In this document: positions 1 through 64,000 of the stretch, one piece after another
How positions within the stretch are numbered: the first letter of the stretch is position 1
Layout of the letters: each line of letters begins with the position of its first letter
Source: Clostridium sp.
Lineage (GTDB): Bacteria > Bacillota > Clostridia > Clostridiales > Clostridiaceae
Assembly (NCBI RefSeq): GCF_021372645.1
Contig: NZ_JAJFUC010000035.1
Location: forward strand, 1 to 64,000
Direction of reading: 5' to 3'
DNA length: 64,000 bases
The notes under the pieces: generated by a model
Told to the model about the DNA's origin: nothing
What the model saw: only the letters and a program-made list of their open reading frames with translations
Database searches by the model: none
Position numbers and translations under genes: made by a program

Positions 1-67
1 CTTGCTCTGTTACTAATTTTATTATTTCCATCTTGTATTCTACTGAAAATTTCTTTCTTTTAGTCAT
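1..67 (-). CDS. IS3-family transposase OrfA, N-terminal fragment
   Basis: Only the first 22 codons are in the window. They read MTKRKKFSVEYKMEII followed by KLVTEQ, the basic start and first helix of the OrfA helix-turn-helix domain of IS3/IS150 transposases, which binds the element's ends. An AAGGATG ribosome binding site precedes the ATG at 65-67. The frame runs off the window edge, so whether the copy is intact cannot be judged. The family call rests on a short stretch but the match is characteristic. Confidence 0.6.
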   Translation of the reverse strand, partial: MTKRKKFSVEYKMEIIKLVTEQ

Positions 68-133
68 TTGATTAACACATCCTTATCTGTACTTATTATA
101 CATACTTTTCTATGTGTCTATCAAATAGGGTAT
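1..133 (-). mobile_element. IS3-family element, 5' end, cut by window edge
   Basis: The left edge holds the start of an IS3-type insertion sequence on the minus strand: the first codons of OrfA (next entry) preceded by about 65 bp of upstream DNA. The stretch ending near 133 (reading CCCTATTTGATAGACACAT on the minus strand) resembles the left ends of IS150-like elements. The exact terminus is a guess because the other end and the target duplication lie outside the window. Confidence 0.5.
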
Positions 134-360
134 ACTCCAGAATGTTAGAATGTACTTGTGTAACGGGCAAATATTCTATGTTCATTAAGTTAGTTTATCA
201 TACAATTTTAGAGTTAGATGCTTTTGGTGGCAAATTGCAAAAGTTTGGGAATGCAGAAACTTAAATTGTATTTTCTACAGCTATGGAGCATAGTGGGATA
301 TATCTATTTTTAGAGTTTAATCATAAATAAATATATCCATAAAGAAAAAGAAGTTGAAAG

Positions 361-402
361 AGTTGCCTTAAATGCAAAAATTTATTTGCATTTAAGGCAA
401 CT
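361..402. terminator. Perfect 18-bp inverted repeat
   Basis: AGTTGCCTTAAATGCAAA is followed after a 6-nt loop by its exact reverse complement. A short T-containing tail follows on the plus strand and A-runs precede it, so it could end transcription on either strand. The rest of 134-553 shows no gene. A short open fragment ends near 265 (reading LELDAFGGKLQKFGNAET), which I do not recognise. Confidence 0.5.
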
Positions 403-553
403 TTCTATTGTTAAATTATAAAATGCAGAATAATTTAAAAATTCATGTCATAAAATTATATAAGTATAAGTAAGGATTGATGCTTGATCTTAGTAATAAA
501 GGATTTCTAAAGCAATTAAATTATTAAATAAAATATTGGAGGGAGGAAATATT

Positions 554-784
554 GTGAATGAATATGAGGAAAAGTTAAACGAAAATAAGAACATAATATT
601 GAGAAACATAGAACAGGGTAAAAAAGCTGGAATTAATAAGGTTTCTGCTGTTTTTGCCATAAGCAAGCGGGATGAGATCAGAAAAAATATGGTTACAGAT
701 TTGGCTACTTGGCTAATAACTGATGGATATAAAGTATCACTTAAGGAAGGTGAATTGGAAATATTAACAATTGAATGGGACTAA
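554..784 (+). CDS. Small hypothetical protein (76 aa)
   Basis: I do not recognise this protein. I start it at the GTG at 554 because GGGAGG lies 7 nt upstream; an in-frame ATG at 536 overlaps that ribosome binding site and is less likely. The product is charged and soluble: a Glu/Asn/Lys-rich N-terminal helix, a middle segment KAGINKVSAVFAISKRDEIRK, and an acidic C-terminus ending in EWD. It has no cysteines, signal peptide or membrane segment. It stands alone between an IS end and a structured repeat, and has no operon partner. Confidence 0.6.
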   Translation: MNEYEEKLNENKNIILRNIEQGKKAGINKVSAVFAISKRDEIRKNMVTDLATWLITDGYKVSLKEGELEILTIEWD

Positions 785-823
785 AACATAAGGTTAAATA
801 AGCTGGAGTTTTGTATCTCTTAC

Positions 824-1140
824 ATAAAGTGATTCTTAGCTTCAGATGGAGTTCTCGTAATAGGAATACAATTCTCCACCTGAAGTTTAGAAGAACTTAT
901 CCAGGAGCGTGCAGCCGTTATCTCCCAATTAAGCAGAGAACCTAAAAGTGAGAGTCTGAATCTTGCATTCGGGTGCTCGAACTTTCATACTGTGCATCTA
1001 TGATTTAGTGTGAATTGGTTAAGCAGACATCTCAAGTCTATGATTTGATGATGGTCGCTTACTCTGTGAGTACTTCTATGACTTTAGGACGAGGAGTTTC
1101 ATATATAGAGTAGTGTTACGGAGGCTAGCTATCGGATAAA
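824..1140 (-). repeat. Structured repeat module A, copy 1 (candidate ncRNA)
   Basis: This non-coding stretch matches, in reverse complement, 49742-49957. Long blocks are nearly identical (for example AGAACTTATCCAGGAGCGTG on the plus strand here), while the middle carries about 100 bp absent from the other copy. A stem pairs 840-851 with 874-885 (CTTCAGATGGAG with CTCCACCTGAAG). Its one mismatch becomes a G-U pair if the minus strand is transcribed, so I assign that strand. No reading frame spans it. Conserved blocks around a variable middle suggest a structured RNA or a mobile non-coding element; I do not recognise the family. Confidence 0.6.
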
Positions 1141-1159
1141 CTGAAGAGATATTAAAATA

Positions 1160-1215
1160 AAGTGCAACTTTTCAGGTGGAGTCCTATACTTCACCTGAAT
1201 TTAGTTGAGCAGACA
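1160..1215 (+). repeat. CAGGTGGAG hairpin of repeat family B, without its module
   Basis: TTCAGGTGGAGT (1171-1182) pairs with ACTTCACCTGAA (1188-1199) with one G-U pair. It is followed by ATTTAGTTGA, the same sequence that follows the hairpin in the copies at 24700 and 49958. The downstream module, which begins TTATACCCTCAAGG in those copies, is missing here. The upstream ATAAAGTGCAACTTT is also shared with the other copies. Confidence 0.5.
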
Positions 1216-1338
1216 GAACATCATACAAAATTGCGTGATTGAACAAAGTTCAATGTTAGATAATAGAAAAATATCATGCTATATTATGAATAAATAAAAA
1301 TAATTATTTTATGTTAATAAAAGGAAGGGGTGAAAGCT

Positions 1339-1632
1339 ATGAAAGTTGAGTTTTGTCTTGTAGATAATGGTGATATTGTTTTTACAAAAGAATCAAAAGA
1401 TTTGAAAGATGTAATAGACGTTATTACGAAAGTTGGAACGGAAATAAATTTGTTTTTTAGCAAAGATGATTTCATACATGGTTATGTACAAAACATAATG
1501 TATCAAGTTAATGCAGAAAGTAATGATGAAAGTCTAAGAGTATATTTTTCAAATGATTATACAAAATCTAAAAATAAAGAAAGAATATCTAGTGAACATT
1601 TAAGTGCTACAAAACTAAATGCAAAGAAATAA
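1339..1632 (+). CDS. Small hypothetical protein (97 aa)
   Basis: I do not recognise it. The ATG at 1339 has GGAAGGGG 8 nt upstream; a GTG at 1330 lies inside that site and is rejected. The product is a mixed alpha/beta soluble protein with no cysteine-rich or membrane features: an N-terminal strand MKVEFCLVDNGDIVF, two hydrophobic strands in the middle, and a Lys/Ser-rich C-terminus ending KLNAKK. It stands alone, with module A upstream and the ACT/UPF0210 operon promoter 180 bp downstream. Confidence 0.6.
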   Translation: MKVEFCLVDNGDIVFTKESKDLKDVIDVITKVGTEINLFFSKDDFIHGYVQNIMYQVNAESNDESLRVYFSNDYTKSKNKERISSEHLSATKLNAKK

Positions 1633-1810
1633 TATAAATTAAAAATATAGTTTTTTTGAAGATACACTAAAGCAGTAAGTATAATAAATTAAACTTGCTG
1701 CTTAATTAAATAGAATATGTGTAGATTATACATAGAGGCCTTGAATTTCAAAAATAAATAGTAGTAACACGAATAAAAAGAAAAAAATGTTATAAAATGT
1801 TCTGTAAAAA

Positions 1811-1839
1811 TTGACAAAATATAATATAAATTATAGAAT
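1811..1839 (+). promoter_or_regulatory. Sigma-A type promoter for the ACT/UPF0210 pair
   Basis: TTGACA at 1811-1816 is separated by 17 nt from TAGAAT at 1834-1839, a near-consensus vegetative promoter about 100 nt upstream of the ACT gene. The 305-nt gap between 1632 and 1939 otherwise holds only AT-rich DNA and a short ATCCAATTC/GAATTGGAT hairpin near 1860-1883. Confidence 0.55.
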
Positions 1840-1938
1840 AAATATAGCAATCATGATATTATCCAATTCAATGCGAATTGGATTTAATATTTTAGTAAAG
1901 TATCTTAAAAAATAAACTTATGAATGGAGTAGATAAGC

Positions 1939-2208
1939 ATGAAAGCAATATTAACAGTAATTGGGCAAGATAAAGTTGGTATTATAGCAGGGATTAGTCA
2001 AAAAATGTTAGAATATAGCATTAATATATTAGACGTTAATCAAACTATAATGCAAGGTTTTTTCACTATGATAATGGTATTAGACTGCAAAGAGATGAAG
2101 GGCAGTTTTGAAGATGTTCGTGCAGGGCTTACAGTTGAAGGTGAAAGACTTGGGGTGGAAATAAAGGTACAAAGAGAAGAAATATTTAAGTCAATGCATT
2201 CATTATAA
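1939..2208 (+). CDS. ACT domain-containing protein (UPF0237 family)
   Basis: The whole 89-residue protein is one ACT domain, a small beta-alpha fold that usually binds an amino acid and regulates a partner. The opening MKAILTVIGQDKVGIIAGIS is the family signature, with the ligand-site loop D-K-V-G-I near residues 11-15. Length matches the UPF0237 family. Its stop lies 13 nt before the start of the UPF0210 gene and the two are commonly paired in Firmicutes, so it is probably the regulatory or binding subunit for that protein. The ligand and process are unknown. Confidence 0.88.
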   Translation: MKAILTVIGQDKVGIIAGISQKMLEYSINILDVNQTIMQGFFTMIMVLDCKEMKGSFEDVRAGLTVEGERLGVEIKVQREEIFKSMHSL

Positions 2209-2221
2209 TTAGGAGGGGCTT

Positions 2222-3577
2222 ATGAATACTAATAATATACTTGAAACCATAAAAATGATTGAAGAAGAAAGACTTGATGTAAGAACTATAACAATGGGTA
2301 TTTCATTACTTGATTGCATAGATCCAGATGGAGATAAAGCTAGAATTAAAATATATGATAAGATTACAAAATCTGCTGAACATTTAGTAGAAGTGGGCAG
2401 ACAAATAGAATCAGAATTTGGTATTCCAATAGTTAATAAGAGAGTTTCAATAACTCCAATGTCAATAATTGCAGGGGCTACAGATGAAACTGATTATGTT
2501 GAATTTGCAAGAACTTTAGACAGAGCAGCTCACACTTTAGGAATAGATTTCTTAGGTGGTTTTTCAGCATTAGTTCATAAAGGTTGCACTAAGGGAGACA
2601 AGATTTTAATTAAGTCAATTCCAGAAGCATTAGCAGTAACTCAAAAAGTTTGTGCATCTGTTAATGTAGGTTGTACAAAATCAGGAATAAATATGAATGC
2701 TGTAAGAGACATGGCAGATGTTATAAAACAAACTGCAGAACTTACTAAGGATGCAAAGGGATTTGGATGTGCAAAATTAGTTATATTTGCAAATGCAGTT
2801 GAAGATAATCCATTTATGGCAGGAGCTTTTCATGGAATCGGAGAAGCTGAAAAAATTATAAATGTTGGAGTAAGTGGACCAGGAGTTGTTAAGAGAGCTC
2901 TTGAAAAAGTAAGAGGGCAATCTTTTGACGTTGTTGCAGAAACAATTAAGCAAACTGCATTTAAAGTTACTAGAATGGGCGAATTAGTTGCAAAAGAAGC
3001 GTCAAGAAGATTAGATGTACCTTTTGGTATAGTTGACTTATCTCTTGCACCAACACCAGCTGTTGGAGATTCGGTTGCAGAAATTTTAGAAGAAATAGGT
3101 CTTGAACAAGTTGGAACTCATGGTACTATTGCAGCACTTGCAATGCTTAACGATGCAGTTAAAAAAGGTGGAGTTATGGCATGTAGTCATGTTGGAGGCT
3201 TAAGTGGAGCTTTCATACCAGTATCAGAAGATGCAGGAATGATAGCTGCAGTAAATAGTGGATCATTAAATTTAGAAAAATTAGAAGGTATGACATGCGT
3301 ATGTTCAGTTGGTCTTGATATGATTGCAATTCCTGGAGATACACCAGCATCAACAATTGCAGGTATGATTGCGGATGAAGCAGCAATAGGAGTAATTAAT
3401 AATAAGACTACAGCTGTTAGAATAATACCAGCACCAGGATGTGTAGTTGGAGATATGGTTGAATTTGGTGGTCTTTTAGGTACAGCACCTGTAATGAAAG
3501 TAAACGGAAAATCATCAGAGTTATTTTATAACAGAGGTGGAAGAATTCCAGCACCTATACATTCATTTAAGAACTAA
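2222..3577 (+). CDS. PFL family protein UPF0210 (DUF711)
   Basis: This is a full-length 451-residue member of the UPF0210/DUF711 family, whose structure relates to pyruvate formate-lyase-like barrels although no reaction is established. The family is recognised from the N-terminal segment on intent and timing of strands ([15 protein letters not shown]), glycine-rich loops ([15 protein letters not shown]) and the C-terminal [19 protein letters not shown] lies close before the ATG. It forms an operon with the ACT gene, served by the promoter at 1811, and is closed by the terminator at 3661. No signal peptide is seen, so it is cytoplasmic. Confidence 0.9.
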
Positions 3578-3660
3578 TTTAAAATATATTTAGTTGAAAA
3601 ATAACAGTTTTAAACAAATGGATAAGATTGTTGAATAGATAATACATAAATAAAAAATAT

Positions 3661-3702
3661 AAAACGCATGGAAAGTGTATAAATTAAACTTCCATGCGTT
3701 TT
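3661..3702 (+). terminator. Rho-independent terminator after UPF0210
   Basis: AAAACGCATGGAA pairs with TTCCATGCGTTTT across a 16-nt loop and runs into T residues (GTTTTTATTT). It lies 84 nt after the UPF0210 stop. Confidence 0.8.
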
Positions 3703-3842
3703 TATTTATATGAAAAATTTATTTTGTTATTCGACAATATATCTATTAGTGACAAAATTTCTTTCGTATAGATATAGACTTTATCATTAGTATTCGCATC
3801 ATTAAGAATAATTTTGGAAATAAAAGTTATAGGACCTAAGGT

Positions 3843-4001
3843 TTAAAAGAAGAATAAGAAAGGCCACAAGTTTCCAAAATTAAATCCATTATTAAATCCA
3901 TTATTAAATCCACAACAGTTATTAAATCCACAACAATTATTAAATCCACAACAGTTATTGCAACAACAATTTCTACGGTGACGTCTACAACAATTTCTCA
4001 T
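3843..4001 (-). CDS. Cysteine-rich CCGFNN-repeat miniprotein (52 aa)
   Basis: A short frame on the minus strand starts at an ATG (3999-4001) with AAAGGAG 9 nt upstream and ends at a TAA. The product begins MRNCCRRHRRNCCCNN, then has three NNCCGF units, degenerate NNGF units, and a hydrophobic end (NLWPFLFFF). It has nine cysteines, all in CC or CCC clusters. Repetitive Cys/Gly/Asn miniproteins of this kind are typical of spore coat or exosporium components in Clostridium and Bacillus, so a spore-surface role is a reasonable inference, not shown. The repeats make the DNA look like a tandem array, but reading frame and ribosome binding site support a gene. Confidence 0.7.
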   Translation of the reverse strand: MRNCCRRHRRNCCCNNCCGFNNCCGFNNCCGFNNGFNNGFNFGNLWPFLFFF

Positions 4002-4188
4002 AATTCATTTCTCCTTTGTACTATTAATCTTTTGTTATAGTAATAATATATTCAACATAATTAAAAAGTGTTACACAATAAAAGTTGGAAATATATGAAA
4101 TAGTATTATATAGATACATAATTAAGTTTATTATGTTATAATAGCGAAAGAGAAAATTAAAAACATAGAAAATTAAGTAGGTGGAAAT

Positions 4189-6255
4189 ATGGTAAATGAA
4201 AAAAAGTTTTTACCAATAAGTAAAAAAGACATGAAAGAAAGAGGTTGGGACGAATGTGATTTTATAGTAGTCACAGCTGATGCATATATAGATCATCATA
4301 GTTTTGGAACTGCAATTATTTCAAGAGTACTTGAAGCACATGGATATAAGGTGGGAATAATTGCTCAACCTGATTGGAAGACTCTTTATGATTTTCAGAA
4401 ACTTGGAAGACCTAAATATGGTTTTTTAGTTAATGCAGGAAATATGGATTCTATGGTTAACCATTATACTGTAAGCAAAAAGCTAAGAGAAAAAGATCTT
4501 TATTCGCCAGGTGGAGAGATGGGGCTTAGGCCAGATAGAGCTACTATTGTTTATTGTAATAAGATAAGAGAATCTTATAAAGATATTAACATTGTAATAG
4601 GAGGAATTGAGGCTAGCCTTAGAAGGTTTGCTCATTATGACTATTGGAGTGACAAAGTAAGAAAATCAATGCTTATTGATAGTACAGCAGATTTATTAAT
4701 TTATGGTATGGGTGAAAAACAAATTGTAGCAGTAGCAGAAAGTTTGAAAAATGGAGTAGTTTCAAAGGACATAACTTATGTAAGAGGTACTTGTTATGCT
4801 ACGGAAAGTTTAGAAGACATACAGGATTATATTGAAATTCCTTCTTATAAAGATGTTTGTGCAGATAAATATAAATATGCGGAAGCTAGTAAGATTGAAT
4901 ATGAGGAGCAAGATTCAGTAAGAGGTCATATTCTTGTACAAAAACATGGGAATAAGTATGTGGTTCAAAATATACCTGAAGCACCTTTAAATAGAGAAGA
5001 ATTAGATGAAGTTTATGGGCTTCCATATATGAAAAGTTATCATCCTATATATGAAGGAAAAGGTGGAATAGCTGCAATTGAAGAAGTTAGGTTTAGTACA
5101 GTAAGTTCTAGAGGATGCTTTGGTGATTGTAAATTTTGTGCTATAACATTTCATCAAGGTAGAGTTGTTCAAAGTAGAAGTAAGGAATCAATATTACAAG
5201 AAGTGGAAGAAATTACACAACTTCCTGATTTTAAAGGATACATACATGATGTTGGTGGACCTACTGCGAACTTTAGAAAACCTGCATGTAGTAAACAATT
5301 AGCATTTGGGGCTTGCATTGCAAAAGAATGTTTATCACCAGCAGTTTGCAAGAATATGGATGTGGATCATACTGAATATTTAGATTTACTTAGATCTATA
5401 AGAAAAGTTCCAGGCGTTAAAAAGGCATTTGTACGTTCTGGGCTTAGATATGATTATATTATGGCTGATAAAGATGATACATTCTTTAAAGAATTAGTTG
5501 AACATCATGTAAGTGGGAAGCTAAAAGTAGCGCCTGAGCATGTTTCAAAGCAAGTTTTAAAATACATGGGTAAGCCGGCAGGTGAAACTTATGATAAGTT
5601 TGTAGATAAGTTCGAGAAAATAACAAAAAAGATTGGTAAGAAACAATATATAGTTCCATATTTAATGTCGTCTCATCCAGGAAGTACATTGGATTGTGCT
5701 ATAGAACTAGCTGAATATTTAAGAGATATAAATTATCAACCAGAGCAAGTGCAAGATTTTTATCCAACACCAGGAACATCAGCTACTACTATGTATTATA
5801 CAGGACTTGACCCAATGACGATGAAAGAAGTTTATGTTCCAAAGACTAAGCATGAAAAAGCTATGCAAAGAGCACTTCTTCAATTTAAAAATTCAAAGTA
5901 TTATACATTAGTATATGAGGCATTGACTGAGGCCGGTAGAACAGATTTAATTGGAGATGGTCCTAAGTGCCTCATAAGAGATAAGAGTCATGGGAATAGT
6001 GGGGGTAATAACAGTAGATATAGAAAAAAACAAGTTCAAGGAGAAAATAATAAAAATAATTCTTATAAAGGAAATAGAAGTATAAAAGAAAAGCATGGAA
6101 GTAAAACTGGAAAATTAAACGATAAAAACTTATCTGTGCAAGGAAAATTTAAAGGAAAGAATGAAAGTAGATATGCTGATAAAACTCAAACTAGCAGAGG
6201 GAAAAGTACTGTTGTAGATAAAAGAAAATCTAGTCCAAGAAATAAATCTAAATAA
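4189..6255 (+). CDS. YgiQ family radical SAM protein
   Basis: The protein has 688 residues. The radical-SAM cluster motif is Cys310-x3-Cys314-x2-Cys317 within [18 protein letters not shown], and the YgiQ N-terminal domain (about residues 5-290) and C-terminal segment ([33 protein letters not shown]) are both present. Family members bind a 4Fe-4S cluster and S-adenosylmethionine; their substrate is unknown. From about residue 595 to the end is a low-complexity Lys/Asn/Ser/Gly tail of roughly 95 residues, basic and probably disordered, possibly binding nucleic acid. It stands alone, with its own terminator at 6270. Confidence 0.92.
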
Positions 6256-6269
6256 GAATTCACTTTTTT

Positions 6270-6315
6270 AAGCTTTCTAATAGCAGTTTAGTTTTGCAAT
6301 TAGAAAGCTTTTTAT
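6270..6315 (+). terminator. Terminator between ygiQ-like and lactonase genes
   Basis: AAGCTTTCTAAT pairs exactly with ATTAGAAAGCTT across a 17-nt loop, followed by TTTT. It lies between two convergent genes and could serve both. Confidence 0.75.
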
Positions 6316-6364
6316 GTTAAGAGTATACTCCGTGAGAAGAATAAACTAGAACATGATTATATGA

Positions 6365-7423
6365 TTAAATAAATTCTATACACGTGGGAGTTGGAATAGT
6401 TTCTGATTTGATAAATGTTAATATACCTGTTGTTTGGTTAATAGAAAATATAGAAATATTATCAGAACTTTCGTTGGCACAAAGCAAGAAGTTACCTGTT
6501 GGGTCTAATTGAAAATCTTTAGGTGAATCACCGTTGCAAGAAAAAGTATCTACATACTTTAATTTTCCATCATCTTGGTTTATAAAAAATAAGCTTAAAG
6601 AATTATTTCCTCTCTCTGAAGTGTATAAAAATTTATTATTTTTATGAATACGTATAGCAGCACCACATTTTTTATCGTTATAGTCTTTAGGTAAACTGCT
6701 TAAAGTTTGTATATTCTCAAAAGGAATTTCTGATTTTGAGTTATATTTAAAAACAAAAATCTCAGAAGTTAGCTCACTTAAGACATAATAAAAAGGATTT
6801 GCCTTTGAATAAGTTATATGTCTTGGACCTGTTCCTCTTGGAAATGAATAGCTAAGATCATCTTTTTGAACAAGCTTATTATCTTCTAAGCTGGAAATTA
6901 TCATTTTATCAATGCCTAAATCAACGGACATGATATATTTTTCATCTGCTGTAAACATAGAACAATGAATGTGAGGTTTTTCTTGTCTTGAAATATTTAT
7001 ACTACAGGCATTATGACTACCGAGCATAGGAGAATTTAAAATTAAGCCATCTAAGGTATTATAAACAAGCATTTTATTTTCATGGTAGTTTGATGAAATT
7101 AATACTTGTTTGTTATTACTTATACTCAAGTGGCAAGGTGGTTTTTCTTCCGATAGATTAAAATTTATCAAATGCAGTTTATCTTCTTCTTGCCAATATT
7201 TAAATGATGATACCCCAGACTTTTCACCAATTTTGCAAGTGGAATAAATAATATGCCTTACTTTATCAATGGATAAATATGTAGGATTTTCTATTTCATA
7301 AGCCAAATTAAATTTTTCAATATTACCAGAAACCATATCAAAATTAATCCTATAAATTCCCTTGCTTTTATTTTTGGTATAAGTTCCAATAAACCCAACT
7401 ATAACATTTTGTTTTAATATCAT
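6365..7423 (-). CDS. Lactonase family beta-propeller protein
   Basis: At 352 residues this matches the YbhE/Pgl-type lactonase family, seven-bladed propellers of which some hydrolyse 6-phosphogluconolactone. Diagnostic segments are the start VGFIGTYTKNKSKGIY, the GTGPRHITYS loop near residue 193, the KCGAAIRIHKNNKFLYTSERG segment near 250-270, and the C-terminal FQLDPTGNFLLCANESSDNI. Metal and lactone ligands usually sit in the GPRH and R-x-N loops; the GPRH motif is intact. A purine-rich AAGGGGGC site precedes the ATG. No signal peptide. The substrate is inferred from family only. Confidence 0.85.
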   Translation of the reverse strand: MILKQNVIVGFIGTYTKNKSKGIYRINFDMVSGNIEKFNLAYEIENPTYLSIDKVRHIIYSTCKIGEKSGVSSFKYWQEEDKLHLINFNLSEEKPPCHLSISNNKQVLISSNYHENKMLVYNTLDGLILNSPMLGSHNACSINISRQEKPHIHCSMFTADEKYIMSVDLGIDKMIISSLEDNKLVQKDDLSYSFPRGTGPRHITYSKANPFYYVLSELTSEIFVFKYNSKSEIPFENIQTLSSLPKDYNDKKCGAAIRIHKNNKFLYTSERGNNSLSLFFINQDDGKLKYVDTFSCNGDSPKDFQLDPTGNFLLCANESSDNISIFSINQTTGILTFIKSETIPTPTCIEFI

Positions 7424-7645
7424 TATGTATGCCCCCTTTTTGTCATATATTTATAAGTATAGCATAAATATACGTGGGAGATTTTTGTACATGTAACATA
7501 GACAATACTCATTTTGCTTATTTGATAATAAAGTATAAAAATATATAAAAATTCATAATTATACATAATAATTAATATAAAAATACAATTTTGGAAGATT
7601 AAATTTTTGTAAATAATCAATTGTGTGATTTTAGGCATATGAAAG

Positions 7646-7736
7646 AAAATAACAAGTCCATGATGCGATGTATATTTTGTTTCAGGCGAAGAAATATGAA
7701 GCAAAATATACTAACATGCTGACTTGTTATTTTTTT
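7646..7736 (+). terminator. Long structured hairpin ending in a T-run
   Basis: AATAACAAGTC (7648-7658) pairs with GACTTGTTATT (7721-7731). Inside it GTATATTTTGTTTCA pairs with TGAAGCAAAATATAC with one bulge, and seven Ts follow. The remainder of 7424-7984 contains no credible gene. It looks like an intrinsic terminator, but no plus-strand gene ends nearby, so it may instead be a leader attenuator 250 nt upstream of metA or the end of an unannotated small RNA. Confidence 0.55.
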
Positions 7737-7984
7737 GAATATGCCTTAATTTAAGAAAAGTCATGATATTGATTACATTTATTAGTTAATTTCATACGAA
7801 TGCATTAAAGAAACTTAATTTGGATATATAATATATATTAAGTTTTTGATGTTGATAAGCTATAAAACTTTGATATAATAGTTATAAGCATATTTGGACA
7901 GTTATATCTTTTTAGATGCTTAAATAAAATAATTTTAAATTAATTTCAAGCAATAAGTATTCAAGTAGAAGGGGGAGTTTAGGA

Positions 7985-8899
7985 ATGCCAATAAGAATTC
8001 CTATAGAATTGCCTGCATTTCAGGTTTTATCTAATGAAAATATATTCATAATGAATGATGAGAGGGCTAATACTCAAGATATAAGACCGCTAAGAATAGC
8101 AATTCTTAATTTAATGCCTAAAAAAATAGTAACAGAAAATCAATTACTTAGATATTTATCTAATACACCACTGCAAGTAGAAATAAAGCTACTTCAAACT
8201 AAGAGCTACATTTCTCAGAATACGCCTTCGGAACATTTAAATAAGTTTTATAGTTACTTTGATGACATAAAACATGAAAAATTTGATGGATTTTTAATAA
8301 CTGGGGCTCCTGTTGAACAAATGAAATTTGAAGATGTTACATATTGGAAAGAACTCACTGAAATAATGGAGTGGAGCAAAACTAATGTATTTTCAACATT
8401 TTATATTTGTTGGGGTGCTCAAGCTGGATTAAATTATCACTATAATATACCTAAATATGCTTTAAAAGAAAAAATGTTTGGAATATTCTCACATGGGGTA
8501 AATAATGAAAAGGCGGATCTTACAAGAGGTTTAGATGATGTATTCTATGCACCACATTCTAGGCATGCTGAAGTTAGACGTGAAGATATAGATAAAATTC
8601 CAGACCTTGAAATTTTATCTGAATCTGAAGATGCTGGCGTATTTATTGTAGCAACAAAAGATAGAAGAAGTGTATTTATAACAGGTCATATGGAATATGA
8701 TAGAAATACATTAAAAGAAGAATATATAAGAGATAAAGAGAAGGGAGATAATATACAAATACCTAAAAACTATTTCAAAAATGATGATGTAAATGAAACC
8801 CCTCAATATACATGGAGAGGTGCTGCAAGTATAGTTTTTGGAAATTGGCTAAATTATTGTGTATATCAAAATACACCTTATGATCTTAATACGCTTTAA
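7985..8899 (+). CDS. metA: Homoserine O-acetyltransferase (MetA family)
   Basis: MetA family enzymes acylate L-homoserine, the first committed step of methionine synthesis. All 304 residues align with the family: catalytic Cys142 lies in [10 protein letters not shown], with the His/Glu pair at about 236 and 238 (GHMEYD). Residue 111 is Glu ([12 protein letters not shown]); in characterised MetA proteins Glu at this position goes with acetyl-CoA and Gly with succinyl-CoA, so I call an acetyltransferase although the family is often labelled succinyltransferase. GGGGGAG precedes the ATG. No SAM riboswitch is recognisable upstream. The 3' end overlaps the convergent DUF1294 gene by 14 nt. Confidence 0.93.
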
Positions 8900-9155
8900 A
8901 ATAAAATATAATTAAACAAATTTGCATAAGAAGTATAAATGGAACTCCAATTGTAAACTTCTTATGCTTTATTTTATGCCTAAAACTAGACATTCCGAGT
9001 AGCATACCAATAGTTCCTCCAAAAGCAGAGATTCCTAAAAGAGTTTTTTCGGGTATTCTCCATTCTTTATGAATAGCTCTTTGCTTATCTATAAGCATAA
9101 TGAAGAACCCAAGCAAATTAATAATCAATAAATATGTTAGAACAACTTTAAGCAT
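8886..9155 (-). CDS. DUF1294 domain membrane protein
   Basis: This 89-residue protein has a hydrophobic N-terminal helix ([19 protein letters not shown]), the DUF1294 core ([18 protein letters not shown], then [11 protein letters not shown]), and a last membrane helix. The family is of unknown function and often follows cold-shock or nucleic acid-binding domains; here it stands alone. I start at the ATG at 9153-9155 with TTGGAGTGA just upstream; the open frame continues 22 codons further but that extension has no ribosome binding site. Confidence 0.85.
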
Positions 9156-9305
9156 AACATTCACTCCAATATAATAATGTAAATTTATTATTATGATAGC
9201 ACAAATTATATTGGAGTACAAAAATATTAAATATAATCATTTAATTCAATCAAAAGATGTTAATAACCAATCAAATATTTTGCAACAGACGCTTAAAAGA
9301 ACAAT

Positions 9306-9359
9306 AAATCTTCTATTTCTATTTTTCATTTACGAGGAAAGTATAGAAATAGAAGATTT
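9306..9359. repeat. 17-bp perfect inverted repeat
   Basis: AAATCTTCTATTTCTAT (9306-9322) is repeated in exact reverse complement at 9343-9359. It lies just past the stop of the minus-strand prenyltransferase gene, so it may be its terminator, although the T-tract on that side is weak. Confidence 0.45.
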
Positions 9360-9392
9360 CCATTATATCATTAATATCTTGAGTCAACTTAT

Positions 9393-10034
9393 TTAACCAC
9401 CAAGAGTTATATCTTGTTCATTGTACCAAGAAAGTGCATTATAAAAATCGTTTTCTTTAAAATCTGGCCAATAATTATCTAAAATATAAAAATCTGAATA
9501 AACTGATTGAACTGGTAACAAACCACTCAATCGTCTTCGACCACCCCATCTAATTATAAGATCTATTCTAGAAATATCCTTTGAGTGTAAATATGGCTGA
9601 ATGTGTTTTTTGGAAGAATCATTGTTTTTTAATAAGTTTAAATCCCATTCCCAACCATAGTTAATTAAAAAATTCGCTTTTATACCACCTATGCCAAATT
9701 TTTGCCTAGTAGTAAATGGTAATAATTCTTTTGGAAAACAACTAGATTCAATATTTCCTAAGACTAATATTTCACAGTTTTCTTTTGTTAAAAGCATAAC
9801 TGAGTCAATGCAAGCTTTTGTAAATGCTTCTTTTTGATTGCTAGGACGTTTTGTATTATCTGTTGTAAAACCATAAAAGGTTATTTCCTGAACATTCTCT
9901 TTTTGACATAATTTAAAAACTTGCAGTCCTGGATTTATTCCATACTCATATCCCTTATCTTTACTTAATTCATTGGATAAAGCCCAGCGCCTATTGCCAT
10001 CAGGAATAATTCCTATATGTTTTGGTATTCGCAT
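9393..10034 (-). CDS. Divergent short cis-prenyltransferase (UppS-like)
   Basis: The protein belongs to the undecaprenyl diphosphate synthase fold: it opens with IGIIPDGNRRWA (canonical form HVAIIMDGNGRWA), keeping the catalytic Asp and the N-R-R-W-A block, and has an altered C-terminal signature RWGGRRRLSGLLPVQSVYSDF where RTGGExRxSNFLLWQ is usual. The Glu of GGE is replaced by Arg, and at 213 residues it is shorter than typical UppS (about 245). Family members condense isopentenyl diphosphate onto an allylic diphosphate. It may make a shorter or unusual polyprenyl, or a secondary metabolite. It is solitary, so probably not the essential UppS of the cell. Confidence 0.75.
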   Translation of the reverse strand: MRIPKHIGIIPDGNRRWALSNELSKDKGYEYGINPGLQVFKLCQKENVQEITFYGFTTDNTKRPSNQKEAFTKACIDSVMLLTKENCEILVLGNIESSCFPKELLPFTTRQKFGIGGIKANFLINYGWEWDLNLLKNNDSSKKHIQPYLHSKDISRIDLIIRWGGRRRLSGLLPVQSVYSDFYILDNYWPDFKENDFYNALSWYNEQDITLGG

Positions 10035-10102
10035 AATTTTATTTCACCTCTTATAATTAATATCGCTTCTAAGAGTATAACCAAGTAATCTTAAAAAATA
10101 CA

Positions 10103-10180
10103 CACAAATGAAAAAAGCGCAAAGCGCAACTAAGAACTTTTCACAAATGAAAAAAGTGAAAGTGCAACCAAGAACCTTCC
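10103..10180. repeat. Imperfect 39-bp tandem duplication
   Basis: Two adjacent units begin CACAAATGAAAAAAG and end with GCAAC, T or C, AAGAAC. They lie just downstream of the minus-strand 39-codon gene. On that strand each unit places a T-run after a short GC-containing element (GCGCTTTGCGCTTTTTT in one), so they may act as its tandem terminators. Confidence 0.45.
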
Positions 10181-10193
10181 ATAAATAAAAAAC

Positions 10194-10313
10194 CTAAGCA
10201 TAAGATAGGGGGATCTTAGTTGCTGCTGATGTAACATTCTTATCATTAAATTTTACATTTAAGTTTCTTAATTCTTTCTCAATATTCACATTACTTTGTG
10301 GTATAATTGTCAT
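10194..10313 (-). CDS. Small protein of unknown function (39 aa)
   Basis: A 39-codon frame starts at the ATG at 10311-10313 with a strong AAAGGAGAG site about 7 nt upstream and ends at TAG. The product begins MTIIPQSNVNIEKELRNLN, then KFNDKNVTSAATKIPLSYA. It is soluble, with no Cys and no membrane segment. A degraded relative of its C-terminal half (KFNDKN-ISVAT) lies on the minus strand at 12992-13045, which argues that this is a real gene family. It lies upstream of and divergent from the exonuclease III gene. Confidence 0.55.
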   Translation of the reverse strand: MTIIPQSNVNIEKELRNLNVKFNDKNVTSAATKIPLSYA

Positions 10314-10482
10314 AGGGATCTCTCCTTTCGTTTTTAATTTTTTTCGCAAAAATATTTTACCACGAAATAGGAGTAAAATCCCTTTTTAATTTTTTAAAAC
10401 ATAAAAATTAGCAATATCAATGCTTTGCTGTTGCACCTACCGAATCTAAGTTTATATAAAATATTACGGGGAGGATATATAA

Positions 10483-11241
10483 GTGAAGAAATTAATTTCA
10501 TGGAATGTTAATGGCTTAAGAGCTTGTGTTAAAAAGGGTTTTGTAGAATATTTTAAAGAAGTAGATGCAGACATATTTTGTATACAAGAAAGCAAACTTC
10601 AAGAAGGTCAAATAGATTTAGAATTAGAAGGATATTATAGTTATTGGAATTATGCAGAAAAAAAAGGATATTCAGGTACAGCAGTATTCACAAAGGAAGA
10701 GCCTTTGAATGTGAAGATAGGTATGGGAATTAAAGAATATGATAATGAAGGTAGAGTAATTACATTAGAATTTAATAAATTTTACTTAGTGAATGTATAT
10801 ACTCCAAATTCAAAACAAGGTTTGGAGAGAATTGACTATAGAATGGTATGGGAAGATGTTTTTAGAATATACTTAAAGTCTATTGAAGAAAATAAACCTG
10901 TAATAGTATGCGGAGATTTAAATGTTGCTCATAATGAAATAGACCTTAAAAATCCTAAGAGTAACAGAAAAAATGCTGGATTTAGTGATGAGGAAAGAGG
11001 AAAGATAGCTGAACTTTTAGATGCTGGCTTTATAGATACATATAGATATTTTTATCCTGATCAAGAAGATATATACTCATGGTGGTCATATAGATTTAAT
11101 GCAAGGAAAAATAATGCTGGATGGAGAATTGATTATTTTTTAGTTTCAAAAAATTTAAAAGATAAATTAGAAGATGCCAAAATTCATATGGATGTAATAG
11201 GTTCAGATCATTGTCCTGTTGAATTAGTGATTAACTTATGA
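10483..11241 (+). CDS. xth: Exodeoxyribonuclease III (AP endonuclease)
   Basis: A full-length 252-residue member of the exonuclease III/ExoA family, which cuts DNA 5' of abasic sites and removes 3' blocking groups in base-excision repair. Catalytic motifs are in order: SWNVNGLRA (Asn), QESKLQ (metal-binding Glu), YTPNS, CGDLNVAHNEIDL (Asp/Asn), WWSYRFNARKNNAGWRIDY, and SDHCPVEL (Asp-His). The start is GTG at 10483, chosen because GGGGAGG lies 8 nt upstream. It is a single-gene unit. Confidence 0.95.
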   Translation: MKKLISWNVNGLRACVKKGFVEYFKEVDADIFCIQESKLQEGQIDLELEGYYSYWNYAEKKGYSGTAVFTKEEPLNVKIGMGIKEYDNEGRVITLEFNKFYLVNVYTPNSKQGLERIDYRMVWEDVFRIYLKSIEENKPVIVCGDLNVAHNEIDLKNPKSNRKNAGFSDEERGKIAELLDAGFIDTYRYFYPDQEDIYSWWSYRFNARKNNAGWRIDYFLVSKNLKDKLEDAKIHMDVIGSDHCPVELVINL

Positions 11242-11334
11242 ATATGATTTACTAAATGGTACTATTTATGCTGAAATTTGTGCATCAATTAGTCTGGTAT
11301 TTTTGAAAGGACAATGCTTTAGATTCAACTATTG

Positions 11335-11798
11335 CTATTTTGATATATTACCTTGCATTGATAGATTTATAGACTCAGCTTTATGCATCATGCTTTTGTG
11401 AAGAAAATCAGTAAAATCCATATCAATTTTATTAGGATGCTCTAAAGCATATTTAATAATAACTGATGCAGATTTCCCTAATGTGTCAGAAACTACACTG
11501 GCTATCATTAAATTTGAGATAGTTAATGAATTTAGGGTTTGCTAAAGTAACTTTGCAAGTAGTTTAAAGACCATTATAGATAGGAATCCAATATTTGCTG
11601 GTAATTTCCAGGCAAACCTCACTACAATTGTTAAGAGATAGCCAATCTCTTAACTGTATCAAATCAGAAGTGAAAGTGTTGAATTATTTGGTTTTATAAG
11701 TTGTGATGTTATTAACGTCGGTAGTTGCAATAGTAGCAACAGCAAACTTTTATATGTACATCAATTCCACAACTTATTTGATGTACTACTTTTAACAT
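11335..11798 (-). pseudogene. Degraded IS110-family transposase
   Basis: Read on the minus strand, an intact start (ATG at 11796-11798 with AAGGTGAT upstream) opens MLKVVHQISCGIDVH, the usual IS110 start with the first Asp of the DEDD motif. Frameshifted segments follow reading VATIATTDVNNITTYKTK, then LRDWLSLNNCSEVCLEIT, and near the end SNLMIASVVSDTLGKSAS and FTDFLHKSMMHKAESINL. Several stops and frameshifts interrupt it and the central region is deleted, so it is inactive. I did not find the element's ends. Confidence 0.75.
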
Positions 11799-12100
11799 TT
11801 TATCACCTTAAAATAAAAAAATTAAGCATACAGACTTTAACTGAATACCTAAGCTTTTAAACGGTCTTTGCTTAAACAAATATTAACTTAGCTGCTCGAT
11901 GGCACACTTATTTGTGCTTAATAATGTATTCGGCACATGTTATTATGCGGATTACAGTAGGTATAATCACACTTACTCCGTCGTGCTCTGTAGTATGTCT
12001 GTATACTTGTCTTAATTATTGACATAATTGAGATGTTTATACCAATGTATTTCATTAAAATTTGTGCCTTGAGCACAGTGAAAGGAATGACAGTTATATT
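11799..12100. other. Intergenic spacer, no gene seen
   Basis: These 300 nt contain no credible frame on either strand. The stretch is less AT-rich than its surroundings around 11890-12000 (for example GGCACACTTATTTGTGCTTA, then TACTCCGTCGTGCTC), with short dyads, which suggests a remnant of a mobile element or an RNA. I cannot assign it. Confidence 0.4.
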
Positions 12101-12889
12101 ATGTTAAAAGATAAAAAATTATTTTTACTAGATATTGATGGAACAATACTATTAGATACTACGCTAATTGATGGAACATTAGATTTTATGAATTATGTTT
12201 TAAGCATAGGTGGTAAATATATTTTTATAACGAATAATTCCACTAAAAGCATTGAAGACTATATTATAAAATTTGAAAAATTTAAGATTAAAGTTGATGA
12301 AACAAGCTTTGTAACATCATCATATGCTACAGCATTATATCTGAGAGAAAAATATGAAGATAAAAAAATATTTGTCCTTGGAACAAAATCATTTATTCAA
12401 GAACTTAGAACATTTAATGTGAATGTTACAGAAGAGCAAGATGATGATATTGCTTGTGCAGTAGTAGGCTTTGATAATGAATTGAATTATAAAAAGATAG
12501 AAAATATATGCGAATTGTTACTTACAAGGGATATTGATTATATAGCAACTAATCCAGATTTTGTATGTCCAACTAGTTTTGGTTTTATTCCTGATTGCGG
12601 ATCAATATGCGAAATGATAGGTCATGCAGTAAAAAGAGAGCCTTTATATATTGGTAAGCCTAATAAAACAATAGTAGATATGTGTTTAAAACAAACTGGA
12701 TTTACTAAGGAAGAAACATTAGTTATAGGGGATAGATTATATACAGATATTGCTTGTGGAATAAATAGTGGTGTTGATACTGCTGTAGTATTTACTGGAG
12801 AAGCAACAAAGGAAGATTTAATAGATACAGAATTTAAACCAATGTATAGTTTTGATACAATTAAGGAATTATACCAAGAAATGAAGTAA
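12101..12889 (+). CDS. HAD-IIA family hydrolase (NagD-like)
   Basis: A 262-residue haloacid-dehalogenase phosphatase of subclass IIA (NagD/p-nitrophenyl phosphatase type). Motif I is LLDIDGTILLD with the nucleophile Asp, motif II is ITNNST, the lysine of motif III lies in IGKPNKTIV, and motif IV is VIGDRLYTDI. The cap domain occupies about residues 75-180. I start at the ATG at 12101; an upstream in-frame TTG at 12062 would add 13 residues unlike the family. The ribosome binding site (AAAGGA) is rather far, 14 nt. Substrate is unknown; sugar phosphates or nucleotides are usual. Confidence 0.88.
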   Translation: MLKDKKLFLLDIDGTILLDTTLIDGTLDFMNYVLSIGGKYIFITNNSTKSIEDYIIKFEKFKIKVDETSFVTSSYATALYLREKYEDKKIFVLGTKSFIQELRTFNVNVTEEQDDDIACAVVGFDNELNYKKIENICELLLTRDIDYIATNPDFVCPTSFGFIPDCGSICEMIGHAVKREPLYIGKPNKTIVDMCLKQTGFTKEETLVIGDRLYTDIACGINSGVDTAVVFTGEATKEDLIDTEFKPMYSFDTIKELYQEMK

Positions 12890-12991
12890 CAGCTACATGA
12901 AAAGTAGAGTTTGCACCTTTCATATAAGTAATACTATTGTCCAATAAGTTAGATAGACCTATAATTTTATTGAATAATTCAATAAAAATAA

Positions 12992-13045
12992 ACGTTGCTA
13001 CTGATATAAGATTTTTATCATTAAATTTTGCCTTTAAGTTTAAGA
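12992..13045 (-). pseudogene. Degenerate copy of the 39-aa small gene's C-terminal part
   Basis: On the minus strand this stretch reads approximately LKLKGKFNDKNLISVAT once one frameshift is allowed. That matches the end of the small protein at 10194-10313 (NLNVKFNDKNVTSAAT), with clear DNA identity (AAATTTAATGATAA in both). No start or ribosome binding site is left. The rest of 12890-13197 shows nothing further except the ribosome binding site of the next gene. Confidence 0.5.
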
Positions 13046-13197
13046 ATATCTAAGTTATATTTCTAACTAATAATTTAATTACCTTCTTGGTTATAATAAT
13101 TATTAATGAGATATAGCTTTTTTATGTTACTTAAAGTTAATATTTGGTATAATATTTATAGTATGATACTTTTTGTAAAGGAGGACGATTATAGCAT

Positions 13198-13800
13198 ATG
13201 GATATGGAAAATATAAAAAAGATAATAAAAAGCAGTAAATCTTATATTAATGGATGGGAAAGGATGAAAAGATCAGCTGTAATTATTCCATTAGTAAAAA
13301 TAAACAATAAAATCTGTATACTATTTGAAGTTAGAGCAAAAAAATTAAATAGTCAACCAGGAGATATCTGCTTTCCTGGGGGGAAGATAGATGAAAATGA
13401 AACACCTAAAGAAGCTGCATTAAGGGAAATGTTTGAAGAGCTTGGGGTTAAAAGCATTAATATTGTAAATGAATTAGATACTGTAGTTAGATATGATGGG
13501 ATTATAATTCACCCATATTTAGGAATAATTGAAAACTTTGATGATATTCATATAAATGAAAGTGAAGTAGATCATGTATTTTGTGTTCCATTAACTTACC
13601 TTTTAAATCATAAGCCTCTTCAAGTAAGCGGTAAAATAAATGTTGAAAGATCTAAAGAGTTTCCATATGATTTAATAGTTAATAAGGAGAACTACAAGTT
13701 TAGGGAAGCTAGTTATACGTCTTTATTTTATAAATATGAAGATTATAATATATGGGGAATTACCGCAGAAATGCTACAAAATTTTTTAAACAAACTATAA
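13198..13800 (+). CDS. NUDIX hydrolase, CoA pyrophosphatase type
   Basis: A 200-residue NUDIX protein. The Nudix box reads GGKIDENETPKEAALREMF followed by EELGV, with all catalytic glutamates present. The segment just before it, SQPGDICFPGG, fits the NUDIX-CoA subgroup (NudL/YeaB-like), which cleaves CoA and its derivatives. AAAGGAGG lies 13 nt upstream of the ATG. It is a single gene followed by a terminator at 13958. Activity on CoA rather than other nucleotides is inferred from subgroup similarity. Confidence 0.87.
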   Translation: MDMENIKKIIKSSKSYINGWERMKRSAVIIPLVKINNKICILFEVRAKKLNSQPGDICFPGGKIDENETPKEAALREMFEELGVKSINIVNELDTVVRYDGIIIHPYLGIIENFDDIHINESEVDHVFCVPLTYLLNHKPLQVSGKINVERSKEFPYDLIVNKENYKFREASYTSLFYKYEDYNIWGITAEMLQNFLNKL

Positions 13801-13957
13801 TTAATCCTTAACAATAAAAAAACATCCCTAAACCAACCGTATTCCCTATAAACCTTGACTAAACATTGAGGCGAAGTCAGATTGAAGAGATAAGGAAAAA
13901 TTAAGAATTAATGGAGAAAAAAACAGAATAATAAATAAACAATAAACTTAGTAAAAT

Positions 13958-13989
13958 AAAGAGCTAAGGAGCTATTCCTTAGCTCTTTT
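13958..13989 (+). terminator. Terminator downstream of the NUDIX gene
   Basis: AAAGAGCTAAGGA pairs perfectly with TCCTTAGCTCTTT around a 5-nt loop, then a short T-run. It lies 158 nt after the NUDIX stop. Confidence 0.7.
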
Positions 13990-14079
13990 CAACGTAAAAA
14001 ATGAAGAAGTAAAAAGAAAAAAATACAGGAGATATCCATCCTATAAAAATACATCTAACTTTAGTGTTTATAAGAGTCG

Positions 14080-14178
14080 GAGCGATACCAAGCAGCTGAA
14101 GCAATAGGAAATGAAAAAGTAGCACCAAATGAAGATTTAAAAGAAATATACTCAAAAGTATATAAAACATATAATTAA
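14080..14178 (+). pseudogene. 3' remnant of a lost gene, perhaps an FGGY sugar kinase
   Basis: An open stretch of about 30 codons ends at TAA and reads YQAAEAIGNEKVAPNEDLKE then IYSKVYKTYN. This resembles the extreme C-terminus of xylulokinase-like FGGY kinases (Pro-x-Y-x-x-x-Y-x-x-Y pattern), and a transaldolase gene follows, so loss of a pentose-pathway kinase is possible. The evidence is short and the assignment weak. The rest of 13990-14813 has no gene; another unassigned fragment near 14436-14538 reads LIDIYKEVSLADISDIDEF. Confidence 0.3.
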
Positions 14179-14813
14179 GCTTATCCTAGAATTAAGGATA
14201 TCTAAAAATAAATTAACAAACAATTATTTACTTTAAGTATCTAATTTCTATATTGATAATATTTAGTTTAAAAAATGTTAAATAATAATTATAATGTTTA
14301 GGTAATTTATAATAAACTATGAATACTTTAACAAAAATAATAATAGTGATATTATTTAAGAAAGCTATTATTCTTTATAAGATATATGAGAAGAGTATTA
14401 TCAAATAAAAAAATGTAAATATAGAGCTAAAGATGTTTAGAAGCATATACTTCTGTGAATTCTTTAATAGATATTTACAAGGAAGTATCTCTAGCGGATA
14501 TATCAGATATAGACGAATTTGAAGAACTGTATCTTTAAAATGATATATCAACAAAAAAGTTTTAGATAAGTACTTAAAAACATATTTTTAAAGTTATATA
14601 ATTAAATTATTATAAGGTAAGTCTTAAATCTTGATTGGAACTTCAGATTTGGACGAACCTTTTAAATAATAATATATAGCTGATAATGGGCAATTTAAGA
14701 AAAAATATAGAATTTCTTTAAAACAGTCTTATTGCATAAATCCAGTTATATATTTTTATTCGGGATTGTCCATTGCCAACTATTCATTAAAAACAAGAGG
14801 AGATGTTAAAGAA

Positions 14814-15461
14814 ATGAGATTTTTTTTAGACACAGCAAACATAGAACACATTAAAGAAGCAAATGAAATGGGAGTAATATGCGGTGTTACTACAAACCCA
14901 TCATTAATAGCAAAAGAAGGAAGAGACTTTAATGAAGTTATAAAGGAAATAACAGAAATAGTAGATGGACCAATAAGTGGAGAAGTTATAAGCGAAGATG
15001 CACAAGGAATGATTAAAGAAGGAAGAGAAATCGCAGCAATCCATAAGAATATGATTGTAAAAATTCCAATGACAGCAGAAGGACTTAAGGCAACTAAAGT
15101 TTTATCTAAAGAGGGAATTAAAACAAATGTAACTTTAATATTCTCAGTAACACAAGCGTTACTTGCTGCTAATGCAGGATCAACATATGTAAGTCCATTC
15201 TTAGGAAGAATAGATGATATTTCAATGGATGGAATGAAACTTGTTAGAAATATAGCAGATATATTTGCAATTCATGGAATAGAAACAGAAATAATCGCAG
15301 CTAGCGTAAGAAATCCAATTCATGTTATTCAAGCAGCACAAGCTGGGGCTGATATTTCAACAATACCTTATAGCTTAGTAATGCAAATGATAAAACACCC
15401 ATTAACAGATCAAGGACTTGAAAAATTCAAAGCAGATTGGGCAGCAGCTTTCGGAAAATAA
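14814..15461 (+). CDS. tal: Transaldolase, TalC/fructose-6-phosphate aldolase-like
   Basis: A 215-residue small transaldolase. The Schiff-base lysine is Lys83 in [11 protein letters not shown], and the family opens [16 protein letters not shown] with the [14 protein letters not shown] loop near residues 23-36. It transfers dihydroxyacetone units between sugar phosphates in the non-oxidative pentose phosphate pathway. I start at the ATG at 14814 with GAGGAG upstream and not at the upstream in-frame codons, because family members begin exactly here. It stands alone, flanked on both sides by gene debris. It could instead act as a fructose-6-phosphate aldolase. Confidence 0.93.
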
Positions 15462-15546
15462 AAATCTGGCAGTTTGATGTACGTTTCAAATGAAATGATA
15501 TATTAACAATTTGAATTATATAAAAAGTTAAATATTAAACAATATA

Positions 15547-15592
15547 AATATGTAAATAGATTTATAAATAAAAATAAAACTATTTACATATT
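15547..15592. repeat. AT-rich 13-bp inverted repeat after tal
   Basis: AATATGTAAATAG pairs with CTATTTACATATT across a 20-nt AT-only loop. It may be the terminator of the transaldolase gene but has no T-run. Confidence 0.35.
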
Positions 15593-15631
15593 AGAATTAA
15601 TGTAATAAGAGTACTTTCAGCAGAGACTACT

Positions 15632-15781
15632 GAAAAAGCTATTAATTTATTAGATAAGGTTGGTTTAAGAGATAAGAAGGATGTTTATCCTGATACTTTA
15701 TCTGGCGGCCCAAGGTAAAGAGTTGCTATAGCTAGAAATCTTGAAATAAACCTTAAGATAATGTTATTTTATATAGTATAA
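15632..15781 (+). pseudogene. Fragment of an amino acid ABC transporter ATPase
   Basis: The frame reads EKAINLLDKVGLRDKK, then YPDTLSGG, an in-frame stop, then RVAIARNLEINLKIMLF. This is the signature-motif region of a GlnQ-type ATPase (YPxxLSGGQxQRVAIARAL-MxPKIMLF). The glutamines after LSGG are lost to a frameshift and stop, and the Walker A and B parts are missing, so it is dead. The remaining parts of 15462-15881 contain nothing else. Confidence 0.7.
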
Positions 15782-15881
15782 AATATTATGACATATTGGA
15801 TTGCTATTTTGGTTATTAAATTAATGGATATGAAAAGTTAAGGCATATTTATATCTACTACATAAAATTAGGAGGGACAAA

Positions 15882-16892
15882 ATGTTATTACTTGACTCTA
15901 AAAATTCTGAACTTAAAAATATAGTTATTTTAGCTACTGGTGGAACTATTGCTGGCACTGGAGAAACTGGAAAAACAACTAATTATAAAGCTGGTGATTT
16001 AGATATACAAACATTAATTGATAGTGTGTCTAATCTTGATAAAATAGCTAACATATATGGTGAACAAATTGCTAATGTTGATAGTAATGATATAACTATT
16101 AACCATTGGTTAACTCTTGCAAATAGAATAAACGAACTTTCAAAGCAGAAGGATATCGACGGATTTGTAATAACTCATGGTACTGATACTTTAGAAGAAA
16201 CAGCATATTTTTTAGATTTAACTGTTAAAACAAATAAGCCAGTAGTATTGACAGGCGCAATGAGACCTTCTACTGCAACTAGTGCAGATGGACCATTAAA
16301 TTTATACCAAGCAGTAGCTTTAGCAGCTAGTGATTTATCTAAGGGACAAGGGTCTATGGTTGTTTTTGCAGATGGAATTTATAGTGGAAGAAATGTGCAA
16401 AAGGTTAATACATTTAAAACAAATGCTTTTAATTCCATAGATTTCGGTTGCCTTGGATATATGAGAGATAATACACCTTATTTTTTTAATAAATCTACAA
16501 AACTACATACAGTTGATTCACAATTTGATATTTCAGTGTTGACTAAGTTACCTGAAGTGTCTATTGCATATTTTAATATTGGAGCTGATCCTTTAATTAT
16601 TGATTATTTAGCTCAAAAGTCTGAGGGGCTTGTAATTGCAGGAGCTGGGTGCGGTACTTTTAGTTCAGCTTGGTTAAAGAAAATTAAGGCACTTGAGGAT
16701 AAAGGTATCCCAGTTGTAAGATCTTCAAGAATAGGTAGTGGAATCATATTAAAAGATTTTTCTATAGATAAATCTTCTAATTGTATTCCTAGCAATACAT
16801 TAGCACCTCCAAAAGCTAGAATATTACTTTCTTTAGCTTTAACTAAAACCAAGGATTATTCTGAAATAGAAAAAATTTTTGTGGAGTATTAA
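15882..16892 (+). CDS. ansA: L-asparaginase
   Basis: A 336-residue asparaginase that hydrolyses L-asparagine to aspartate and ammonia. The first catalytic threonine is in ILATGGTIAGTGE (about Thr22) and the second in THGTDTLEETAYFL, with DGPLNL and the GAGCGTF segment also present. The sequence looks most like type II enzymes, yet there is no signal peptide, so it should be cytoplasmic. GGAGGG precedes the ATG. A terminator lies 56 nt downstream. The gene symbol is by family, not by type. Confidence 0.9.
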   Translation: MLLLDSKNSELKNIVILATGGTIAGTGETGKTTNYKAGDLDIQTLIDSVSNLDKIANIYGEQIANVDSNDITINHWLTLANRINELSKQKDIDGFVITHGTDTLEETAYFLDLTVKTNKPVVLTGAMRPSTATSADGPLNLYQAVALAASDLSKGQGSMVVFADGIYSGRNVQKVNTFKTNAFNSIDFGCLGYMRDNTPYFFNKSTKLHTVDSQFDISVLTKLPEVSIAYFNIGADPLIIDYLAQKSEGLVIAGAGCGTFSSAWLKKIKALEDKGIPVVRSSRIGSGIILKDFSIDKSSNCIPSNTLAPPKARILLSLALTKTKDYSEIEKIFVEY

Positions 16893-16947
16893 GGGACATT
16901 CAAAATATAAGTGTGATTTAAATGTGTATGAATAGTAATGAATAGTT

Positions 16948-16992
16948 AAAGATGAAGTTAATCTACATAATAGATTATCGTCATCTTTTTTT
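16948..16992 (+). terminator. Terminator after asparaginase gene
   Basis: AAAGATGA pairs with TCATCTTT and, after a small internal loop, TAATCTA pairs with TAGATTA; the stem ends in a run of seven Ts. Confidence 0.8.
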
Positions 16993-17114
16993 GTTTGGAA
17001 TTGACTAAAAGTATAAGTTATGAAATTAAATTTCATATGTCTAATGTAAATTATCAATTAAAGGATAATATTCATATAATAAATGAAATTAATATAAGTG
17101 TATAGGATTGATTT

Positions 17115-18047
17115 ATGAGTGAATATTGTATAAAAAGTAAGAATTTTATTGAAAGAATATTGAAAACAGGAAAGCTAATTGAGTTTGATGAAGCTTCAAA
17201 GATAGTTTTAATAAGTGATGTTCATAGAGGGGATGGAGGATATGCAGATTCTTTAAGGCAAAACAGAAATATTTATAAAGCTGCTCTTGGATTTTATTAT
17301 GAAAATGGCTATAATTTAATTGAATTAGGTGATGGGGATGAGCTATGGAAAAATATAAATTGTTTGGATATAGCTTATAATTATAAAGATATTTTTACCA
17401 TATTAAATGAGTTTCATGAAGATGATAGATTATGTCTAGTTTTTGGAAATCATGATATAGTTAAATCAAATCCAGAATTTATAAAAAAACAAGAAAAAAT
17501 CTTTGAAGCTGCAGGTAATGGATTTGGACATGAAATGATTAATCTTTATAAGAATATAAAATTTTATGAGGGGGTTATACTTAAATATACTCCTTTAAAC
17601 AAAGATATAATTGCATTTCATGGACATCAAGTTGATTGGATTAACTGTGATATGTGGAAAAGTAGTAGATTCTTAGTTAGATATGTATGGAGATTTCTAG
17701 AAGGATTTGCTGGTTTTAAATCTCCTATTAGTCCAGCAAATAATTATGATAAAGGAAGTAAGATAGACAATATACTTAAAAAGTTAGCACGAAAAGAAAG
17801 AAAAATGATTATTTGTGGACATACACATAATGATATATTTCCCAATCCTGGGAAGGGACTTTATTTTAACGATGGTTGTTGTGTATTTCCATCAGCAATA
17901 ACGTGTATTGAACTAACTAATGGAGAAATTTCTTTAGTTAAATGGGAAATAGAAGTTGGTAACAAAGATATTTTATATATTACTAAAAGTATAACAGGAG
18001 GACCTGAAAAAATACAAAAATATTTAGATTACGCCGAGAGATTTTAA
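17115..18047 (+). CDS. Metallophosphoesterase (calcineurin-like)
   Basis: A 310-residue protein with the full dimetal phosphoesterase motif set: ISDVHRGDG (Asp-His), ELGDGDELW (Gly-Asp), FGNHDI (Asn-His-Asp), AFHGHQVDW and CGHTHND (the two final metal-binding His motifs). The fourth motif set plus length resemble UDP-2,3-diacylglucosamine diphosphatase-like and other cytoplasmic phosphoesterases, but the substrate is unknown. It has no signal peptide. It is followed 37 nt later by a dipeptidase gene in the same direction, probably co-transcribed. Confidence 0.87.
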   Translation: MSEYCIKSKNFIERILKTGKLIEFDEASKIVLISDVHRGDGGYADSLRQNRNIYKAALGFYYENGYNLIELGDGDELWKNINCLDIAYNYKDIFTILNEFHEDDRLCLVFGNHDIVKSNPEFIKKQEKIFEAAGNGFGHEMINLYKNIKFYEGVILKYTPLNKDIIAFHGHQVDWINCDMWKSSRFLVRYVWRFLEGFAGFKSPISPANNYDKGSKIDNILKKLARKERKMIICGHTHNDIFPNPGKGLYFNDGCCVFPSAITCIELTNGEISLVKWEIEVGNKDILYITKSITGGPEKIQKYLDYAERF

Positions 18048-18084
18048 TAAATGAAATATTTTAAGACGCACGAGGAGAACAAAT

Positions 18085-19020
18085 ATGAAGTTTATAGATT
18101 TACATTGTGATACAGCAGCTAGAATACTTTACGAAAATTTAAATTTAAAAAATGAATTATGCAAAGTTAATATTAAAAATTTAAAAAAAGGCGTAAGTTT
18201 AGGACAGGTATTTGCATTTTTTGTAGATCAAGAATTGAATGATGATTCATATGATGAATTTTCAAAACTATATAGTAGATTTATGAAAGAAATTAAGGAA
18301 AACTTTAATGAAATAGAAATAGTAAGAAGCATAGAAGAATTAAAGAATGCTGAAAAATTAGGTAAAATAGGAGCCTTTCTTTCTATAGAAGAAGGAGAAG
18401 TTATTAAGGGGAGTGTAAAGAATTTAAAGAGAGTATATGAAATGGGAATTAGGATATTGACAATTACTTGGAATTATAAAAATCAATTGGGATATCCTAA
18501 TGCAGAATATGTTCATAAAGATAAAGGTTTAACTAAAAAAGGAATAGAAGTTATTGAAGAATGTGAAAACTTAGGTATAATACCAGATGTATCACATTTA
18601 TCAGATGCTGGTTTTTATGATTTGATTAAAATTTGTAAAAAACCCTTTATAGCTTCTCACTCTAATGCTCGAGCTATAACAAATCATCCTAGAAACTTAG
18701 ACGATGATATGATAAAGTCATTAGCTAAAAAAGGTGGAGTAATGGGAATAAATTTTTGCTCTGATTTTTTAGGAAATAAAAGTATATCTTCAATAGAAGA
18801 TATGATATTTCATATAAAGCATATAAAAAATGTTGGTGGAATTGATGTATTAGCTCTTGGTAGTGATTTTGATGGTATAGGAAATGAAGTTGAAATAAAA
18901 GATGCTTCAGAGTTTGATAAATTGTATTTTGCTCTTAAAAATAATAATTTTAAGGAATTAGAAATAGAAAAAATATTCTATAAAAATGTAATTAGAGTTT
19001 TTGAAGAAACATTAAAATGA
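18085..19020 (+). CDS. Membrane dipeptidase family protein (peptidase M19)
   Basis: A 311-residue M19 (renal dipeptidase-type) metallopeptidase. Zinc ligands are seen in order: IDLHCDTA (His-x-Asp), IEEGE (bridging Glu), the DVSHLSD loop, ASHSNAR (His), and GSDFDGI (Asp). These enzymes cleave dipeptides, including L,D and D-amino acid types. There is no signal peptide, so it is cytoplasmic and fits peptide recycling. GAGGAG lies 8 nt before the ATG. It follows the phosphoesterase gene closely and may share its transcript. Confidence 0.9.
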   Translation: MKFIDLHCDTAARILYENLNLKNELCKVNIKNLKKGVSLGQVFAFFVDQELNDDSYDEFSKLYSRFMKEIKENFNEIEIVRSIEELKNAEKLGKIGAFLSIEEGEVIKGSVKNLKRVYEMGIRILTITWNYKNQLGYPNAEYVHKDKGLTKKGIEVIEECENLGIIPDVSHLSDAGFYDLIKICKKPFIASHSNARAITNHPRNLDDDMIKSLAKKGGVMGINFCSDFLGNKSISSIEDMIFHIKHIKNVGGIDVLALGSDFDGIGNEVEIKDASEFDKLYFALKNNNFKELEIEKIFYKNVIRVFEETLK

Positions 19021-19129
19021 TATAAAATTAATGTTTATAAAACAAATTATATAAAATAAAGTTGAAAGGTGGTGGGCTTTAGTAGAGATTTAATATTAAT
19101 ATATATAATCTCACTAAAGAAAGGTAATT

Positions 19130-19873
19130 ATGAATAAATTAAGTGGTAAAGTTGCACTGATTACAGGTGCATCAAGAGGTATTGGGAGAGCTATAGCTAT
19201 AGAATTTGCAAAACAGGGAGCAAGTGTAATAATAAACTATTCAAGTGATGATGAAGGTGCAAAAGAAACCTTAGAAGAAGTAAAAAAAGTAAATGGATAT
19301 GGAATTATAATAAAAGGGGATATATCCGCTTATGAAAAGTGTAATATAATAGTTGAAGAAGCGTTAAAGATAATGGGGAAAATAGATATTTTGGTTAATA
19401 ATGCAGGTATAAGCTGCATTGGATTATTTATGGATGTTACAGAAGAAGAAATTCAAAAAATTGTAAGTACTAATCTTTTTGGAACAATATATCTAACAAA
19501 ACATGTTCTTAAAGATATGATTTCAAGAAAAAATGGAAACATAATAAACATTTCTTCTATGTGGGGAGAAGTGGGGGCATCCTGTGAAGTATTGTATTCA
19601 ACTACAAAAGGTGGATTAAATTTATTTACAAAAGCCCTTGCAAAAGAAATTGCTCCTTCAAATATAAGAGTAAATTGTATTGCACCAGGAGTAATAAATA
19701 CAAAAATGAATTCATTTTTAGGAGAAGAGGAAAAAATCTCCCTAGAAGAAGAAATTCCTCTAGGGAGATTTGGAAATGCAAGTGAAATAGGAAAAATAGC
19801 AGTATTTTTATGTAGTGAAGATTCCTCATATATTACAGGACAAATCATACGCGCAGATGGTGGATTTATCTAG
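19130..19873 (+). CDS. SDR family oxidoreductase (FabG-like)
   Basis: A 247-residue classical short-chain dehydrogenase. The NAD(P) motif is TGASRGIGRA at about residues 12-21, NNAG follows near 89, the catalytic Ser is in INISSMWGEVG (about residue 140), and Tyr-x-x-x-Lys is YSTTKGG (about 153-157); the end GQIIRADGGF is typical of 3-oxoacyl-ACP reductases. It resembles FabG, but it lies outside any fatty-acid cluster, so its substrate is open. The last five codons form one arm of the hairpin at 19856. Confidence 0.88.
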   Translation: MNKLSGKVALITGASRGIGRAIAIEFAKQGASVIINYSSDDEGAKETLEEVKKVNGYGIIIKGDISAYEKCNIIVEEALKIMGKIDILVNNAGISCIGLFMDVTEEEIQKIVSTNLFGTIYLTKHVLKDMISRKNGNIINISSMWGEVGASCEVLYSTTKGGLNLFTKALAKEIAPSNIRVNCIAPGVINTKMNSFLGEEEKISLEEEIPLGRFGNASEIGKIAVFLCSEDSSYITGQIIRADGGFI

Positions 19874-19894
19874 CGAGTAGATAAATCCACCATC
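19856..19894 (+). terminator. Hairpin made from the last codons of the SDR gene
   Basis: GATGGTGGATTTATCTA, which includes the codons for Asp-Gly-Gly-Phe-Ile and the stop, pairs over 17 bp with TAGATAAATCCACCATC immediately after a 5-nt loop. The T-run is poor. It is placed between convergent genes and probably blocks read-through or protects the mRNA end. Confidence 0.6.
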
Positions 19895-19925
19895 GTATTT
19901 ATGTCAACATTTTTCTAATGAAATA

Positions 19926-21440
19926 TTATAGATCATCTTCAGGTGGCACTATTTTTTCTAAGTAGAAGTAAAATTCGACACCTCCATCTATATTTTTAAG
20001 GTTAAATTCACTATTATGAAGATGTAAAATATTTTTAACTATTGATAATCCAATACCAGTGCTATTTTTTTGAGTTCGTTCTCTAGATTTATCTAGTCTA
20101 TAGAATTTATCAAAAAGTTTACTTATTTCTTCTTCAGGAATAGTTACACCAATGTTTTGGACTGATATTTTGAACTTATCTAAACCTTCTTCAATATTTA
20201 CATTAATAGTATTACTTGGAGGAGTATACTTAATTGCATTGGTTATAAGATTAGTTAAAACCTGTTCCATTTGAAATGGATCTGCATAAACATAGCTATA
20301 AGGAGTTGAAGAATTAAAGTTTACATTAAATTTATTTTCTTCAAAGTCAGGATTATGTTTTTTAAGTACCTTTGTAATTAATCTATTTATATTAAAGGCT
20401 TCAGGATTTGGTTTAGTGGTTCCAGATTCAAGTTTTGAAAGTTCCAGCATATTAGTGACTAAAACACTCATTTTTTTAGATTCATCAATTATGGTTTCCA
20501 AATACATTTTAGCGTCTTCACCAGACACAATACCATCTTTAATACCTTCTGCATAACCTTCTATTATACCAATTGGAGTCTTAAGCTCGTGACTTACATT
20601 AGCTGTGAATTCCTTTCTCATATTATCCAATTGTCTTTCTTTTTCAATGTCATCTTCTAACTTTTTATTTTTCTTTTGCAGGTCTAACAGTGCAGAGTGA
20701 AGGTTTTTTGATAAAAAGTTTAAGGATTTAGCCAGGCTTCCTATTTCATCTTCTCTATTAGTCTCACAAACTGCAGAAAAATCCATGTTAGACATTTTAT
20801 TTGCAGCATAAGTTAAAGTTACAAGAGGTTTAGATATTAAATTAGAATAAATTAAAGCAAGTATTATAGAAACAGTAATTAGACCAAAAAATAAATATAT
20901 AAAGAACTCACTTATAACTTCAGAAGCTTCTTTTATAGGCTGAATAGAAGAAACACAAAAGATAAGGCTATCATTTTTACTACTTAGGGACATAGGACTA
21001 ACTACTCCAATTTTTTTTAGTCCACTACTCTTATTATCAAAATTTGTATACTTAGTTTGAGAATATGTAATAACTTCATTTATTAAATCTTTATTATTAA
21101 TTAGTTCTGTACCAAAAGCAGTTAAAGTATCAAAATTCTCCTTATCATCATTAACATTATTAGAAAGATATATAATATCTCCATTTAAAGAAGTAACAAT
21201 AACTTTAGCATTATTATCATTTTCAAATTTTTGAAGAGCTTTGTATAAATCAGAATTATTATCAATATGAAGAGAGTATAAATCATGAAATTTATTAACT
21301 TCTTGTACTAACGATATTGTTTTTTTATAAGAATAAAATCTTTCAAAGAAAAAAGCTTGTGCAAAGTATGTTATAAGCATTAAACCAATAATTAGAGATA
21401 ACGTTATAATAAATAGTCTTTTAGATAAACTGTACTTCAT
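19926..21440 (-). CDS. Sensor histidine kinase, HAMP/HisKA type
   Basis: A 504-residue membrane kinase of a two-component system. Membrane helices lie at about residues 9-31 and 179-201, with an extracytoplasmic sensor of about 145 residues between them. A HAMP linker (200-253) and a short coiled coil follow, then the phospho-acceptor His284 in NVSHELKTPIG and the ATPase domain with N box LITNAIKYT, and G boxes (TGIGLSIVKNIL). The signal is unknown. Its start overlaps the stop of the response regulator gene by one base (TAATG), showing translational coupling. No other gene is in the operon. Confidence 0.93.
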   Translation of the reverse strand: MKYSLSKRLFIITLSLIIGLMLITYFAQAFFFERFYSYKKTISLVQEVNKFHDLYSLHIDNNSDLYKALQKFENDNNAKVIVTSLNGDIIYLSNNVNDDKENFDTLTAFGTELINNKDLINEVITYSQTKYTNFDNKSSGLKKIGVVSPMSLSSKNDSLIFCVSSIQPIKEASEVISEFFIYLFFGLITVSIILALIYSNLISKPLVTLTYAANKMSNMDFSAVCETNREDEIGSLAKSLNFLSKNLHSALLDLQKKNKKLEDDIEKERQLDNMRKEFTANVSHELKTPIGIIEGYAEGIKDGIVSGEDAKMYLETIIDESKKMSVLVTNMLELSKLESGTTKPNPEAFNINRLITKVLKKHNPDFEENKFNVNFNSSTPYSYVYADPFQMEQVLTNLITNAIKYTPPSNTINVNIEEGLDKFKISVQNIGVTIPEEEISKLFDKFYRLDKSRERTQKNSTGIGLSIVKNILHLHNSEFNLKNIDGGVEFYFYLEKIVPPEDDL

Positions 21441-22111
21441 TATTTGGACTCAAATTTATATCCACTGCCACGAACAGTAATTATATAATTTGCCTTATCT
21501 AATAATTTTTCTCTAAGTCTTTTAACATTAGTGTCTACAGTACGAATATCTCCATAATAATCAATACCCCATACGTTGTCTAGAATATTATCTCTAGTTA
21601 ATGCAATATTTTCATTAGTAATTAAATATATTAAAAGCTCATATTCTTTTGGTGATAAGATTATTTCTTTTCCATCAATTTTGACTTCATGAGAAAGTTT
21701 ATTTATAGTAAGTCCATTAAAATCTTGAGAACTTGAATCTAAGTCTTCTCTAGTCCTTTTAAGAAGTGCTTTAACTTTAGCAATTAAAACCTTAGGACTA
21801 AAAGGTTTTGTCATGTAATCATCAGCACCGTAATCATAGCCTTGAAGTTTATCTTCTTCTTCTCCTTTTGCAGTAAGTAGAATTGCAGGAACCGTTGAAA
21901 CTTCCCTTAATTTTTCAAGCATAGTTAATCCATCCATAATAGGCATCATTATATCTAAAAGCACCAGATCAATTTTTTGAGTGCTAAATATATATAAGCC
22001 CTCTTCACCATTTGAAGCTTCAAAAACATTAAAATCTTCTTTCATTAAATAATCTCTAAGTAAAAACCTAATTCTAAGTTCATCCTCTACAATCAAAATA
22101 GATTTTTTCAT
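21440..22111 (-). CDS. OmpR/PhoB-family response regulator
   Basis: A 223-residue DNA-binding response regulator. The receiver domain (1-118) has the acidic pair Glu9-Asp10, phospho-acceptor Asp53 (LLDIMMPIMDG), Thr/Lys switch positions (LLTAKG, TKPF), and is followed by a winged-helix domain (about 128-222) ending in TVRGSGYKFE. AAAGGAG precedes the ATG. It is first in the operon with the kinase at 19926-21440, which should phosphorylate it. Its targets cannot be read from this window. Confidence 0.94.
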   Translation of the reverse strand: MKKSILIVEDELRIRFLLRDYLMKEDFNVFEASNGEEGLYIFSTQKIDLVLLDIMMPIMDGLTMLEKLREVSTVPAILLTAKGEEEDKLQGYDYGADDYMTKPFSPKVLIAKVKALLKRTREDLDSSSQDFNGLTINKLSHEVKIDGKEIILSPKEYELLIYLITNENIALTRDNILDNVWGIDYYGDIRTVDTNVKRLREKLLDKANYIITVRGSGYKFESK

Positions 22112-22610
22112 TGTTATGTCATCTCCTTTATTTAAACTAATTTGTATAAAATAAATTAAAGTTTCATATTCATAATATGTAAAAGTTTATTCATAATTTA
22201 TAATACATTAAAAATAAGGCAATTAGATTACAATTTTATGATTAACTTTCTATATTAAGATATCAGAGTAAATTTTAGTTATAAGAGTAAGTATATAGTT
22301 GTTAGTTATATTAATTAAATTATAATATAATATTGTTAATATCAATATAATTTTCTTTAACTATATTTTATTAATTATGACTTTAAAACTATAAAGTATA
22401 CTTTTGATAAGGTATAATATGACTAGGTTTTATTTTAGATTGAAGAAATAGTAGGAATATAGTTTTAGATTATGATATGATTATGGGAGGTAAATTTAAT
22501 GATAGAGGTTATAATACAATTGAATTTTACCAAGATATATTAATAAGTATAAATTGAGCATATTAGTTATCAATAACAAAAAATCAGATATACAATTAGG
22601 AGAATAATAA
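22112..22610. other. AT-rich intergenic region between divergent operons
   Basis: About 500 nt separate the two-component operon from the M16 peptidase gene. I see only AT-rich DNA suited to divergent promoters, several TATAAT-like boxes (for example around 22414-22424), and a 14-codon frame at about 22500 preceded by GGGAGG that is too short to call a gene. Confidence 0.5.
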
Positions 22611-23852
22611 ATGATAAAATTAAACTTTGATGTAAAAAGGCATACTTTAGCAAACGGGTTAGAAGTAATAACCATAAATAAAGATACTCAGATTGCAGCT
22701 ATAAATATTGGAATTAAAGTAGGGTCATTATATGAGAATATGCAAGAAAAAGGAATAAGTCATTTTATTGAACATACATTATTTAAAGGAACTACAACTA
22801 GAAGCGACGAAGAGTTAAATGAAGAATTAGAAGCTTTGGGTGGAGAATATAATGCTTATACAGATTATGATGCAACTGTATATACAATTAGTTGTTTGAT
22901 GGAAGAATTAAAGAATGCGGTAGAACTTTTAGGGGATATGGTTATAAATCCAAAGTTTGATAAGGATGAAATAGAGAAAGAAAGAGGAGTAATTTTATCA
23001 GAAATAAGGATGAGTAAGGATGATATAGAAGATTTTAGTTTTAAGAATATAAATAGAATTGCATTTACAAATAGTGCTCTTAAATATGAAGTAACTGGAT
23101 TTGAAGAGAATGTTTCAAAATTTACTAGAGAAGAAATATTAGCTTACTATACCAAGCACTATACTCCAAAAAATTCACTTATAACTATGGTATCATCTTT
23201 AAATCATGAAGACGCAATAAAATTGGTAGAAGGTCAATTTAAAGAGTGGAAAGGTGAAAAACCTGAGGCTATAGATATTATAAAGGAAAGAAATAAGGAA
23301 GTAATGGAAATAAGTTATAAAAAGGATATTGAACAAAGTACTATAGTATATTTATATACTTTTGATGAATTGGAAAAATCCGATGAACTTCCTCTCAGAA
23401 TTTTAAATCATAGACTTGGAGAAAGTTCAAATTCATTACTATTTAGAGAAATTAGAGAAAATAGAGGATTAGCTTATGATATTTATACTCATCTTGAAAT
23501 AACAAATAACATAAAAACTCTTTATATATACACTGCAGTTGGGGAAGAAAATATAGCTGAAGCCAAGGACGCAATTGACGAGACTTTGAAGAAATTAGTT
23601 GATGGAAAAATTAAAATTGTAGATAAGGATTTAAATATAATGAAGAAGGTTCATAAGACAGCAGTAATAGCAACTTTAGAGGATTCTTCAGAATTATGTA
23701 ATTATATGCTTCATCAAGCTCTAGAAGATGAAGATATATTTGAATTTGTTAAGGATATGGAAAGATTGAATAACGTAGATACAATAAAAATCAATGAAGT
23801 AGGTAAAAAAGTCTTAAAAAGTCCAACAATTCATATACTAAAATCTAATTAA
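22611..23852 (+). CDS. M16 family zinc peptidase
   Basis: A 413-residue pitrilysin-type peptidase. The inverted zinc motif HxxEH is at His51-Glu54-His55 (ISHFIEHTLFKGT), and the third ligand lies in the helix EIEKERGVILSEI. The second, non-catalytic half has the usual R-x-N-R-G-L-A-Y-D segment near residue 280. Relatives in Firmicutes are processing-type or peptide-degrading enzymes. GGAG sits 8 nt before the ATG. It precedes recX by 38 nt and both may be transcribed together. Confidence 0.9.
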   Translation: MIKLNFDVKRHTLANGLEVITINKDTQIAAINIGIKVGSLYENMQEKGISHFIEHTLFKGTTTRSDEELNEELEALGGEYNAYTDYDATVYTISCLMEELKNAVELLGDMVINPKFDKDEIEKERGVILSEIRMSKDDIEDFSFKNINRIAFTNSALKYEVTGFEENVSKFTREEILAYYTKHYTPKNSLITMVSSLNHEDAIKLVEGQFKEWKGEKPEAIDIIKERNKEVMEISYKKDIEQSTIVYLYTFDELEKSDELPLRILNHRLGESSNSLLFREIRENRGLAYDIYTHLEITNNIKTLYIYTAVGEENIAEAKDAIDETLKKLVDGKIKIVDKDLNIMKKVHKTAVIATLEDSSELCNYMLHQALEDEDIFEFVKDMERLNNVDTIKINEVGKKVLKSPTIHILKSN

Positions 23853-23890
23853 GGAATGTAAATTATAAGTAAAGGTGAAAATACGAAATT

Positions 23891-24526
23891 ATGGCAAAAA
23901 TAACTAAAATAGAAATTCAAAAGAGAAATAAAGAAAGAGTTAATTTATTTTTAGATGGTGAATATGCTTTTTCTCTTTCTGCAGAGTTGGTTTATAAAGA
24001 AGGACTTAAGACAAATGATGAAATAGATTCGGAAAAGCTTAAAATTTTAGTAGAACATGAAAATTTAATAAGATGCAAGAATTCTGCTTTAAGAATTATT
24101 GAAAAAAGCTATAAAACTGAAAAAGAGGTAAGAGATAAGCTAATACTAAAAGGGTATGAAGATAACTCTATAAACAAGAGTATTGAATTTCTTAAAGAAT
24201 ATAATTTTATAAATGATAGTAATTATACAAAAGCATTTATACATGACAAATTAAATTCCCAAGGAAGTCAGAAAATTAAGTATAAGCTAATTCAAAAGGG
24301 CATATCAAAAGAGATTATAGCTGAAGAATTGTCTAATTTAGATAAGGGAAATGAAAAAAATGTTGCATTTAATATAGCAAAGAAAAAGCTTGATATCATA
24401 AAAAAGAAGGAAAATGATAATTATAAAGTTTCAGGAAAGCTATATAGATACTTAATATCTAAAGGGTATGGATATGATGTTACAAATGAAATTGTTAAGG
24501 AAATTATGTCATTGGATGAATTTTAA
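23891..24526 (+). CDS. recX: Recombination regulator RecX
   Basis: A 211-residue RecX protein, made of repeated three-helix units: TEKEVRDKLILKGYEDNSIN, then the FINDSNYTKAFIHDKL unit and a third with RYLISKGYGYDVTNEIV. RecX binds RecA filaments and tempers recombination. The N-terminal beta segment (KITKIEIQKRNKERVNLFLD) is typical of Gram-positive members. An AAAGGTG site lies upstream of the ATG at somewhat long spacing. recA is not in the window. Confidence 0.9.
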   Translation: MAKITKIEIQKRNKERVNLFLDGEYAFSLSAELVYKEGLKTNDEIDSEKLKILVEHENLIRCKNSALRIIEKSYKTEKEVRDKLILKGYEDNSINKSIEFLKEYNFINDSNYTKAFIHDKLNSQGSQKIKYKLIQKGISKEIIAEELSNLDKGNEKNVAFNIAKKKLDIIKKKENDNYKVSGKLYRYLISKGYGYDVTNEIVKEIMSLDEF

Positions 24527-24584
24527 TAGCAACATGTGTAAATATTAACTTACAATAATGTTATAAGTTTTGATATAATTATGA

Positions 24585-24686
24585 GGTATAGTTCAAATAT
24601 GGTCAGGCTATCATTTTTAATACTGATATTTTGCTATATTGGTCAGTAACATTAATATGATATTTTATAAAATTTTGAACTACACC
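24585..24686. repeat. Repeat family C, copy 1 (terminal inverted repeats)
   Basis: A 102-bp element bounded by GGTATAGTTCAAA and TTTGAACTACACC, which pair with one wobble or mismatch. The interior is AT-rich and contains a further dyad around AATACTGA/TCAGTAACATT. A second element with the same ends and organisation lies at 36216-36294. It resembles a MITE or a transcribed hairpin. Confidence 0.5.
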
Positions 24687-24699
24687 AATTATAATATAA

Positions 24700-24860
24700 A
24701 GTGAAATTTTTAAGGCGGAATTTTATATTTCAACTGAATTTAGTTGAACTTATACCCTCAAGGGGCTTAGTCTAGGGCAGTGCGATTCTTAGCACTCATT
24801 TAAAGAGATGGAGAATTAGAACCGCTAGATATCAGACTAGGTACTACTTGAGGGTATAAA
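24700..24860 (+). ncRNA. Repeat family B, complete copy (candidate structured RNA)
   Basis: A degenerate hairpin (24705-24737) with the following TGAATTTAGTTGAAC leads into a module closed by a perfect 13-bp stem: TTATACCCTCAAG (24750-24762) with CTTGAGGGTATAA (24847-24859). Inside are TAGTCT/AGACTA and the hairpin AGTGC/GCACT, with TAAAGAGATGG unpaired between. Diverged copies lie at 46850-46990 (minus strand) and 49958-50065, sharing the flanks and, in the first, TAAAGAGATGG. No frame spans it. It ends 40 nt before the transglutaminase-like gene, so it could be its leader. I do not recognise the family. Confidence 0.6.
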
Positions 24861-24900
24861 TTAAAATAGAGTAAGGATATTATTTATGGAGGAAAAAATC

Positions 24901-25629
24901 ATGAAGGAAAATAAATCTTTGCTGGTGATTTCTGGAATTGCTTCGGGGCTTATTCAAATAAGTATAATTATTGGAATGTTAGTATTACCAAGTACAATAT
25001 TTAATTCTACATCTATTAATTCATTTTTAGAAAATGCACTTAAACAAGAATATTCGTCTAATAAAGATAGTTTAGATAGCAAAAATAGTATTAGTGTTTT
25101 TTTAAAGAATAAACAATTAAGTAAAAGTGCATCTTCTAAAGAAATTATTATTTATAATGGAATTACTATAGATAGGGGAATAAAATCAAATGAAAATATT
25201 AATAACAAAGCAGTTGAATTAACGGAAAAGGCTACAAGTGATAGAGAAAGAGCTAAAATTTTATATACTTGGATTGGAAGTAATATAAAGTATGACAATG
25301 ATAAAGCCGAGAAGGTATTAAATGGAAGTGACATCAGCAAAATGCCAGACGGTGGTGCTATATGTGCTTTTGAAAATAAGTCAGGTATATGCTTTGATAA
25401 GGCATGTCTTTATGTAGCTATGTCAAGGGCTATAAATCTTAAAGTAAGATTAATAGGTGGGCAGGCATTTGATGGTGAACAGTATGTAGGTCATGCTTGG
25501 AATCAAGTTTATTTAAGTGACGAAAATATGTGGATAAATGTAGACTCAACTTTTTATGATGGAGGAAATTATTTTGATTCCAATCTTTTTAATAATCATA
25601 ATGTAGAAGAAATTGCTGGAGAATGGTAG
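24901..25629 (+). CDS. Transglutaminase-like protein, membrane-anchored
   Basis: The protein (242 residues from this start) has one N-terminal membrane helix (LLVISGIASGLIQISIIIGML) and an extracellular transglutaminase-like domain. The triad is visible as Cys in KSGICFDKACLYVAM, His in YVGHAWNQVYL and Asp in WINVDSTFYD. Such domains act as cysteine peptidases or structural modules at the cell surface. Two starts are possible: ATG 24886 (AAGGA 8 nt upstream) and ATG 24901 (GGAGG 8 nt upstream); I prefer the second. A structured repeat of family B precedes it. Confidence 0.85.
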   Translation: MKENKSLLVISGIASGLIQISIIIGMLVLPSTIFNSTSINSFLENALKQEYSSNKDSLDSKNSISVFLKNKQLSKSASSKEIIIYNGITIDRGIKSNENINNKAVELTEKATSDRERAKILYTWIGSNIKYDNDKAEKVLNGSDISKMPDGGAICAFENKSGICFDKACLYVAMSRAINLKVRLIGGQAFDGEQYVGHAWNQVYLSDENMWINVDSTFYDGGNYFDSNLFNNHNVEEIAGEW

Positions 25630-25688
25630 TAAACCAATGTTGTAATATAGTTTAGAATTTTTTTAAAAAGGATATTATTAGCTAAATA

Positions 25689-26048
25689 TTAAATTATTTT
25701 TTTATGAAGCTTTGAAATAATAAGATTAATAGCTTTTTCGCAGTCTTGGTCATTAGGATCTATGGACCAAGCTAGATTAAAAAGACGCAAAGCTGTATTA
25801 AGGCATTCCTTCATAACATAACAATAACCAAGATTAAAAAAATATTTACTTTCACGTTTAATAGAAATTGCTTTATTTAGCATTTCTATTGCATTATCAA
25901 AATTTTTTAATTTAATAAAGCAAACACCACAATTATAATAGGAGCAGGCTTCATTTGAATTTTGAGATGCAGATTTTTTATAACAATCAATAGCTTTTTC
26001 ATAATCTTGTATATTATAAAATTTATTTCCTTCGTTAAAATAATTCAT
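25689..26048 (-). CDS. Tetratricopeptide repeat protein (119 aa)
   Basis: The 119 residues form three TPR units: FNEGNKFYNIQDYEKAIDCY, then ACSYYNCGVCFIKLKNFDNA, then KYFFNLGYCYVMKECLNTAL, with typical Gly/Ala/Tyr positions. TPRs are protein-interaction scaffolds; the partner is unknown. GGAGG lies 7 nt before the ATG. It is a solitary small gene between two genes on the other strand, with no signal peptide. Confidence 0.85.
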   Translation of the reverse strand: MNYFNEGNKFYNIQDYEKAIDCYKKSASQNSNEACSYYNCGVCFIKLKNFDNAIEMLNKAISIKRESKYFFNLGYCYVMKECLNTALRLFNLAWSIDPNDQDCEKAINLIISKLHKKII

Positions 26049-26207
26049 TTGTGACCTCCAAAAATAAAATTGTAAATATTACTTTAAATACGTTATAATT
26101 ATAGACAATACTTTAAATAACTATACATATGCACTTACTATTAATAAATTTAAATTGTGAACACAGCATAATGTGTATTAAAAAACATAGAAGGTGATTA
26201 ATAAAGT

Positions 26208-29200
26208 ATGATAAATTATAAAATTGGTTTAGATATAGGATCAACAACAGTAAAATTAGCAGTTCTTAATGATGAGAACATTTTAATATATAGTAAATAT
26301 CAAAGGCATTTTTCAGATATAAGAAGCACAATTATAGATTTAATAAATGAATGTTATGATGTTTTAGGTGATATTAATTGCAAGATTAGTATAACTGGTT
26401 CAGGTGGAATGTCAGTATCTAAATGGCTTAATATTGATTTTGTGCAAGAGGTAATTGCATGTTCCAAAACAGTCGAAACACTTATTCCACAAACTGATGT
26501 TGTAATAGAACTTGGTGGGGAAGATGCTAAAATAACATATTTTAAGGGCGGAATAGAGCAAAGAATGAATGGGAGCTGTGCAGGGGGAACTGGAGCTTTT
26601 GTTGATCAAATGGCAGTATTATTAAATACAGATGCATTGGGATTAAATGAATATGCAAAAGAATATAAGGTATTATATCCTATAGCGTCAAGATGTGGAG
26701 TTTTTGCTAAGACAGATGTACAACCATTAATAAATGAAGGTGCTAAAAAGAGTGATATAGCTGCATCCATATTTCAAGCTGTAGTAAACCAAACAATAGG
26801 AGGTCTTGCGTGTGGTAAACCTATAAGAGGTAATGTAGCTTTTCTTGGTGGACCATTATTCTTTTTATCCGAACTTAGACAAAGGTTTATAGAAACATTG
26901 AATTTGGAGGAAGAACAAATAATTGCGCCAGAAAATTCACAACTTTTTGTTGCTATAGGGGCGGCACTTTTATCACAAAAACAAAAAGTAACATCTTTAA
27001 AAAAGGTAGTAGATAAAATTTCAGATATCTCTAATATAAAGGATGATACTGAGCCAAGACTTGAACCTTTATTTAATGATGAAGAAGATTATAAAAAATT
27101 TAAAGATAGACATAATAAAAATGTATTAAAAAGAGCTGAGTTTAAAAGTTATGAGGGACAAGCATACTTAGGTATAGATGCAGGCTCAACAACAACTAAG
27201 GTTGCACTAATAAGCGAAAATTCAGAACTTTTATATTCTTACTATGGAAGTAATGAAGGAAATCCATTAAATAAAGTTGTAGATATCATGAAGGATTTGT
27301 ATGAAAAGCTTCCTGAAACTGTAGAAATAGTAAATTCGACAGTTACAGGTTATGGAGAAGCTTTAATTAAAGCAGCTTTACATATAGATATTGGAGAAAT
27401 TGAAACAATCGCACATTATAAAGCCGCAAATCACTTTTTGCCAGGAGTAGACTTCATTTTAGATATAGGTGGACAAGATATGAAGTGTCTAAAAATTAAA
27501 AATGGAGCAATAGATAGTATACTCTTAAATGAAGCTTGTTCATCAGGCTGTGGATCATTTATTGAAAGCTTTGCTAAATCGCTAGATATGAAAATTGAAG
27601 ATTTTGCAAAGGAAGCATTATTTTCAAAAGCGCCAGTAGACCTTGGATCTAGATGTACAGTGTTTATGAATTCTAGAGTCAAGCAATCTCAAAAAGAGGG
27701 TGCAGAAATTGCAGATATTTCAGCAGGACTTTCATATTCTGTTATAAAAAATGCTTTGTTTAAGGTAATAAAACTAAGAGATGAAAAAGACATAGGTGAA
27801 AAAGTAATAGTACAGGGTGGAACTTTTTATAATGAAGCTGTACTTAGAAGTTTTGAGCTTATTTCAGGGAGAGAAACTGTAAGGCCAGATATATCAGGAC
27901 TTATGGGTGCATTTGGATGTGCACTTATTGCAAAGGAAAGACATGTTGAAGGAATTAAGTCAAGTTTACTACCTAGAAATAGAATAGATGAATTTAAAAT
28001 GACATCATCTTTTGGAAGATGTGGGAAATGTGGAAACAACTGTTTGCTTACTATAAATAAATTTTCCACAGATGAAGAGTTTATATCAGGGAATAGATGC
28101 GAAAGAGGACTAGGTATAAACAAGTCTAAGGAAGATAAGTTGCCAAATTTATATGATTATAAATATAAGAGAACCTTTAATTATAAGCCTCTTAAAGAAG
28201 AAGAAGCAAAGCGTGGAGTAATTGGAATTCCAAGAGTTCTTAATATGTATGAAAATTATCCGTTTTGGTTTACTTTTTTAACTAGTTTAGGCTTTAGTGT
28301 TAAGCTATCAGCAGCCTCAAGCAAAAAGATATATGAACTTGGAATAGAAACAATTCCATCAGAATCAGCATGTTATCCAGCAAAATTAGCACACGGTCAT
28401 GTTATGAACTTAATTAATAGGGGAATTAAGAATATATTTTATCCTTGTATTTCCTATGAAAAAAATGAATTTAAGGATGCTCAAAACCATTATAATTGTC
28501 CTATGGTAACTTCTTATCCAGAAGTTATTAAAAATAATATGGATGGGTTAAAACTTAATGATATTAACTTTATAGAACCATTTTTATCTTTAGACAATGA
28601 AAAAGAGCTTGCTAAAAGAATAGTACAAGAGTTTAAGATGTTTAATGTAACTTTAAAGGAAGCAAAAGCAGCAGTAGAAGCAGCAGGCTTAGAAAGAGAA
28701 GCTTATAAAAAAGATATACAAAACAAAGGTGAAGAAGTCATAGATTATTTAAGAAAAAATAATAAAAAAGGAATAGTATTAAGTGGAAGACCATATCATA
28801 TAGATCCAGAAATAAATCATGGTATTCCTGATATTATAAATTCTTTTGATATGGCAGTATTAACAGAGGATAGTGTATCTCATTTAGGAATACTTAAAGA
28901 CAAGTTAAGAGTTGTAGATCAATGGATGTATCATTCAAGATTGTATAGAGCAGCAGCCTTTGTAGCAGATGAGCCTTGTGTTGATATAATTCAATTAAAT
29001 TCTTTTGGATGTGGACTAGATGCTGTTACTACAGATCAAGTTTCTGAAATTATTTCATCAAAAGGAAAGATATATACAGTACTTAAGATAGATGAAGGAA
29101 ATAATTTAGGGGCAGCTAAAATAAGAATAAGATCATTAAAAGCTGCAATGGGTGAAAGAGAAAGAAAGAATTATAAACCTATTGAAGAAAAGATAATATA

Positions 29201-30512
29201 TAAAAACCCAATATTTACACCTGAAATGAGAAAAAAACATACAATTTTATGTCCTCAAATGTCTCCAATACATTTTGATTTAATAGAAACAGCTGTAAGG
29301 GAAGCAGGATATAATTTAGAAGTCTTACCGGCAATGGATATGAAGGCAGTTGATGAAGGTTTAAAATATGTTAATAATGATGCTTGTTATCCTTCAATAA
29401 TAGTAATTGGGCAAATCATTCAAGCACTTAAGTCAGGAAAATATGATGTGAACAACACTTCAGTTATAATATCTCAGACAGGTGGAGGATGCAGAGCTAC
29501 CAATTACATTGGATTTTTAAAAATGGCATTAAAACACGCTGGATTTGAAAATGTACCGGTTATATCTGCAAATGTAGTAGGACTTGATCAGCAGCCAGGC
29601 TTTAAGATAACATTAAAACTACTTCATAGAGCAATTATGGCATTAGTTTATGGTGATTTATTTATGAAAGTTTTATATAGGACAAGACCTTATGAAAAAA
29701 TTAAAGGGTCAGCAAATGAACTTCATAAAAAATGGAACGAAAGAGCTAAATCAAATTTAATTAATGGGAGTAAAAGAGAGTTTAATAAAAATATAAAAGA
29801 AATAATTAATGAGTTTGATAATTTGCCATTGTTAAATATTAGAAAACCTAAGGTTGGAGTTGTTGGAGAAATATTAGTTAAATTCCATCCAACAGCTAAT
29901 AATGATATAGTAGTAATTTTAGAAAATGAAGGAGCGGAAGCAGTAGTTCCAGATCTTTTAGGTTTCTTCTTTTATTCAGCGCTTGATGCAGAATTTCAAG
30001 CTAAATTTCTTGCAGGAAGCAAAAGGGAAAATAATTTAAGCAATATGGCAATTTTATATATGGAAACTTATAGAAAAACCATGAAAAGGTATTTAGAAAA
30101 GAGTAATAGATTTTCTAAGCCTAGACATATAAGAGAATTAGCGAATATGGCATCACCTATACTTTCTCTTGGAAATCAAACTGGAGAAGGATGGTTTTTA
30201 ACAGCTGAAATGATCGAACTTATAGAAAGTGGTGCAACCAATATAGCTTGTCTTCAACCTTTTGCATGTTTACCTAATCATGTAACTGGAAAAGGAATGA
30301 TAAAGACTTTAAAGGAGAGATATCCAAGCTCAAATATAGTAGCTATAGATTATGATCCAGGTGCATCAAATGTAAATCAAATGAATAGAATAAAGCTTAT
30401 GCTATCAGTAGCGTTTAGAAATTTAGAAGAAGAAACTACAATTCATAAGAAACGACAAGAAAGTATAGAAAAACAACAGTTTAATAATGAAATAAGTCTA
30501 ACCTTACATTAA
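26208..30512 (+). CDS. Giant acyl-CoA dehydratase activase-related protein
   Basis: A 1434-residue protein of the BadF/BadG/HgdC superfamily. Two ASKHA ATPase domains are fused: the first (about 3-265) has [13 protein letters not shown] and cluster-type cysteines in [10 protein letters not shown] and [11 protein letters not shown]; the second (about 325-585) repeats this with [24 protein letters not shown] and [11 protein letters not shown] Cys-rich knot ([10 protein letters not shown], about 606-615) and a DUF2229 region follow, then an HgdB-like C-terminal part. HgdC activases hydrolyse ATP to inject an electron into dehydratases. No dehydratase gene is adjacent, so the partner is unknown; a self-contained reductase is possible. 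Confidence 0.9.
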
Positions 30513-30550
30513 AAATTTATATGAGAATAATCAAATATAGTTATTGTTAA

Positions 30551-30590
30551 TAGAAGTAGAAGGAACAATAGTTCCTTCTACTTCTATGTC
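30551..30590 (+). terminator. Terminator after the giant activase
   Basis: TAGAAGTAGAAGGAAC and GTTCCTTCTACTTCTA form a perfect 16-bp stem with a 4-nt loop, 38 nt after the stop. The following T-run is interrupted. Confidence 0.75.
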
Positions 30591-30740
30591 TATTTTATAT
30601 GACTTTAGAAAAGAGTTAATAACCTTATTGCCAAATGGTATCTGGAAGTGTAAATTATACTTAGAGAACATAGTCTAAGAGAATAGTTAACAACGCTAGA
30701 TATGGTAAGAAATTTGAGATATGCAATTTGGAGGTAATAG

Positions 30741-31781
30741 ATGGAAACTAAAAGTAGTCAGGGGACAACGGGAAAACCAAAAAATAAGAAATTTAAGCCG
30801 CTAGTATTTTTGATAGGGATAGTATATATAGTTGTTTTTTTAGGGATTACAACTCCTTTACTGTTACTTTTTGGACCGTATGGAAATACAAGAAAAGTAT
30901 TTGTATCAACTGTACTTGGAACAAGACATGCATACTTAATAACTGATTTTATTTCTCAAGAAACTATAAATGAAATTTTAGGAGTAAAGAAGGAAGAAGA
31001 GCCAAAAGAACAAATTACTAAAAATATTGCTGCTGATCTTGATAAAATAAGGGTTAAATATACAAGTGGAAATGATATAAGTAGATATGATATTCATACA
31101 GATAGATATACTGGTTATGTGTTAGAAATAAAGAACCCATTGGGTGTTAAGGTTGCAATGACTAAATATATAGGTAAAATAGGGCAGAAAACAAGTGAAA
31201 TGGCAGAAGAACATAATGCTATTGCAGCTATTAATGGGGGAGCATTTGTAGATGAGTCTTCCGATGGAACACTTTATGCAGGAACTGGAGCAGAGCCAGG
31301 CGGATTTGTAATTTCAGGAGGAAATGTCATATATCCGAAAAATAATAGCATGAAGAAAAATAATGTTGAAAATGTTATTGCTTTTACAAAAGGAGGACAA
31401 CTTATAGTTGGAGATCATACTCTTGTAGAATTGAAAAAATTAAATGTGCAAGAAGCAATGTGTTTTAGAAGACCTAATATTATTATTAATGGAGAGGCAC
31501 AGGTAAAGGATAAAATGGCAGATGGACTTAATCCTAGGACTGCAGTTGGACAGAAGGAAGATGGAACAGTAATATTTTTAGTTATTGATGGTAGAAAAAT
31601 CACATCTCCTGGAGCAAGTTTATATGATGTACAACAAATAATGCTCGAAAGGGGAGCTATTAATGCAGGAGCTCTTGATGGAGGATATTCATCGACAATG
31701 TATTATAAAGGTGATGTAATAAATTCTCCTAATGCATGGGATGGAGAAAGATCTGTTGCCACAGCATTTTATGTTGAATAG
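30741..31781 (+). CDS. Phosphodiester glycosidase (NAGPA domain) envelope protein
   Basis: A 346-residue protein with one N-terminal membrane helix (PLVFLIGIVYIVVFLGITTP) and an extracytoplasmic NAGPA-type domain (about 115-345). Family motifs: AAINGGAFVDESS, GTGAEPGGFVIS, NPRTAVGQKEDGTVIFLVID, and GAINAGALDGGYSSTMYY. Relatives remove N-acetylglucosamine from phosphodiesters or act on exopolysaccharide and wall polymers. GGAGG precedes the ATG. A membrane-anchored partner gene follows 100 nt later. Confidence 0.85.
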   Translation: METKSSQGTTGKPKNKKFKPLVFLIGIVYIVVFLGITTPLLLLFGPYGNTRKVFVSTVLGTRHAYLITDFISQETINEILGVKKEEEPKEQITKNIAADLDKIRVKYTSGNDISRYDIHTDRYTGYVLEIKNPLGVKVAMTKYIGKIGQKTSEMAEEHNAIAAINGGAFVDESSDGTLYAGTGAEPGGFVISGGNVIYPKNNSMKKNNVENVIAFTKGGQLIVGDHTLVELKKLNVQEAMCFRRPNIIINGEAQVKDKMADGLNPRTAVGQKEDGTVIFLVIDGRKITSPGASLYDVQQIMLERGAINAGALDGGYSSTMYYKGDVINSPNAWDGERSVATAFYVE

Positions 31782-31882
31782 GGCAGTAAATGAGAAGATA
31801 ACTTCTTTCTAAAACTTATGCATCTGAAAGAAAAAACTGCCTAAGGATGTAACGTATATTTTGTGTAGGAGAGGATTAATTA

Positions 31883-32947
31883 ATGAAAAACCTGGTGAGA
31901 ATATTAGTATGGACTCTTATAGCATTAGTAATTCAGCAAAGCATATTTCTATATGTAGAAAATGTATATTTAGCCTCAGATGTAAAAATAGAAGCAGAAA
32001 AAGTTGAGGAAAAAGAAACTCTCCAAAAGAAAAATCTAAATGAAATTGATATAAAAGATGGAATAAGTGATGTTTCATTATCATCAGATGGAAGATTTGT
32101 TGCTTATTTAGAAAATAATAAGCTTAAAGTATTGGATAGTAATGATAATAGTGAAAAGGAATTTAAAAGTGATAATGATGGAGAATTGGTATTTTATAAG
32201 TGGTTAACAAATGAAAATAGTATGATTGCTATTCAAAAAGTACAGAAAAATGGGGAATTTTATTTTGAACCACTATCCTTTAATGCTAGAAAAGGAGAAA
32301 CAAGACAACTTGCAGATTTTAATTTAAACGAAGTAAGAATAAATATAGAAAATAAAAACGATAAAATTGATAATGTTGTATTTTCAACTGCAACCCATAG
32401 TCTTTATATAAAGATTCAAAAGAAAGCTGGAAAAAGTGATCTATATTATGCAAATGTAATGAATCAATTAGCAGAAGTTAGGTCAAATAGAGATATAGGG
32501 AATATTGTAGTTCCAACTACAAGTACAAATGCAGTAATGGAAATGGGAGAAGGTGCAACCATATTAAACAGTTCAGAAAACATAGAAATACCTAATGTTC
32601 AAATTACAAAAGTATTAGGTACTGATATTAATGACAATGTATATTTTGGCGAAGAAATAAATGATAAAATTACTAAAATATATTATACAGTGTTAAGTGA
32701 TAAAAATCTTCAATGGCATACACTAACACTAACAAAGCCAGTAGATAAAGAAGATATAATAGTAGATTATGGCGGCAAAGTTTATGTAAATGATAAACCT
32801 GCAGGGAGTGTTTTAGAGCTTACTACTAAAAAGACAATTAAATATGAAGGACAACTAGTACAATCATATTCTAAAGGGTTTATTTCTAGAAATGGTAATA
32901 AATTAATAAAGAATGAAATAGAAGAAAATAAAATATCTATCCGGTAA
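31883..32947 (+). CDS. Membrane-anchored beta-propeller-like protein, function unknown
   Basis: The 354-residue protein has one N-terminal membrane helix (ILVWTLIALVIQQSIFLYV) and an exported part with strand-rich WD40/DPP-IV-like repeats (VSLSSDGRFVAYLENNKLKV, then FYKWLTNENSMIAIQKV). No catalytic motif is seen. It follows the phosphodiester glycosidase gene with a clear GGAGAGG site, so the two are likely co-expressed, and an accessory role in the envelope is plausible. I do not recognise a named family. Confidence 0.75.
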   Translation: MKNLVRILVWTLIALVIQQSIFLYVENVYLASDVKIEAEKVEEKETLQKKNLNEIDIKDGISDVSLSSDGRFVAYLENNKLKVLDSNDNSEKEFKSDNDGELVFYKWLTNENSMIAIQKVQKNGEFYFEPLSFNARKGETRQLADFNLNEVRINIENKNDKIDNVVFSTATHSLYIKIQKKAGKSDLYYANVMNQLAEVRSNRDIGNIVVPTTSTNAVMEMGEGATILNSSENIEIPNVQITKVLGTDINDNVYFGEEINDKITKIYYTVLSDKNLQWHTLTLTKPVDKEDIIVDYGGKVYVNDKPAGSVLELTTKKTIKYEGQLVQSYSKGFISRNGNKLIKNEIEENKISIR

Positions 32948-33068
32948 TTATAAATGTATTTAAAATAGACTAACAAAAATTAAAACAAAAGGGGAGGGCT
33001 GGAGGTTCATCTAGAATAAGACTATAAAATAATACATAAATAAGATATAAGAAATTTCACAAAATTAA

Positions 33069-33266
33069 AATTTTGCCAAGGTATTAAATATAAGGAAACC
33101 TCAAAAGCTAGATCCTTATGAAGAAAAGTTAAAATTCAAACCTGAATGGGTTGACATAGGTTATGTATTAATTTCCATGATGCTATTAAAGAAAGTTACA
33201 AGTTCTAGTACTGTCACTTTTACAAATTATAATAAAATAGCTACAGAAAAAAATATTATGGTATAA
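33069..33266 (+). pseudogene. Gene fragment, possibly a transposase C-terminus
   Basis: An open stretch of 65 codons without a start reads RKPQKLDPYEEKLKFKPEWV then LISMMLLKKVTSSSTVTF. A KVxSxxTVxF strand near the end of a protein recalls the C-terminal barrel of Mu/IS481-like transposases, but I cannot confirm this. The flanks (32948-33431) contain no other feature beyond the ribosome binding site of the next gene. Confidence 0.3.
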
Positions 33267-33431
33267 TAAGAATAATAAATATGATCTGGTGATAATTTGA
33301 GGATTTTAATAAAGTATTTTTGGCTTATTGTCTTGAAGGGAAGGTGAATAGCTAGTTTTTGATTAAAATAATTATTAAAAATTTAAAAGGTATATAATGA
33401 GAATTTAGATAAGGGAAGAAGGTGTTTACTG

Positions 33432-34505
33432 ATGAAGAAATTTATTAAAAATTTATTATTAGGATTAATAATAATATCAGCGCTAGGAGTACAGCCTGTA
33501 TTTGCAACAGATTATGATTTAAATACTTCTGTATATAATCATTTAGAAAATTGGGATACAGAATTTGAAATTAATTACTATAGCTCTGACGCATTAGATG
33601 TCGTAAAAGATATTGCGAAAAAAGATGATTATTTAACTAGATCGTTAAGGAGATTAGAATATAACAGAGTGGGACATAGAGCAACAGTAAAAGTTACTTA
33701 TTTAACAACTAAGGAGCAAGAAGAATATATAAATAAAGAATTAACCCAAATAGTCAATTCTATAATTACAAATAGCATGAGCGATTTTGAGAAAATCAAA
33801 ACAATAAATAAGTATATAGTTGATAGATATGAATATGATGATAGCCTTGTATCTAATAATGTATATTCTGCATTAACAACAGGGAAGACTATATGTCAAG
33901 GTTATGCAATGACTGCTTATAAAATGCTTAATTTAGCAGGTATAGAAAATAAAATTATTGTTGGGGATTTAGATGGAGTTCCCCATGGGTGGAATTTAGT
34001 TAAGCTTAATGGTAATTGGTATCAACTAGATGTTACTAATAATGATGTGGCAAATGATAGATATTTTCTTAAAAATGATGACTTATTAAGACATGATGGA
34101 TTTACTTGGGAAGCTAATGATTATCCAATATGTGATGAAAATTATGATCCAACATCAAATCGCAGTACAACGATATTAAATAATAATACTCAAAATGTAA
34201 CCCAAAATAAGCAAGAGTCAAATAATTATGGACAAACTTTAAGCGGTTATAAATCAAATGTTGATGGCAATTGGTATTGTAGTAATGGTTCATGGTATTT
34301 CTTAAAGAATATAGGTATTTACTCTACAGGATGGAATATAATTGATAATAAGTGGTATTGCTTAGAAAGTAATGGTAAAATGAAAACAGGATGGATATAT
34401 TATAATCGAAAATGGTATTATTGTTACCCAGTAAGCGGAGATATGGCGACTAATACCATTATTGATGGGTATAGAGTTGATTTAACTGGAGCTTGGATAG
34501 CATAA
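33432..34505 (+). CDS. Secreted transglutaminase-like protein with wall-binding repeats
   Basis: The 357-residue protein has a cleavable signal peptide (LLLGLIIISALGVQPVFA, about residues 8-25). A transglutaminase-like domain (about 95-235) follows, with its triad visible as Cys in TICQGYAMTAY, His in GVPHGWNLVKL and Asp in WYQLDVTNND. A Thr/Asn/Gln linker leads to C-terminal choline/cell-wall-binding repeats (GSWYFLKNIGIYSTGW and KWYYCYPVSGDM). It probably acts as a wall-attached cysteine hydrolase or cross-linking enzyme. The second protein at 37414-37968 shares the same repeats. Confidence 0.87.
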   Translation: MKKFIKNLLLGLIIISALGVQPVFATDYDLNTSVYNHLENWDTEFEINYYSSDALDVVKDIAKKDDYLTRSLRRLEYNRVGHRATVKVTYLTTKEQEEYINKELTQIVNSIITNSMSDFEKIKTINKYIVDRYEYDDSLVSNNVYSALTTGKTICQGYAMTAYKMLNLAGIENKIIVGDLDGVPHGWNLVKLNGNWYQLDVTNNDVANDRYFLKNDDLLRHDGFTWEANDYPICDENYDPTSNRSTTILNNNTQNVTQNKQESNNYGQTLSGYKSNVDGNWYCSNGSWYFLKNIGIYSTGWNIIDNKWYCLESNGKMKTGWIYYNRKWYYCYPVSGDMATNTIIDGYRVDLTGAWIA

Positions 34506-34534
34506 AAATAGAAATATATGTTTTGATAATAAAA

Positions 34535-34578
34535 AACTATGGAATTAAGTATTATAAGCTTAATTTCATAGTTCTTTT
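34535..34578 (+). terminator. Terminator after the secreted transglutaminase-like gene
   Basis: AACTATGGAATTAAG pairs with CTTAATTTCATAGTT (one G-T pair) and is followed by CTTTT. Confidence 0.7.
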
Positions 34579-34774
34579 ACTATATATACTTTAGCACTAT
34601 AACGGGTGCAAGGTTCCGTCAACGCCTACTCAAGATAATTCTTTTTCAAATTGAAGTTCTAAGATGTATTCAAAAAATTTACTTTTGTCGATAGTAGTTG
34701 TAAAACTATAAAGGAAACTCAACTTGCATTCACTCGCTGAGTAAGTGATTTATACCAAATATTTCTTATAAGGA

Positions 34775-34800
34775 AGTTAACTCGTATACGCGAGTTAACT
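34775..34800. repeat. Palindromic hairpin in the convergent spacer
   Basis: AGTTAACTCG (34775-34784) pairs exactly with CGAGTTAACT (34791-34800) around a 6-nt loop. It lies between the end of the transglutaminase-like gene and the end of the minus-strand permease gene. The rest of 34579-34843 has no gene. Confidence 0.5.
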
Positions 34801-34843
34801 AAGTTCGAGAAAGCAAATATAAAATTTGGGCTCTCACTTATAC

Positions 34844-36025
34844 TTAAGAATTATCTTGACTTTTCATATAATTTTCATACCAATTATTAAATAATACTTT
34901 AAGAGAAGCGGCAATCGGAACGGCAAGAAGCATTCCTAATAATCCACCTACAGTACCACCAATTAATATTGCCATCATAGTAAATACAGGATGTAAACCA
35001 ACACTATTTCCCACGATTTTAGGCGCTAGAAGGTTATTGTCAATCTGCTGGACAACTTGCATAGCAAGGATAGCATAAAGTATTTTAATCGGTTGTCCAC
35101 TAAGCAGTCCCATAATTGCGGCAAGGACAGTAGCAACTAATGGACCTACATAAGGAATCATATTGCATAGACCTCCAATTATACCAATTACAATAGCATA
35201 TTTTATTCCTACAATTGAAAGAGCAATTGCAGACAAGACACCAACAAAAAATGATTCTAAGAACTGTCCACGTATAAATTTACCAAAAACTTCATTGACA
35301 ACGTGAACAGTATAATTTATTTTAAGGCCTACCTTACTTTTTCTAAATACTAAATAATAGAGTTTACTGCATAAACTTATAAAATACTCAGAATCACTTA
35401 GAAGATATATGCTAATTATTAAGGCAATAAAAAATGTTACAACACTACTACCAATAGACATTATGTAGGATGTCATATTTCCAATATTACTAAAAATATA
35501 ATTCTGCAAGTAAGTTATACCATCTATAATATATGGTTTCAGTGTGCCTATAAAAGAATTATTTAAACTATCAAGAGCTGCGTTTATGGATACAATAGAG
35601 AATGAACTACTATTTAAATTTAATGAAATATACTGAATTATGTTAGTTAGAGTAGTATTGTTTGATAATTGACCGCCAATCATATAATATACTCCACATA
35701 GTAATCCTAAAAGGATACCAATAATTAAAAAATATGCATATATTATTGCTATAACACGTCTTGATGATGGATTTTTTACTTTATATAGCTTGTTTCTCTC
35801 TAAAAATTTTTCAATAAATCTAGTAACTGGATATAAGAGATAAGAAATTATAATTGCTATTAGTAGTGGTTTAACTAAATTAATTATATAGACTAAAATA
35901 TTAAAAGCATTATTGAATAAGGTACCTATATTTGAAACAATTAGAAATGCAACATATATTATAACTGCTGTAATAGTTGTATATACTGAATATTTAAGTA
36001 ATTTTTTATCAAATTCAATTTTCAT
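34844..36025 (-). CDS. AI-2E family transporter
   Basis: The 393-residue protein has about seven to eight membrane helices and matches the AI-2E/UPF0118 (YdbI/PerM) family: the long N-terminal segment with two helices, the amphipathic central part, and the conserved C-terminal block GGLCNMIPYVGPLVATVLAA, then QQIDNNLLAPKIVGNSVGLH. Members export autoinducer-2 or act as permeases and sodium/proton antiporters; substrate here is unknown. It is a single-gene unit with a convergent neighbour. Confidence 0.9.
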   Translation of the reverse strand: MKIEFDKKLLKYSVYTTITAVIIYVAFLIVSNIGTLFNNAFNILVYIINLVKPLLIAIIISYLLYPVTRFIEKFLERNKLYKVKNPSSRRVIAIIYAYFLIIGILLGLLCGVYYMIGGQLSNNTTLTNIIQYISLNLNSSSFSIVSINAALDSLNNSFIGTLKPYIIDGITYLQNYIFSNIGNMTSYIMSIGSSVVTFFIALIISIYLLSDSEYFISLCSKLYYLVFRKSKVGLKINYTVHVVNEVFGKFIRGQFLESFFVGVLSAIALSIVGIKYAIVIGIIGGLCNMIPYVGPLVATVLAAIMGLLSGQPIKILYAILAMQVVQQIDNNLLAPKIVGNSVGLHPVFTMMAILIGGTVGGLLGMLLAVPIAASLKVLFNNWYENYMKSQDNS

Positions 36026-36215
36026 ATAATAGTATTTATCTCCTTAATCTTTACTTATTTATTTCTTTGAAATTTGTATAATTATTTAATAGCTTTATTC
36101 ATTGATTCTTCCTATAATTTAGCATAAATATTAATATAATTATATCTAATTATTAACATTATAACACATTTTTCATTAGTTAAACTAAAACATAAATCAC
36201 AATTATACTTTATAT

Positions 36216-36294
36216 GGCGTAGTACAAAAAATATATTTAGGTTATTGATATTACAATATTCAGTCATTAGCTTTTATAAAATTTGAGCTACGCC
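36216..36294. repeat. Repeat family C, copy 2
   Basis: This 79-bp element has ends GGCGTAGTACAAA and TTTGAGCTACGCC and is flanked by AT-rich DNA. Compared with copy 1 at 24585-24686, the outer pair has changed on both arms (GGTAT/ACACC versus GGCGT/ACGCC), so pairing is kept. Nothing else is seen in 36026-36368. Confidence 0.5.
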
Positions 36295-36368
36295 AAATTA
36301 TGGTTATATAATATTAATTATTCTAATATATTTAAAATAGTTAATATTATAAAGGACTGTGGTTAAAT

Positions 36369-36953
36369 ATGGGAGGAAGTTTTAGCTATCATAAAAATAA
36401 AGATAAAAATAAAAATTTAACTTATGATGATTTATATAATCAATCTAGCAGTTTAAAAGAAGAATATGTGTTTGGCATGCCAATTGATGAATTTGATCGA
36501 TTTAATAAGGATGATGGAAAAATAATATATTCCAAGGAAGAAATAGATAATATATTGAAAGAATGTATAGAAAACATGGTTATAGAAATAGAAAATGCAA
36601 TTGCCGAAAAGTTCGGAAAATATAATTTTATAGCTACGTATAATAGGTATATTTATGAATGGAATGAAGTATTGTGTAGCATTGAGGTTAATGGAAAGCT
36701 AGTAAATGTAAAGCTTACCAATGATTATACATGTGATGATGCTAATAATATAAGTTCAGTTTATATCACATTATTTAGTGATGGGGAAGAAGGCATTTTT
36801 ACAGAATGTATAGAACGTATTAATCAAGTATATGAATTTATTGGTTCATCTTATGCTTATGTACCTGTAAGTGAAAATGAAATATGCTTTAAAGAGTTAA
36901 ATAAGGAAAAATTCATAGAATGTATAGTTTCTGAAGTAAGTAGAATAATATGA
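36369..36953 (+). CDS. Hypothetical protein (194 aa)
   Basis: I do not recognise a family. After a Lys/Asn-rich polar start (HKNKDKNKNLTYDD) comes a helix rich in Glu (about 55-90), then mixed strands. There is no signal peptide, membrane helix or Cys-rich motif. The ribosome binding site (AAAGGA) is rather far from the ATG (13 nt) but no better start is seen. The neighbours are on the opposite strand or are gene remnants, so no function can be inferred from context. Confidence 0.65.
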   Translation: MGGSFSYHKNKDKNKNLTYDDLYNQSSSLKEEYVFGMPIDEFDRFNKDDGKIIYSKEEIDNILKECIENMVIEIENAIAEKFGKYNFIATYNRYIYEWNEVLCSIEVNGKLVNVKLTNDYTCDDANNISSVYITLFSDGEEGIFTECIERINQVYEFIGSSYAYVPVSENEICFKELNKEKFIECIVSEVSRII

Positions 36954-37075
36954 AATAAATGGATACACTCAATACTTGTTTTAAAGACAAGCAATAACAG
37001 AGAAAGTTCTATAATACAAATATTAAATTTGGCTTATAGAATTTTCTAAACAAATCTTACTTTTGAGTTCTCTAC

Positions 37076-37297
37076 TTATAATATTTCTTTATGAGTAAGT
37101 TCTGCAATAAGTGAATTTATTATAATGTAAAACTCATGCTTATAAGCATGTTTTACAGATATACTTACTCCTACATCGTGCAATTTGGCAGAAATTCTAA
37201 GTGATTTATGTTCTGATTTTAAATATTTTGAATCCAGATTTTTTAAGCATTCAAAAAGTACAGTAGATAAATCACAGATTTTTTCAGCTTGTATAAC
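37076..37297 (-). pseudogene. Fragment of a Ppx/GppA phosphatase
   Basis: On the minus strand an open stretch reads LRISAKLHDVGVSISVKHAY then KHEFYIIINSLIAELTHKEI before a stop. This is the HD-like C-terminal region of exopolyphosphatase/pppGpp phosphatase (LHDIG-xxI-xxxxH-xHSxYII-NS-xxGLTHxEI). The N-terminal catalytic domain is absent and no start remains, so this is a decayed gene. 36954-37075 and 37298-37413 hold nothing else. Confidence 0.72.
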
Positions 37298-37413
37298 TTA
37301 AATTTATAATTAAAAACACTCAAGAATTAAAAAATTGAATCGATAATTGATAACAAGAATATAATTTTAGACAAAATAATAATTTACATTAAATATTCTA
37401 GGAGATGAGAAGG

Positions 37414-37968
37414 ATGAAGAACAATAAATTAAGAATTTTAGCGTTAACAATATTAGTAGTTTTAGCCCAAGGTACTTGCACTTATGCAGCGAGCTCAGAT
37501 AAGGATACCTATACTAAGGATGAATTAAATAATTTAACACCAGGTTTTGAGTCTACAGATATTGCTAAAAGCAACTACAATGTTAATTCATATACTAATA
37601 GTTTTTCAAGTGCACAAACTAAAGATATTAAAACTGATACTAAGATTACGTCAACAACTACTGCAAATAACACATCAGACTCCAGTGTAGGAAATGTTAT
37701 CGTAAGTACTGCACCAAGCACAGGAATTAATGGTGATTTTTGGGGAAAAACTTCAGCTGGAAAATGGTTATTACTTGAACAAGGTGTCCCAGTGAGTGGA
37801 TGGAAAATAATAAGAGGAAAATGGTATTACATGGATGCAGATGGAGTAATGCAAACAGGTTGGATAAACTATAATGAATCATGGTATTATTTAAACTCTG
37901 GAGGAGATATGGCATATGATACATATATTGATGGTTATTACCTAGACTGGAGCGGAGCTATGCAATAG
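37414..37968 (+). CDS. Secreted protein with cell-wall-binding repeats
   Basis: From the ATG at 37414 the protein has 184 residues; an in-frame ATG at 37405 sits too close to its AGGAG site. A signal peptide (ILALTILVVLAQGTCTYA) is followed by a Ser/Thr/Asn-rich linker of about 90 residues and two to three choline/cell-wall-binding repeats: VSGWKIIRGKWYYMDADGVM, then WINYNESWYYLNSGGDMAYD. There is no catalytic domain, so it is presumably a wall-attached surface protein. The end, YIDGYYLDWSGAM, echoes the C-terminus of 33432-34505. Confidence 0.83.
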   Translation: MKNNKLRILALTILVVLAQGTCTYAASSDKDTYTKDELNNLTPGFESTDIAKSNYNVNSYTNSFSSAQTKDIKTDTKITSTTTANNTSDSSVGNVIVSTAPSTGINGDFWGKTSAGKWLLLEQGVPVSGWKIIRGKWYYMDADGVMQTGWINYNESWYYLNSGGDMAYDTYIDGYYLDWSGAMQ

Positions 37969-38024
37969 TATAATGAACTATTAGAATGGAATTATAATGA
38001 AAAATTAAATAGTCATAAAGATTT

Positions 38025-38085
38025 AAAGAGAGTATAAGTACAAGTTACTGAGATATTAGCACAAGTAATACTTACTCTCTTTTTT
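38025..38085 (+). terminator. Terminator after the wall-binding protein
   Basis: AAAGAGAGTA-TAAGTA pairs with TACTTACTCTCTTT (one bulge) over a long stem, then a run of six Ts. Confidence 0.75.
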
Positions 38086-38250
38086 GTATATTTTTTAGAA
38101 GATTAAAATAACAAACAAACTATTGACTTAGAGTGAACTGTAAAGAGTAGATAGTTAAGATAGTACAGCAGAAGGCCTTCTTAGAGCTTGCATTTGACTT
38201 ATTATGGTTTAATTTACTTTAAGTTAAGGTTTGATATATAATCAAAGAAT

Positions 38251-38286
38251 ATTTTATATTTAGAAAAAAATTTCTAAATATAAAAT
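38251..38286. repeat. Perfect 16-bp palindrome upstream of the S66 peptidase
   Basis: ATTTTATATTTAGAAA (38251-38266) is repeated in exact reverse complement at 38271-38286 around AAAA. It ends about 30 nt before the ribosome binding site of the next gene. It could be an operator or a 5' mRNA hairpin. The remaining spacer 38086-38250 shows nothing. Confidence 0.5.
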
Positions 38287-38327
38287 CATATAAGGCATAC
38301 AAATATTTATACATAAGGAGAAGATTT

Positions 38328-39185
38328 ATGAGCTTATTGAATTATGGAGATAAAGTTGGGATTGTTGCTTGTTCTAATGGTTTAGATGAAAGTAACGTAA
38401 TAAAGATGAAAGAACTAGAAATTACATTATATTCTATTGGTCTTAAAACTGTATTTAGCGATAAAATTTATAAAAAAATTTCTGCTTTTAATGGAACTGG
38501 TGAGGAAAGAGCAAAGGTTATAATGAAATTTTTTAAGGATTCTAGTATTAAAGCTATATTTGATGTATCTGGTGGAGATTTAGCTAATGAAGTTTTGGAC
38601 TATTTGGATTTTGAAATTATAAAGAATAATCCTAAGCCTTTCTTTGGATATAGTGATTTGTCTGTAATTATAAATTCTTTATATTCAAAAACAGGAATGA
38701 AAACTTACCTTTATCAAATAAGAAATTTGATTGAAATTAATAAAAATAAACAAATTGAAGAATTTAAAAATTCGTTTATGAGCAATGGAAATGAAATTTT
38801 AACCTTTAATTATGAATGGATACAAGGAAATTCTATGGAAGGAATTGTTGTAGGAGGAAATCTCCGATGTTTCTTAAAACTTTCAGGCACAGAATATGTG
38901 CCTGATTTTCAAGATAAAATTATATTTTTAGAAAGTTTAGGTGGAGATGTACCTAAAATGACAACATATTTAACTCAATACAAGCAAATGGGTGTGTTTA
39001 AAAAAGTTAAAGGAATAATACTTGGAAGTTATACAGAAATGGAAAGAGAAAAATATTCTCCAAGCATAGTAGAAATAATAAAAAAAGTTGTAAATGATCC
39101 AAACATGCCAATTGCTAAAACAAATGAAATTGGTCACGGAAAAGATTCGAAATGTATAATCATTGGAGAAAGAATAAAAATATAA
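38328..39185 (+). CDS. LD-carboxypeptidase / MccF-like (peptidase S66)
   Basis: A 285-residue S66 serine peptidase. The nucleophile Ser is in FFGYSDLSVI (GYSD), the catalytic Glu lies in the IIFLESLGGDVP segment, and the catalytic His near the C-terminus (EIGHGKDSK). The family includes muramoyl-tetrapeptide LD-carboxypeptidase (murein recycling) and MccF (microcin C self-immunity); sequence alone does not separate them. There is no signal peptide. AAGGAG lies 8 nt before the ATG. Confidence 0.88.
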   Translation: MSLLNYGDKVGIVACSNGLDESNVIKMKELEITLYSIGLKTVFSDKIYKKISAFNGTGEERAKVIMKFFKDSSIKAIFDVSGGDLANEVLDYLDFEIIKNNPKPFFGYSDLSVIINSLYSKTGMKTYLYQIRNLIEINKNKQIEEFKNSFMSNGNEILTFNYEWIQGNSMEGIVVGGNLRCFLKLSGTEYVPDFQDKIIFLESLGGDVPKMTTYLTQYKQMGVFKKVKGIILGSYTEMEREKYSPSIVEIIKKVVNDPNMPIAKTNEIGHGKDSKCIIIGERIKI

Positions 39186-39315
39186 CTAAAAAAAGTAATA
39201 TAGGTTTATTAATTTCAATCAATTAACTACTTGTCCCTTTTAAATGTAAATGCTATATTAAAAAAGAACTAACTTTAACAGATTTGGTGTTATTTTTTAT
39301 TTGGGGGGGATAATT

Positions 39316-41055
39316 ATGGAACAAGAGGTGGGAGCTAAGGTTGTTAATGGTAAAATAATAGTTATAGATGGTTCACATAAAGAACGTATAACCATAAAAG
39401 CTCGTAAAAATATAAAATTATTTATTAATGATAAAGCGTGTGAAATTTATAAGGTGTATGAAGTAACTTCAAGAGATAAAATAACTTATACTTGTGAGAA
39501 AACCCAATCTAATAGAGAAGCAAATGTGATTATTTCTGAAGATAAAATGAAAGTATACATAACTGTAGAGTATACACCTAAAATTGAGTATAAATTAAAG
39601 GATAGAGAAGCATTTTTAAACTTAGCAATATCTACTGAAATAGTGTCTCAAAAGGAGCCAGAGCATTTCACTATTTTTGAACTAAAGAAAATACTAAAAG
39701 AAAAAGGTGTAGTCTACGGAATAAAAGAAGAAGAATTAAAATTAGTATCAAAAGGATCGGTGCAAGAAATTCTCATTGCAGAAGGTAAAGAACCAGTTAA
39801 AGATACACCAAGTGAAGTAAAATTATTTTTTACTCCGACTCAAATGATGTTTCCAGACATTGATTCTACCGAGAAAGTTGATTATAAAAATCTATTTAGA
39901 ATTTCAAATGTTAATGCAGGTGATAAAATTGCAGAAATAATTCCGGAAATTATGGGCGAGGATGGAATTAATGTATTTGGAAACGCAATAAAGAGAGAAT
40001 ATATTAGAAAAATGCCAATTAATATTTCTGATGGATGTAAAGTTGAAGATAATAATATTATAGCTCTCATTGATGGAAAAGCCCATATAGCTAATAGGAA
40101 TGTTAGTGTTAATCCTGTTTATACTGTAGAGTCTGTAAATATGGAGACGTGCAATATTAAATTTTATGGAGATATAGAGGTTTATAATAGCGTTAATGAT
40201 AACATGTCTGTTAAAGCAGGTGGGTCTTTAGATGTTAGTCAAAATGTTAATACTTCAAAAGTAGTTACTGGTGGAGAAATAACTATACTCGGAAATGCAA
40301 TAAATTCACATATTTTATCAGGGCAAATTGATATAAGAAAAAAAGAATATTCAGATGTATTAGTTGAATTTAAAGATATTGTATTAAAGATGATTGATTC
40401 TATAAATGAGTTAAACCTTAATAGCTTAAAATTTGAAACTAGTGATTTTATAAGAACCTTGACTGAAAAAAAGTTTAGTGATTTTCAAAAGGTAGCTTTA
40501 AATATAGTTTCACTAAATATAAAAAATAAAACAAAGCGTAATAATCTAGTGGATTTTATTAAGGATAAAGTTCTAGGGTATAACATTTTAAAAATGAGTT
40601 CTTTTAAAGATTTGTCTACCCTTATGAATATATTAGAAAATGAGATAGATTATTACGACAAAAATATAATAGTCCCATTAAATATAAGAATAGGATATTG
40701 CCAGGATTGTGATATAAAGTCTACAGGAAATATTGTAATAGGTGGTAGAGGTGAGTACATATCAAAACTTACTGCAATGAAAGATATACTTTTTACAAAG
40801 GCTGATTCTGTTGCAAGAGGAGGAATTTTATCAGCTGGAGAAAATATTAGCGCAGGAATTGTAGGAAGTAAAGCCCACATAACTACGACATTGATAGTAC
40901 CTAAATATGGAAAGATAAGTGCTGCCTTAGCATTCAAAAATACAATATTTTGCTTTGGAAAAACGAAAATGGTTTTAGAAGAAACTTGTGAAAATATTAA
41001 TGCATATTTTAATGAAGAAACTAGAAGGATTGAAATTGGTAATTCATCATTGTAA
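39316..41055 (+). CDS. FapA family protein (DUF342)
   Basis: The 579-residue protein belongs to the DUF342/FapA family: a variable N-terminal region (1-165), the flagellar-assembly-like segment (PDIDSTEKVDYKNLFRISNV, about 195-215), and a right-handed beta-helix core (about 260-340, GGSLDVSQNVNTSKVVTGGE) with an inserted helical hairpin. I start at the ATG at 39316 because GGGGGG lies 6 nt upstream; the open frame begins at an in-frame TTG at 39301 that overlaps this site. Relatives are linked with polar flagella and cell polarity, but the function in clostridia is unclear. Confidence 0.82.
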   Translation: MEQEVGAKVVNGKIIVIDGSHKERITIKARKNIKLFINDKACEIYKVYEVTSRDKITYTCEKTQSNREANVIISEDKMKVYITVEYTPKIEYKLKDREAFLNLAISTEIVSQKEPEHFTIFELKKILKEKGVVYGIKEEELKLVSKGSVQEILIAEGKEPVKDTPSEVKLFFTPTQMMFPDIDSTEKVDYKNLFRISNVNAGDKIAEIIPEIMGEDGINVFGNAIKREYIRKMPINISDGCKVEDNNIIALIDGKAHIANRNVSVNPVYTVESVNMETCNIKFYGDIEVYNSVNDNMSVKAGGSLDVSQNVNTSKVVTGGEITILGNAINSHILSGQIDIRKKEYSDVLVEFKDIVLKMIDSINELNLNSLKFETSDFIRTLTEKKFSDFQKVALNIVSLNIKNKTKRNNLVDFIKDKVLGYNILKMSSFKDLSTLMNILENEIDYYDKNIIVPLNIRIGYCQDCDIKSTGNIVIGGRGEYISKLTAMKDILFTKADSVARGGILSAGENISAGIVGSKAHITTTLIVPKYGKISAALAFKNTIFCFGKTKMVLEETCENINAYFNEETRRIEIGNSSL

Positions 41056-41078
41056 AGCATTATATATAGATCTCCATA

Positions 41079-41185
41079 GTGAAAATTACACTTATGCATA
41101 TAGCCTACCGAAATAAGGTACATGCATTTGTTCAAGTTACTTACGATTTTACAAAATCATATCCTCTTATTTCTGGTTTTAGATA
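41079..41185 (+). repeat. Repeat family D, copy 1
   Basis: GAAAATTACACTTATGCATA leads into GAAATAAGG (41110-41118), which pairs with CCTCTTATTTC (41163-41173), and the outer TTACACTTAT can pair with ATAAGTAAG downstream (one bulge). The same leading sequence and stem are found at 58353-58460, and partly at 53835-53890 and 52618-52656. It begins 24 nt after the FapA stop. Confidence 0.5.
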
Positions 41186-41234
41186 AATAAGTAAGATATA
41201 AAGGTAACAAATAAATGAATTACCAATTAATTGT

Positions 41235-41263
41235 TTGTATAAGAATTATACATGTGATATAAT
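41235..41263 (+). promoter_or_regulatory. Promoter of the purine permease operon
   Basis: TTGTAT at 41235-41240 and TATAAT at 41258-41263 are 17 nt apart, with the guanine riboswitch starting about 20 nt downstream. Confidence 0.65.
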
Positions 41264-41284
41264 TTTGAATGGTTCATACAAAAG

Positions 41285-41354
41285 ACTCGTATATTTCCGA
41301 TGTTATGGTTGGAAAGTTTCTACCTGCTATCCGTAAATTAGTAGACTACGAGGT
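41285..41354 (+). ncRNA. Guanine/xanthine (purine) riboswitch
   Basis: A purine riboswitch aptamer: P1 is ACTCGTA with TACGAGGT, the conserved core TATGGTTGG-AAGTTTCTACC lies between, and GACTAC precedes the 3' arm. The ligand-pairing base is C (GACTAC), which marks guanine/xanthine sensing, where adenine riboswitches have U. It lies just upstream of a terminator and a purine permease plus xpt, the usual targets. With guanine bound, the terminator at 41401 should form and the operon is shut off. Confidence 0.9.
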
Positions 41355-41400
41355 AGTGTTTTAATGTTAAGTATTATTTTTAATATATTTATCTACAAAT

Positions 41401-41436
41401 ACAACACCTCATTTAATTTTGAGGTGTTGTATTTTG
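41401..41436 (+). terminator. Riboswitch-controlled terminator
   Basis: ACAACACCTCA pairs with TGAGGTGTTGT around an 8-nt loop, then ATTTTGTTT. It is 46 nt downstream of the purine aptamer. The aptamer's 3' region contains GAGGTAGTGTT, which could compete with the terminator arm as an antiterminator. Confidence 0.85.
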
Positions 41437-41520
41437 TTTAGGAAAACTTTTCTTGGATAAGTATCTGCAATTTATGTTGTCTATGTATGAGTAAATTTTT
41501 GTTTAGGAGACTGATAAAGG

Positions 41521-42873
41521 ATGGTATTAAACAACAAAAAAAACTTTGGTGGAAATTTCGATTCTACTATTAAAGATGAAGGAGAACTTCTTTACGGAAT
41601 TGATGAAAGACCAAACTTATCAACACAAATTTTATTAGGATTTCAGCATATATTTGCTGCTTTTGGAGGAATTATAGTTGTTCCATTAGTAATTGCAAGT
41701 GCACTTGGATTTGATGCGGTTACATCAACAGCACTTATGAGTGCAACAATACTGTCAGCTGGAATAGCAACATTTATTCAATCAAGGGGAATTGGTCCAG
41801 TTGGAGCAAGAGTTGCATGTATAATGGGAACAGATTTTACATTTGTAGCACCTTCAATAGCTATTGGAAGTGTTTATGGATTGCCAGGAATTATAGGCGC
41901 TACAATACTTGGATCATTTGTAGGAATATTTTTAAGCTTTATAATAAGACCAATAATGAAATTATTTCCACCACTTGTTACAGGCACAGTAATAACCTTG
42001 ATAGGATTAACTTTACTACCTGTATCAATGGATTGGGCAGCTGGTGGAAGTGGTTCACCTAATTATGGAAACTTAATTAATATTTTAATAGCAATGTTTG
42101 TAATGGTTGTTACTTTACTTTTAAACAGATATGGGAAAGGTTTAGTAAGTAGTGCTTCAATATTGATTGGAATGGCAATTGGATATGTTATTTGTATGCT
42201 TTTGGGAATGGTTGACTTTTCACCAGTTAATGAAGCAAAATTTTTATCATTCCCTAAGATATTTTCACATGGAGTGAATTTTGATCTAAAATTAGTCCTT
42301 CCATTTATTCCAGCTTACTTTGTTGCTACAATTAGCACGGTGGGTTGCCTAAAAGCTATTGGAGAAGTCTCAAAAGTTGAAATGGATGATAAAAGAATTG
42401 GAGCTGGAGTATTATCAGATGGTATTGGTAGTATGATTGCTGGTGTTCTTGGAACTTTTCCAAATACATCTTTTAGCCAAAACGTAGGATTAATTCCTTT
42501 AACAAAAGTAGCAAGTAAATATGTTGCTATGATGGCAGGTATAATATTAGTTATTTTAGGATTTCTTCCTAAATTTGCAGCCTTAATAAACATAATGCCG
42601 CAACCAGTATTAGGTGGTGTTGGAATAGTTATGTTTGGAACAGTTGCAGCATCAGGTATTAAAACTTTAAGTAAAGTTGAATTAAATAATCGTAATTTAT
42701 TAATAATAGCAACATCCATAGGGCTTGGAGTTGGAATTACATTTCGTCCTGAGTTTATAAGTCAATTTCCAGAGGGATTAAAAATGATTTTCTCATCAGG
42801 TATTTCAACTGGAACTATTGTAGCATTAATATTAAACTTAATCTTAAAAGAAGAAAAGAGTGGAGTGGAGTAG
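41521..42873 (+). CDS. pbuX: Purine/xanthine permease (NCS2 family)
   Basis: The 450-residue protein has about 12-14 membrane helices and the NCS2 signatures: [20 protein letters not shown], the [19 protein letters not shown] segment, and the [14 protein letters not shown] motif (family QNxGxxxxT). It imports xanthine or related purines. It is the first gene after the guanine riboswitch and is followed, 2 nt after its stop, by xpt, so uptake and salvage are controlled together by purine level. The gene symbol is by family and context; a uric acid or guanine permease is possible. Confidence 0.9.
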
Positions 42874-42875
42874 TT

Positions 42876-43451
42876 ATGGAAAGTTTACATAAGCGTATAT
42901 TAGAAGAAGGTAAGGCTTTATCAGAAAATGTATTAAAAGTTGATTCGTTTTTAAATCATCAAGTTGATCCAGAATTAATGTATGAAATTGGTACATATTT
43001 TAAAAATTATTTTGAAAATCATAAGGTTACAAAGATATTTACAATTGAAAGTTCAGGCATTGCACCAACTGTAATGACAGCAATGCAAATGAAATTACCT
43101 ATGGTTACATTAAAAAAGCAAGGCTCAAAAATTTTAAATGACGATGTTTATCAAACAACAGTACACTCATATACAAAAGATCTAAATTATGAATTAACAT
43201 TATCTAAAAAATACATAAATAAAGATGATAATATATTAATTATAGATGACTTTTTAGCAAATGGAGAAGCAGCATTTGGGGCAGCACGTTTAGTAGAAGA
43301 AGCTGGAGCAACTGTTGCGGGAATAGGCATTGTAATAGAAAAATCATTTCAAAAAGGTCCACAAATGCTAAAGGATAAAGGCTATGATGTTTATTCATTA
43401 GCAAGAATAGCTAAATTATCAAAGGATAACATAGAATTTGTAAAGCTATGA
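42876..43451 (+). CDS. xpt: Xanthine phosphoribosyltransferase
   Basis: The 191-residue enzyme joins xanthine and PRPP to make XMP in purine salvage. The PRPP-binding motif is [16 protein letters not shown] (about 124-139), the N-terminal segment [11 protein letters not shown] is typical of Gram-positive Xpt, and length is as expected. The start follows the permease stop by 2 nt, with GGAGTGGAG upstream inside the permease gene, so the two are translationally coupled. Both are under the guanine riboswitch at 41285. Confidence 0.93.
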
Positions 43452-43891
43452 GAAATAGATAAATTTAAAGTAGGAAATGAAATTAAAATTTCTTAGAAGT
43501 ACAACACTTTATTTTATCCAGTGCTTTTAGCTAAAGTTTTTTTATTCATATCAATTGTTAAATTGCTAAGAAGTACTGGGTAGAACATAGAGTGCAGCGA
43601 GATTTTTTTAAAAATTGAATAATGATGTATTAGAATATCATATTATTCAGAAATGAATTTGTGGTATTTTTTTTGTGCAATTCTAAAAAAATTACTAATG
43701 TAGAAGTGACGTAGTAATTGATAAAAATTAATCTTTAGCTAGATGTTATATAGATAGTAAGGATAAGATGATTATTGATTATAATAGAGAAATTGATTTT
43801 AGATTGTATGTAAATAAATATTTAAGAAATAATGAATGGTTAGATTCTTTATAAAAGAGGATAAAAAGTTATTAAGGAGGGAAAAATAAAA
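43452..43891. other. Intergenic region with a gene fragment
   Basis: No whole gene is seen in these 440 nt. A 41-codon open fragment at 43732-43854 reads DSKDKMIIDYNREIDFRLYV then YLRNNEWLDSL and stops; I do not recognise it. A hairpin GAATAATGAT/ATCATATTATTC lies near 43617-43648 and an eight-T run follows about 30 nt later, perhaps the end of the xpt transcript. Confidence 0.45.
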
Positions 43892-44146
43892 ATGTCACTA
43901 TATTATAAGTATAAAAAGGAAAGACTAGAAAAGAAGTTTTATGTATCTAAAGATACACTTTCTCTTCTTAGAGGTGCTATGAAGGAGTTTAACAATATAA
44001 ATTCTATTTTCTTAAAAAGGTCAATTTTAGGATACTTTCAAGAGTTAACAGAGCATATAATTGATATGTGTAAAATTTATTTGGTAATGGCAGATAATTA
44101 TGTAGATGGATGTTCAGCTATTGAATTAATTTTTTCATGTGCATAA
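43892..44146 (+). CDS. Small hypothetical protein (84 aa)
   Basis: I do not recognise it. AAGGAGGG lies 10 nt before the ATG, a strong site that supports translation. The product is mostly helical: a basic start (KYKKERLEKKFYVSKD), a helical middle (LLRGAMKEFNNINSIFLKRS), and an end with three cysteines (MCKIY, DGCSA, FSCA). No signal peptide or clear membrane helix. It precedes pepT by 90 nt in the same direction but a functional link is not obvious. Confidence 0.65.
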   Translation: MSLYYKYKKERLEKKFYVSKDTLSLLRGAMKEFNNINSIFLKRSILGYFQELTEHIIDMCKIYLVMADNYVDGCSAIELIFSCA

Positions 44147-44236
44147 ATTTAAATATAATAATAAAAATAAAAATAACTTTTATTAAATGAGATTTCATTT
44201 ATAAAGATTATATGTAATTAGAAGGAGAGAAAAATA

Positions 44237-45454
44237 ATGAAAGCTTATGAACGTTTATTAAAATATGTTAAGGTACACACTACATCAGATGAAAATTCTG
44301 ATACACACCCAACAACTATAAGACAATTTGATTTAGCCAATATACTTGTAGAAGAAATGAAGCAGCTTGGAATTCAAGATGTTAGAATGGATGATAATTG
44401 CTATGTTTATGGTTATATTCCTGCAACTAAGGGATATGAAGATAAGCCAAGTATAGGACTAATAGCTCATATGGATACTGCACCAGCAGCTAATGGAGAT
44501 AATGTAAAACCACAGATAATTGAAAATTATGATGGAGGAGATGTTGTTTTAAAAGGAAACAATAGCATTTTATCTGCAGAGAGATTTCCTCACTTAAAAA
44601 CCTTAAAGGGTAGAACTCTTATTACAACTGATGGAACTTCACTACTTGGTGCTGATGATAAGGCTGGTATTGCTGAAATACTTACAGCATGTGAATTCAT
44701 AATAAATGAAAAGATTCCTCATGGGAAAATATGTGTGGGATTTACTCCAGATGAAGAAGTAGGACTTGGAGCACATTTTTTTGATGTGAAAAGTTTGGGC
44801 GCAGATTTTGCCTATACAATTGATGGTGGCATTGAAGGTGAAATTTCTTATGAAAACTTCAATGCAGCAGCAGCAAAAATAGAAATTAGTGGTGTATCAG
44901 TTCACCCAGGCTCTGCAAAGAACATAATGATAAATGCTTTAAATGTAGCCATTGAATTTAATTCAATGTTACCAGCAGCTGAAAAACCAGAATATACAGA
45001 AGATTATGAAGGATTTTATTATTTAGAAAAGCTTAGTGGAAATACAGATAATGCAACTATGGAATATATTTTACGTGATCATAATAGTGGAAAACTTGAA
45101 GTAAAAAAATCAATGATACAACTTGCAGAAAAGCTTATAAATGAAAAATATGGAGCAGGTACAGTAAAAGCTACAATAAGAGATCAATATAAAAATATGG
45201 TAGAACATATAAAACCTTGCTTCCATCTTATAGATAATGCAACAGAAGTTATGAAAGCTTTAAATGTTACACCTGTTATTGAACCAATTCGTGGAGGTAC
45301 AGATGGCGCAACTTTAAGCTATATGGGATTACCTTGTCCTAACCTTGGAACAGGTGGATTTGCATATCATGGAGAATTTGAACATATCACAGTAGAAGGC
45401 ATGGAGATTTGCACAAATATTATTGTTGAGATATTGAAAAGGTATGCGCAATAG
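44237..45454 (+). CDS. pepT: Peptidase T (tripeptide aminopeptidase)
   Basis: The 405-residue zinc aminopeptidase of the M20 family removes the N-terminal residue from tripeptides. Zinc ligands and catalytic residues are seen in IAHMDTAPA (His, Asp), LGADDKAGIAEIL (Asp), TPDEEVGLGAH (Glu-Glu), YTIDGG (Asp) and GTGGFAYHGEFE (His). RGGTDGATLSYMGLPCPNLG is typical of PepT. AAGGAGAG precedes the ATG. It is cytoplasmic and likely serves peptide catabolism. Confidence 0.95.
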   Translation: MKAYERLLKYVKVHTTSDENSDTHPTTIRQFDLANILVEEMKQLGIQDVRMDDNCYVYGYIPATKGYEDKPSIGLIAHMDTAPAANGDNVKPQIIENYDGGDVVLKGNNSILSAERFPHLKTLKGRTLITTDGTSLLGADDKAGIAEILTACEFIINEKIPHGKICVGFTPDEEVGLGAHFFDVKSLGADFAYTIDGGIEGEISYENFNAAAAKIEISGVSVHPGSAKNIMINALNVAIEFNSMLPAAEKPEYTEDYEGFYYLEKLSGNTDNATMEYILRDHNSGKLEVKKSMIQLAEKLINEKYGAGTVKATIRDQYKNMVEHIKPCFHLIDNATEVMKALNVTPVIEPIRGGTDGATLSYMGLPCPNLGTGGFAYHGEFEHITVEGMEICTNIIVEILKRYAQ

Positions 45455-45539
45455 AAAAAAAGTAATATACGCAGTAGATTATCTAAGAACTTTTCACAAT
45501 AATTTAATTCTCAATGAAATTAAGGAAAATAAATAAAGG

Positions 45540-45655
45540 TCAGTTGTAAGAGGGTATGGCTTATTTGAGGGCATAGAACAAGAATCCAGGTGAGGAGTCC
45601 CTAAAAGTTACGAGAGTAACGAACTCCCCTGATGATTGTGACTATAGGTTAGTTT
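45540..45655 (+). ncRNA. Compact structured RNA candidate with GNRA-type loop
   Basis: Between pepT and the convergent hypothetical gene lies a GC-richer stretch with nested pairing. CAGG-TGAGGAGT (45587-45598) pairs with ACTCCCCTG (45623-45631). Inside it GTTAC-GAGA-GTAAC (45607-45620) forms a stem closed by a GAGA (GNRA) loop. The outer hairpin resembles the CAGGTGGAG/CTCCACCTG hairpins of family B, so it may be a distant member. No frame or T-run is present. I do not recognise a named RNA. Confidence 0.45.
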
Positions 45656-45717
45656 AATCTTAAAAACAGACAAAAGTAGATAAAGCGCAGATGGATTGAC
45701 ATCTGAGCTTTACACCT

Positions 45718-46506
45718 TTATATGCATTTATTTACATCTATTTTTATTGGTTTCCATTCATTATTTTTGTCTTTAACAAACTGCTGAATTTCTGTGTCAG
45801 TGCCGTTTGTAAGTTGAAAGAATTCAAATCTATAGTCCTGTGCATCATTACCAGCTACATAAATATTTTTAATATACCAACGTTGCACAGTTGGATATCT
45901 CTTTTTTATAAGTTTGCACCAATTTCCATAAACGCCATCCACATAAAGCTCCGCATTATGATTCCATCCGTGATAAGCTGCACATAAAAAATCTTCATTT
46001 CTTAAGTCTATATCAGAAATTTTATAATTTCCATTTTCATTTTGTATATATGCATATCCGTAATAATATGAAAAACTTGTATTACCATTAACAGATGGTT
46101 CTATTGTTTCTAATTCAATAAAGTACCTATAAGTTCCGTTTGAAATATTTTCATAAGTTACATTGTTAAGTTTTATTAGGTTTATGTGTCCTATATCTTT
46201 GAATAAATTAAAATAGGAACTGTAATCTATCTTATTTTTATATTCTGAAGTAAAAAAATTGTATGAGATGGGGTAGGGCATTTTAGCATTTCCAATGCTA
46301 CCACAGCCTCCTTTTGATATATTCTCAGCCTCTCTTAATATACTAAAATAATTTATTAGTGTATCTTCAGGAGAATTAAACAGTAAGTCAGGTAAAATAA
46401 TTTTATTGTAGTTTTCATTTGAATACTTATCAAAAAACTCAAAATCAAAATTTCTATTATTTAATGAGGGCATAGGTGAAGGTCTGAAATATTGTTCATT
46501 ATTCAA
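45718..46506 (-). CDS. Hypothetical protein (262 aa)
   Basis: I do not recognise a family. The protein has no signal peptide; the start is polar (MNNEQYFRPSPMPSLNNRNF), and the body is rich in Tyr, Asn and aromatic strand segments (SFSYYYGYAYIQNENGNYKI, FLCAAYHGWNHNAELYVDGV, RWYIKNIYVAGNDAQDYRFE). The style resembles clostridial proteins of unknown function predicted to fold into beta-sheet with an NTF2-like cone. An in-frame stop two codons before fixes the ATG, whose ribosome binding site is weak. It is transcribed alone. Confidence 0.7.
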   Translation of the reverse strand: MNNEQYFRPSPMPSLNNRNFDFEFFDKYSNENYNKIILPDLLFNSPEDTLINYFSILREAENISKGGCGSIGNAKMPYPISYNFFTSEYKNKIDYSSYFNLFKDIGHINLIKLNNVTYENISNGTYRYFIELETIEPSVNGNTSFSYYYGYAYIQNENGNYKISDIDLRNEDFLCAAYHGWNHNAELYVDGVYGNWCKLIKKRYPTVQRWYIKNIYVAGNDAQDYRFEFFQLTNGTDTEIQQFVKDKNNEWKPIKIDVNKCI

Positions 46507-46849
46507 TTTAAGTATACTCCGTATTAATATTGCTTAAGGGTATTATATTCTATTTTAAAAAGTTCTCCACAACTTTGAGATGTTAGTAAATTATAAGAGT
46601 ACTTATGCGAAGAATGAAACTATAGTAAAATGACTATATCAACAATTAAGTCCACCAAAATATATTTAATCTTTTTTTAAACTAAATATTTTTAAGAAGA
46701 AAAATACTTTTAAATTTATATATTTTACAATATAAATATATAAATATGTAAAAAGAAAACTATATAAATATATAACTATATAACTATTTATAGGAAACAT
46801 CAGGGTTACAGAGAATTTATAATTAATATTCACTATACTAGAAAAAATT

Positions 46850-46990
46850 TTATTCGATAACTAACTGCTACTGATACACCATCTCTTTAGGTTTGGATAA
46901 GTGACAGTTAGCTAATGGATATTAATACCTTGAGATTTATAGGTTCAACCAAAATTCAGATGTGGACCCAACCCCCAACTGAATTAAGTT
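46850..46990 (-). repeat. Repeat family B, copy on the minus strand
   Basis: Read on the minus strand the order matches the copy at 24700: a CCAACTGAATT/AATTCAG-type hairpin, GGTTGAAC, CTCAAGG, then TAAAGAGATGG (46879-46889 reversed). The inner stem of 24700 is replaced by CTAACTG (46861-46867) with CAGTTAG (46905-46911), a different sequence that still pairs. The closing 13-bp stem is not kept. The rest of 46507-47039 has only very AT-rich DNA, with TATAAATATATAACTATA-type runs near 46760. Confidence 0.5.
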
Positions 46991-47039
46991 TCATTTGATT
47001 TTAAAAATTAAGAATCATATTATGATTAAACTAAAATAG

Positions 47040-47085
47040 TCTGAGAGGTTCCTAAATTGCGTGTTTAAGAACCTCTCAGATTATT
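47040..47085. terminator. Bidirectional terminator
   Basis: TCTGAGAGGTTC (47040-47051) pairs with GAACCTCTCAGA (47069-47080) and is followed by TTATTTTT on the plus strand. On the minus strand the stem begins directly after the stop codon of the gene at 47081-47338. Confidence 0.75.
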
Positions 47086-47338
47086 TTTCCCTACTTGATA
47101 AATAATTTTTGTGTATAGCATCAAAGAAAAAATTGGTAATTTCTTCATTGACTTTATCATTGTATGTAGAGGTAATATTACTTTCGTTAGTATTAAAAGG
47201 AGGAAGTGATTTATTTACTTCTACTTTTTTTGCAGGTTCAAAAGGTATTATATTTGAATCATTTATTAAGATGTTTTCACCTTCCTTTATGATAGAATGT
47301 CTTATTCCATGTATATATTTTAAGTACATAACTTCCAT
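47081..47338 (-). CDS. Small hypothetical protein (85 aa)
   Basis: I do not recognise it. I start at the ATG at 47336-47338, which has AAAGGTGG 9 nt upstream; an in-frame ATG four codons earlier lacks such a site. The product begins MEVMYLKYIHGIRHSIIKEG and has a Pro-containing middle (NIIPFEPAKKVEVNKSLPPF) and a polar helical end. The terminator abutting its stop codon supports a real transcript. It diverges from the helicase gene 260 nt away. No partner is evident. Confidence 0.6.
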   Translation of the reverse strand: MEVMYLKYIHGIRHSIIKEGENILINDSNIIPFEPAKKVEVNKSLPPFNTNESNITSTYNDKVNEEITNFFFDAIHKNYLSSREK

Positions 47339-47599
47339 AAATAACACCACCTTTATATCATTGACACTAATTTTTCGATAAATGCAAAATTTATTGATTA
47401 TTTAATATATGAATTTAATTTATTATATATTACATAATGATGTAGAGAATTTTTGTTTAGTAAAATAAGAGTATGGTATAATTTTCATGTAATTTATATA
47501 AAATAAGTATTGATGGAATAATGATTAAAAGATTAAATATGTAAGGAAATATGAAGATCATAAGTAAAAAATAGACGTTTAGTATATGGAGTGGAATAA

Positions 47600-49357
47600 A
47601 TGAAAAATAATGCAGCACAAAGAGATTTTAAAAAATACAAAAGTCAAATAAATCAAATAGAAGAAATAGTTGAACATTCAAAGCCAGGGGCACTTATAGA
47701 ACATGAAAGCTCAATAAGAAAGAAACTTAAAAAGCTTAAAGACTTGGAAGATCAAAGTCTAAAAGATTTTAATGAGGTATGCGAGAGATATGAAGAGATA
47801 TTAGAAAATGTCTCAAAGAGAATGCTTGATGATTATAATAAGAAAAATGATACTGAATTTGATTTTTATGAAGTCGTACGTGGAAATTACAATAATTATT
47901 TAAATCAAGGAATAATGACAATACTTACAAAACAACATATACCTAAATTAATTGCAAAAGAATTTGAAGAGAACTTTCCAAGTAATCCAAAGGATGAATA
48001 TCTTAAAGCTAGACATATGAAGAGAAAGTTCTATATACATTTAGGTGATACCAATACTGGTAAAACTTATAACGCAATCGAAAGGCTTAAAACTGCAAAG
48101 AAGGGCGTGTATTTATCACCACTTAGAATTCTTGCTTTAGAAAATTTTGAAAAGCTTAATAAAGAGGGCGTAATCTGTGATCTTTCAACTGGGGAAGAAG
48201 AAATAATAAATGTGGGAGCTACTCATACTTCATGCACTATAGAAAAAGTTAACTTAAAAGAGCATTATGATATAGCTGTAATTGACGAAATTCAAATGAT
48301 TAGAGATCCATTTCGTGGAATGGCCTGGAGCAAAGCAGTACTCGGTCTTCAATGTGATGAAATACATATATGTGGAGCAGCTAATGCAAAATTTATATTA
48401 GAGACAATAATAAGTGACTGTAAAGATGAATATGAAATAAAAGAATATAAAAGAGATATCCCATTAGAAGTTGAATATAAAAACTTTAGTTATAATGATA
48501 CTAAAGAAGGAGATGCTATTGTAGTATTTTCTAAAAAGAGAGTACTAGAGATAGCGCAAGATTATTCTAGTAAAGGTATTAAAGCAAGTATAATATATGG
48601 AGATTTACCACCAGAAGTTAGGAAAATGCAATATGAGCAATTTGTAAATAAAGAGACAAAGATACTAGTAACTACTGATGCAATCGGAATGGGAGTTAAT
48701 TTACCAATTAGAAGAATTATTTTTATGAGTATAAGAAAATTTGATGGAGAAGAAGTACGAGAATTAACTTCACAAGAAATTAAACAGGTTGGAGGACGTG
48801 CAGGAAGAATTGGTATTTATAACACTGGATATATTGCAAGTGTAGGCGGAAATGCAGATATAATTAAATCTAAACTAGAAGCTAAAGATCAAATTATAAG
48901 AGAAGCTGTTATTGGACCGTCAGAGGCAATACTTAAAATTAGAAGCTTACCTTTAAATGAAAAGCTTGCCCTTTGGAGCACTCGTGAAGAAAAATTAGAT
49001 TACTATACAAAAATGGATATTAGTGAATATATTGTGATTTTAGATAAAATAAGAAAATATAAACTTAATGAAGAAATACAGTGGGATTTATTAAAAGTTC
49101 CTTTTGATGTGACAAGAGATGAATTAATGAATACATTTTTAGATTATGTAGATGAGTTATTTGTTAATAAACAAAATGAATTATTTATTCCACAGTGCTA
49201 TAATGGCAATTTAGATGATTTAGAAATTTATTATCAAAAGATAAATATGTATTACTCATTTTCTAAAATATTCAATTTAAAAATGGATGTAAAATGGGTT
49301 TATCAGGAAAGAATGAAGGTAAGTGAAGAGATAAATGAGATACTTTTGAGAATGTAG
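47600..49357 (+). CDS. SUV3-like DExH RNA helicase
   Basis: A 585-residue superfamily-2 helicase that resembles the mitochondrial degradosome helicase SUV3. A coiled-coil-like N-terminal region (1-130) precedes motif I HLGDTNTGKTYNAIERL (Walker A, about 149-165), motif Ia YLSPLRILALENF, motif II VIDEIQMIRDP (DEIQ in place of DEAD), motif III CGAANAKF, motif V VTTDAIGMGVNLPI, and motif VI QVGGRAGRIG. The C-terminal part is the SUV3 helical region. It probably unwinds RNA in decay. GGAGTGG precedes the ATG. It is a solitary gene. Confidence 0.88.
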   Translation: MKNNAAQRDFKKYKSQINQIEEIVEHSKPGALIEHESSIRKKLKKLKDLEDQSLKDFNEVCERYEEILENVSKRMLDDYNKKNDTEFDFYEVVRGNYNNYLNQGIMTILTKQHIPKLIAKEFEENFPSNPKDEYLKARHMKRKFYIHLGDTNTGKTYNAIERLKTAKKGVYLSPLRILALENFEKLNKEGVICDLSTGEEEIINVGATHTSCTIEKVNLKEHYDIAVIDEIQMIRDPFRGMAWSKAVLGLQCDEIHICGAANAKFILETIISDCKDEYEIKEYKRDIPLEVEYKNFSYNDTKEGDAIVVFSKKRVLEIAQDYSSKGIKASIIYGDLPPEVRKMQYEQFVNKETKILVTTDAIGMGVNLPIRRIIFMSIRKFDGEEVRELTSQEIKQVGGRAGRIGIYNTGYIASVGGNADIIKSKLEAKDQIIREAVIGPSEAILKIRSLPLNEKLALWSTREEKLDYYTKMDISEYIVILDKIRKYKLNEEIQWDLLKVPFDVTRDELMNTFLDYVDELFVNKQNELFIPQCYNGNLDDLEIYYQKINMYYSFSKIFNLKMDVKWVYQERMKVSEEINEILLRM

Positions 49358-49405
49358 GTATATGATTTTTATATTGATCAAATAAGGAGGGTGAGTTAAT
49401 TACAC

Positions 49406-49552
49406 AATGTGTAGCTACCAATGCTTTATTATGGATTAGATAGAAAAACGAGAATAAATAAAGCTAGAGAGCTTTCACAATTAGTAGAAATGGAAGATAG
49501 ATTGACTCATCTACCCAATGAATTATCAGGTGGAGAATTGTATTCATATTAA
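49406..49552 (+). pseudogene. Fragment of a MacB/LolD-type ABC transporter ATPase
   Basis: The frame reads NV-stop-LPMLYYGLDRKTRINKA, then VEMEDRLTHLPNELSGGE before a stop. This is the Q-loop to signature-motif region of a MacB-type ATPase (NVELPLLYAG...DRLTHLPNELSGGQ). It carries an in-frame TAG, has no Walker A or B, and is cut exactly at LSGG, where repeat A sequence takes over. It is clearly inactive. Confidence 0.72.
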
Positions 49553-49595
49553 GAAAATTCTCACTAAAACTAAAAATCACTTTATAAAGTAAAGT
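49526..49595 (+). repeat. Module A, 3'-end fragment
   Basis: From CAGGTGGAGAATTG onward this stretch matches the 3' end of module A at 49898-49957 (GGTGGAAAATTGTATT...AATCACTTTAT). The junction lies inside the LSGG codons of the broken ABC gene, at CAGGTGGA shared by both. ATAAAGTAAAGTTGC follows, similar to the leader of the hairpin at 1160. Confidence 0.5.
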
Positions 49596-49741
49596 TGCAA
49601 AAAAATGAAAAGATATACCTCAATAGAATTATAATATTATTATGAAATTTTTTTTAAATTTGAAATAATATATTTATATATTTATAATTTTAATGTATAA
49701 TTTAATTGTTTGAGTTTTTTTGTAAAACTTTTTAGGCGGAG

Positions 49742-49957
49742 TTTTATCCGATAGCTATCATCCGTAACACTCCTATATATAGAAACTCCTCTTCCTAAAA
49801 TTTGAGGAGTAAGCGATTCACACTAAATCATAGATTTAGGTTCTCTGCTTAAGTTGGAGATAACGGCTGCACGCTCCTGGATAAGTTCTTCTAAGCTTCA
49901 GGTGGAAAATTGTATTATTATTAAGAGAACTCTATCTGAAATTAAGAATCACTTTAT
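49742..49957 (+). ncRNA. Structured repeat module A, copy 2 (candidate ncRNA)
   Basis: A 216-bp non-coding element beginning TTTTATCCGATAGC and ending AATCACTTTAT, nearly identical in blocks to the reverse complement of 824-1140. Pairing arms include AAACTCCTC with GAGGAGTAAGCG-side sequence (GGAGT/ACTCC) and GCTTCAGGTGGA with TCTATCTGAAAT, the latter using G-U pairs and so pointing to transcription of this strand. It sits in the loop position of a CAGGTGGAG-type hairpin (GGCGGAGTTTTA before, TACTCCGGCTGAG after). It lies 140 nt upstream of prs. Confidence 0.6.
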
Positions 49958-50065
49958 ACTCCGGCTGAGCTTAGTTTAACTTGTACCCTCAAGGGGGAGC
50001 TTATCTAGAGTCGTTCAGTTCTAACATCACCATCTAAAGTGGAAGTGTTATAACCAATAGACATG
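49958..50065 (+). repeat. Repeat family B, partial copy upstream of prs
   Basis: GAGCTTAGTTTAACTTGTAC and then CCCTCAAGGGG match the hairpin tail and opening arm of the complete copy at 24700. Beyond about 50000 the match decays (TTATCTAG, TTCTAACATCACC) and the closing arm CTTGAGGG is missing. It ends about 30 nt before the prs ribosome binding site. Confidence 0.5.
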
Positions 50066-50095
50066 TGATAAAATAATTGAAAAAGGGGAAAACAA

Positions 50096-51187
50096 ATGAG
50101 TGAATTAAATCATGAACTTGGAATAATAGCATTAGAAAGCTGTGCAGAATTAGGTAATTCTATAGACAAGTATATTCAAAACAACAGAAATTGTACTGCA
50201 TCATTCTTAATACCAATTGATGAAATAAGATTTTCAAATGGAGAAGGAAAGGTTAAGATTTCTGAAACTGTTAGAGGAAAAGATATTTACATTTTATGTG
50301 ATGTTGGAAATTATAGCTGTACATACAAAATGTTTGGAATTGAAAATCACAAAGGTCCTGATGAACATTTTCAAGATATAAAGAGAACTGTTGCAGCAAT
50401 AAGAGGTAAGGCAGCAAGAATAACTGTAATAATGCCTCTTTTATATGAATCAAGGCAACATAGACGTAAGGGTAGAGAATCTTTAGACTGTGCACTAGCA
50501 CTTCAAGAACTTGAAAGATTAGGCGTTGATGAAATTATTACTTTTGATGTTCACGACCCTAATATTCAAAATGCGATTCCTTTGTTATCTTTTGAAAATA
50601 TCTATCCAACTTATGATATTGTAAAAGCAATTGTATCGAATGAAAAATCCTTAGAATTAGATAAGGAAAAGTTACTTGTAATAAGTCCTGATACTGGAGC
50701 TATGGATAGAGCAATTTATTATTCAAGCACTTTAGGCGTTGATGTTGGTTTATTCTACAAGAGAAGAGACCATTCTACAATTATTGATGGAAAAAATCCT
50801 ATTGTTCAACATGAATATATGGGAAGAGAGGTTTACGGAAAAGATGTTTTAATTGTTGATGATATGATAGCATCTGGAGAGTCTGTTCTTGATATTGCAA
50901 AAGAATTAAAGAAAATAGGTGTTAAGAATGTATATGTTGCTGCAACCTTTGCTTTCTTTACAGAAGGATTTGAAAAATTTAATAAAGCTTATGAAGAAGG
51001 TTTAATAGCAAGAATATATTCTACTAACTTAACATATATCCCAGAAGTCCTACAAGATACAGAATGGTTTAAGAGTGCTGACTTGTCAGAACTTTTAGCT
51101 AGAATCATAAATAGATTAAATCATGGTAGGTCTATTGCTAAATATCTAGATGCAACTAGAATAATACATAGTTTACTAAGCAAATAG
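50096..51187 (+). CDS. prs: Ribose-phosphate pyrophosphokinase, long form
   Basis: The enzyme makes PRPP from ribose-5-phosphate and ATP, the precursor for purines, pyrimidines, histidine and tryptophan. The PRPP-binding loop is VLIVDDMIASGESVLD (about 256-271) and the flexible/metal region contains SRQHRRKGRESLD and TFDVHDPNIQNAI. At 363 residues it is about 45 longer than classical PrsA, with an extra N-terminal stretch and a long C-terminus, and these motifs are altered from the classical type; such long forms are known in Clostridia. AAAAGGGG precedes the ATG. Repeats A and B occupy its upstream region. Confidence 0.88.
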   Translation: MSELNHELGIIALESCAELGNSIDKYIQNNRNCTASFLIPIDEIRFSNGEGKVKISETVRGKDIYILCDVGNYSCTYKMFGIENHKGPDEHFQDIKRTVAAIRGKAARITVIMPLLYESRQHRRKGRESLDCALALQELERLGVDEIITFDVHDPNIQNAIPLLSFENIYPTYDIVKAIVSNEKSLELDKEKLLVISPDTGAMDRAIYYSSTLGVDVGLFYKRRDHSTIIDGKNPIVQHEYMGREVYGKDVLIVDDMIASGESVLDIAKELKKIGVKNVYVAATFAFFTEGFEKFNKAYEEGLIARIYSTNLTYIPEVLQDTEWFKSADLSELLARIINRLNHGRSIAKYLDATRIIHSLLSK

Positions 51188-51196
51188 TATAAATCA

Positions 51197-51237
51197 CAAA
51201 AAAAGCAGGAGTTATGCAAGTAGCTCCTGTTTTTTTG
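51197..51237 (+). terminator. Terminator after prs
   Basis: GCAGGAG pairs with CTCCTGT around a 12-nt loop; A-rich upstream sequence and TTTTTTT after the stem make it bidirectional in form. Confidence 0.85.
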
Positions 51238-51325
51238 TTTACTAAAAATAATTTTTTTACACATACTATATTTTAGAAATTAGATTTAATACATACACAA
51301 GAAAATAATTAATTTGGAGGAATAT

Positions 51326-52228
51326 ATGGGTAAAAAAGACAATTTTTTAAGTGATATAAAAAGTGGAAAGAATATAAAAATATCATTAATGGTAATGAAA
51401 ATAATATTTAAAGATACCGAAAAAATGGTATGTATATTAGCAGATAAAAGTGGAGAAATAAAGGCTAATATACCAAGTAAAGATGGTGATATTAAAGAAG
51501 GCAGAGTAATGGAGATTGAAGGAATTAAAGATGGTAAGCTGGATGTTAAAAAATATGAATTTATTTCAGATTATGAGATCTCAGATTATCTTCCAACCTT
51601 AAATAGGCCAATTGAAGAGATTATGGAGGAAATTGAAGTTTATACAAATAAATATATAATTTCAAGAGAGGGCAAAGCTTTAAATGATTATTTCTTCAAT
51701 GATGAGGAGTTTTTAGATAAATTTAAAAGGGGCATAGGTGGTGTATCTATGCATCATAATTATATAGGAGGACTTGCAGAACATACTTTAAATGTTATGT
51801 ATTTAACTATAATGCTTTGTGAAAGGTATGATTGCAGAAAAATAGAAAGTGCCGTGCTTGGTGCAAAGCTTCATGATATTGGGAAGATTTATGAATTATA
51901 TTACGATGGTCCTTTTAAATATACACTTAGAGGAGAAATGGAAGGGCATATTGTTATTGGAACAGAGCTAATAGATAAAGCTATTAATGAAGAACCTTCA
52001 TTTTACAGTGAGGATTTTGTTATGAGAATAAAAGGATGCATAGTTCAACATCATGGAAAGCTTGAATATGGTTCTCCAAGAGAAATGAAAATGGAGGAAT
52101 CATTTATAGTTAATTATGCTGATTCCATAGACGCTACTATGAACAAGATTTCTCAAATAAAGGATAAAACAGAACCTGGTAACTGGTCAGAATATGATAG
52201 AAGAATTGAAACTAAGTTATATTTATAG
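51326..52228 (+). CDS. HD-domain 3'-5' exoribonuclease, YhaM-like
   Basis: The 300-residue protein has an N-terminal OB-like nucleic acid-binding domain (about 10-85; MVCILADKSGEIKANIPSKD) and an HD domain (about 135-275) with the metal motif ALKLHDIGK-type, here GAKLHDIGKIYEL, and GLAEHTLNVMYL and VQHHGKLEYGSP. This layout matches YhaM, an RNA/DNA 3'-5' exonuclease in Gram-positives. I use the ATG at 51326 with GGAGG 7 nt upstream; the open frame starts at a TTG that is part of that site. Confidence 0.87.
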   Translation: MGKKDNFLSDIKSGKNIKISLMVMKIIFKDTEKMVCILADKSGEIKANIPSKDGDIKEGRVMEIEGIKDGKLDVKKYEFISDYEISDYLPTLNRPIEEIMEEIEVYTNKYIISREGKALNDYFFNDEEFLDKFKRGIGGVSMHHNYIGGLAEHTLNVMYLTIMLCERYDCRKIESAVLGAKLHDIGKIYELYYDGPFKYTLRGEMEGHIVIGTELIDKAINEEPSFYSEDFVMRIKGCIVQHHGKLEYGSPREMKMEESFIVNYADSIDATMNKISQIKDKTEPGNWSEYDRRIETKLYL

Positions 52229-52327
52229 CTAAGGGGTATTAAAAAAATAAAAAATCATCAGTAATATAAAGTCTATTTTGTTTTATAATACGTTAGTTTA
52301 TTCATCAATAGAGAATGTGAGGTATAT

Positions 52328-52615
52328 ATGAATATTTTACTTATGGAAGTTACCCTAAGAGCATCATGGGTACATTCTTTAAAGGAAAAAAGAATGGTTG
52401 TAAAAAGTATAGTTCAAAAATTAAAAAATAAGTTTAACATATCAGTAGCAGAAATAGAGAATCAAGATATTCATAACACAATAGTTATAGGAATAGCAGC
52501 AATATGTGCTAATTCAGCACAATCAGATTCTACAATGGAGCATATTATAACTTTTATAGAATGTAATACTGATGCAGAAATAATTGATATTCAAAAAGAA
52601 GATATCAGAAATTAA
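52328..52615 (+). CDS. DUF503 family protein
   Basis: A 95-residue member of DUF503, small alpha/beta proteins, often encoded near rbfA/truB or other translation genes. The signature is LRASWVHSLKEKRMVVKSIV (about 11-30) with the conserved KFNISVAEI and NTIVIGIAAICAN segments. Function is unknown. GAGG lies upstream of the ATG. It follows the YhaM-like gene by 99 nt and is probably co-transcribed, with the shared terminator at 52663. Confidence 0.88.
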   Translation: MNILLMEVTLRASWVHSLKEKRMVVKSIVQKLKNKFNISVAEIENQDIHNTIVIGIAAICANSAQSDSTMEHIITFIECNTDAEIIDIQKEDIRN

Positions 52616-52617
52616 AA

Positions 52618-52656
52618 AATGCACTTATGGGTGTAACCAATCGAAATAATTATGCT
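52618..52656 (+). repeat. Repeat family D, partial copy
   Basis: AATGCACTTATGGGTGTAAC followed by CGAAATAATTATGC matches the leading half of the copies at 41079 and 58353 (CACTTAT-GTGTATAACC-CGAAATAAGG). It begins directly after the DUF503 stop. The second arm is missing; a terminator follows instead. Confidence 0.4.
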
Positions 52657-52662
52657 AATTAA

Positions 52663-52706
52663 AAATACCAAGTCAATATGTTATATACATACTGACGTGG
52701 TATTTT
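52663..52706. terminator. Terminator between DUF503 and DAHP synthase genes
   Basis: AAATACCA pairs with TGGTATTT, continued by GTCA/TGAC and TATG/CATA with single bulges. It lies between convergent genes and has T-rich flanks on the plus strand. Confidence 0.7.
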
Positions 52707-52768
52707 AGTATTTATAAAAGCCGGTTGGTGTTTCTTCCTTTACATTTAACTATTAATTGTTAACTGAA

Positions 52769-53797
52769 TTAAACTTGTTCAGCCATGTAATAAAGTAACT
52801 TTTCAGTAGCTTCCCAGCCTAAGCAAGGGTCAGTAATTGATTTACCATAAATATGGTCATCAATTTTTTGTGTTCCTTCTTCTATATAGCTTTCAATCAT
52901 AATACCCTTAACTAACTTTTTAATATCATTATTATACTCTCTGCTATGAAGTACTTCTTTTACTATACGAGGTTGCTCTGAAAATTTCTTCATAGAATTA
53001 GCATGATTTGCATCAACAATTACTGCTGGATATGGGAAATCAGTTTCGCCATAAGCTTCAGCAACTCTTACTAAATCCTCATAATGATAATTAGGGATAT
53101 TGTTGCCATGTTTATTTACTGATCCACGCATAATAGCATGCGCATATGGATTACCAGTTGTATTCACTTCATTATGTCTATATAAGAAGTTATGTTTTGC
53201 ATGTGCTGCTTGAATTGAATTGAACATTACTGATATATCACCACTTGTTGGATTTTTCATACCAACAGGAACATCAATTCCACTAGCTGTAAGTCTATGT
53301 TGTTGATTTTCAACACTTCTTGCCCCAACAGCTACATAAGATAATAAATCATCGCAGTACATGTAATTTGAAGGATAAAGCATTTCATCACCTGGAGTAA
53401 GATGAGATTCTTCTATTGAACGAATAAACATCTTTCTAATAGCTATTAATCCCTCAAGGATATTAGGTGATTTTTCTGGATCTGGTTGATGAAACATTCC
53501 CTTATATCCTTCACCAGTAGTTCTAGGCTTATTTGTATAAATTCTAGGAACAATAAAAAGTTTATCCTTAACCTGTTCATTTACCTTTGCTAGTCTACTA
53601 ACATAATCACAAACTGAATTCTCATCATCTGCTGAGCAAGGCCCGATAATAACAATGAATTTGTCACTATTTCCAGCAAATATTTCTTTGATTTCTGAAT
53701 CTCTTTCAGCTTTAATCTTTTGGAGATTATCTGCTAGAGGAGTAATATTTTTAATTTCCTCTGGAGATGGTATTTTTCGTACATTAATAAAACTCAT
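52769..53797 (-). CDS. aroF: DAHP synthase, AroF/AroG type (class I)
   Basis: The 342-residue 3-deoxy-7-phosphoheptulonate synthase condenses phosphoenolpyruvate and erythrose-4-phosphate, the first step to aromatic amino acids. Class I alpha signatures: IGPCSADDENSV (about 52-63), the PRTTGEGYKGM loop with the active-site Lys/Arg, DLLSYVAVGARSVENQQHR, and the metal ligands in VDANHANS and MIESY. The first 40 residues form the extension that usually binds feedback inhibitors. AGGGGGC precedes the ATG. A family D repeat sits in its leader. Confidence 0.93.
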   Translation of the reverse strand: MSFINVRKIPSPEEIKNITPLADNLQKIKAERDSEIKEIFAGNSDKFIVIIGPCSADDENSVCDYVSRLAKVNEQVKDKLFIVPRIYTNKPRTTGEGYKGMFHQPDPEKSPNILEGLIAIRKMFIRSIEESHLTPGDEMLYPSNYMYCDDLLSYVAVGARSVENQQHRLTASGIDVPVGMKNPTSGDISVMFNSIQAAHAKHNFLYRHNEVNTTGNPYAHAIMRGSVNKHGNNIPNYHYEDLVRVAEAYGETDFPYPAVIVDANHANSMKKFSEQPRIVKEVLHSREYNNDIKKLVKGIMIESYIEEGTQKIDDHIYGKSITDPCLGWEATEKLLYYMAEQV

Positions 53798-53834
53798 TAT
53801 AAAAGCCCCCTAAATTTATGTAATATAAATCTAA

Positions 53835-53890
53835 AATGAAAATTACACCTATCCATACACCCCATAAAAATAAAGGTATAAGCGTAATTA
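53835..53890 (+). repeat. Repeat family D, copy upstream of the DAHP synthase gene
   Basis: AATGAAAATTACACC-TATCCATACACCCC-ATAAAAATAAAGG matches the leading sequence at 41079 and 58353. Here the outer arm AATTACACCTAT pairs with ATAAGCGTAATT downstream (53876-53889) with two mismatches. It lies in the 5' region of the minus-strand aroF mRNA, so it is read in antisense there. Confidence 0.45.
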
Positions 53891-54238
53891 AGAATTTAGA
53901 TATCTATATAACTATATAATTATTGTAAAAACTAGTCAAGTTTCAATAAAATTAAAATAAAAAAACTTAGCTTAATAAAAATATATAGAGCTTGCACTGA
54001 GCAAGCCCTAAGTAACTAATTATTTCTAATATAGCTTCAACATCATCTTTAATTATATAAGTTGTTGCTGCCAATTGCATATGAAAGTCATTTTGTTAAA
54101 GTTTAATTATAACATTATATTTAGAAAATAAAAATATAATGTTATAATTAAATAAATAGCGATAAATAATAATTTAACGTTGCATAATTAAATTACTAAT
54201 AAAACAAAAATAATTAATAAATGAAAAGGGGAATAACG
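53891..54238. other. Spacer between divergent aroF and argF genes
   Basis: I see no gene or named leader. A 6-bp hairpin GCTTGC/GCAAGC at 53990-54006 followed on the minus strand by a T-rich tail is a weak terminator candidate. A 37-codon open stretch on the minus strand begins at about 54082 (MQLAATTYIIKDD) without a ribosome binding site and is not called. No T-box or ARG operator was recognised. Confidence 0.4.
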
Positions 54239-55234
54239 ATGTCATTAAATTTAAGAGGAAGAAGTTTTTTAAAATTATTAGATTTTACACCAGAAGAAAT
54301 TAGATATTTATTAGATTTATCTAAGGAATTAAAAACATTAAAAAGAACTGGGGTACCTCATGATAGATTAAGAGGTAAGAATATAGTTTTATTATTTGAA
54401 AAGACATCAACAAGAACAAGGTGTTCCTTTGAAGTAGCTGGAAGTGATTTAGGTCTTGGAGTTACATATTTAGATGCAGCAGGCTCTCAAATGGGTAAAA
54501 AGGAAAGCGTTGCTGACACTGCAAGAGTTCTTGGAAGAATGTATGATGGTATTGAATATAGAGGCTTTAGCCAAGAAATAGTTGAAGAATTAGCTAAATA
54601 TGCAGGAGTTCCTGTTTGGAATGGATTAACAGATGAATTCCATCCAACTCAAATGATTGCAGATCTTTTAACCATAGAAGAAAAGTTTGGAAGATTAAAA
54701 GGCATTAACTTTGTTTATATGGGTGATGCAAGAAATAATATGGGGAATTCATTAATGGTAGCTTGTGCAAAAATGGGACTTAATTTTACAGCTTGTGCGC
54801 CAAAAGAATTATTCCCAGCTGAAGAATTAGTATCAAAATGTAGAGAAATTGCAAAAATTAGTGGCGCTAGTATTAAATTAACAGAAGATGTTAAAGAAGG
54901 CACTAAGAATGCAGATGTAATTTACACAGATGTTTGGGTATCAATGGGTGAACCAGATGAAGTTTGGGAAAGTAGATTAAAACTACTACATCCATATCAA
55001 GTAAATAAGTCAGTTATGGAAAATGCAAATATCGACGCAATCTTTATGCATTGTTTACCAGCTTATCACGATTTAAAAACTAAAGTTGGTAAAGATGTTG
55101 GAGAAAAATTTGGATTAACTGAAATAGAAGTTACTGATGAGGTATTCGAAGGAAAGCAATCAGTAGTATTCGATGAAGCAGAAAATCGTATGCACTCTAT
55201 TAAGGCAATAATAATGGCGACAATTGGAGCATAG
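54239..55234 (+). CDS. argF: Ornithine carbamoyltransferase
   Basis: The 331-residue enzyme makes citrulline from ornithine and carbamoyl phosphate in arginine synthesis or the deiminase pathway. The carbamoyl-phosphate motif is [14 protein letters not shown] (STRTR), with the [11 protein letters not shown] loop, the ornithine-binding [10 protein letters not shown] (SMG loop), and [11 protein letters not shown] use the ATG at 54239 with AAAAGGGG 8 nt upstream and the family start [13 protein letters not shown]; an in-frame ATG six codons earlier overlaps that site. It is solitary; with no other arg genes here, biosynthetic or catabolic use cannot be told apart. Confidence 0.94.
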
Positions 55235-55332
55235 AAGTTATTAAAGATTGCTTGTAAGTAAACACTTGGATCAAATTATCGTTGAATATATGAATAAAGA
55301 TATAAACTATTCAGCGGACAATTAAAATATTG

Positions 55333-55375
55333 AAATAGACTTGTTACAAAGTTAAATGACAGGTCTATTTTTTTA
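55333..55375 (+). terminator. Terminator after argF
   Basis: AAATAGACTTGT pairs with ACAGGTCTATTT (one wobble) across a 17-nt loop and is followed by a seven-T run. Confidence 0.8.
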
Positions 55376-55566
55376 TAGCTCAAAGCACAAAGAGTGTTAA
55401 AAATATTAATGCAAAAAGCAAATTTGTATTAACAGGAACACTTATTGAAAATAATTTAATTGAATTATGGAGTATTTTTGATTTTATCATGCTAAATCAC
55501 CTATATAATACAACAACATTTAAGAAAAAATTTATTATTATAGAAAGATTTGAAACAATTATCTAA
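55372..55566 (+). pseudogene. SNF2-family helicase fragment
   Basis: An open stretch reads KSVKNINAKSKFVLTGTLIE then NNLIELWSIFDFIMLNHLYN and stops. It matches motif III of SNF2/Rad54 helicases (KAxKxLxAxxRxALTGTPIENxLxELWSIFDFIxPGxL), with Pro of TGTP replaced by Leu. Upstream and downstream motifs are gone and it has no start. Confidence 0.75.
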
Positions 55567-55605
55567 ATTTTAAATATGAGATATCAATAGATAAGTTAAA
55601 GAAAA

Positions 55606-55638
55606 TCCACCCATGACACTTAAAATGTCATAGGTGGA
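55606..55638. repeat. Hairpin in the leader of the dehydrogenase gene
   Basis: TCCACC-CATGACA pairs with TGTCAT-AGGTGGA (one mismatch) around a 7-nt loop, some 55 nt upstream of the next start codon. No T-run follows, so it is not a classical terminator; it may be a 5' regulatory hairpin or operator. Confidence 0.4.
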
Positions 55639-55693
55639 GTTATAGAATATTATAATAAACATAAATTAAATATTTTAGATAGAAGGTATAGAA

Positions 55694-56674
55694 ATGAGAA
55701 TTTTAGCTTATAGTAATAGAAAAGACGAAACAGAATTTTTTGAGGAATTTAGCAAAAAATATAGTGTAGAAATTGTATTAACTGAAAAAGAACCCAATAT
55801 GGAAAGTGCGGAATTAGCTAAAGGATTTGATTGCATAAGTATAATTACAACAATTATAAATGCTGAATTAATAGAAAAATTTCATGAACTAGGAGTCAAA
55901 TTTATATCAACAAGAACTATTGGATATGATCATATAGATTTACAAGTGGCTAAAAATCTTGGAGTTCATGTTGGAAATGCAACGTATTCTCCAAATAGTG
56001 TAGCTGATTATGCAATTATGATGATGCTTATGGCAACTAGAAAAATGAAGCTTATTATGGAACGTAGTAATACTCAAGATTATTCTTTAATTGGAGTTCA
56101 AGGAAAAGAATTACCTAATTTAACTGTTGGAGTTATTGGGACAGGCAGAATAGGAAAGACTGTTATTAAACATCTTTCAGGCTTTGGATGTGAAATATTA
56201 GCTCAGGATATATATGAACAAGAAGAAGTTAAAAGTTATGGTAAATATGTTGATTTAGAATATCTATTCAAAAATAGTGATATCATAACCTTGCATATGC
56301 CAGCTACAGAGGACAATTATCATATGATAAATAAAGAGTCTTTGAATAAAATGAAGGATGGAGTTTTTGTTATAAATACAGCAAGAGGATCTCTCATTAA
56401 TATAGATGACTTTATTGAAGCAATTGAAAATGGGAAAATCGCTGGAGCAGCTTTAGATGTAATAGAGCATGAAGCAGGTCTTTATTACAATGATTTAAAA
56501 GGTGAAATATTAAGTAATAAAGATTTGGCAATATTAAAATCTTTTCCCAATGTAATTATAACTCCACACACAGCATTTTATACAAACCAAGCAGTTAGTG
56601 ATATGGTTGAAAATTCAATAAAAAGTTGCATCTTATTCGAGAAAAATAAGGACAATCCTTGGATGATAATATAG
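55694..56674 (+). CDS. D-2-hydroxyacid dehydrogenase (D-lactate dehydrogenase-like)
   Basis: A 326-residue NAD-dependent D-2-hydroxyacid dehydrogenase of the LdhA/VanH type. The NAD fold is TVGVIGTGRIGKTVIKHL (about 139-156, GxGxxG). Catalytic Arg, Glu and His are seen in NTARGSLIN, the VIEHEAGL segment, and TPHTAFYTNQAV. The N-terminal half has the typical STRTIGYDHIDLQVAK loop. The activity on pyruvate is likely from close similarity to D-lactate dehydrogenases; other 2-ketoacids are possible. It stands alone upstream of the 2'-5' RNA ligase-like gene. Confidence 0.9.
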   Translation: MRILAYSNRKDETEFFEEFSKKYSVEIVLTEKEPNMESAELAKGFDCISIITTIINAELIEKFHELGVKFISTRTIGYDHIDLQVAKNLGVHVGNATYSPNSVADYAIMMMLMATRKMKLIMERSNTQDYSLIGVQGKELPNLTVGVIGTGRIGKTVIKHLSGFGCEILAQDIYEQEEVKSYGKYVDLEYLFKNSDIITLHMPATEDNYHMINKESLNKMKDGVFVINTARGSLINIDDFIEAIENGKIAGAALDVIEHEAGLYYNDLKGEILSNKDLAILKSFPNVIITPHTAFYTNQAVSDMVENSIKSCILFEKNKDNPWMII

Positions 56675-56763
56675 AAGAATGAAAAAAGGATTGTACAATA
56701 GAGAACATTTAAAATAATTTATGTAAATATGTAAAAACTCTAATTTGAGAAGGGAGAAGAATT

Positions 56764-57294
56764 ATGAGATATGTAGTAGTCTGTGTGGTGAATGGGGAAG
56801 CTGGAGATTTTAATAATAATTTAAGAAAAGAGCTTTTAGAAAAGTTAAGTGCAAAATCATCAAAGTTACCGGCTCATTTTACTATTAATTCACCTTTTGA
56901 ATATAAGGGAGAAATTACTGAGCTAAATAATGTTCTTGAAGCTTTTAGTAAGAATGTAAAAGCTGAGTCTTATATGATAGATGGTTATGATCATTTTGAT
57001 GATAGGGTAGTTTATATGAAGGTAAATATGTCTCCAGAAGCTAAAGATGTTCATGATAGGTTAATTGATATGATGAGCACAGTACCTTACATTGAATTTG
57101 AAGAGAAAGATGGAAAAGATAAAATATTTCATGTAACTTTAGCGTCAAAAAGGTTAAGGCCTTTATATCATAAGGTATGGGAATATGTTCACCAATATCC
57201 TTGTGAATTTAAATGTTATTTTGATAATGTTACGATTTTTAAATGGAAAGAAGAAACTTGGAAAGTGTATAGGGAGTTTAAGTTTAAAGGCTAA
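56764..57294 (+). CDS. 2'-5' RNA ligase / cyclic phosphodiesterase-like protein
   Basis: A 176-residue two-histidine phosphoesterase superfamily protein (2H family). The two HxT motifs are HFTINSPF (about 39-46) and HVTLASKR (about 120-127), the catalytic pair of this fold, and spacing and length fit Gram-positive YjcG-like members. The reaction is probably on 2',3'-cyclic or 2'-5'-linked nucleotides; the substrate is not known. A GGGAG site precedes the ATG. Its stop lies next to the damaged start region of the COG0523 GTPase gene. Confidence 0.85.
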   Translation: MRYVVVCVVNGEAGDFNNNLRKELLEKLSAKSSKLPAHFTINSPFEYKGEITELNNVLEAFSKNVKAESYMIDGYDHFDDRVVYMKVNMSPEAKDVHDRLIDMMSTVPYIEFEEKDGKDKIFHVTLASKRLRPLYHKVWEYVHQYPCEFKCYFDNVTIFKWKEETWKVYREFKFKG

Positions 57295-57306
57295 TAACAA
57301 AATATA

Positions 57307-58344
57307 ATTGTTAACTCAGGATTCCTTGGAGCAGGAAAAACTACATTAATTAAGAAGTTAATACAAGAAGCTTTTGAAGGTGAAAAGCTTATGTTAATTG
57401 AAAATGAATTTGGTGAAATAGGAATCGATGGAGGTTTTTTAAACAATTCAGGAGTTGAAATTACTGAAATGAATTCAGGATGTATTTGTTGTTCTTTAGT
57501 TGGTGATTTTGGAACTGCTCTTAAAGATGCATTAACTAAGTATTCACCAGAACGTATCATAATAGAACCATCAGGAGTAGGAAAATTATCTGATGTAATT
57601 AAAGCTGTAGAAAACATACAGCACGAGGTTTATATTACACTTAACAGCTCAGCTACAGTAGTTGATGCTACAAAATGTAAAATGTATATGGATAACTTTG
57701 GAGAATTCTTTAATAATCAAATTGAAAGCGCAAATACTATTATTTTAAGTCGTTCACAAAAACTTTCAGAGGAAAAATTAGAGTTATGTGTATCTCAAAT
57801 AAGAGAACATAACAACAAAGCCACCATAATAACTACAAATTGGGATGAGATTGAGGGTAAACAAATTCTTTTCGCAATGGAAAATGAAAATTCACTTGAA
57901 AAAGAACTTTTATCTGAAGAAAAAGAACATCATGACCATGAATGTTCTTGTGGATACAATCAAGAACAATATCATCATGATGATAAGTGCTGTGACCATG
58001 ATCATGAACATCACCATCATGACCACGAATGCTCTTGTGACCATGATCATGAACAACATCATCATGCAGATGAAGTATTTACAAGCTGGGGCGTTGAAAC
58101 ACCTAAAAAGTATTCTAAATCAGAAATAAATGATATACTAAAGGCTTTAGCAGAATCTTCAGATTATGGAGTTATTTTGCGTGCTAAGGGGATAGTACCT
58201 TGCCTAGACGGTGGATGGATTAATTTTGATTTAGTTCCAGGTGAATATGAAGTACGTGTTGGTGTACCTGATTACACTGGAAGATTATGTGTTATAGGTA
58301 CAAATCTTAATAGAAATAAAATAGAACAATTATTTCACATATAG
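57307..58344 (+). CDS. COG0523 (CobW-family) metal GTPase with His-rich tail, start codon lost
   Basis: From the codons at 57307 the protein reads IIVNSGFLGAGKTTLIKKLI (Walker A), then the zinc-type motif SGCICCSL (CxCC, about residues 59-62), guanine-nucleotide and RSQKLSEEK segments, a His/Cys/Asp-rich stretch (57925-58074) and a CobW C-terminal domain (RAKGIVPCLDGGWINFD). Members deliver metals such as zinc or cobalt. No ATG/GTG/TTG precedes the P-loop: it starts ATA/ATT here, one base out of the expected ATGACAAAAATAATT. The first ATG (57391) would lose the P-loop. It may use ATT, or be a fresh pseudogene. A second GTPase follows. Confidence 0.8.
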   Translation: MVNSGFLGAGKTTLIKKLIQEAFEGEKLMLIENEFGEIGIDGGFLNNSGVEITEMNSGCICCSLVGDFGTALKDALTKYSPERIIIEPSGVGKLSDVIKAVENIQHEVYITLNSSATVVDATKCKMYMDNFGEFFNNQIESANTIILSRSQKLSEEKLELCVSQIREHNNKATIITTNWDEIEGKQILFAMENENSLEKELLSEEKEHHDHECSCGYNQEQYHHDDKCCDHDHEHHHHDHECSCDHDHEQHHHADEVFTSWGVETPKKYSKSEINDILKALAESSDYGVILRAKGIVPCLDGGWINFDLVPGEYEVRVGVPDYTGRLCVIGTNLNRNKIEQLFHI

Positions 58345-58352
58345 ATACCCAA

Positions 58353-58460
58353 GGTGAAAACTATACTTAAGTGTATAACCCACGGAAATAAGGAGCATGC
58401 TTCTGTTCCTTTATTTCTGCCTATGAACATGCATTCAAAGTATAAGTATAACTTAGAATT
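58353..58460 (+). repeat. Repeat family D, best copy
   Basis: GTGAAAACTATACTTAAGTG and TATAACCCACGGAAATAAGG lead into a stem in which GGAAATAAGGA pairs with TCCTTTATTTC (58419-58429, one bulge). An outer arm CTATACTTA pairs with TAAGTATAAC near 58445. It begins 9 nt after the GTPase stop. Related copies are at 41079, 52618 and 53835. Confidence 0.5.
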
Positions 58461-58515
58461 TGGATATCTGTATGTCTAATACTGATAACAATTAAAAGAA
58501 AGAAGGAATGAAATC

Positions 58516-59454
58516 ATGGCACATGTACCAATTTTTTTGATTACTGGTTTTCTAGAGGGTGGTAAAACCACCTTCATTAAAGAAATATTTAATGATCTAG
58601 AATTTGCTGAAGGAGAAAAGATCACTTTAATTGTTTGTGAAAATGGTATAGAACAATATGAAAATAATCTTTTAACAGAAAATAATGTGACATTAGTACA
58701 TATTAATAGTAAAGAAGAACTAACTGAGTCTTTTTTTATAGAATGTAATAAAGAATATAAACCAACAAAAGTTATAATAGAATACAATGGTATGTGGGAA
58801 TATGATATTATAGATAATTTAGAATTCCCAAAAGAATGGGAAATAGCTCAAGTTATAACACCTATTGATGGCTCTACTTTTGAGGGATATATGAATAACA
58901 TGAAATCGTTGTTAGTAGAACAATTTAATGATTCTGATTTAATTATAATTAATCGTTGCAATGAAAAGACAGATAAATTGAAATTTAGAAATAGTGTAAA
59001 AGCTGTTAATACAAAAGCAAATATAATTTTTGAATTAGAAAATGGTGAGATTGATGATAGACCATTGGAGTTGCCATTTGATATAAATGCTGATGTAATT
59101 GAATTTGAAGATTATGATTTTGGTATATGGTATTTAGATGCAATAGAATCACCAGAAAAATATGAAGGCAAAAGTATAAAAATGAAAGGAATTGCAAACA
59201 CAAATCCTAAATATCCCAAAAATATTTTTGCTTTTGGTAGAAATGCTATGACTTGTTGCGAAAATGATATTTCTTTCTTAGGACTTTTATGTCAAAGTGA
59301 TGAATCTATTAAACTTAATGGCAAGGAATGGATTGAAATAGAAGGAGTTATTAATAAAAAATTTATACAGCAGGAACAACGGGAGATTCCATTCATAGCT
59401 GTTAAAAATTATAAATTAGTAGATAAAATTGAAGAGGATTTAATTTATTTTTAG
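58516..59454 (+). CDS. COG0523-type GTPase fused to a TIGR03943-like domain
   Basis: The 312-residue protein has an N-terminal P-loop GTPase part (LITGFLEGGKTTFIKEI, about 8-24) with a CobW-like core, but in place of the CxCC motif it has VCENGIEQ, so the metal site is altered. The C-terminal half (about 200-312, GIWYLDAIESPEKYEGKSIK, AFGRNAMTCCENDISFLG) resembles the YcgQ/TIGR03943 (DUF1980) domain. Such pairs sit in zinc and cobalt homeostasis loci with ZIP and ECF transporters. GAAGGA precedes the ATG. It follows the first GTPase in tandem, 171 nt apart. Confidence 0.82.
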   Translation: MAHVPIFLITGFLEGGKTTFIKEIFNDLEFAEGEKITLIVCENGIEQYENNLLTENNVTLVHINSKEELTESFFIECNKEYKPTKVIIEYNGMWEYDIIDNLEFPKEWEIAQVITPIDGSTFEGYMNNMKSLLVEQFNDSDLIIINRCNEKTDKLKFRNSVKAVNTKANIIFELENGEIDDRPLELPFDINADVIEFEDYDFGIWYLDAIESPEKYEGKSIKMKGIANTNPKYPKNIFAFGRNAMTCCENDISFLGLLCQSDESIKLNGKEWIEIEGVINKKFIQQEQREIPFIAVKNYKLVDKIEEDLIYF

Positions 59455-59611
59455 TATATAAAGGAAAACAGTGAAATTGAATTTATATGAAATCAAATTG
59501 AGAATAAAGTTCATGAGCTTAATTAAAATATTTAAATTGATTTTCGTGGTAAATAATATTATGGTATAGTAGAATAATATGAATAAAAAATAAAATTTAA
59601 TAATAAAATAT

Positions 59612-59792
59612 GGGTTTAATCAATTGGTATGTAATTTATATATTTAGAAGTGATTAATTAAAAGGGAAGCAGGTGAGATTCCTGAACTATCCCGTAGCTG
59701 TATTAGAGGAGTTTAAGTACATTGTGTGTCACTTGGAAACAGGGAAGGCGTACTTAAATAATGATTCTTAAGTCAGAAGACCTGCCTGTATT
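59612..59792 (+). ncRNA. Cobalamin riboswitch
   Basis: The conserved blocks are in order: AAAGGGAAGCAGGTGAGATT and CCTGAACTATCCCG (5' core), GCTGTATTAGAGGAG, then CACTTGGAAACAGGGAAGGC (B12 box region), a stem TTTAAGTAC/GTACTTAAA, and AAGTCAGAAGACCTGCCT at the 3' side. This is the standard cobalamin aptamer. Downstream lies a fragmentary cobalt transport gene set, which it would have controlled. A sigma-A-like box pair TTGATT-TATGGT lies about 60-90 nt upstream. The expression platform is not clear. Confidence 0.93.
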
Positions 59793-59832
59793 TTGCACTG
59801 ACAACTCTACGAGTGATGGAGGGGGCGTTTTA

Positions 59833-59892
59833 ATGAGGATTTATTTACTGATTTTATATAAGTCAGTATGTTTGATTATTATGTCTTTTTAA
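59833..59892 (+). CDS. Short frame (19 codons) after the riboswitch
   Basis: An ATG with a strong GGAGGGGGCG site opens a 19-residue frame MRIYLLILYKSVCLIIMSF followed by TAA. It is hydrophobic. It could be the truncated start of the transporter gene the riboswitch once governed or a leader peptide. No homologue is recognised, and the remaining 59893-60065 holds no other gene. Confidence 0.3.
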   Translation: MRIYLLILYKSVCLIIMSF

Positions 59893-60065
59893 CATTTTAG
59901 TTAGAAGGGCTTTTTATTTTGTAGAAAAACCATATAAAAATTAAGGGTAGACTATAATAAATAAAGAGACTTATTGGGGCATAACCTACATAGATAACCA
60001 GCAAATTTTAGATATAAATTCTTACATAATGGTAACATGGGACAAAAATTGAAAGGAGATGTGAG

Positions 60066-60359
60066 ATGGGAAAAGTTATTATTTTATGTGCTATATTTCT
60101 GATGGCTGCCTTTTTCTTCAAATTGAAACATCGAGGTGATTATACTCATAGGGATGCTACACATCACTATAACCATAAAATCGGACATAAACACGGAGAA
60201 GGGTATTCAATTGATTTTTATGCTTATGCTTCCAAAATCAGACACTGGAATGCTACTTTTAAAGTATCTTTATCCGTTCTGATACTGATTCTTTGTATTG
60301 TATTGGACAATCCATATGTATCTGTTGCAGCATTCATAATTTTTTTAATTTTGCTATAG
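60066..60359 (+). pseudogene. cbiQ: Truncated cobalt ECF transporter CbiQ
   Basis: A 97-residue frame with a good AAAGGAGATG site. After one membrane helix and a His-rich stretch (HRDATHHYNHKIGHKHGEG) it reads YSIDFYAYASKIRHWNATFK, then CIVLDNPYVSVAAFI. This is the N-terminal part of CbiQ, the transmembrane component of the cobalt energy-coupling transporter. It breaks off at a stop just where a CbiM C-terminus begins in another frame, so about 150 residues are missing. It could be translated but not function as CbiQ. Confidence 0.75.
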
Positions 60360-60568
60360 GGTTTTACAAGATAGAAAGGAACGATTATGGAAAAGCTAAT
60401 ATTAAAAGTCGTAGATCTGCAACCAAGTTTCTCGCAGTATTTGCACCGACACAGGTTCCGCTAGCAATTATCGAAGGTATTTTGACTGTTGTCATCATTA
60501 TTGGTCTTGAAACATATGCAAAATCTGAATTGATAGACCTTGGATTAGTGAATGGAGGCGAAAATTAA
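60348..60568 (+). pseudogene. cbiM: CbiM C-terminal fragment
   Basis: The frame continuing from the CbiQ break reads GFYKIERNDYGKANIKSRRS, then KFLAVFAPTQVPLAIIEGIL. The FAPTQxPLAIxEGxLT block is the typical end of CbiM, the substrate-binding membrane subunit. It ends at 60568 with TAATG, joining the start of a CbiN frame. The N-terminal three quarters are missing. In intact loci the order is M-N-Q-O, so this Q-then-M order shows rearrangement as well as loss. Confidence 0.75.
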
Positions 60569-60594
60569 TGTCAAAGACTAAAAAACTGTTGTAA
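60568..60594 (+). pseudogene. cbiN: Stub of CbiN start
   Basis: ATG at 60568 overlaps the stop of the CbiM fragment, the usual coupling of cbiM and cbiN, but the frame reads MSKTKKLL and stops. Nothing resembling the rest of CbiN follows before the terminator at 60771. Confidence 0.45.
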
Positions 60595-60770
60595 GTTTTA
60601 GAAAATCAGAAGAATAAAATCAAATAATATTTTTTAGTATGATTGACATATAAAGAAAATAGCAATTTCAACACTTCGTGTTTCAGAAGTCCCCCATGGG
60701 AAACAAAGATTTCTAGTTACAAGCTATTTGATTAAAATATAAACTAGATCAAAATGAAATAAATAAAATA

Positions 60771-60806
60771 ACAAAAAGAAGTAATGATTGTACTACTTCT
60801 TTTTGT
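60771..60806. terminator. Bidirectional terminator
   Basis: ACAAAAAGAAGTA (60771-60783) pairs with TACTTCTTTTTGT (60794-60806) around a 10-nt loop. It lies 40 nt beyond the DUF2334 stop and after the cbi remnants, so it can end transcripts from both sides. Confidence 0.75.
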
Positions 60807-60845
60807 ATTAAATAATTCAAAAATACTTATTATAAAATATTTTCT

Positions 60846-62219
60846 TTATTTATCTATAAGCTCATCAATATGAACTGTTGTATAATCATCAGATTTAAGA
60901 GCTTTAACTATTTTTTGTAAGGGTGAATTTTCATCATAAGTTATATTAAATTTGTTGTTATTAGTATTAAAATCTATATATTTTAATTCAAGAAATGGAT
61001 GATAATAAAAGCTATGAAGTGTATCAGGATTTTCATTATTTAATCCGTCTATTATAGACGAAGGGTCTGAATTGTGTACATATCCTAAAGGTGTTGGAAC
61101 AAATAGGTTACTGTCATTAAAATTATATATGTTCGTATTGTCTGTGCCATTAAAAGGTTCATATATAAATTGGAAATAATCTGCAATAACTTTCTTCTGA
61201 AGTTCAGTATCAAAATAATGAGGACTTTCATAATAGGAAATAGGGATATTTAAAACACTTGCAGTATCAATACCTTTTTCAATTATAGCACGTGTTTCTG
61301 CTTCTGTGTTATTTACATCTTTCGATAATTCTTCACCCTTTCCACTTATTTCATCACTATGCTGGTGAGTATAACCATGAAGACCTATTTCACCACCCTT
61401 ATTAATCAAATAATCTACCAGGTTAACAAATCCTGCATTTACTATATTGTCATTTATTAATAAATCATTGTCAATATTATCCTCAGGAGATACAAATCTA
61501 GGAATCCAGCTAACATGAAACTTCATTCCCTGTGAATAAAACAGATTAGCCATACACTTTATTTTTGCTTGATTTTTATCTACAGCATAGTTGCCGCCGC
61601 ATCCAAAATCCTCTAATCTGATTAATGCAACATTGTCAGTGCATGATGCTGAAGAATTTTCAGGTGCTTTAACATTGCTGTTAAGTAAACTGATATTGTT
61701 ATTTTTAAAGTCAAAAACAGCAATTAAATTAAAAAGTTCTTCTATATCTGAGATGGAAATATAATTATCACCACCGTTAGTTAATAAATTACCACGCAAG
61801 GAGCCTGTCCTAGAATTCTTAGTATAAGAATTTTCACTTAGTGAAATTTTATTATCATTGTTATACAATGAAATTTTGCTATTTGAAGTATCAATTGTAT
61901 AGTTAAGCTTATTACAAATAAAACTAAGAGGTATATAATATCTTTGTGACTTAAGCAACATAGGAACATTAGTGATGTTAGATTCATTTAGAATATTCAA
62001 ACTTATACTATTAACTTTTGTTACAGGTCTATCTTCAAATTTTATTTTTGGAGTATATGTACTTTTAAAATTACTATCAGGAAGTGTACTGGCGTATACA
62101 GTATTATTTATAACAGTTAGATTTTTATCAAAGAATTTATAATAAAAAATTGAATGACTAAATAGAAATACTGCTACAAGTACTGATAATATTAAAAAAA
62201 TGAGTAGTTTCTTTTTCAT
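60846..62219 (-). CDS. DUF2334 polysaccharide deacetylase-like protein
   Basis: The 457-residue protein has an N-terminal membrane helix or signal anchor (LLIFLILSVLVAVFLFSHSI), a copper-amine-oxidase-like middle segment (about 75-195; two SLF-type beta repeats), and a C-terminal DUF2334 domain with RLEDFGCGGNYAVDKNQAKI, FHVSWIPRFVSPED, and GLHGYTHQHSDEISGKGEE. This family is related to NodB deacetylases, keeping the metal-site DxxH-type His pair (HGYTHQH). It probably acts on a wall or capsule polymer outside the membrane. GGGAGGAAA lies before the ATG. Confidence 0.85.
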   Translation of the reverse strand: MKKKLLIFLILSVLVAVFLFSHSIFYYKFFDKNLTVINNTVYASTLPDSNFKSTYTPKIKFEDRPVTKVNSISLNILNESNITNVPMLLKSQRYYIPLSFICNKLNYTIDTSNSKISLYNNDNKISLSENSYTKNSRTGSLRGNLLTNGGDNYISISDIEELFNLIAVFDFKNNNISLLNSNVKAPENSSASCTDNVALIRLEDFGCGGNYAVDKNQAKIKCMANLFYSQGMKFHVSWIPRFVSPEDNIDNDLLINDNIVNAGFVNLVDYLINKGGEIGLHGYTHQHSDEISGKGEELSKDVNNTEAETRAIIEKGIDTASVLNIPISYYESPHYFDTELQKKVIADYFQFIYEPFNGTDNTNIYNFNDSNLFVPTPLGYVHNSDPSSIIDGLNNENPDTLHSFYYHPFLELKYIDFNTNNNKFNITYDENSPLQKIVKALKSDDYTTVHIDELIDK

Positions 62220-62646
62220 AAGTTTATTTCCTCCCTATATATAAATAATTCCAATTAAACATTATATCAGTAATTTGTGACAGGTATTTGACAAAGATAC
62301 ATAATTTAAAATTTATTATATTTAGGGCTGATGGATATCCTAAAGAAAATTCATATGATCAAGGATAATCTTCAGGTATAATAAAAAATAAAACGAAAAC
62401 TGATATTGCAACAACACTTAAAAAAATATATAAATATAGATATAAAGAACTTTTATAGAAGAATTAAAGTATAATAAAATATAACACACTAAAAATATTG
62501 CATATTTATATTTCATTTTCAGAGTGTTTCTAAAATAAGAGAAAAAAATTTAACATGAATACAGTGTCATAAACATGGCTATACCTTATAAGTTGAGATA
62601 AAAACTTAAAAACATATATATTACGAAAGGTGGTGAATTTGAGTGG
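62220..62646. other. Spacer upstream of corA, divergent from DUF2334
   Basis: The 540-nt gap (62220-62761) is AT-rich with TTGACA at about 62292 as one promoter-like box. I see no complete gene. A TTGAAA/TATAAT-type promoter is possible but not convincing. I could not find an M-box here. Confidence 0.4.
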
Positions 62647-62682
62647 ATGACTATCTGGCCCAGGACTATTGTAAAAATTTAA
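62647..62682 (+). CDS. Possible leader peptide upstream of corA (11 aa)
   Basis: ATG ACT ATC TGG CCC AGG ACT... TAA encodes MTIWPRTIVKI, with AAAGGTGG about 13 nt upstream. Mg2+ transporter genes of other bacteria can have Pro-containing leader peptides, so a role is conceivable, but this is weak: it is one of several tiny frames in the 5' region and spacing is long. Confidence 0.25.
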   Translation: MTIWPRTIVKI

Positions 62683-62731
62683 TATTAAAAAAGGGAGGAT
62701 TAGGTGTAGTACTCATTGTAACTAATTCTAT

Positions 62732-62757
62732 ATCCTCTCTATAGAATAGAGGAGGAT
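62732..62757 (+). promoter_or_regulatory. Hairpin that hides the corA ribosome binding site
   Basis: ATCCTCTCTAT (62732-62742) pairs with ATAGAGGAGGAT (62746-62757, one bulge) around a tiny loop. The right arm is the Shine-Dalgarno site of corA (ATG at 62762). When folded it would block translation; this is an mRNA element of a kind used in metal or temperature control. Confidence 0.5.
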
Positions 62758-62761
62758 TATT

Positions 62762-63745
62762 ATGTTTGTATTACCATTTAAAAATGATAAAAAGCAACCT
62801 ATGGTTCTAAGAAAGATAAATACAGAAATAAAAATAATTGAATTTAATGGCCTTAAATGGATTGATATTATTAGACCTACTAATAAGGAAATTAAAATGC
62901 TTGAAGAGATGTATGAATTTCATGAACTTCTTTTAGAAGACTGTATGACTGAACATCAAAGATCAAAGATAGATTCTTATGATGATTATAGTTTCATTGT
63001 ACTTCATCTTCCAAGATATAAAAAAGAATTTACGAGACTAGACTCTGAAGAAATAGACATATTTATAGGTCAAAATTATTTAGTTACCCTTCATGAAGGA
63101 GAACTTAAACCTTTAGTTGCGTTAGCAGAACGATGCCAGTATAGCGAAGCTGCAAGAAAAGAATACATGGAAGAAGGCTCAGCGCTATTACTTTATGAGA
63201 TAACTAAGACCTTATTCGATTATTGCTTTCCTATGCTTGATAAAATTGGAAACAGTGTTAATGAAATTAATAGAGAGGTTTTTGCTATTCGTTCTAAATC
63301 GATGCTTGAAACTATATCAAGAACTAAGATGCAAATAATAAATTATAGAAGTGTAATTAAACCTTTAAGACCTGTTATAATAAATTTAGAAAAAGTAATA
63401 ACAAAATATCTTCCTGAAGATATGGATTTGTATTTTGATGATATTACGGATAGAATAGAAAAAATATGGGACATGCTTGAAAACTATAAAGAGGTTATAG
63501 AGTCTGCTGATAATACATTTGCAGCACTTACTAACCACACAATGAATGGACTTATGCGTACCTTTACTATTATCCAAGTAGCCATATTGCCTATGACTCT
63601 TGTTAGTGGACTTTTTTCAATGAATGTACAAGGAATTCCAATGCACGATTATACAATGGCATTTTGGATAGTATTCGGAATGATATTTATTCCAACTATA
63701 GGTATTGGAATGTTATTACTTCTTAAGAAAGATAAGTGGTTTTAA
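62762..63745 (+). CDS. corA: CorA-family magnesium transporter
   Basis: The 327-residue protein has the CorA layout: an N-terminal alpha/beta cytoplasmic funnel, a long stalk helix (about 140-265), and two C-terminal membrane helices, with the signature loop after the first one. That loop reads LFSMNVQGIPM, so the usual Gly-Met-Asn selectivity motif is Ser-Met-Asn. The pore-lining segment TIIQVAILPMTLVSG and the C-terminal LLLLKKDKWF are typical. It likely moves Mg2+ (or Co2+/Ni2+). A hairpin covers its ribosome binding site. Confidence 0.9.
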   Translation: MFVLPFKNDKKQPMVLRKINTEIKIIEFNGLKWIDIIRPTNKEIKMLEEMYEFHELLLEDCMTEHQRSKIDSYDDYSFIVLHLPRYKKEFTRLDSEEIDIFIGQNYLVTLHEGELKPLVALAERCQYSEAARKEYMEEGSALLLYEITKTLFDYCFPMLDKIGNSVNEINREVFAIRSKSMLETISRTKMQIINYRSVIKPLRPVIINLEKVITKYLPEDMDLYFDDITDRIEKIWDMLENYKEVIESADNTFAALTNHTMNGLMRTFTIIQVAILPMTLVSGLFSMNVQGIPMHDYTMAFWIVFGMIFIPTIGIGMLLLLKKDKWF

Positions 63746-63906
63746 AAATTAAATATTATTATAGAATCCATTACATTATCAACTTCATCTCCTGGAAAAT
63801 GACGCATGAATGCTAATTATTTAGATTTGGAAAAACTTACATCTAAAGATAAAGGTATCAGACAAAGTTAGTAGAAACAATTGAAACTAAATTGAGAATA
63901 AAGTTG

Positions 63907-63935
63907 TTGACAAATTTCCAACATGTGAATATACT
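63907..63935 (+). promoter_or_regulatory. Consensus sigma-A promoter
   Basis: TTGACA at 63907-63912 and TATACT at 63930-63935 have the ideal 17-nt spacing. The predicted start near 63942 lies about 30 nt before the probable M-box riboswitch that runs off the window. Confidence 0.75.
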
Positions 63936-63973
63936 GATATGGTACAAAAGAGATTATAACAATTGAATAATAA

Positions 63974-64000
63974 TCGGTAGGTGAGGTTACCATAGGGATA
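63974..64000 (+). ncRNA. Probable M-box (Mg2+) riboswitch, 5' edge
   Basis: CGGTAGGTGAGGTTACCATAGGGATA at the right edge matches the start of the M-box (usual form GTTAGGTGAGGCTCC-TATAxGGAGATAC-GC), including AGGTGAGG, paired GGTTACC-like arms and GGGATA. It is cut off at 64000, so the later motifs (CTGCCC, GTCC-rich) cannot be checked. It would control a gene to the right, presumably another magnesium transporter. Confidence 0.55.

What the first reader, a model, noticed from the sequence alone, without database searches (positions are those of the whole stretch)
824..1140. A large structured non-coding module with two distant, opposite-strand copies (module A)
824-1140 and 49742-49957 share long identical blocks across about 216 bp, yet neither codes for protein. 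Copy 1 carries about 100 extra bp in the middle. Stems pair in both copies, using G-U pairs only if the minus strand (copy 1) or plus strand (copy 2) is transcribed, which points to RNA. The copies lie in unrelated contexts (between small genes; upstream of prs). I do not recognise a known RNA.
Basis: partly seen in the sequence, partly recalled or inferred. Interest (0 to 1): 0.75.

Follow-up and report, generated by a model that had tools for sequence, protein, structure and literature searches.

The report
Jumping hairpin DNA of clostridia
The two look-alike stretches are copies of a small gene-less mobile DNA element that folds into hairpins and inserts itself right after the letters TTTAT in many clostridial genomes; they look like mobile DNA rather than a new RNA, and the enzyme that moves the element was not found.

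Summary
The repeat is real, but it behaves as mobile DNA rather than as an RNA gene. Both window copies belong to a dispersed element family (at least 38 BLAST matches in this genome). A covariance model of its left end matches in 29 of 68 genomes of the genus and 14 of 196 of the class. Rfam gives no match at its thresholds. The base element is about 125-145 bp: a structured left hairpin plus a right hairpin. Both window copies also carry a separate hairpin repeat (R1) in the left-end loop; copy 1's extra ~100 bp is a second R1-like module with a nested hairpin. Two empty sites (G008 against G098) and two insertions in comM show insertion immediately 3' of TTTAT without target duplication. 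Helices covary strongly (161 two-sided cells against 36.6 shuffled), but G-T pairs (44) do not exceed A-C mismatches (60), against 36:3 in a riboswitch control, which argues against RNA-level selection on the copies. It resembles an ends-only IS200/IS605 element, but no autonomous partner was found in the loci scanned, so membership is not claimed.

The parts
824..1135 (-). Copy 1, element body (CCGATAG...CACTTTAT), with two R1-like hairpin modules nested in the left-end loop
1136..1140 (-). TTTAT target pentanucleotide of copy 1
   Evidence: family rule
1101..1140 (-). Copy 1, 5' arm of the left-end hairpin E5 (target TTTAT included)
   Evidence: cut by inserts, so the model scores it weakly (12.4 bits)
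1019..1100 (-). Copy 1, first R1-like nested hairpin module
929..1018 (-). Copy 1, second R1-like module with a further hairpin (948-982) inside it: the extra ~100 bp
896..928 (-). Copy 1, 3' arm of E5 ending GGATAAG
824..895 (-). Copy 1, right-end hairpin E3 (TTCTTCTAA...AATCACTTTAT)
49743..49747 (+). TTTAT target of copy 2, inside the hairpin loop of an older antisense element
   Evidence: the loop GGAG-TTTTAT-ACTC stands without insert in L076 and L080
49748..49957 (+). Copy 2, element body: E5 5' arm to 49781, R1 49782-49852, E5 3' arm 49853-49885, E3 49886-49957
49722..50072 (-). Older antisense element interrupted by copy 2; its E5 is 50000-50072
   Evidence: (31.7 bits)
24692..24843 (-). 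Divergent element of the family, without R1; E5 at 24767-24840
   Evidence: (63.2 bits)
46849..47000 (+). Degenerate element of the family
   Evidence: (28.1 bits)
49526..49585 (+). Solo right-end hairpin (E3)
   Evidence: 83% to the right end of copy 2
1160..1209 (-). Solo right-end hairpin (E3, other type) next to copy 1
   Evidence: 1153-1208 is 82% identical to 24692-24747

Best explanation
The module is a non-autonomous, hairpin-ended mobile DNA element of Clostridia. Shown: a body of about 125-145 bp (CYGAT...CACTTTAT or ...CACTTGAT) has inserted immediately 3' of TTTAT without duplicating the target. Its left end folds into a covarying four-helix hairpin (E5), its right end into another (E3, read but not tested for covariation). 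Copies are dispersed, sometimes nested and sometimes head-to-tail, and some insertions are recent enough to differ between close relatives. Both window copies carry other dispersed hairpin repeats (R1) nested in the E5 loop. Inferred: it moves as single-stranded DNA, cut and rejoined at TTTAT by a trans-acting HUH (Y1, TnpA-like) transposase that reads the two hairpins. The ATAA next to the right hairpin would pair with TTTAT at both cleavage sites, as target-reading sequences do in IS608. No role as an RNA in its present places is needed.
For: Empty sites in G008 for two G098 copies, each TTTAT followed by the right flank. Two insertions in the comM coding sequence of G027 whose two sides read on as ComM (pieces named; not aligned to an intact ComM). 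Copy 2 sits in the loop of an older element whose loop is uninterrupted in L076, L080 and L090. TTTAT in 74 of 81 distinct sites; last five bases TTTAT 33 or TTGAT 32 of the 67 with a right end found by my pattern (both figures lean towards the rule, since the model includes TTTAT and the pattern admits few other endings). Tandem units of 107 and about 118 bp sharing one TTTAT. Covariation in all four E5 helices. G-T not above A-C (44:60 in A3, 18:23 in A2) against 36:3 in the riboswitch control. Three copies whose left end is now a perfect palindrome (L008, L216; L473), as expected if the DNA strand itself folds. Group A IStrons insert after TTGAT, ATTAT or TTTAT (passages of PMC4227781). Two Y1-type genes have an E5 close by: the G027 RAYT (L159) and a Y1 fragment in G071 (L122, 31 bits, E 2e-6).
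Against: No transposase gene with these ends was found. Of 93 Y1/RAYT stretches scanned with the model (51, 42; some overlap) only L159 and L122 have an E5 at E below 0.01. Six element-bearing genomes gave no Y1_Tnp match (G033, G050, G008; G099, G103, G043). Left and right hairpins differ in sequence, whereas one TnpA usually reads two similar ones (recalled; but PMC7290912 reports IS605 copies whose two hairpins differ drastically, passage). Orientation runs 48 to 25, with 8 unclear, against the leading-strand sense, opposite to what I would expect from IS608 (recalled). RAYT presence does not track the element (8 of 16 against 21 of 52). Insertion sites are not enriched for hairpin loops.
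Confidence: 0.62

Rival explanations
1. A family of structured non-coding RNAs (trans-acting or leader RNAs) copied around the genome.
For: Strong covariation; conserved internal-loop letters; copies lie between divergent genes (13) more often than between convergent ones (3 of 83).
Against: G-T pairs do not exceed A-C mismatches, unlike the riboswitch control. Flanking genes were both antisense to the element in 41 of 83 and both sense in 23 (simple ORF caller). Copies inserted in comM, empty sites in a close relative, no Rfam match at threshold (best sub-threshold match in copy 2 is mir-302_2, 23.7 of 70 bits).
Confidence: 0.08
2. A mobile element moved by something other than a HUH transposase: a reverse-transcribed RNA, a rolling-circle (IS91/Helitron-like) enzyme, or an integrase acting on folded DNA as on attC sites.
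For: Six element-bearing genomes without a Y1_Tnp match; dissimilar end hairpins; orientation bias opposite to the IS608 expectation; head-to-tail arrays.
Against: Fixed TTTAT target, no duplication and an intrinsic TTTAT/TTGAT right end match IS200/IS605 behaviour. Enzymes of these other kinds were not searched for.
Confidence: 0.25
3. A REP/BIME-like repeat mobilised by a RAYT (TnpA-REP) protein.
For: A RAYT-like gene fused to comM in G027 lies beside two intact copies; a Y1 fragment of G071 lies about 75 bp from an E5 match (L122); RAYT-like Y1 genes of about 250-312 aa occur in several distant hosts.
Against: I saw no GT[AG]G-foot hairpin of the canonical REP type (PMC6006769, passages) at the ends read, though I ran no scan for it; RAYT matches of 65 bits or more do not track the element (8 of 16 against 21 of 52 genomes); 29 of the 30 loci have no E5 nearby.
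Confidence: 0.12

Closest known systems
Ends-only IS200/IS605 elements (PATE-like)
   Same: Short, no ORF, hairpins at both ends, insertion 3' of a fixed short sequence without target duplication; PATE-like sequences described in PMC7290912 (passages)
   Different: No parental IS with the same ends found in the loci scanned; left and right hairpins unlike each other; up to tens of copies per genome over many genera
Group A IStrons and ISDra2-type IS605
   Same: Same kind of target pentanucleotide (TTGAT, ATTAT or TTTAT; PMC4227781 passages)
   Different: No group I intron (no Rfam match), no tnpA/tnpB, 3' end TTTAT/TTGAT instead of TCAG
REP/REPIN sequences with RAYT
   Same: Dispersed, hairpin-forming, non-autonomous
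   Different: No canonical GT[AG]G foot seen, not two inverted copies of one hairpin, no consistent RAYT gene
Classical MITEs
   Same: Short dispersed gene-less elements
   Different: No terminal inverted repeats, no target duplication
Stem-loop families of C. perfringens and C. tetani (Clop-1, Clot-1; PMC2267715)
   Same: Short dispersed stem-loop families in clostridia (table passages)

Membership tests
IS200/IS605 ends-only element (PATE/MITE) | Insertion 3' of a fixed tetra/pentanucleotide, no target duplication | tested here: met
IS200/IS605 ends-only element (PATE/MITE) | Subterminal hairpins at both ends | tested here: met
   left-end covariation; right-end hairpin read (no covariation count made for it)
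IS200/IS605 ends-only element (PATE/MITE) | Ends shared with an autonomous element carrying tnpA | tested here: not met
   93 Y1/RAYT stretches scanned with the model and BLAST of 31 Y1 stretches: no gene bounded by these ends; only fetched stretches were scanned
IS200/IS605 ends-only element (PATE/MITE) | Insertion bias to the lagging-strand template | tested here: inconclusive
   48 against 25 (p 0.0095), in the sense opposite to my expectation; sample not random, relatedness not corrected
IS200/IS605 ends-only element (PATE/MITE) | Cut and pasted by TnpA as single strands | not testable with these tools
   needs biochemistry
REP/REPIN of a RAYT | rayt gene in the genome flanked by the repeats | tested here: not met
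   8 of 16 RAYT genomes (65 bits or more) against 21 of 52 others carry the element; of the 30 loci only L159 has it nearby
Structured non-coding RNA family (Rfam) | Match to a known family | tested here: not met
   at gathering scores; only sub-threshold matches (best E 0.025); none at E 0.1
Structured non-coding RNA family (Rfam) | RNA-type pair tolerance (G-U well above A-C) | tested here: not met
   44:60 against riboswitch 36:3
Classical MITE | Terminal inverted repeats and target duplication | tested here: not met
   ends read
Group A IStron | Group I intron core | tested here: not met
   no Rfam match to an intron
Integron attC cassette | attC recombination by IntI | not tested
   no integrase search made

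The most novel reading that the evidence does not exclude
An old, class-wide family of gene-less elements with a shared ATAA guide between two unlike hairpins, moved by an enzyme not yet recognised (not a Y1 HUH transposase), since hosts with many copies and no Y1 match exist.
Probability: 0.27. Interest if true: 0.75.

Novelty: new variant of a known kind. Interest (0 to 1): 0.5.

Why it matters
If right, tens of copies of a mobile family that I found in no paper sit between genes of solvent-producing and other clostridia, and some break genes (comM in G027). In a covariation-based RNA screen the family could pass for a new RNA class; few G-T pairs beside strong covariation is a simple sign that the folded molecule is DNA. 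Finding its mobiliser would either extend IS200/IS605 biology or reveal another way to move folded single-stranded DNA.

Tried and rejected
Known RNA: the window at Rfam's thresholds gives only two riboswitches elsewhere; the copies give only sub-threshold matches (RefA5, E 1.6; six, best mir-302_2, E 0.025); four relatives give none at E 0.1.

Phages and plasmids: no BLAST match of window 49600-50080. Twelve viral contigs with the 17-letter left-end pattern were all rejected by the model at E 0.01.

Hairpin-loop targeting: copy 1 folds with TTTAT in a loop and copy 2 lies in the loop of an older element (read), but this is not general. 11 of 67 rebuilt sites have TTTAT in a loop against 89 of 603 control TTTAT sites, and site flanks are less structured than controls (mean energy -1.6 against -2.7).

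Y1/RAYT partner; no transposase gene bounded by the element's ends. The P3 loop resembles the left hairpin of an IS605 copy in the same genome (L069; 26 bp to copy L008, E 1.5e-6), but the model gives 14.2 bits (E 0.43). A 26-bp match of L068's copy in L414 (E 6e-6) was not followed up.

RNAalifold on the first 17-sequence alignment found only 9 pairs, I think because loops and right ends misalign; the left end was then aligned alone and a structure named by me.

Rows dropped and limits: two opposite-strand hits of palindromic copies (L008 +, L216 +) were dropped before but are among the rows; 83 copies collapsed to 81 distinct sites, 14 of them without a right end found by my pattern. The copies come from best-scoring lists, not a random draw. 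In one search, 2 of 30 riboswitch loci were left out as shortened; their structure came from RNAalifold, the element's from me, so the two are not treated identically, and cells are not independent. Alignments differ in rows: L009 is in A1 but not A2; L068 and two L116 copies are only in A2. Counts are lower bounds (40, 8, 71 and 24 candidates scored per genome). A3 is fitted to the model's structure; A2 (MAFFT) gives the same picture.

Literature: searches listed no paper that I recognised as describing this element; they cover only the held open-access library. Seen: passages of PMC4227781, PMC6006769, PMC7290912, PMC2267715; abstract start of PMC5934647 in the listing.

Full report
What is there. 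The two window copies align at 92% over 123 bp and 75% over about 120 bp. They are two of many: BLAST with copy 2 gives 38 matches in the window's own genome (40 of 69 candidates scored) and matches in 27 of 98 relatives (8 candidates scored per genome). Reading the matches side by side shows a base element of about 125-145 bp after the five letters TTTAT. Its left part (E5) is TTTATCCGATAGCTAGCATCCGTAACACTCCCACT-loop-AGTGGGAGATAACGGCTGCACGCTCCTGGATAAG. Its right part (E3) is a hairpin ending CACTTTAT or CACTTGAT. Many copies have only a short loop in E5. Others, including both window copies, carry a ~70-nt hairpin repeat (R1) in that loop. R1 also occurs alone, including in two genomes where the E5 model finds nothing (G046, G049), so I take it as a separate dispersed repeat. 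Some copies carry an optional module (such as CATTGTGCCCCTTGTGGGTA) between E5 and E3; it leaves ATAAG next to E3.

Structure. On a MAFFT alignment of 19 left ends, a four-helix structure that I named pairs 84.5% of cells, with 43 two-sided changes against 13.2 in shuffles and 3-11 when the helices are slid. On 84 distinct model-aligned rows there are 161 against 36.6. Examples for one helix: GCAUCCG/CGGCUGC, GCCGUUC/GAACGGC, GCCGCUG/CAGCGGC. So pairing is real. It does not look RNA-like: G-T cells number 44 and A-C cells 60 (18 and 23 in the smaller alignment), while 28 purine riboswitches of the same genus, aligned with MAFFT and folded with RNAalifold, give 36 and 3 (Fisher p 2e-8, cells not independent). 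Departures from the commonest pair that keep a pair are mostly two-sided Watson-Crick changes (160 cells) rather than G-T (44). Three copies have left ends that are now perfect palindromes (L008, L216; L473), the mark of one arm copied from the other when a DNA strand folds. I infer that pairing is selected in active source copies as DNA, and that inserted copies then decay.

Mobility. G098 carries two copies whose sites in the close relative G008 are empty (the three matched pieces around them are 95, 96 and 87% identical): CATACATATTTAT|TTTTATTAATT and TTTTTCTTTAT|ACCTTATATAC; in G098 the element body stands at the bar. One of the two bodies ends in TTGAT although its left neighbour is TTTAT, so the right end belongs to the element and there is no target duplication. 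In G027 two copies interrupt comM, and the reading goes on beyond each insert as ComM sequence. Upstream of prs, 30 orthologous regions were compared by BLAST: 25 have no match to the element; L076, L080 and L090 have only an older antisense element; the window's genome has copy 2 inserted in the loop of that older element (GGAG-TTTTAT-ACTC); and G029 (L074) has a reduced insert at the same place. Over 81 distinct sites the left five letters are TTTAT in 74 (the model that found them includes these letters), and the outer flanks show no strong preference except A as the first right base (44 of 67). Tandem arrays share one TTTAT per junction (107-bp units in C. brassicae L303, about 118 bp in C. 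chromiireducens L311), as expected if the TTTAT at one right end is the target of the next insertion.

Range. The E5 model matches in 29 of 68 genomes of the genus, up to 60 matches in one, and in 14 of 196 genomes drawn from the class, in 11 of 131 genera; G108 holds identical left ends at different places (L455-L457). Named hosts confirmed by the model include C. uliginosum, C. intestinale, C. magnum, C. brassicae, C. chromiireducens, C. cibarium, C. saudiense and, at 46.7 bits, Tissierella simiarum (19 of the 38 genome loci given had a match); C. beijerinckii HUN142 and C. puniceum show the 17-letter pattern. None of 12 viral contigs with the pattern passed the model.

How it probably works. 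Insertion 3' of a fixed T-rich pentanucleotide without duplication, with hairpins at both ends, is how IS200/IS605 elements behave; group A IStrons go in after TTGAT, ATTAT or TTTAT (PMC4227781, passages), and IS608 reads its target by base pairing (abstract start of PMC5934647). Here the ATAA between E5 and E3 can pair with the left TTTAT (helix 1) and with the right end; I take it as a shared guide. This is inference.

What speaks against. No transposase gene was found bounded by these ends: of 93 Y1/RAYT stretches (some overlapping) only the G027 RAYT locus (E about 1e-24) and a Y1 fragment in G071 (L122, E 2e-6) have an E5 close by. Six element-bearing genomes gave no Y1 match. RAYT matches of 65 bits or more do not track the element (8 of 16 against 21 of 52 genomes). 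The orientation bias (48 against 25, 8 unclear, relative to local GC skew; flanking genes both antisense 41, both sense 23 of 83) is opposite to what I would expect for IS608. Insertion into hairpin loops, true for both window copies, is not general. So the mobiliser is open, and I do not file the element as a member of IS200/IS605 or of REP/RAYT.

Verdict. Observation confirmed; the RNA reading is not supported; a widespread, non-autonomous mobile DNA family that I found in no paper, working like an ends-only IS200/IS605 element but with unknown mobiliser.

Noticed in passing
L116:1435-2133 (G027 C1 about 2167.8-2168.5 kb): A RAYT-like Y1 gene (NF047646 76.7 bits, cut-off 80) is fused in frame to the middle of comM (YifB), and the rest of comM carries two copies of the element.
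   Followed up: partly
L116:1-40 and 1164-1273: Another, GC-richer repeat (..GGGGAAAACAGAAATTACCAGGTACAAGTT) occurs twice within 1.3 kb; no Rfam match at E 0.1.
   Followed up: partly
G052:C2:1279916-1319318 (L040): Six R1-like 40-bp hairpins, each 93% identical to the query, lie within 40 kb; the one read (L040) stands between ORFs that I did not identify.
   Followed up: no
L033-L037, L014, L017, L020: R1 hairpin repeat on its own (GAAACTC..GAGTAAGCGATTCACAC..TCTCTGCTTA), also in tandem (L037) and next to a related hairpin (L035); its own target and mobiliser were not studied.
   Followed up: partly
L069:1363-1393: Left hairpin of an IS605 copy in the same genome (CTCCCACTTCTTATAAGTGGGAG) resembles the element's P3 hairpin.
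   Followed up: partly
window 41267-41368 and 59595-59803: Purine and cobalamin riboswitches, ordinary.
   Followed up: no
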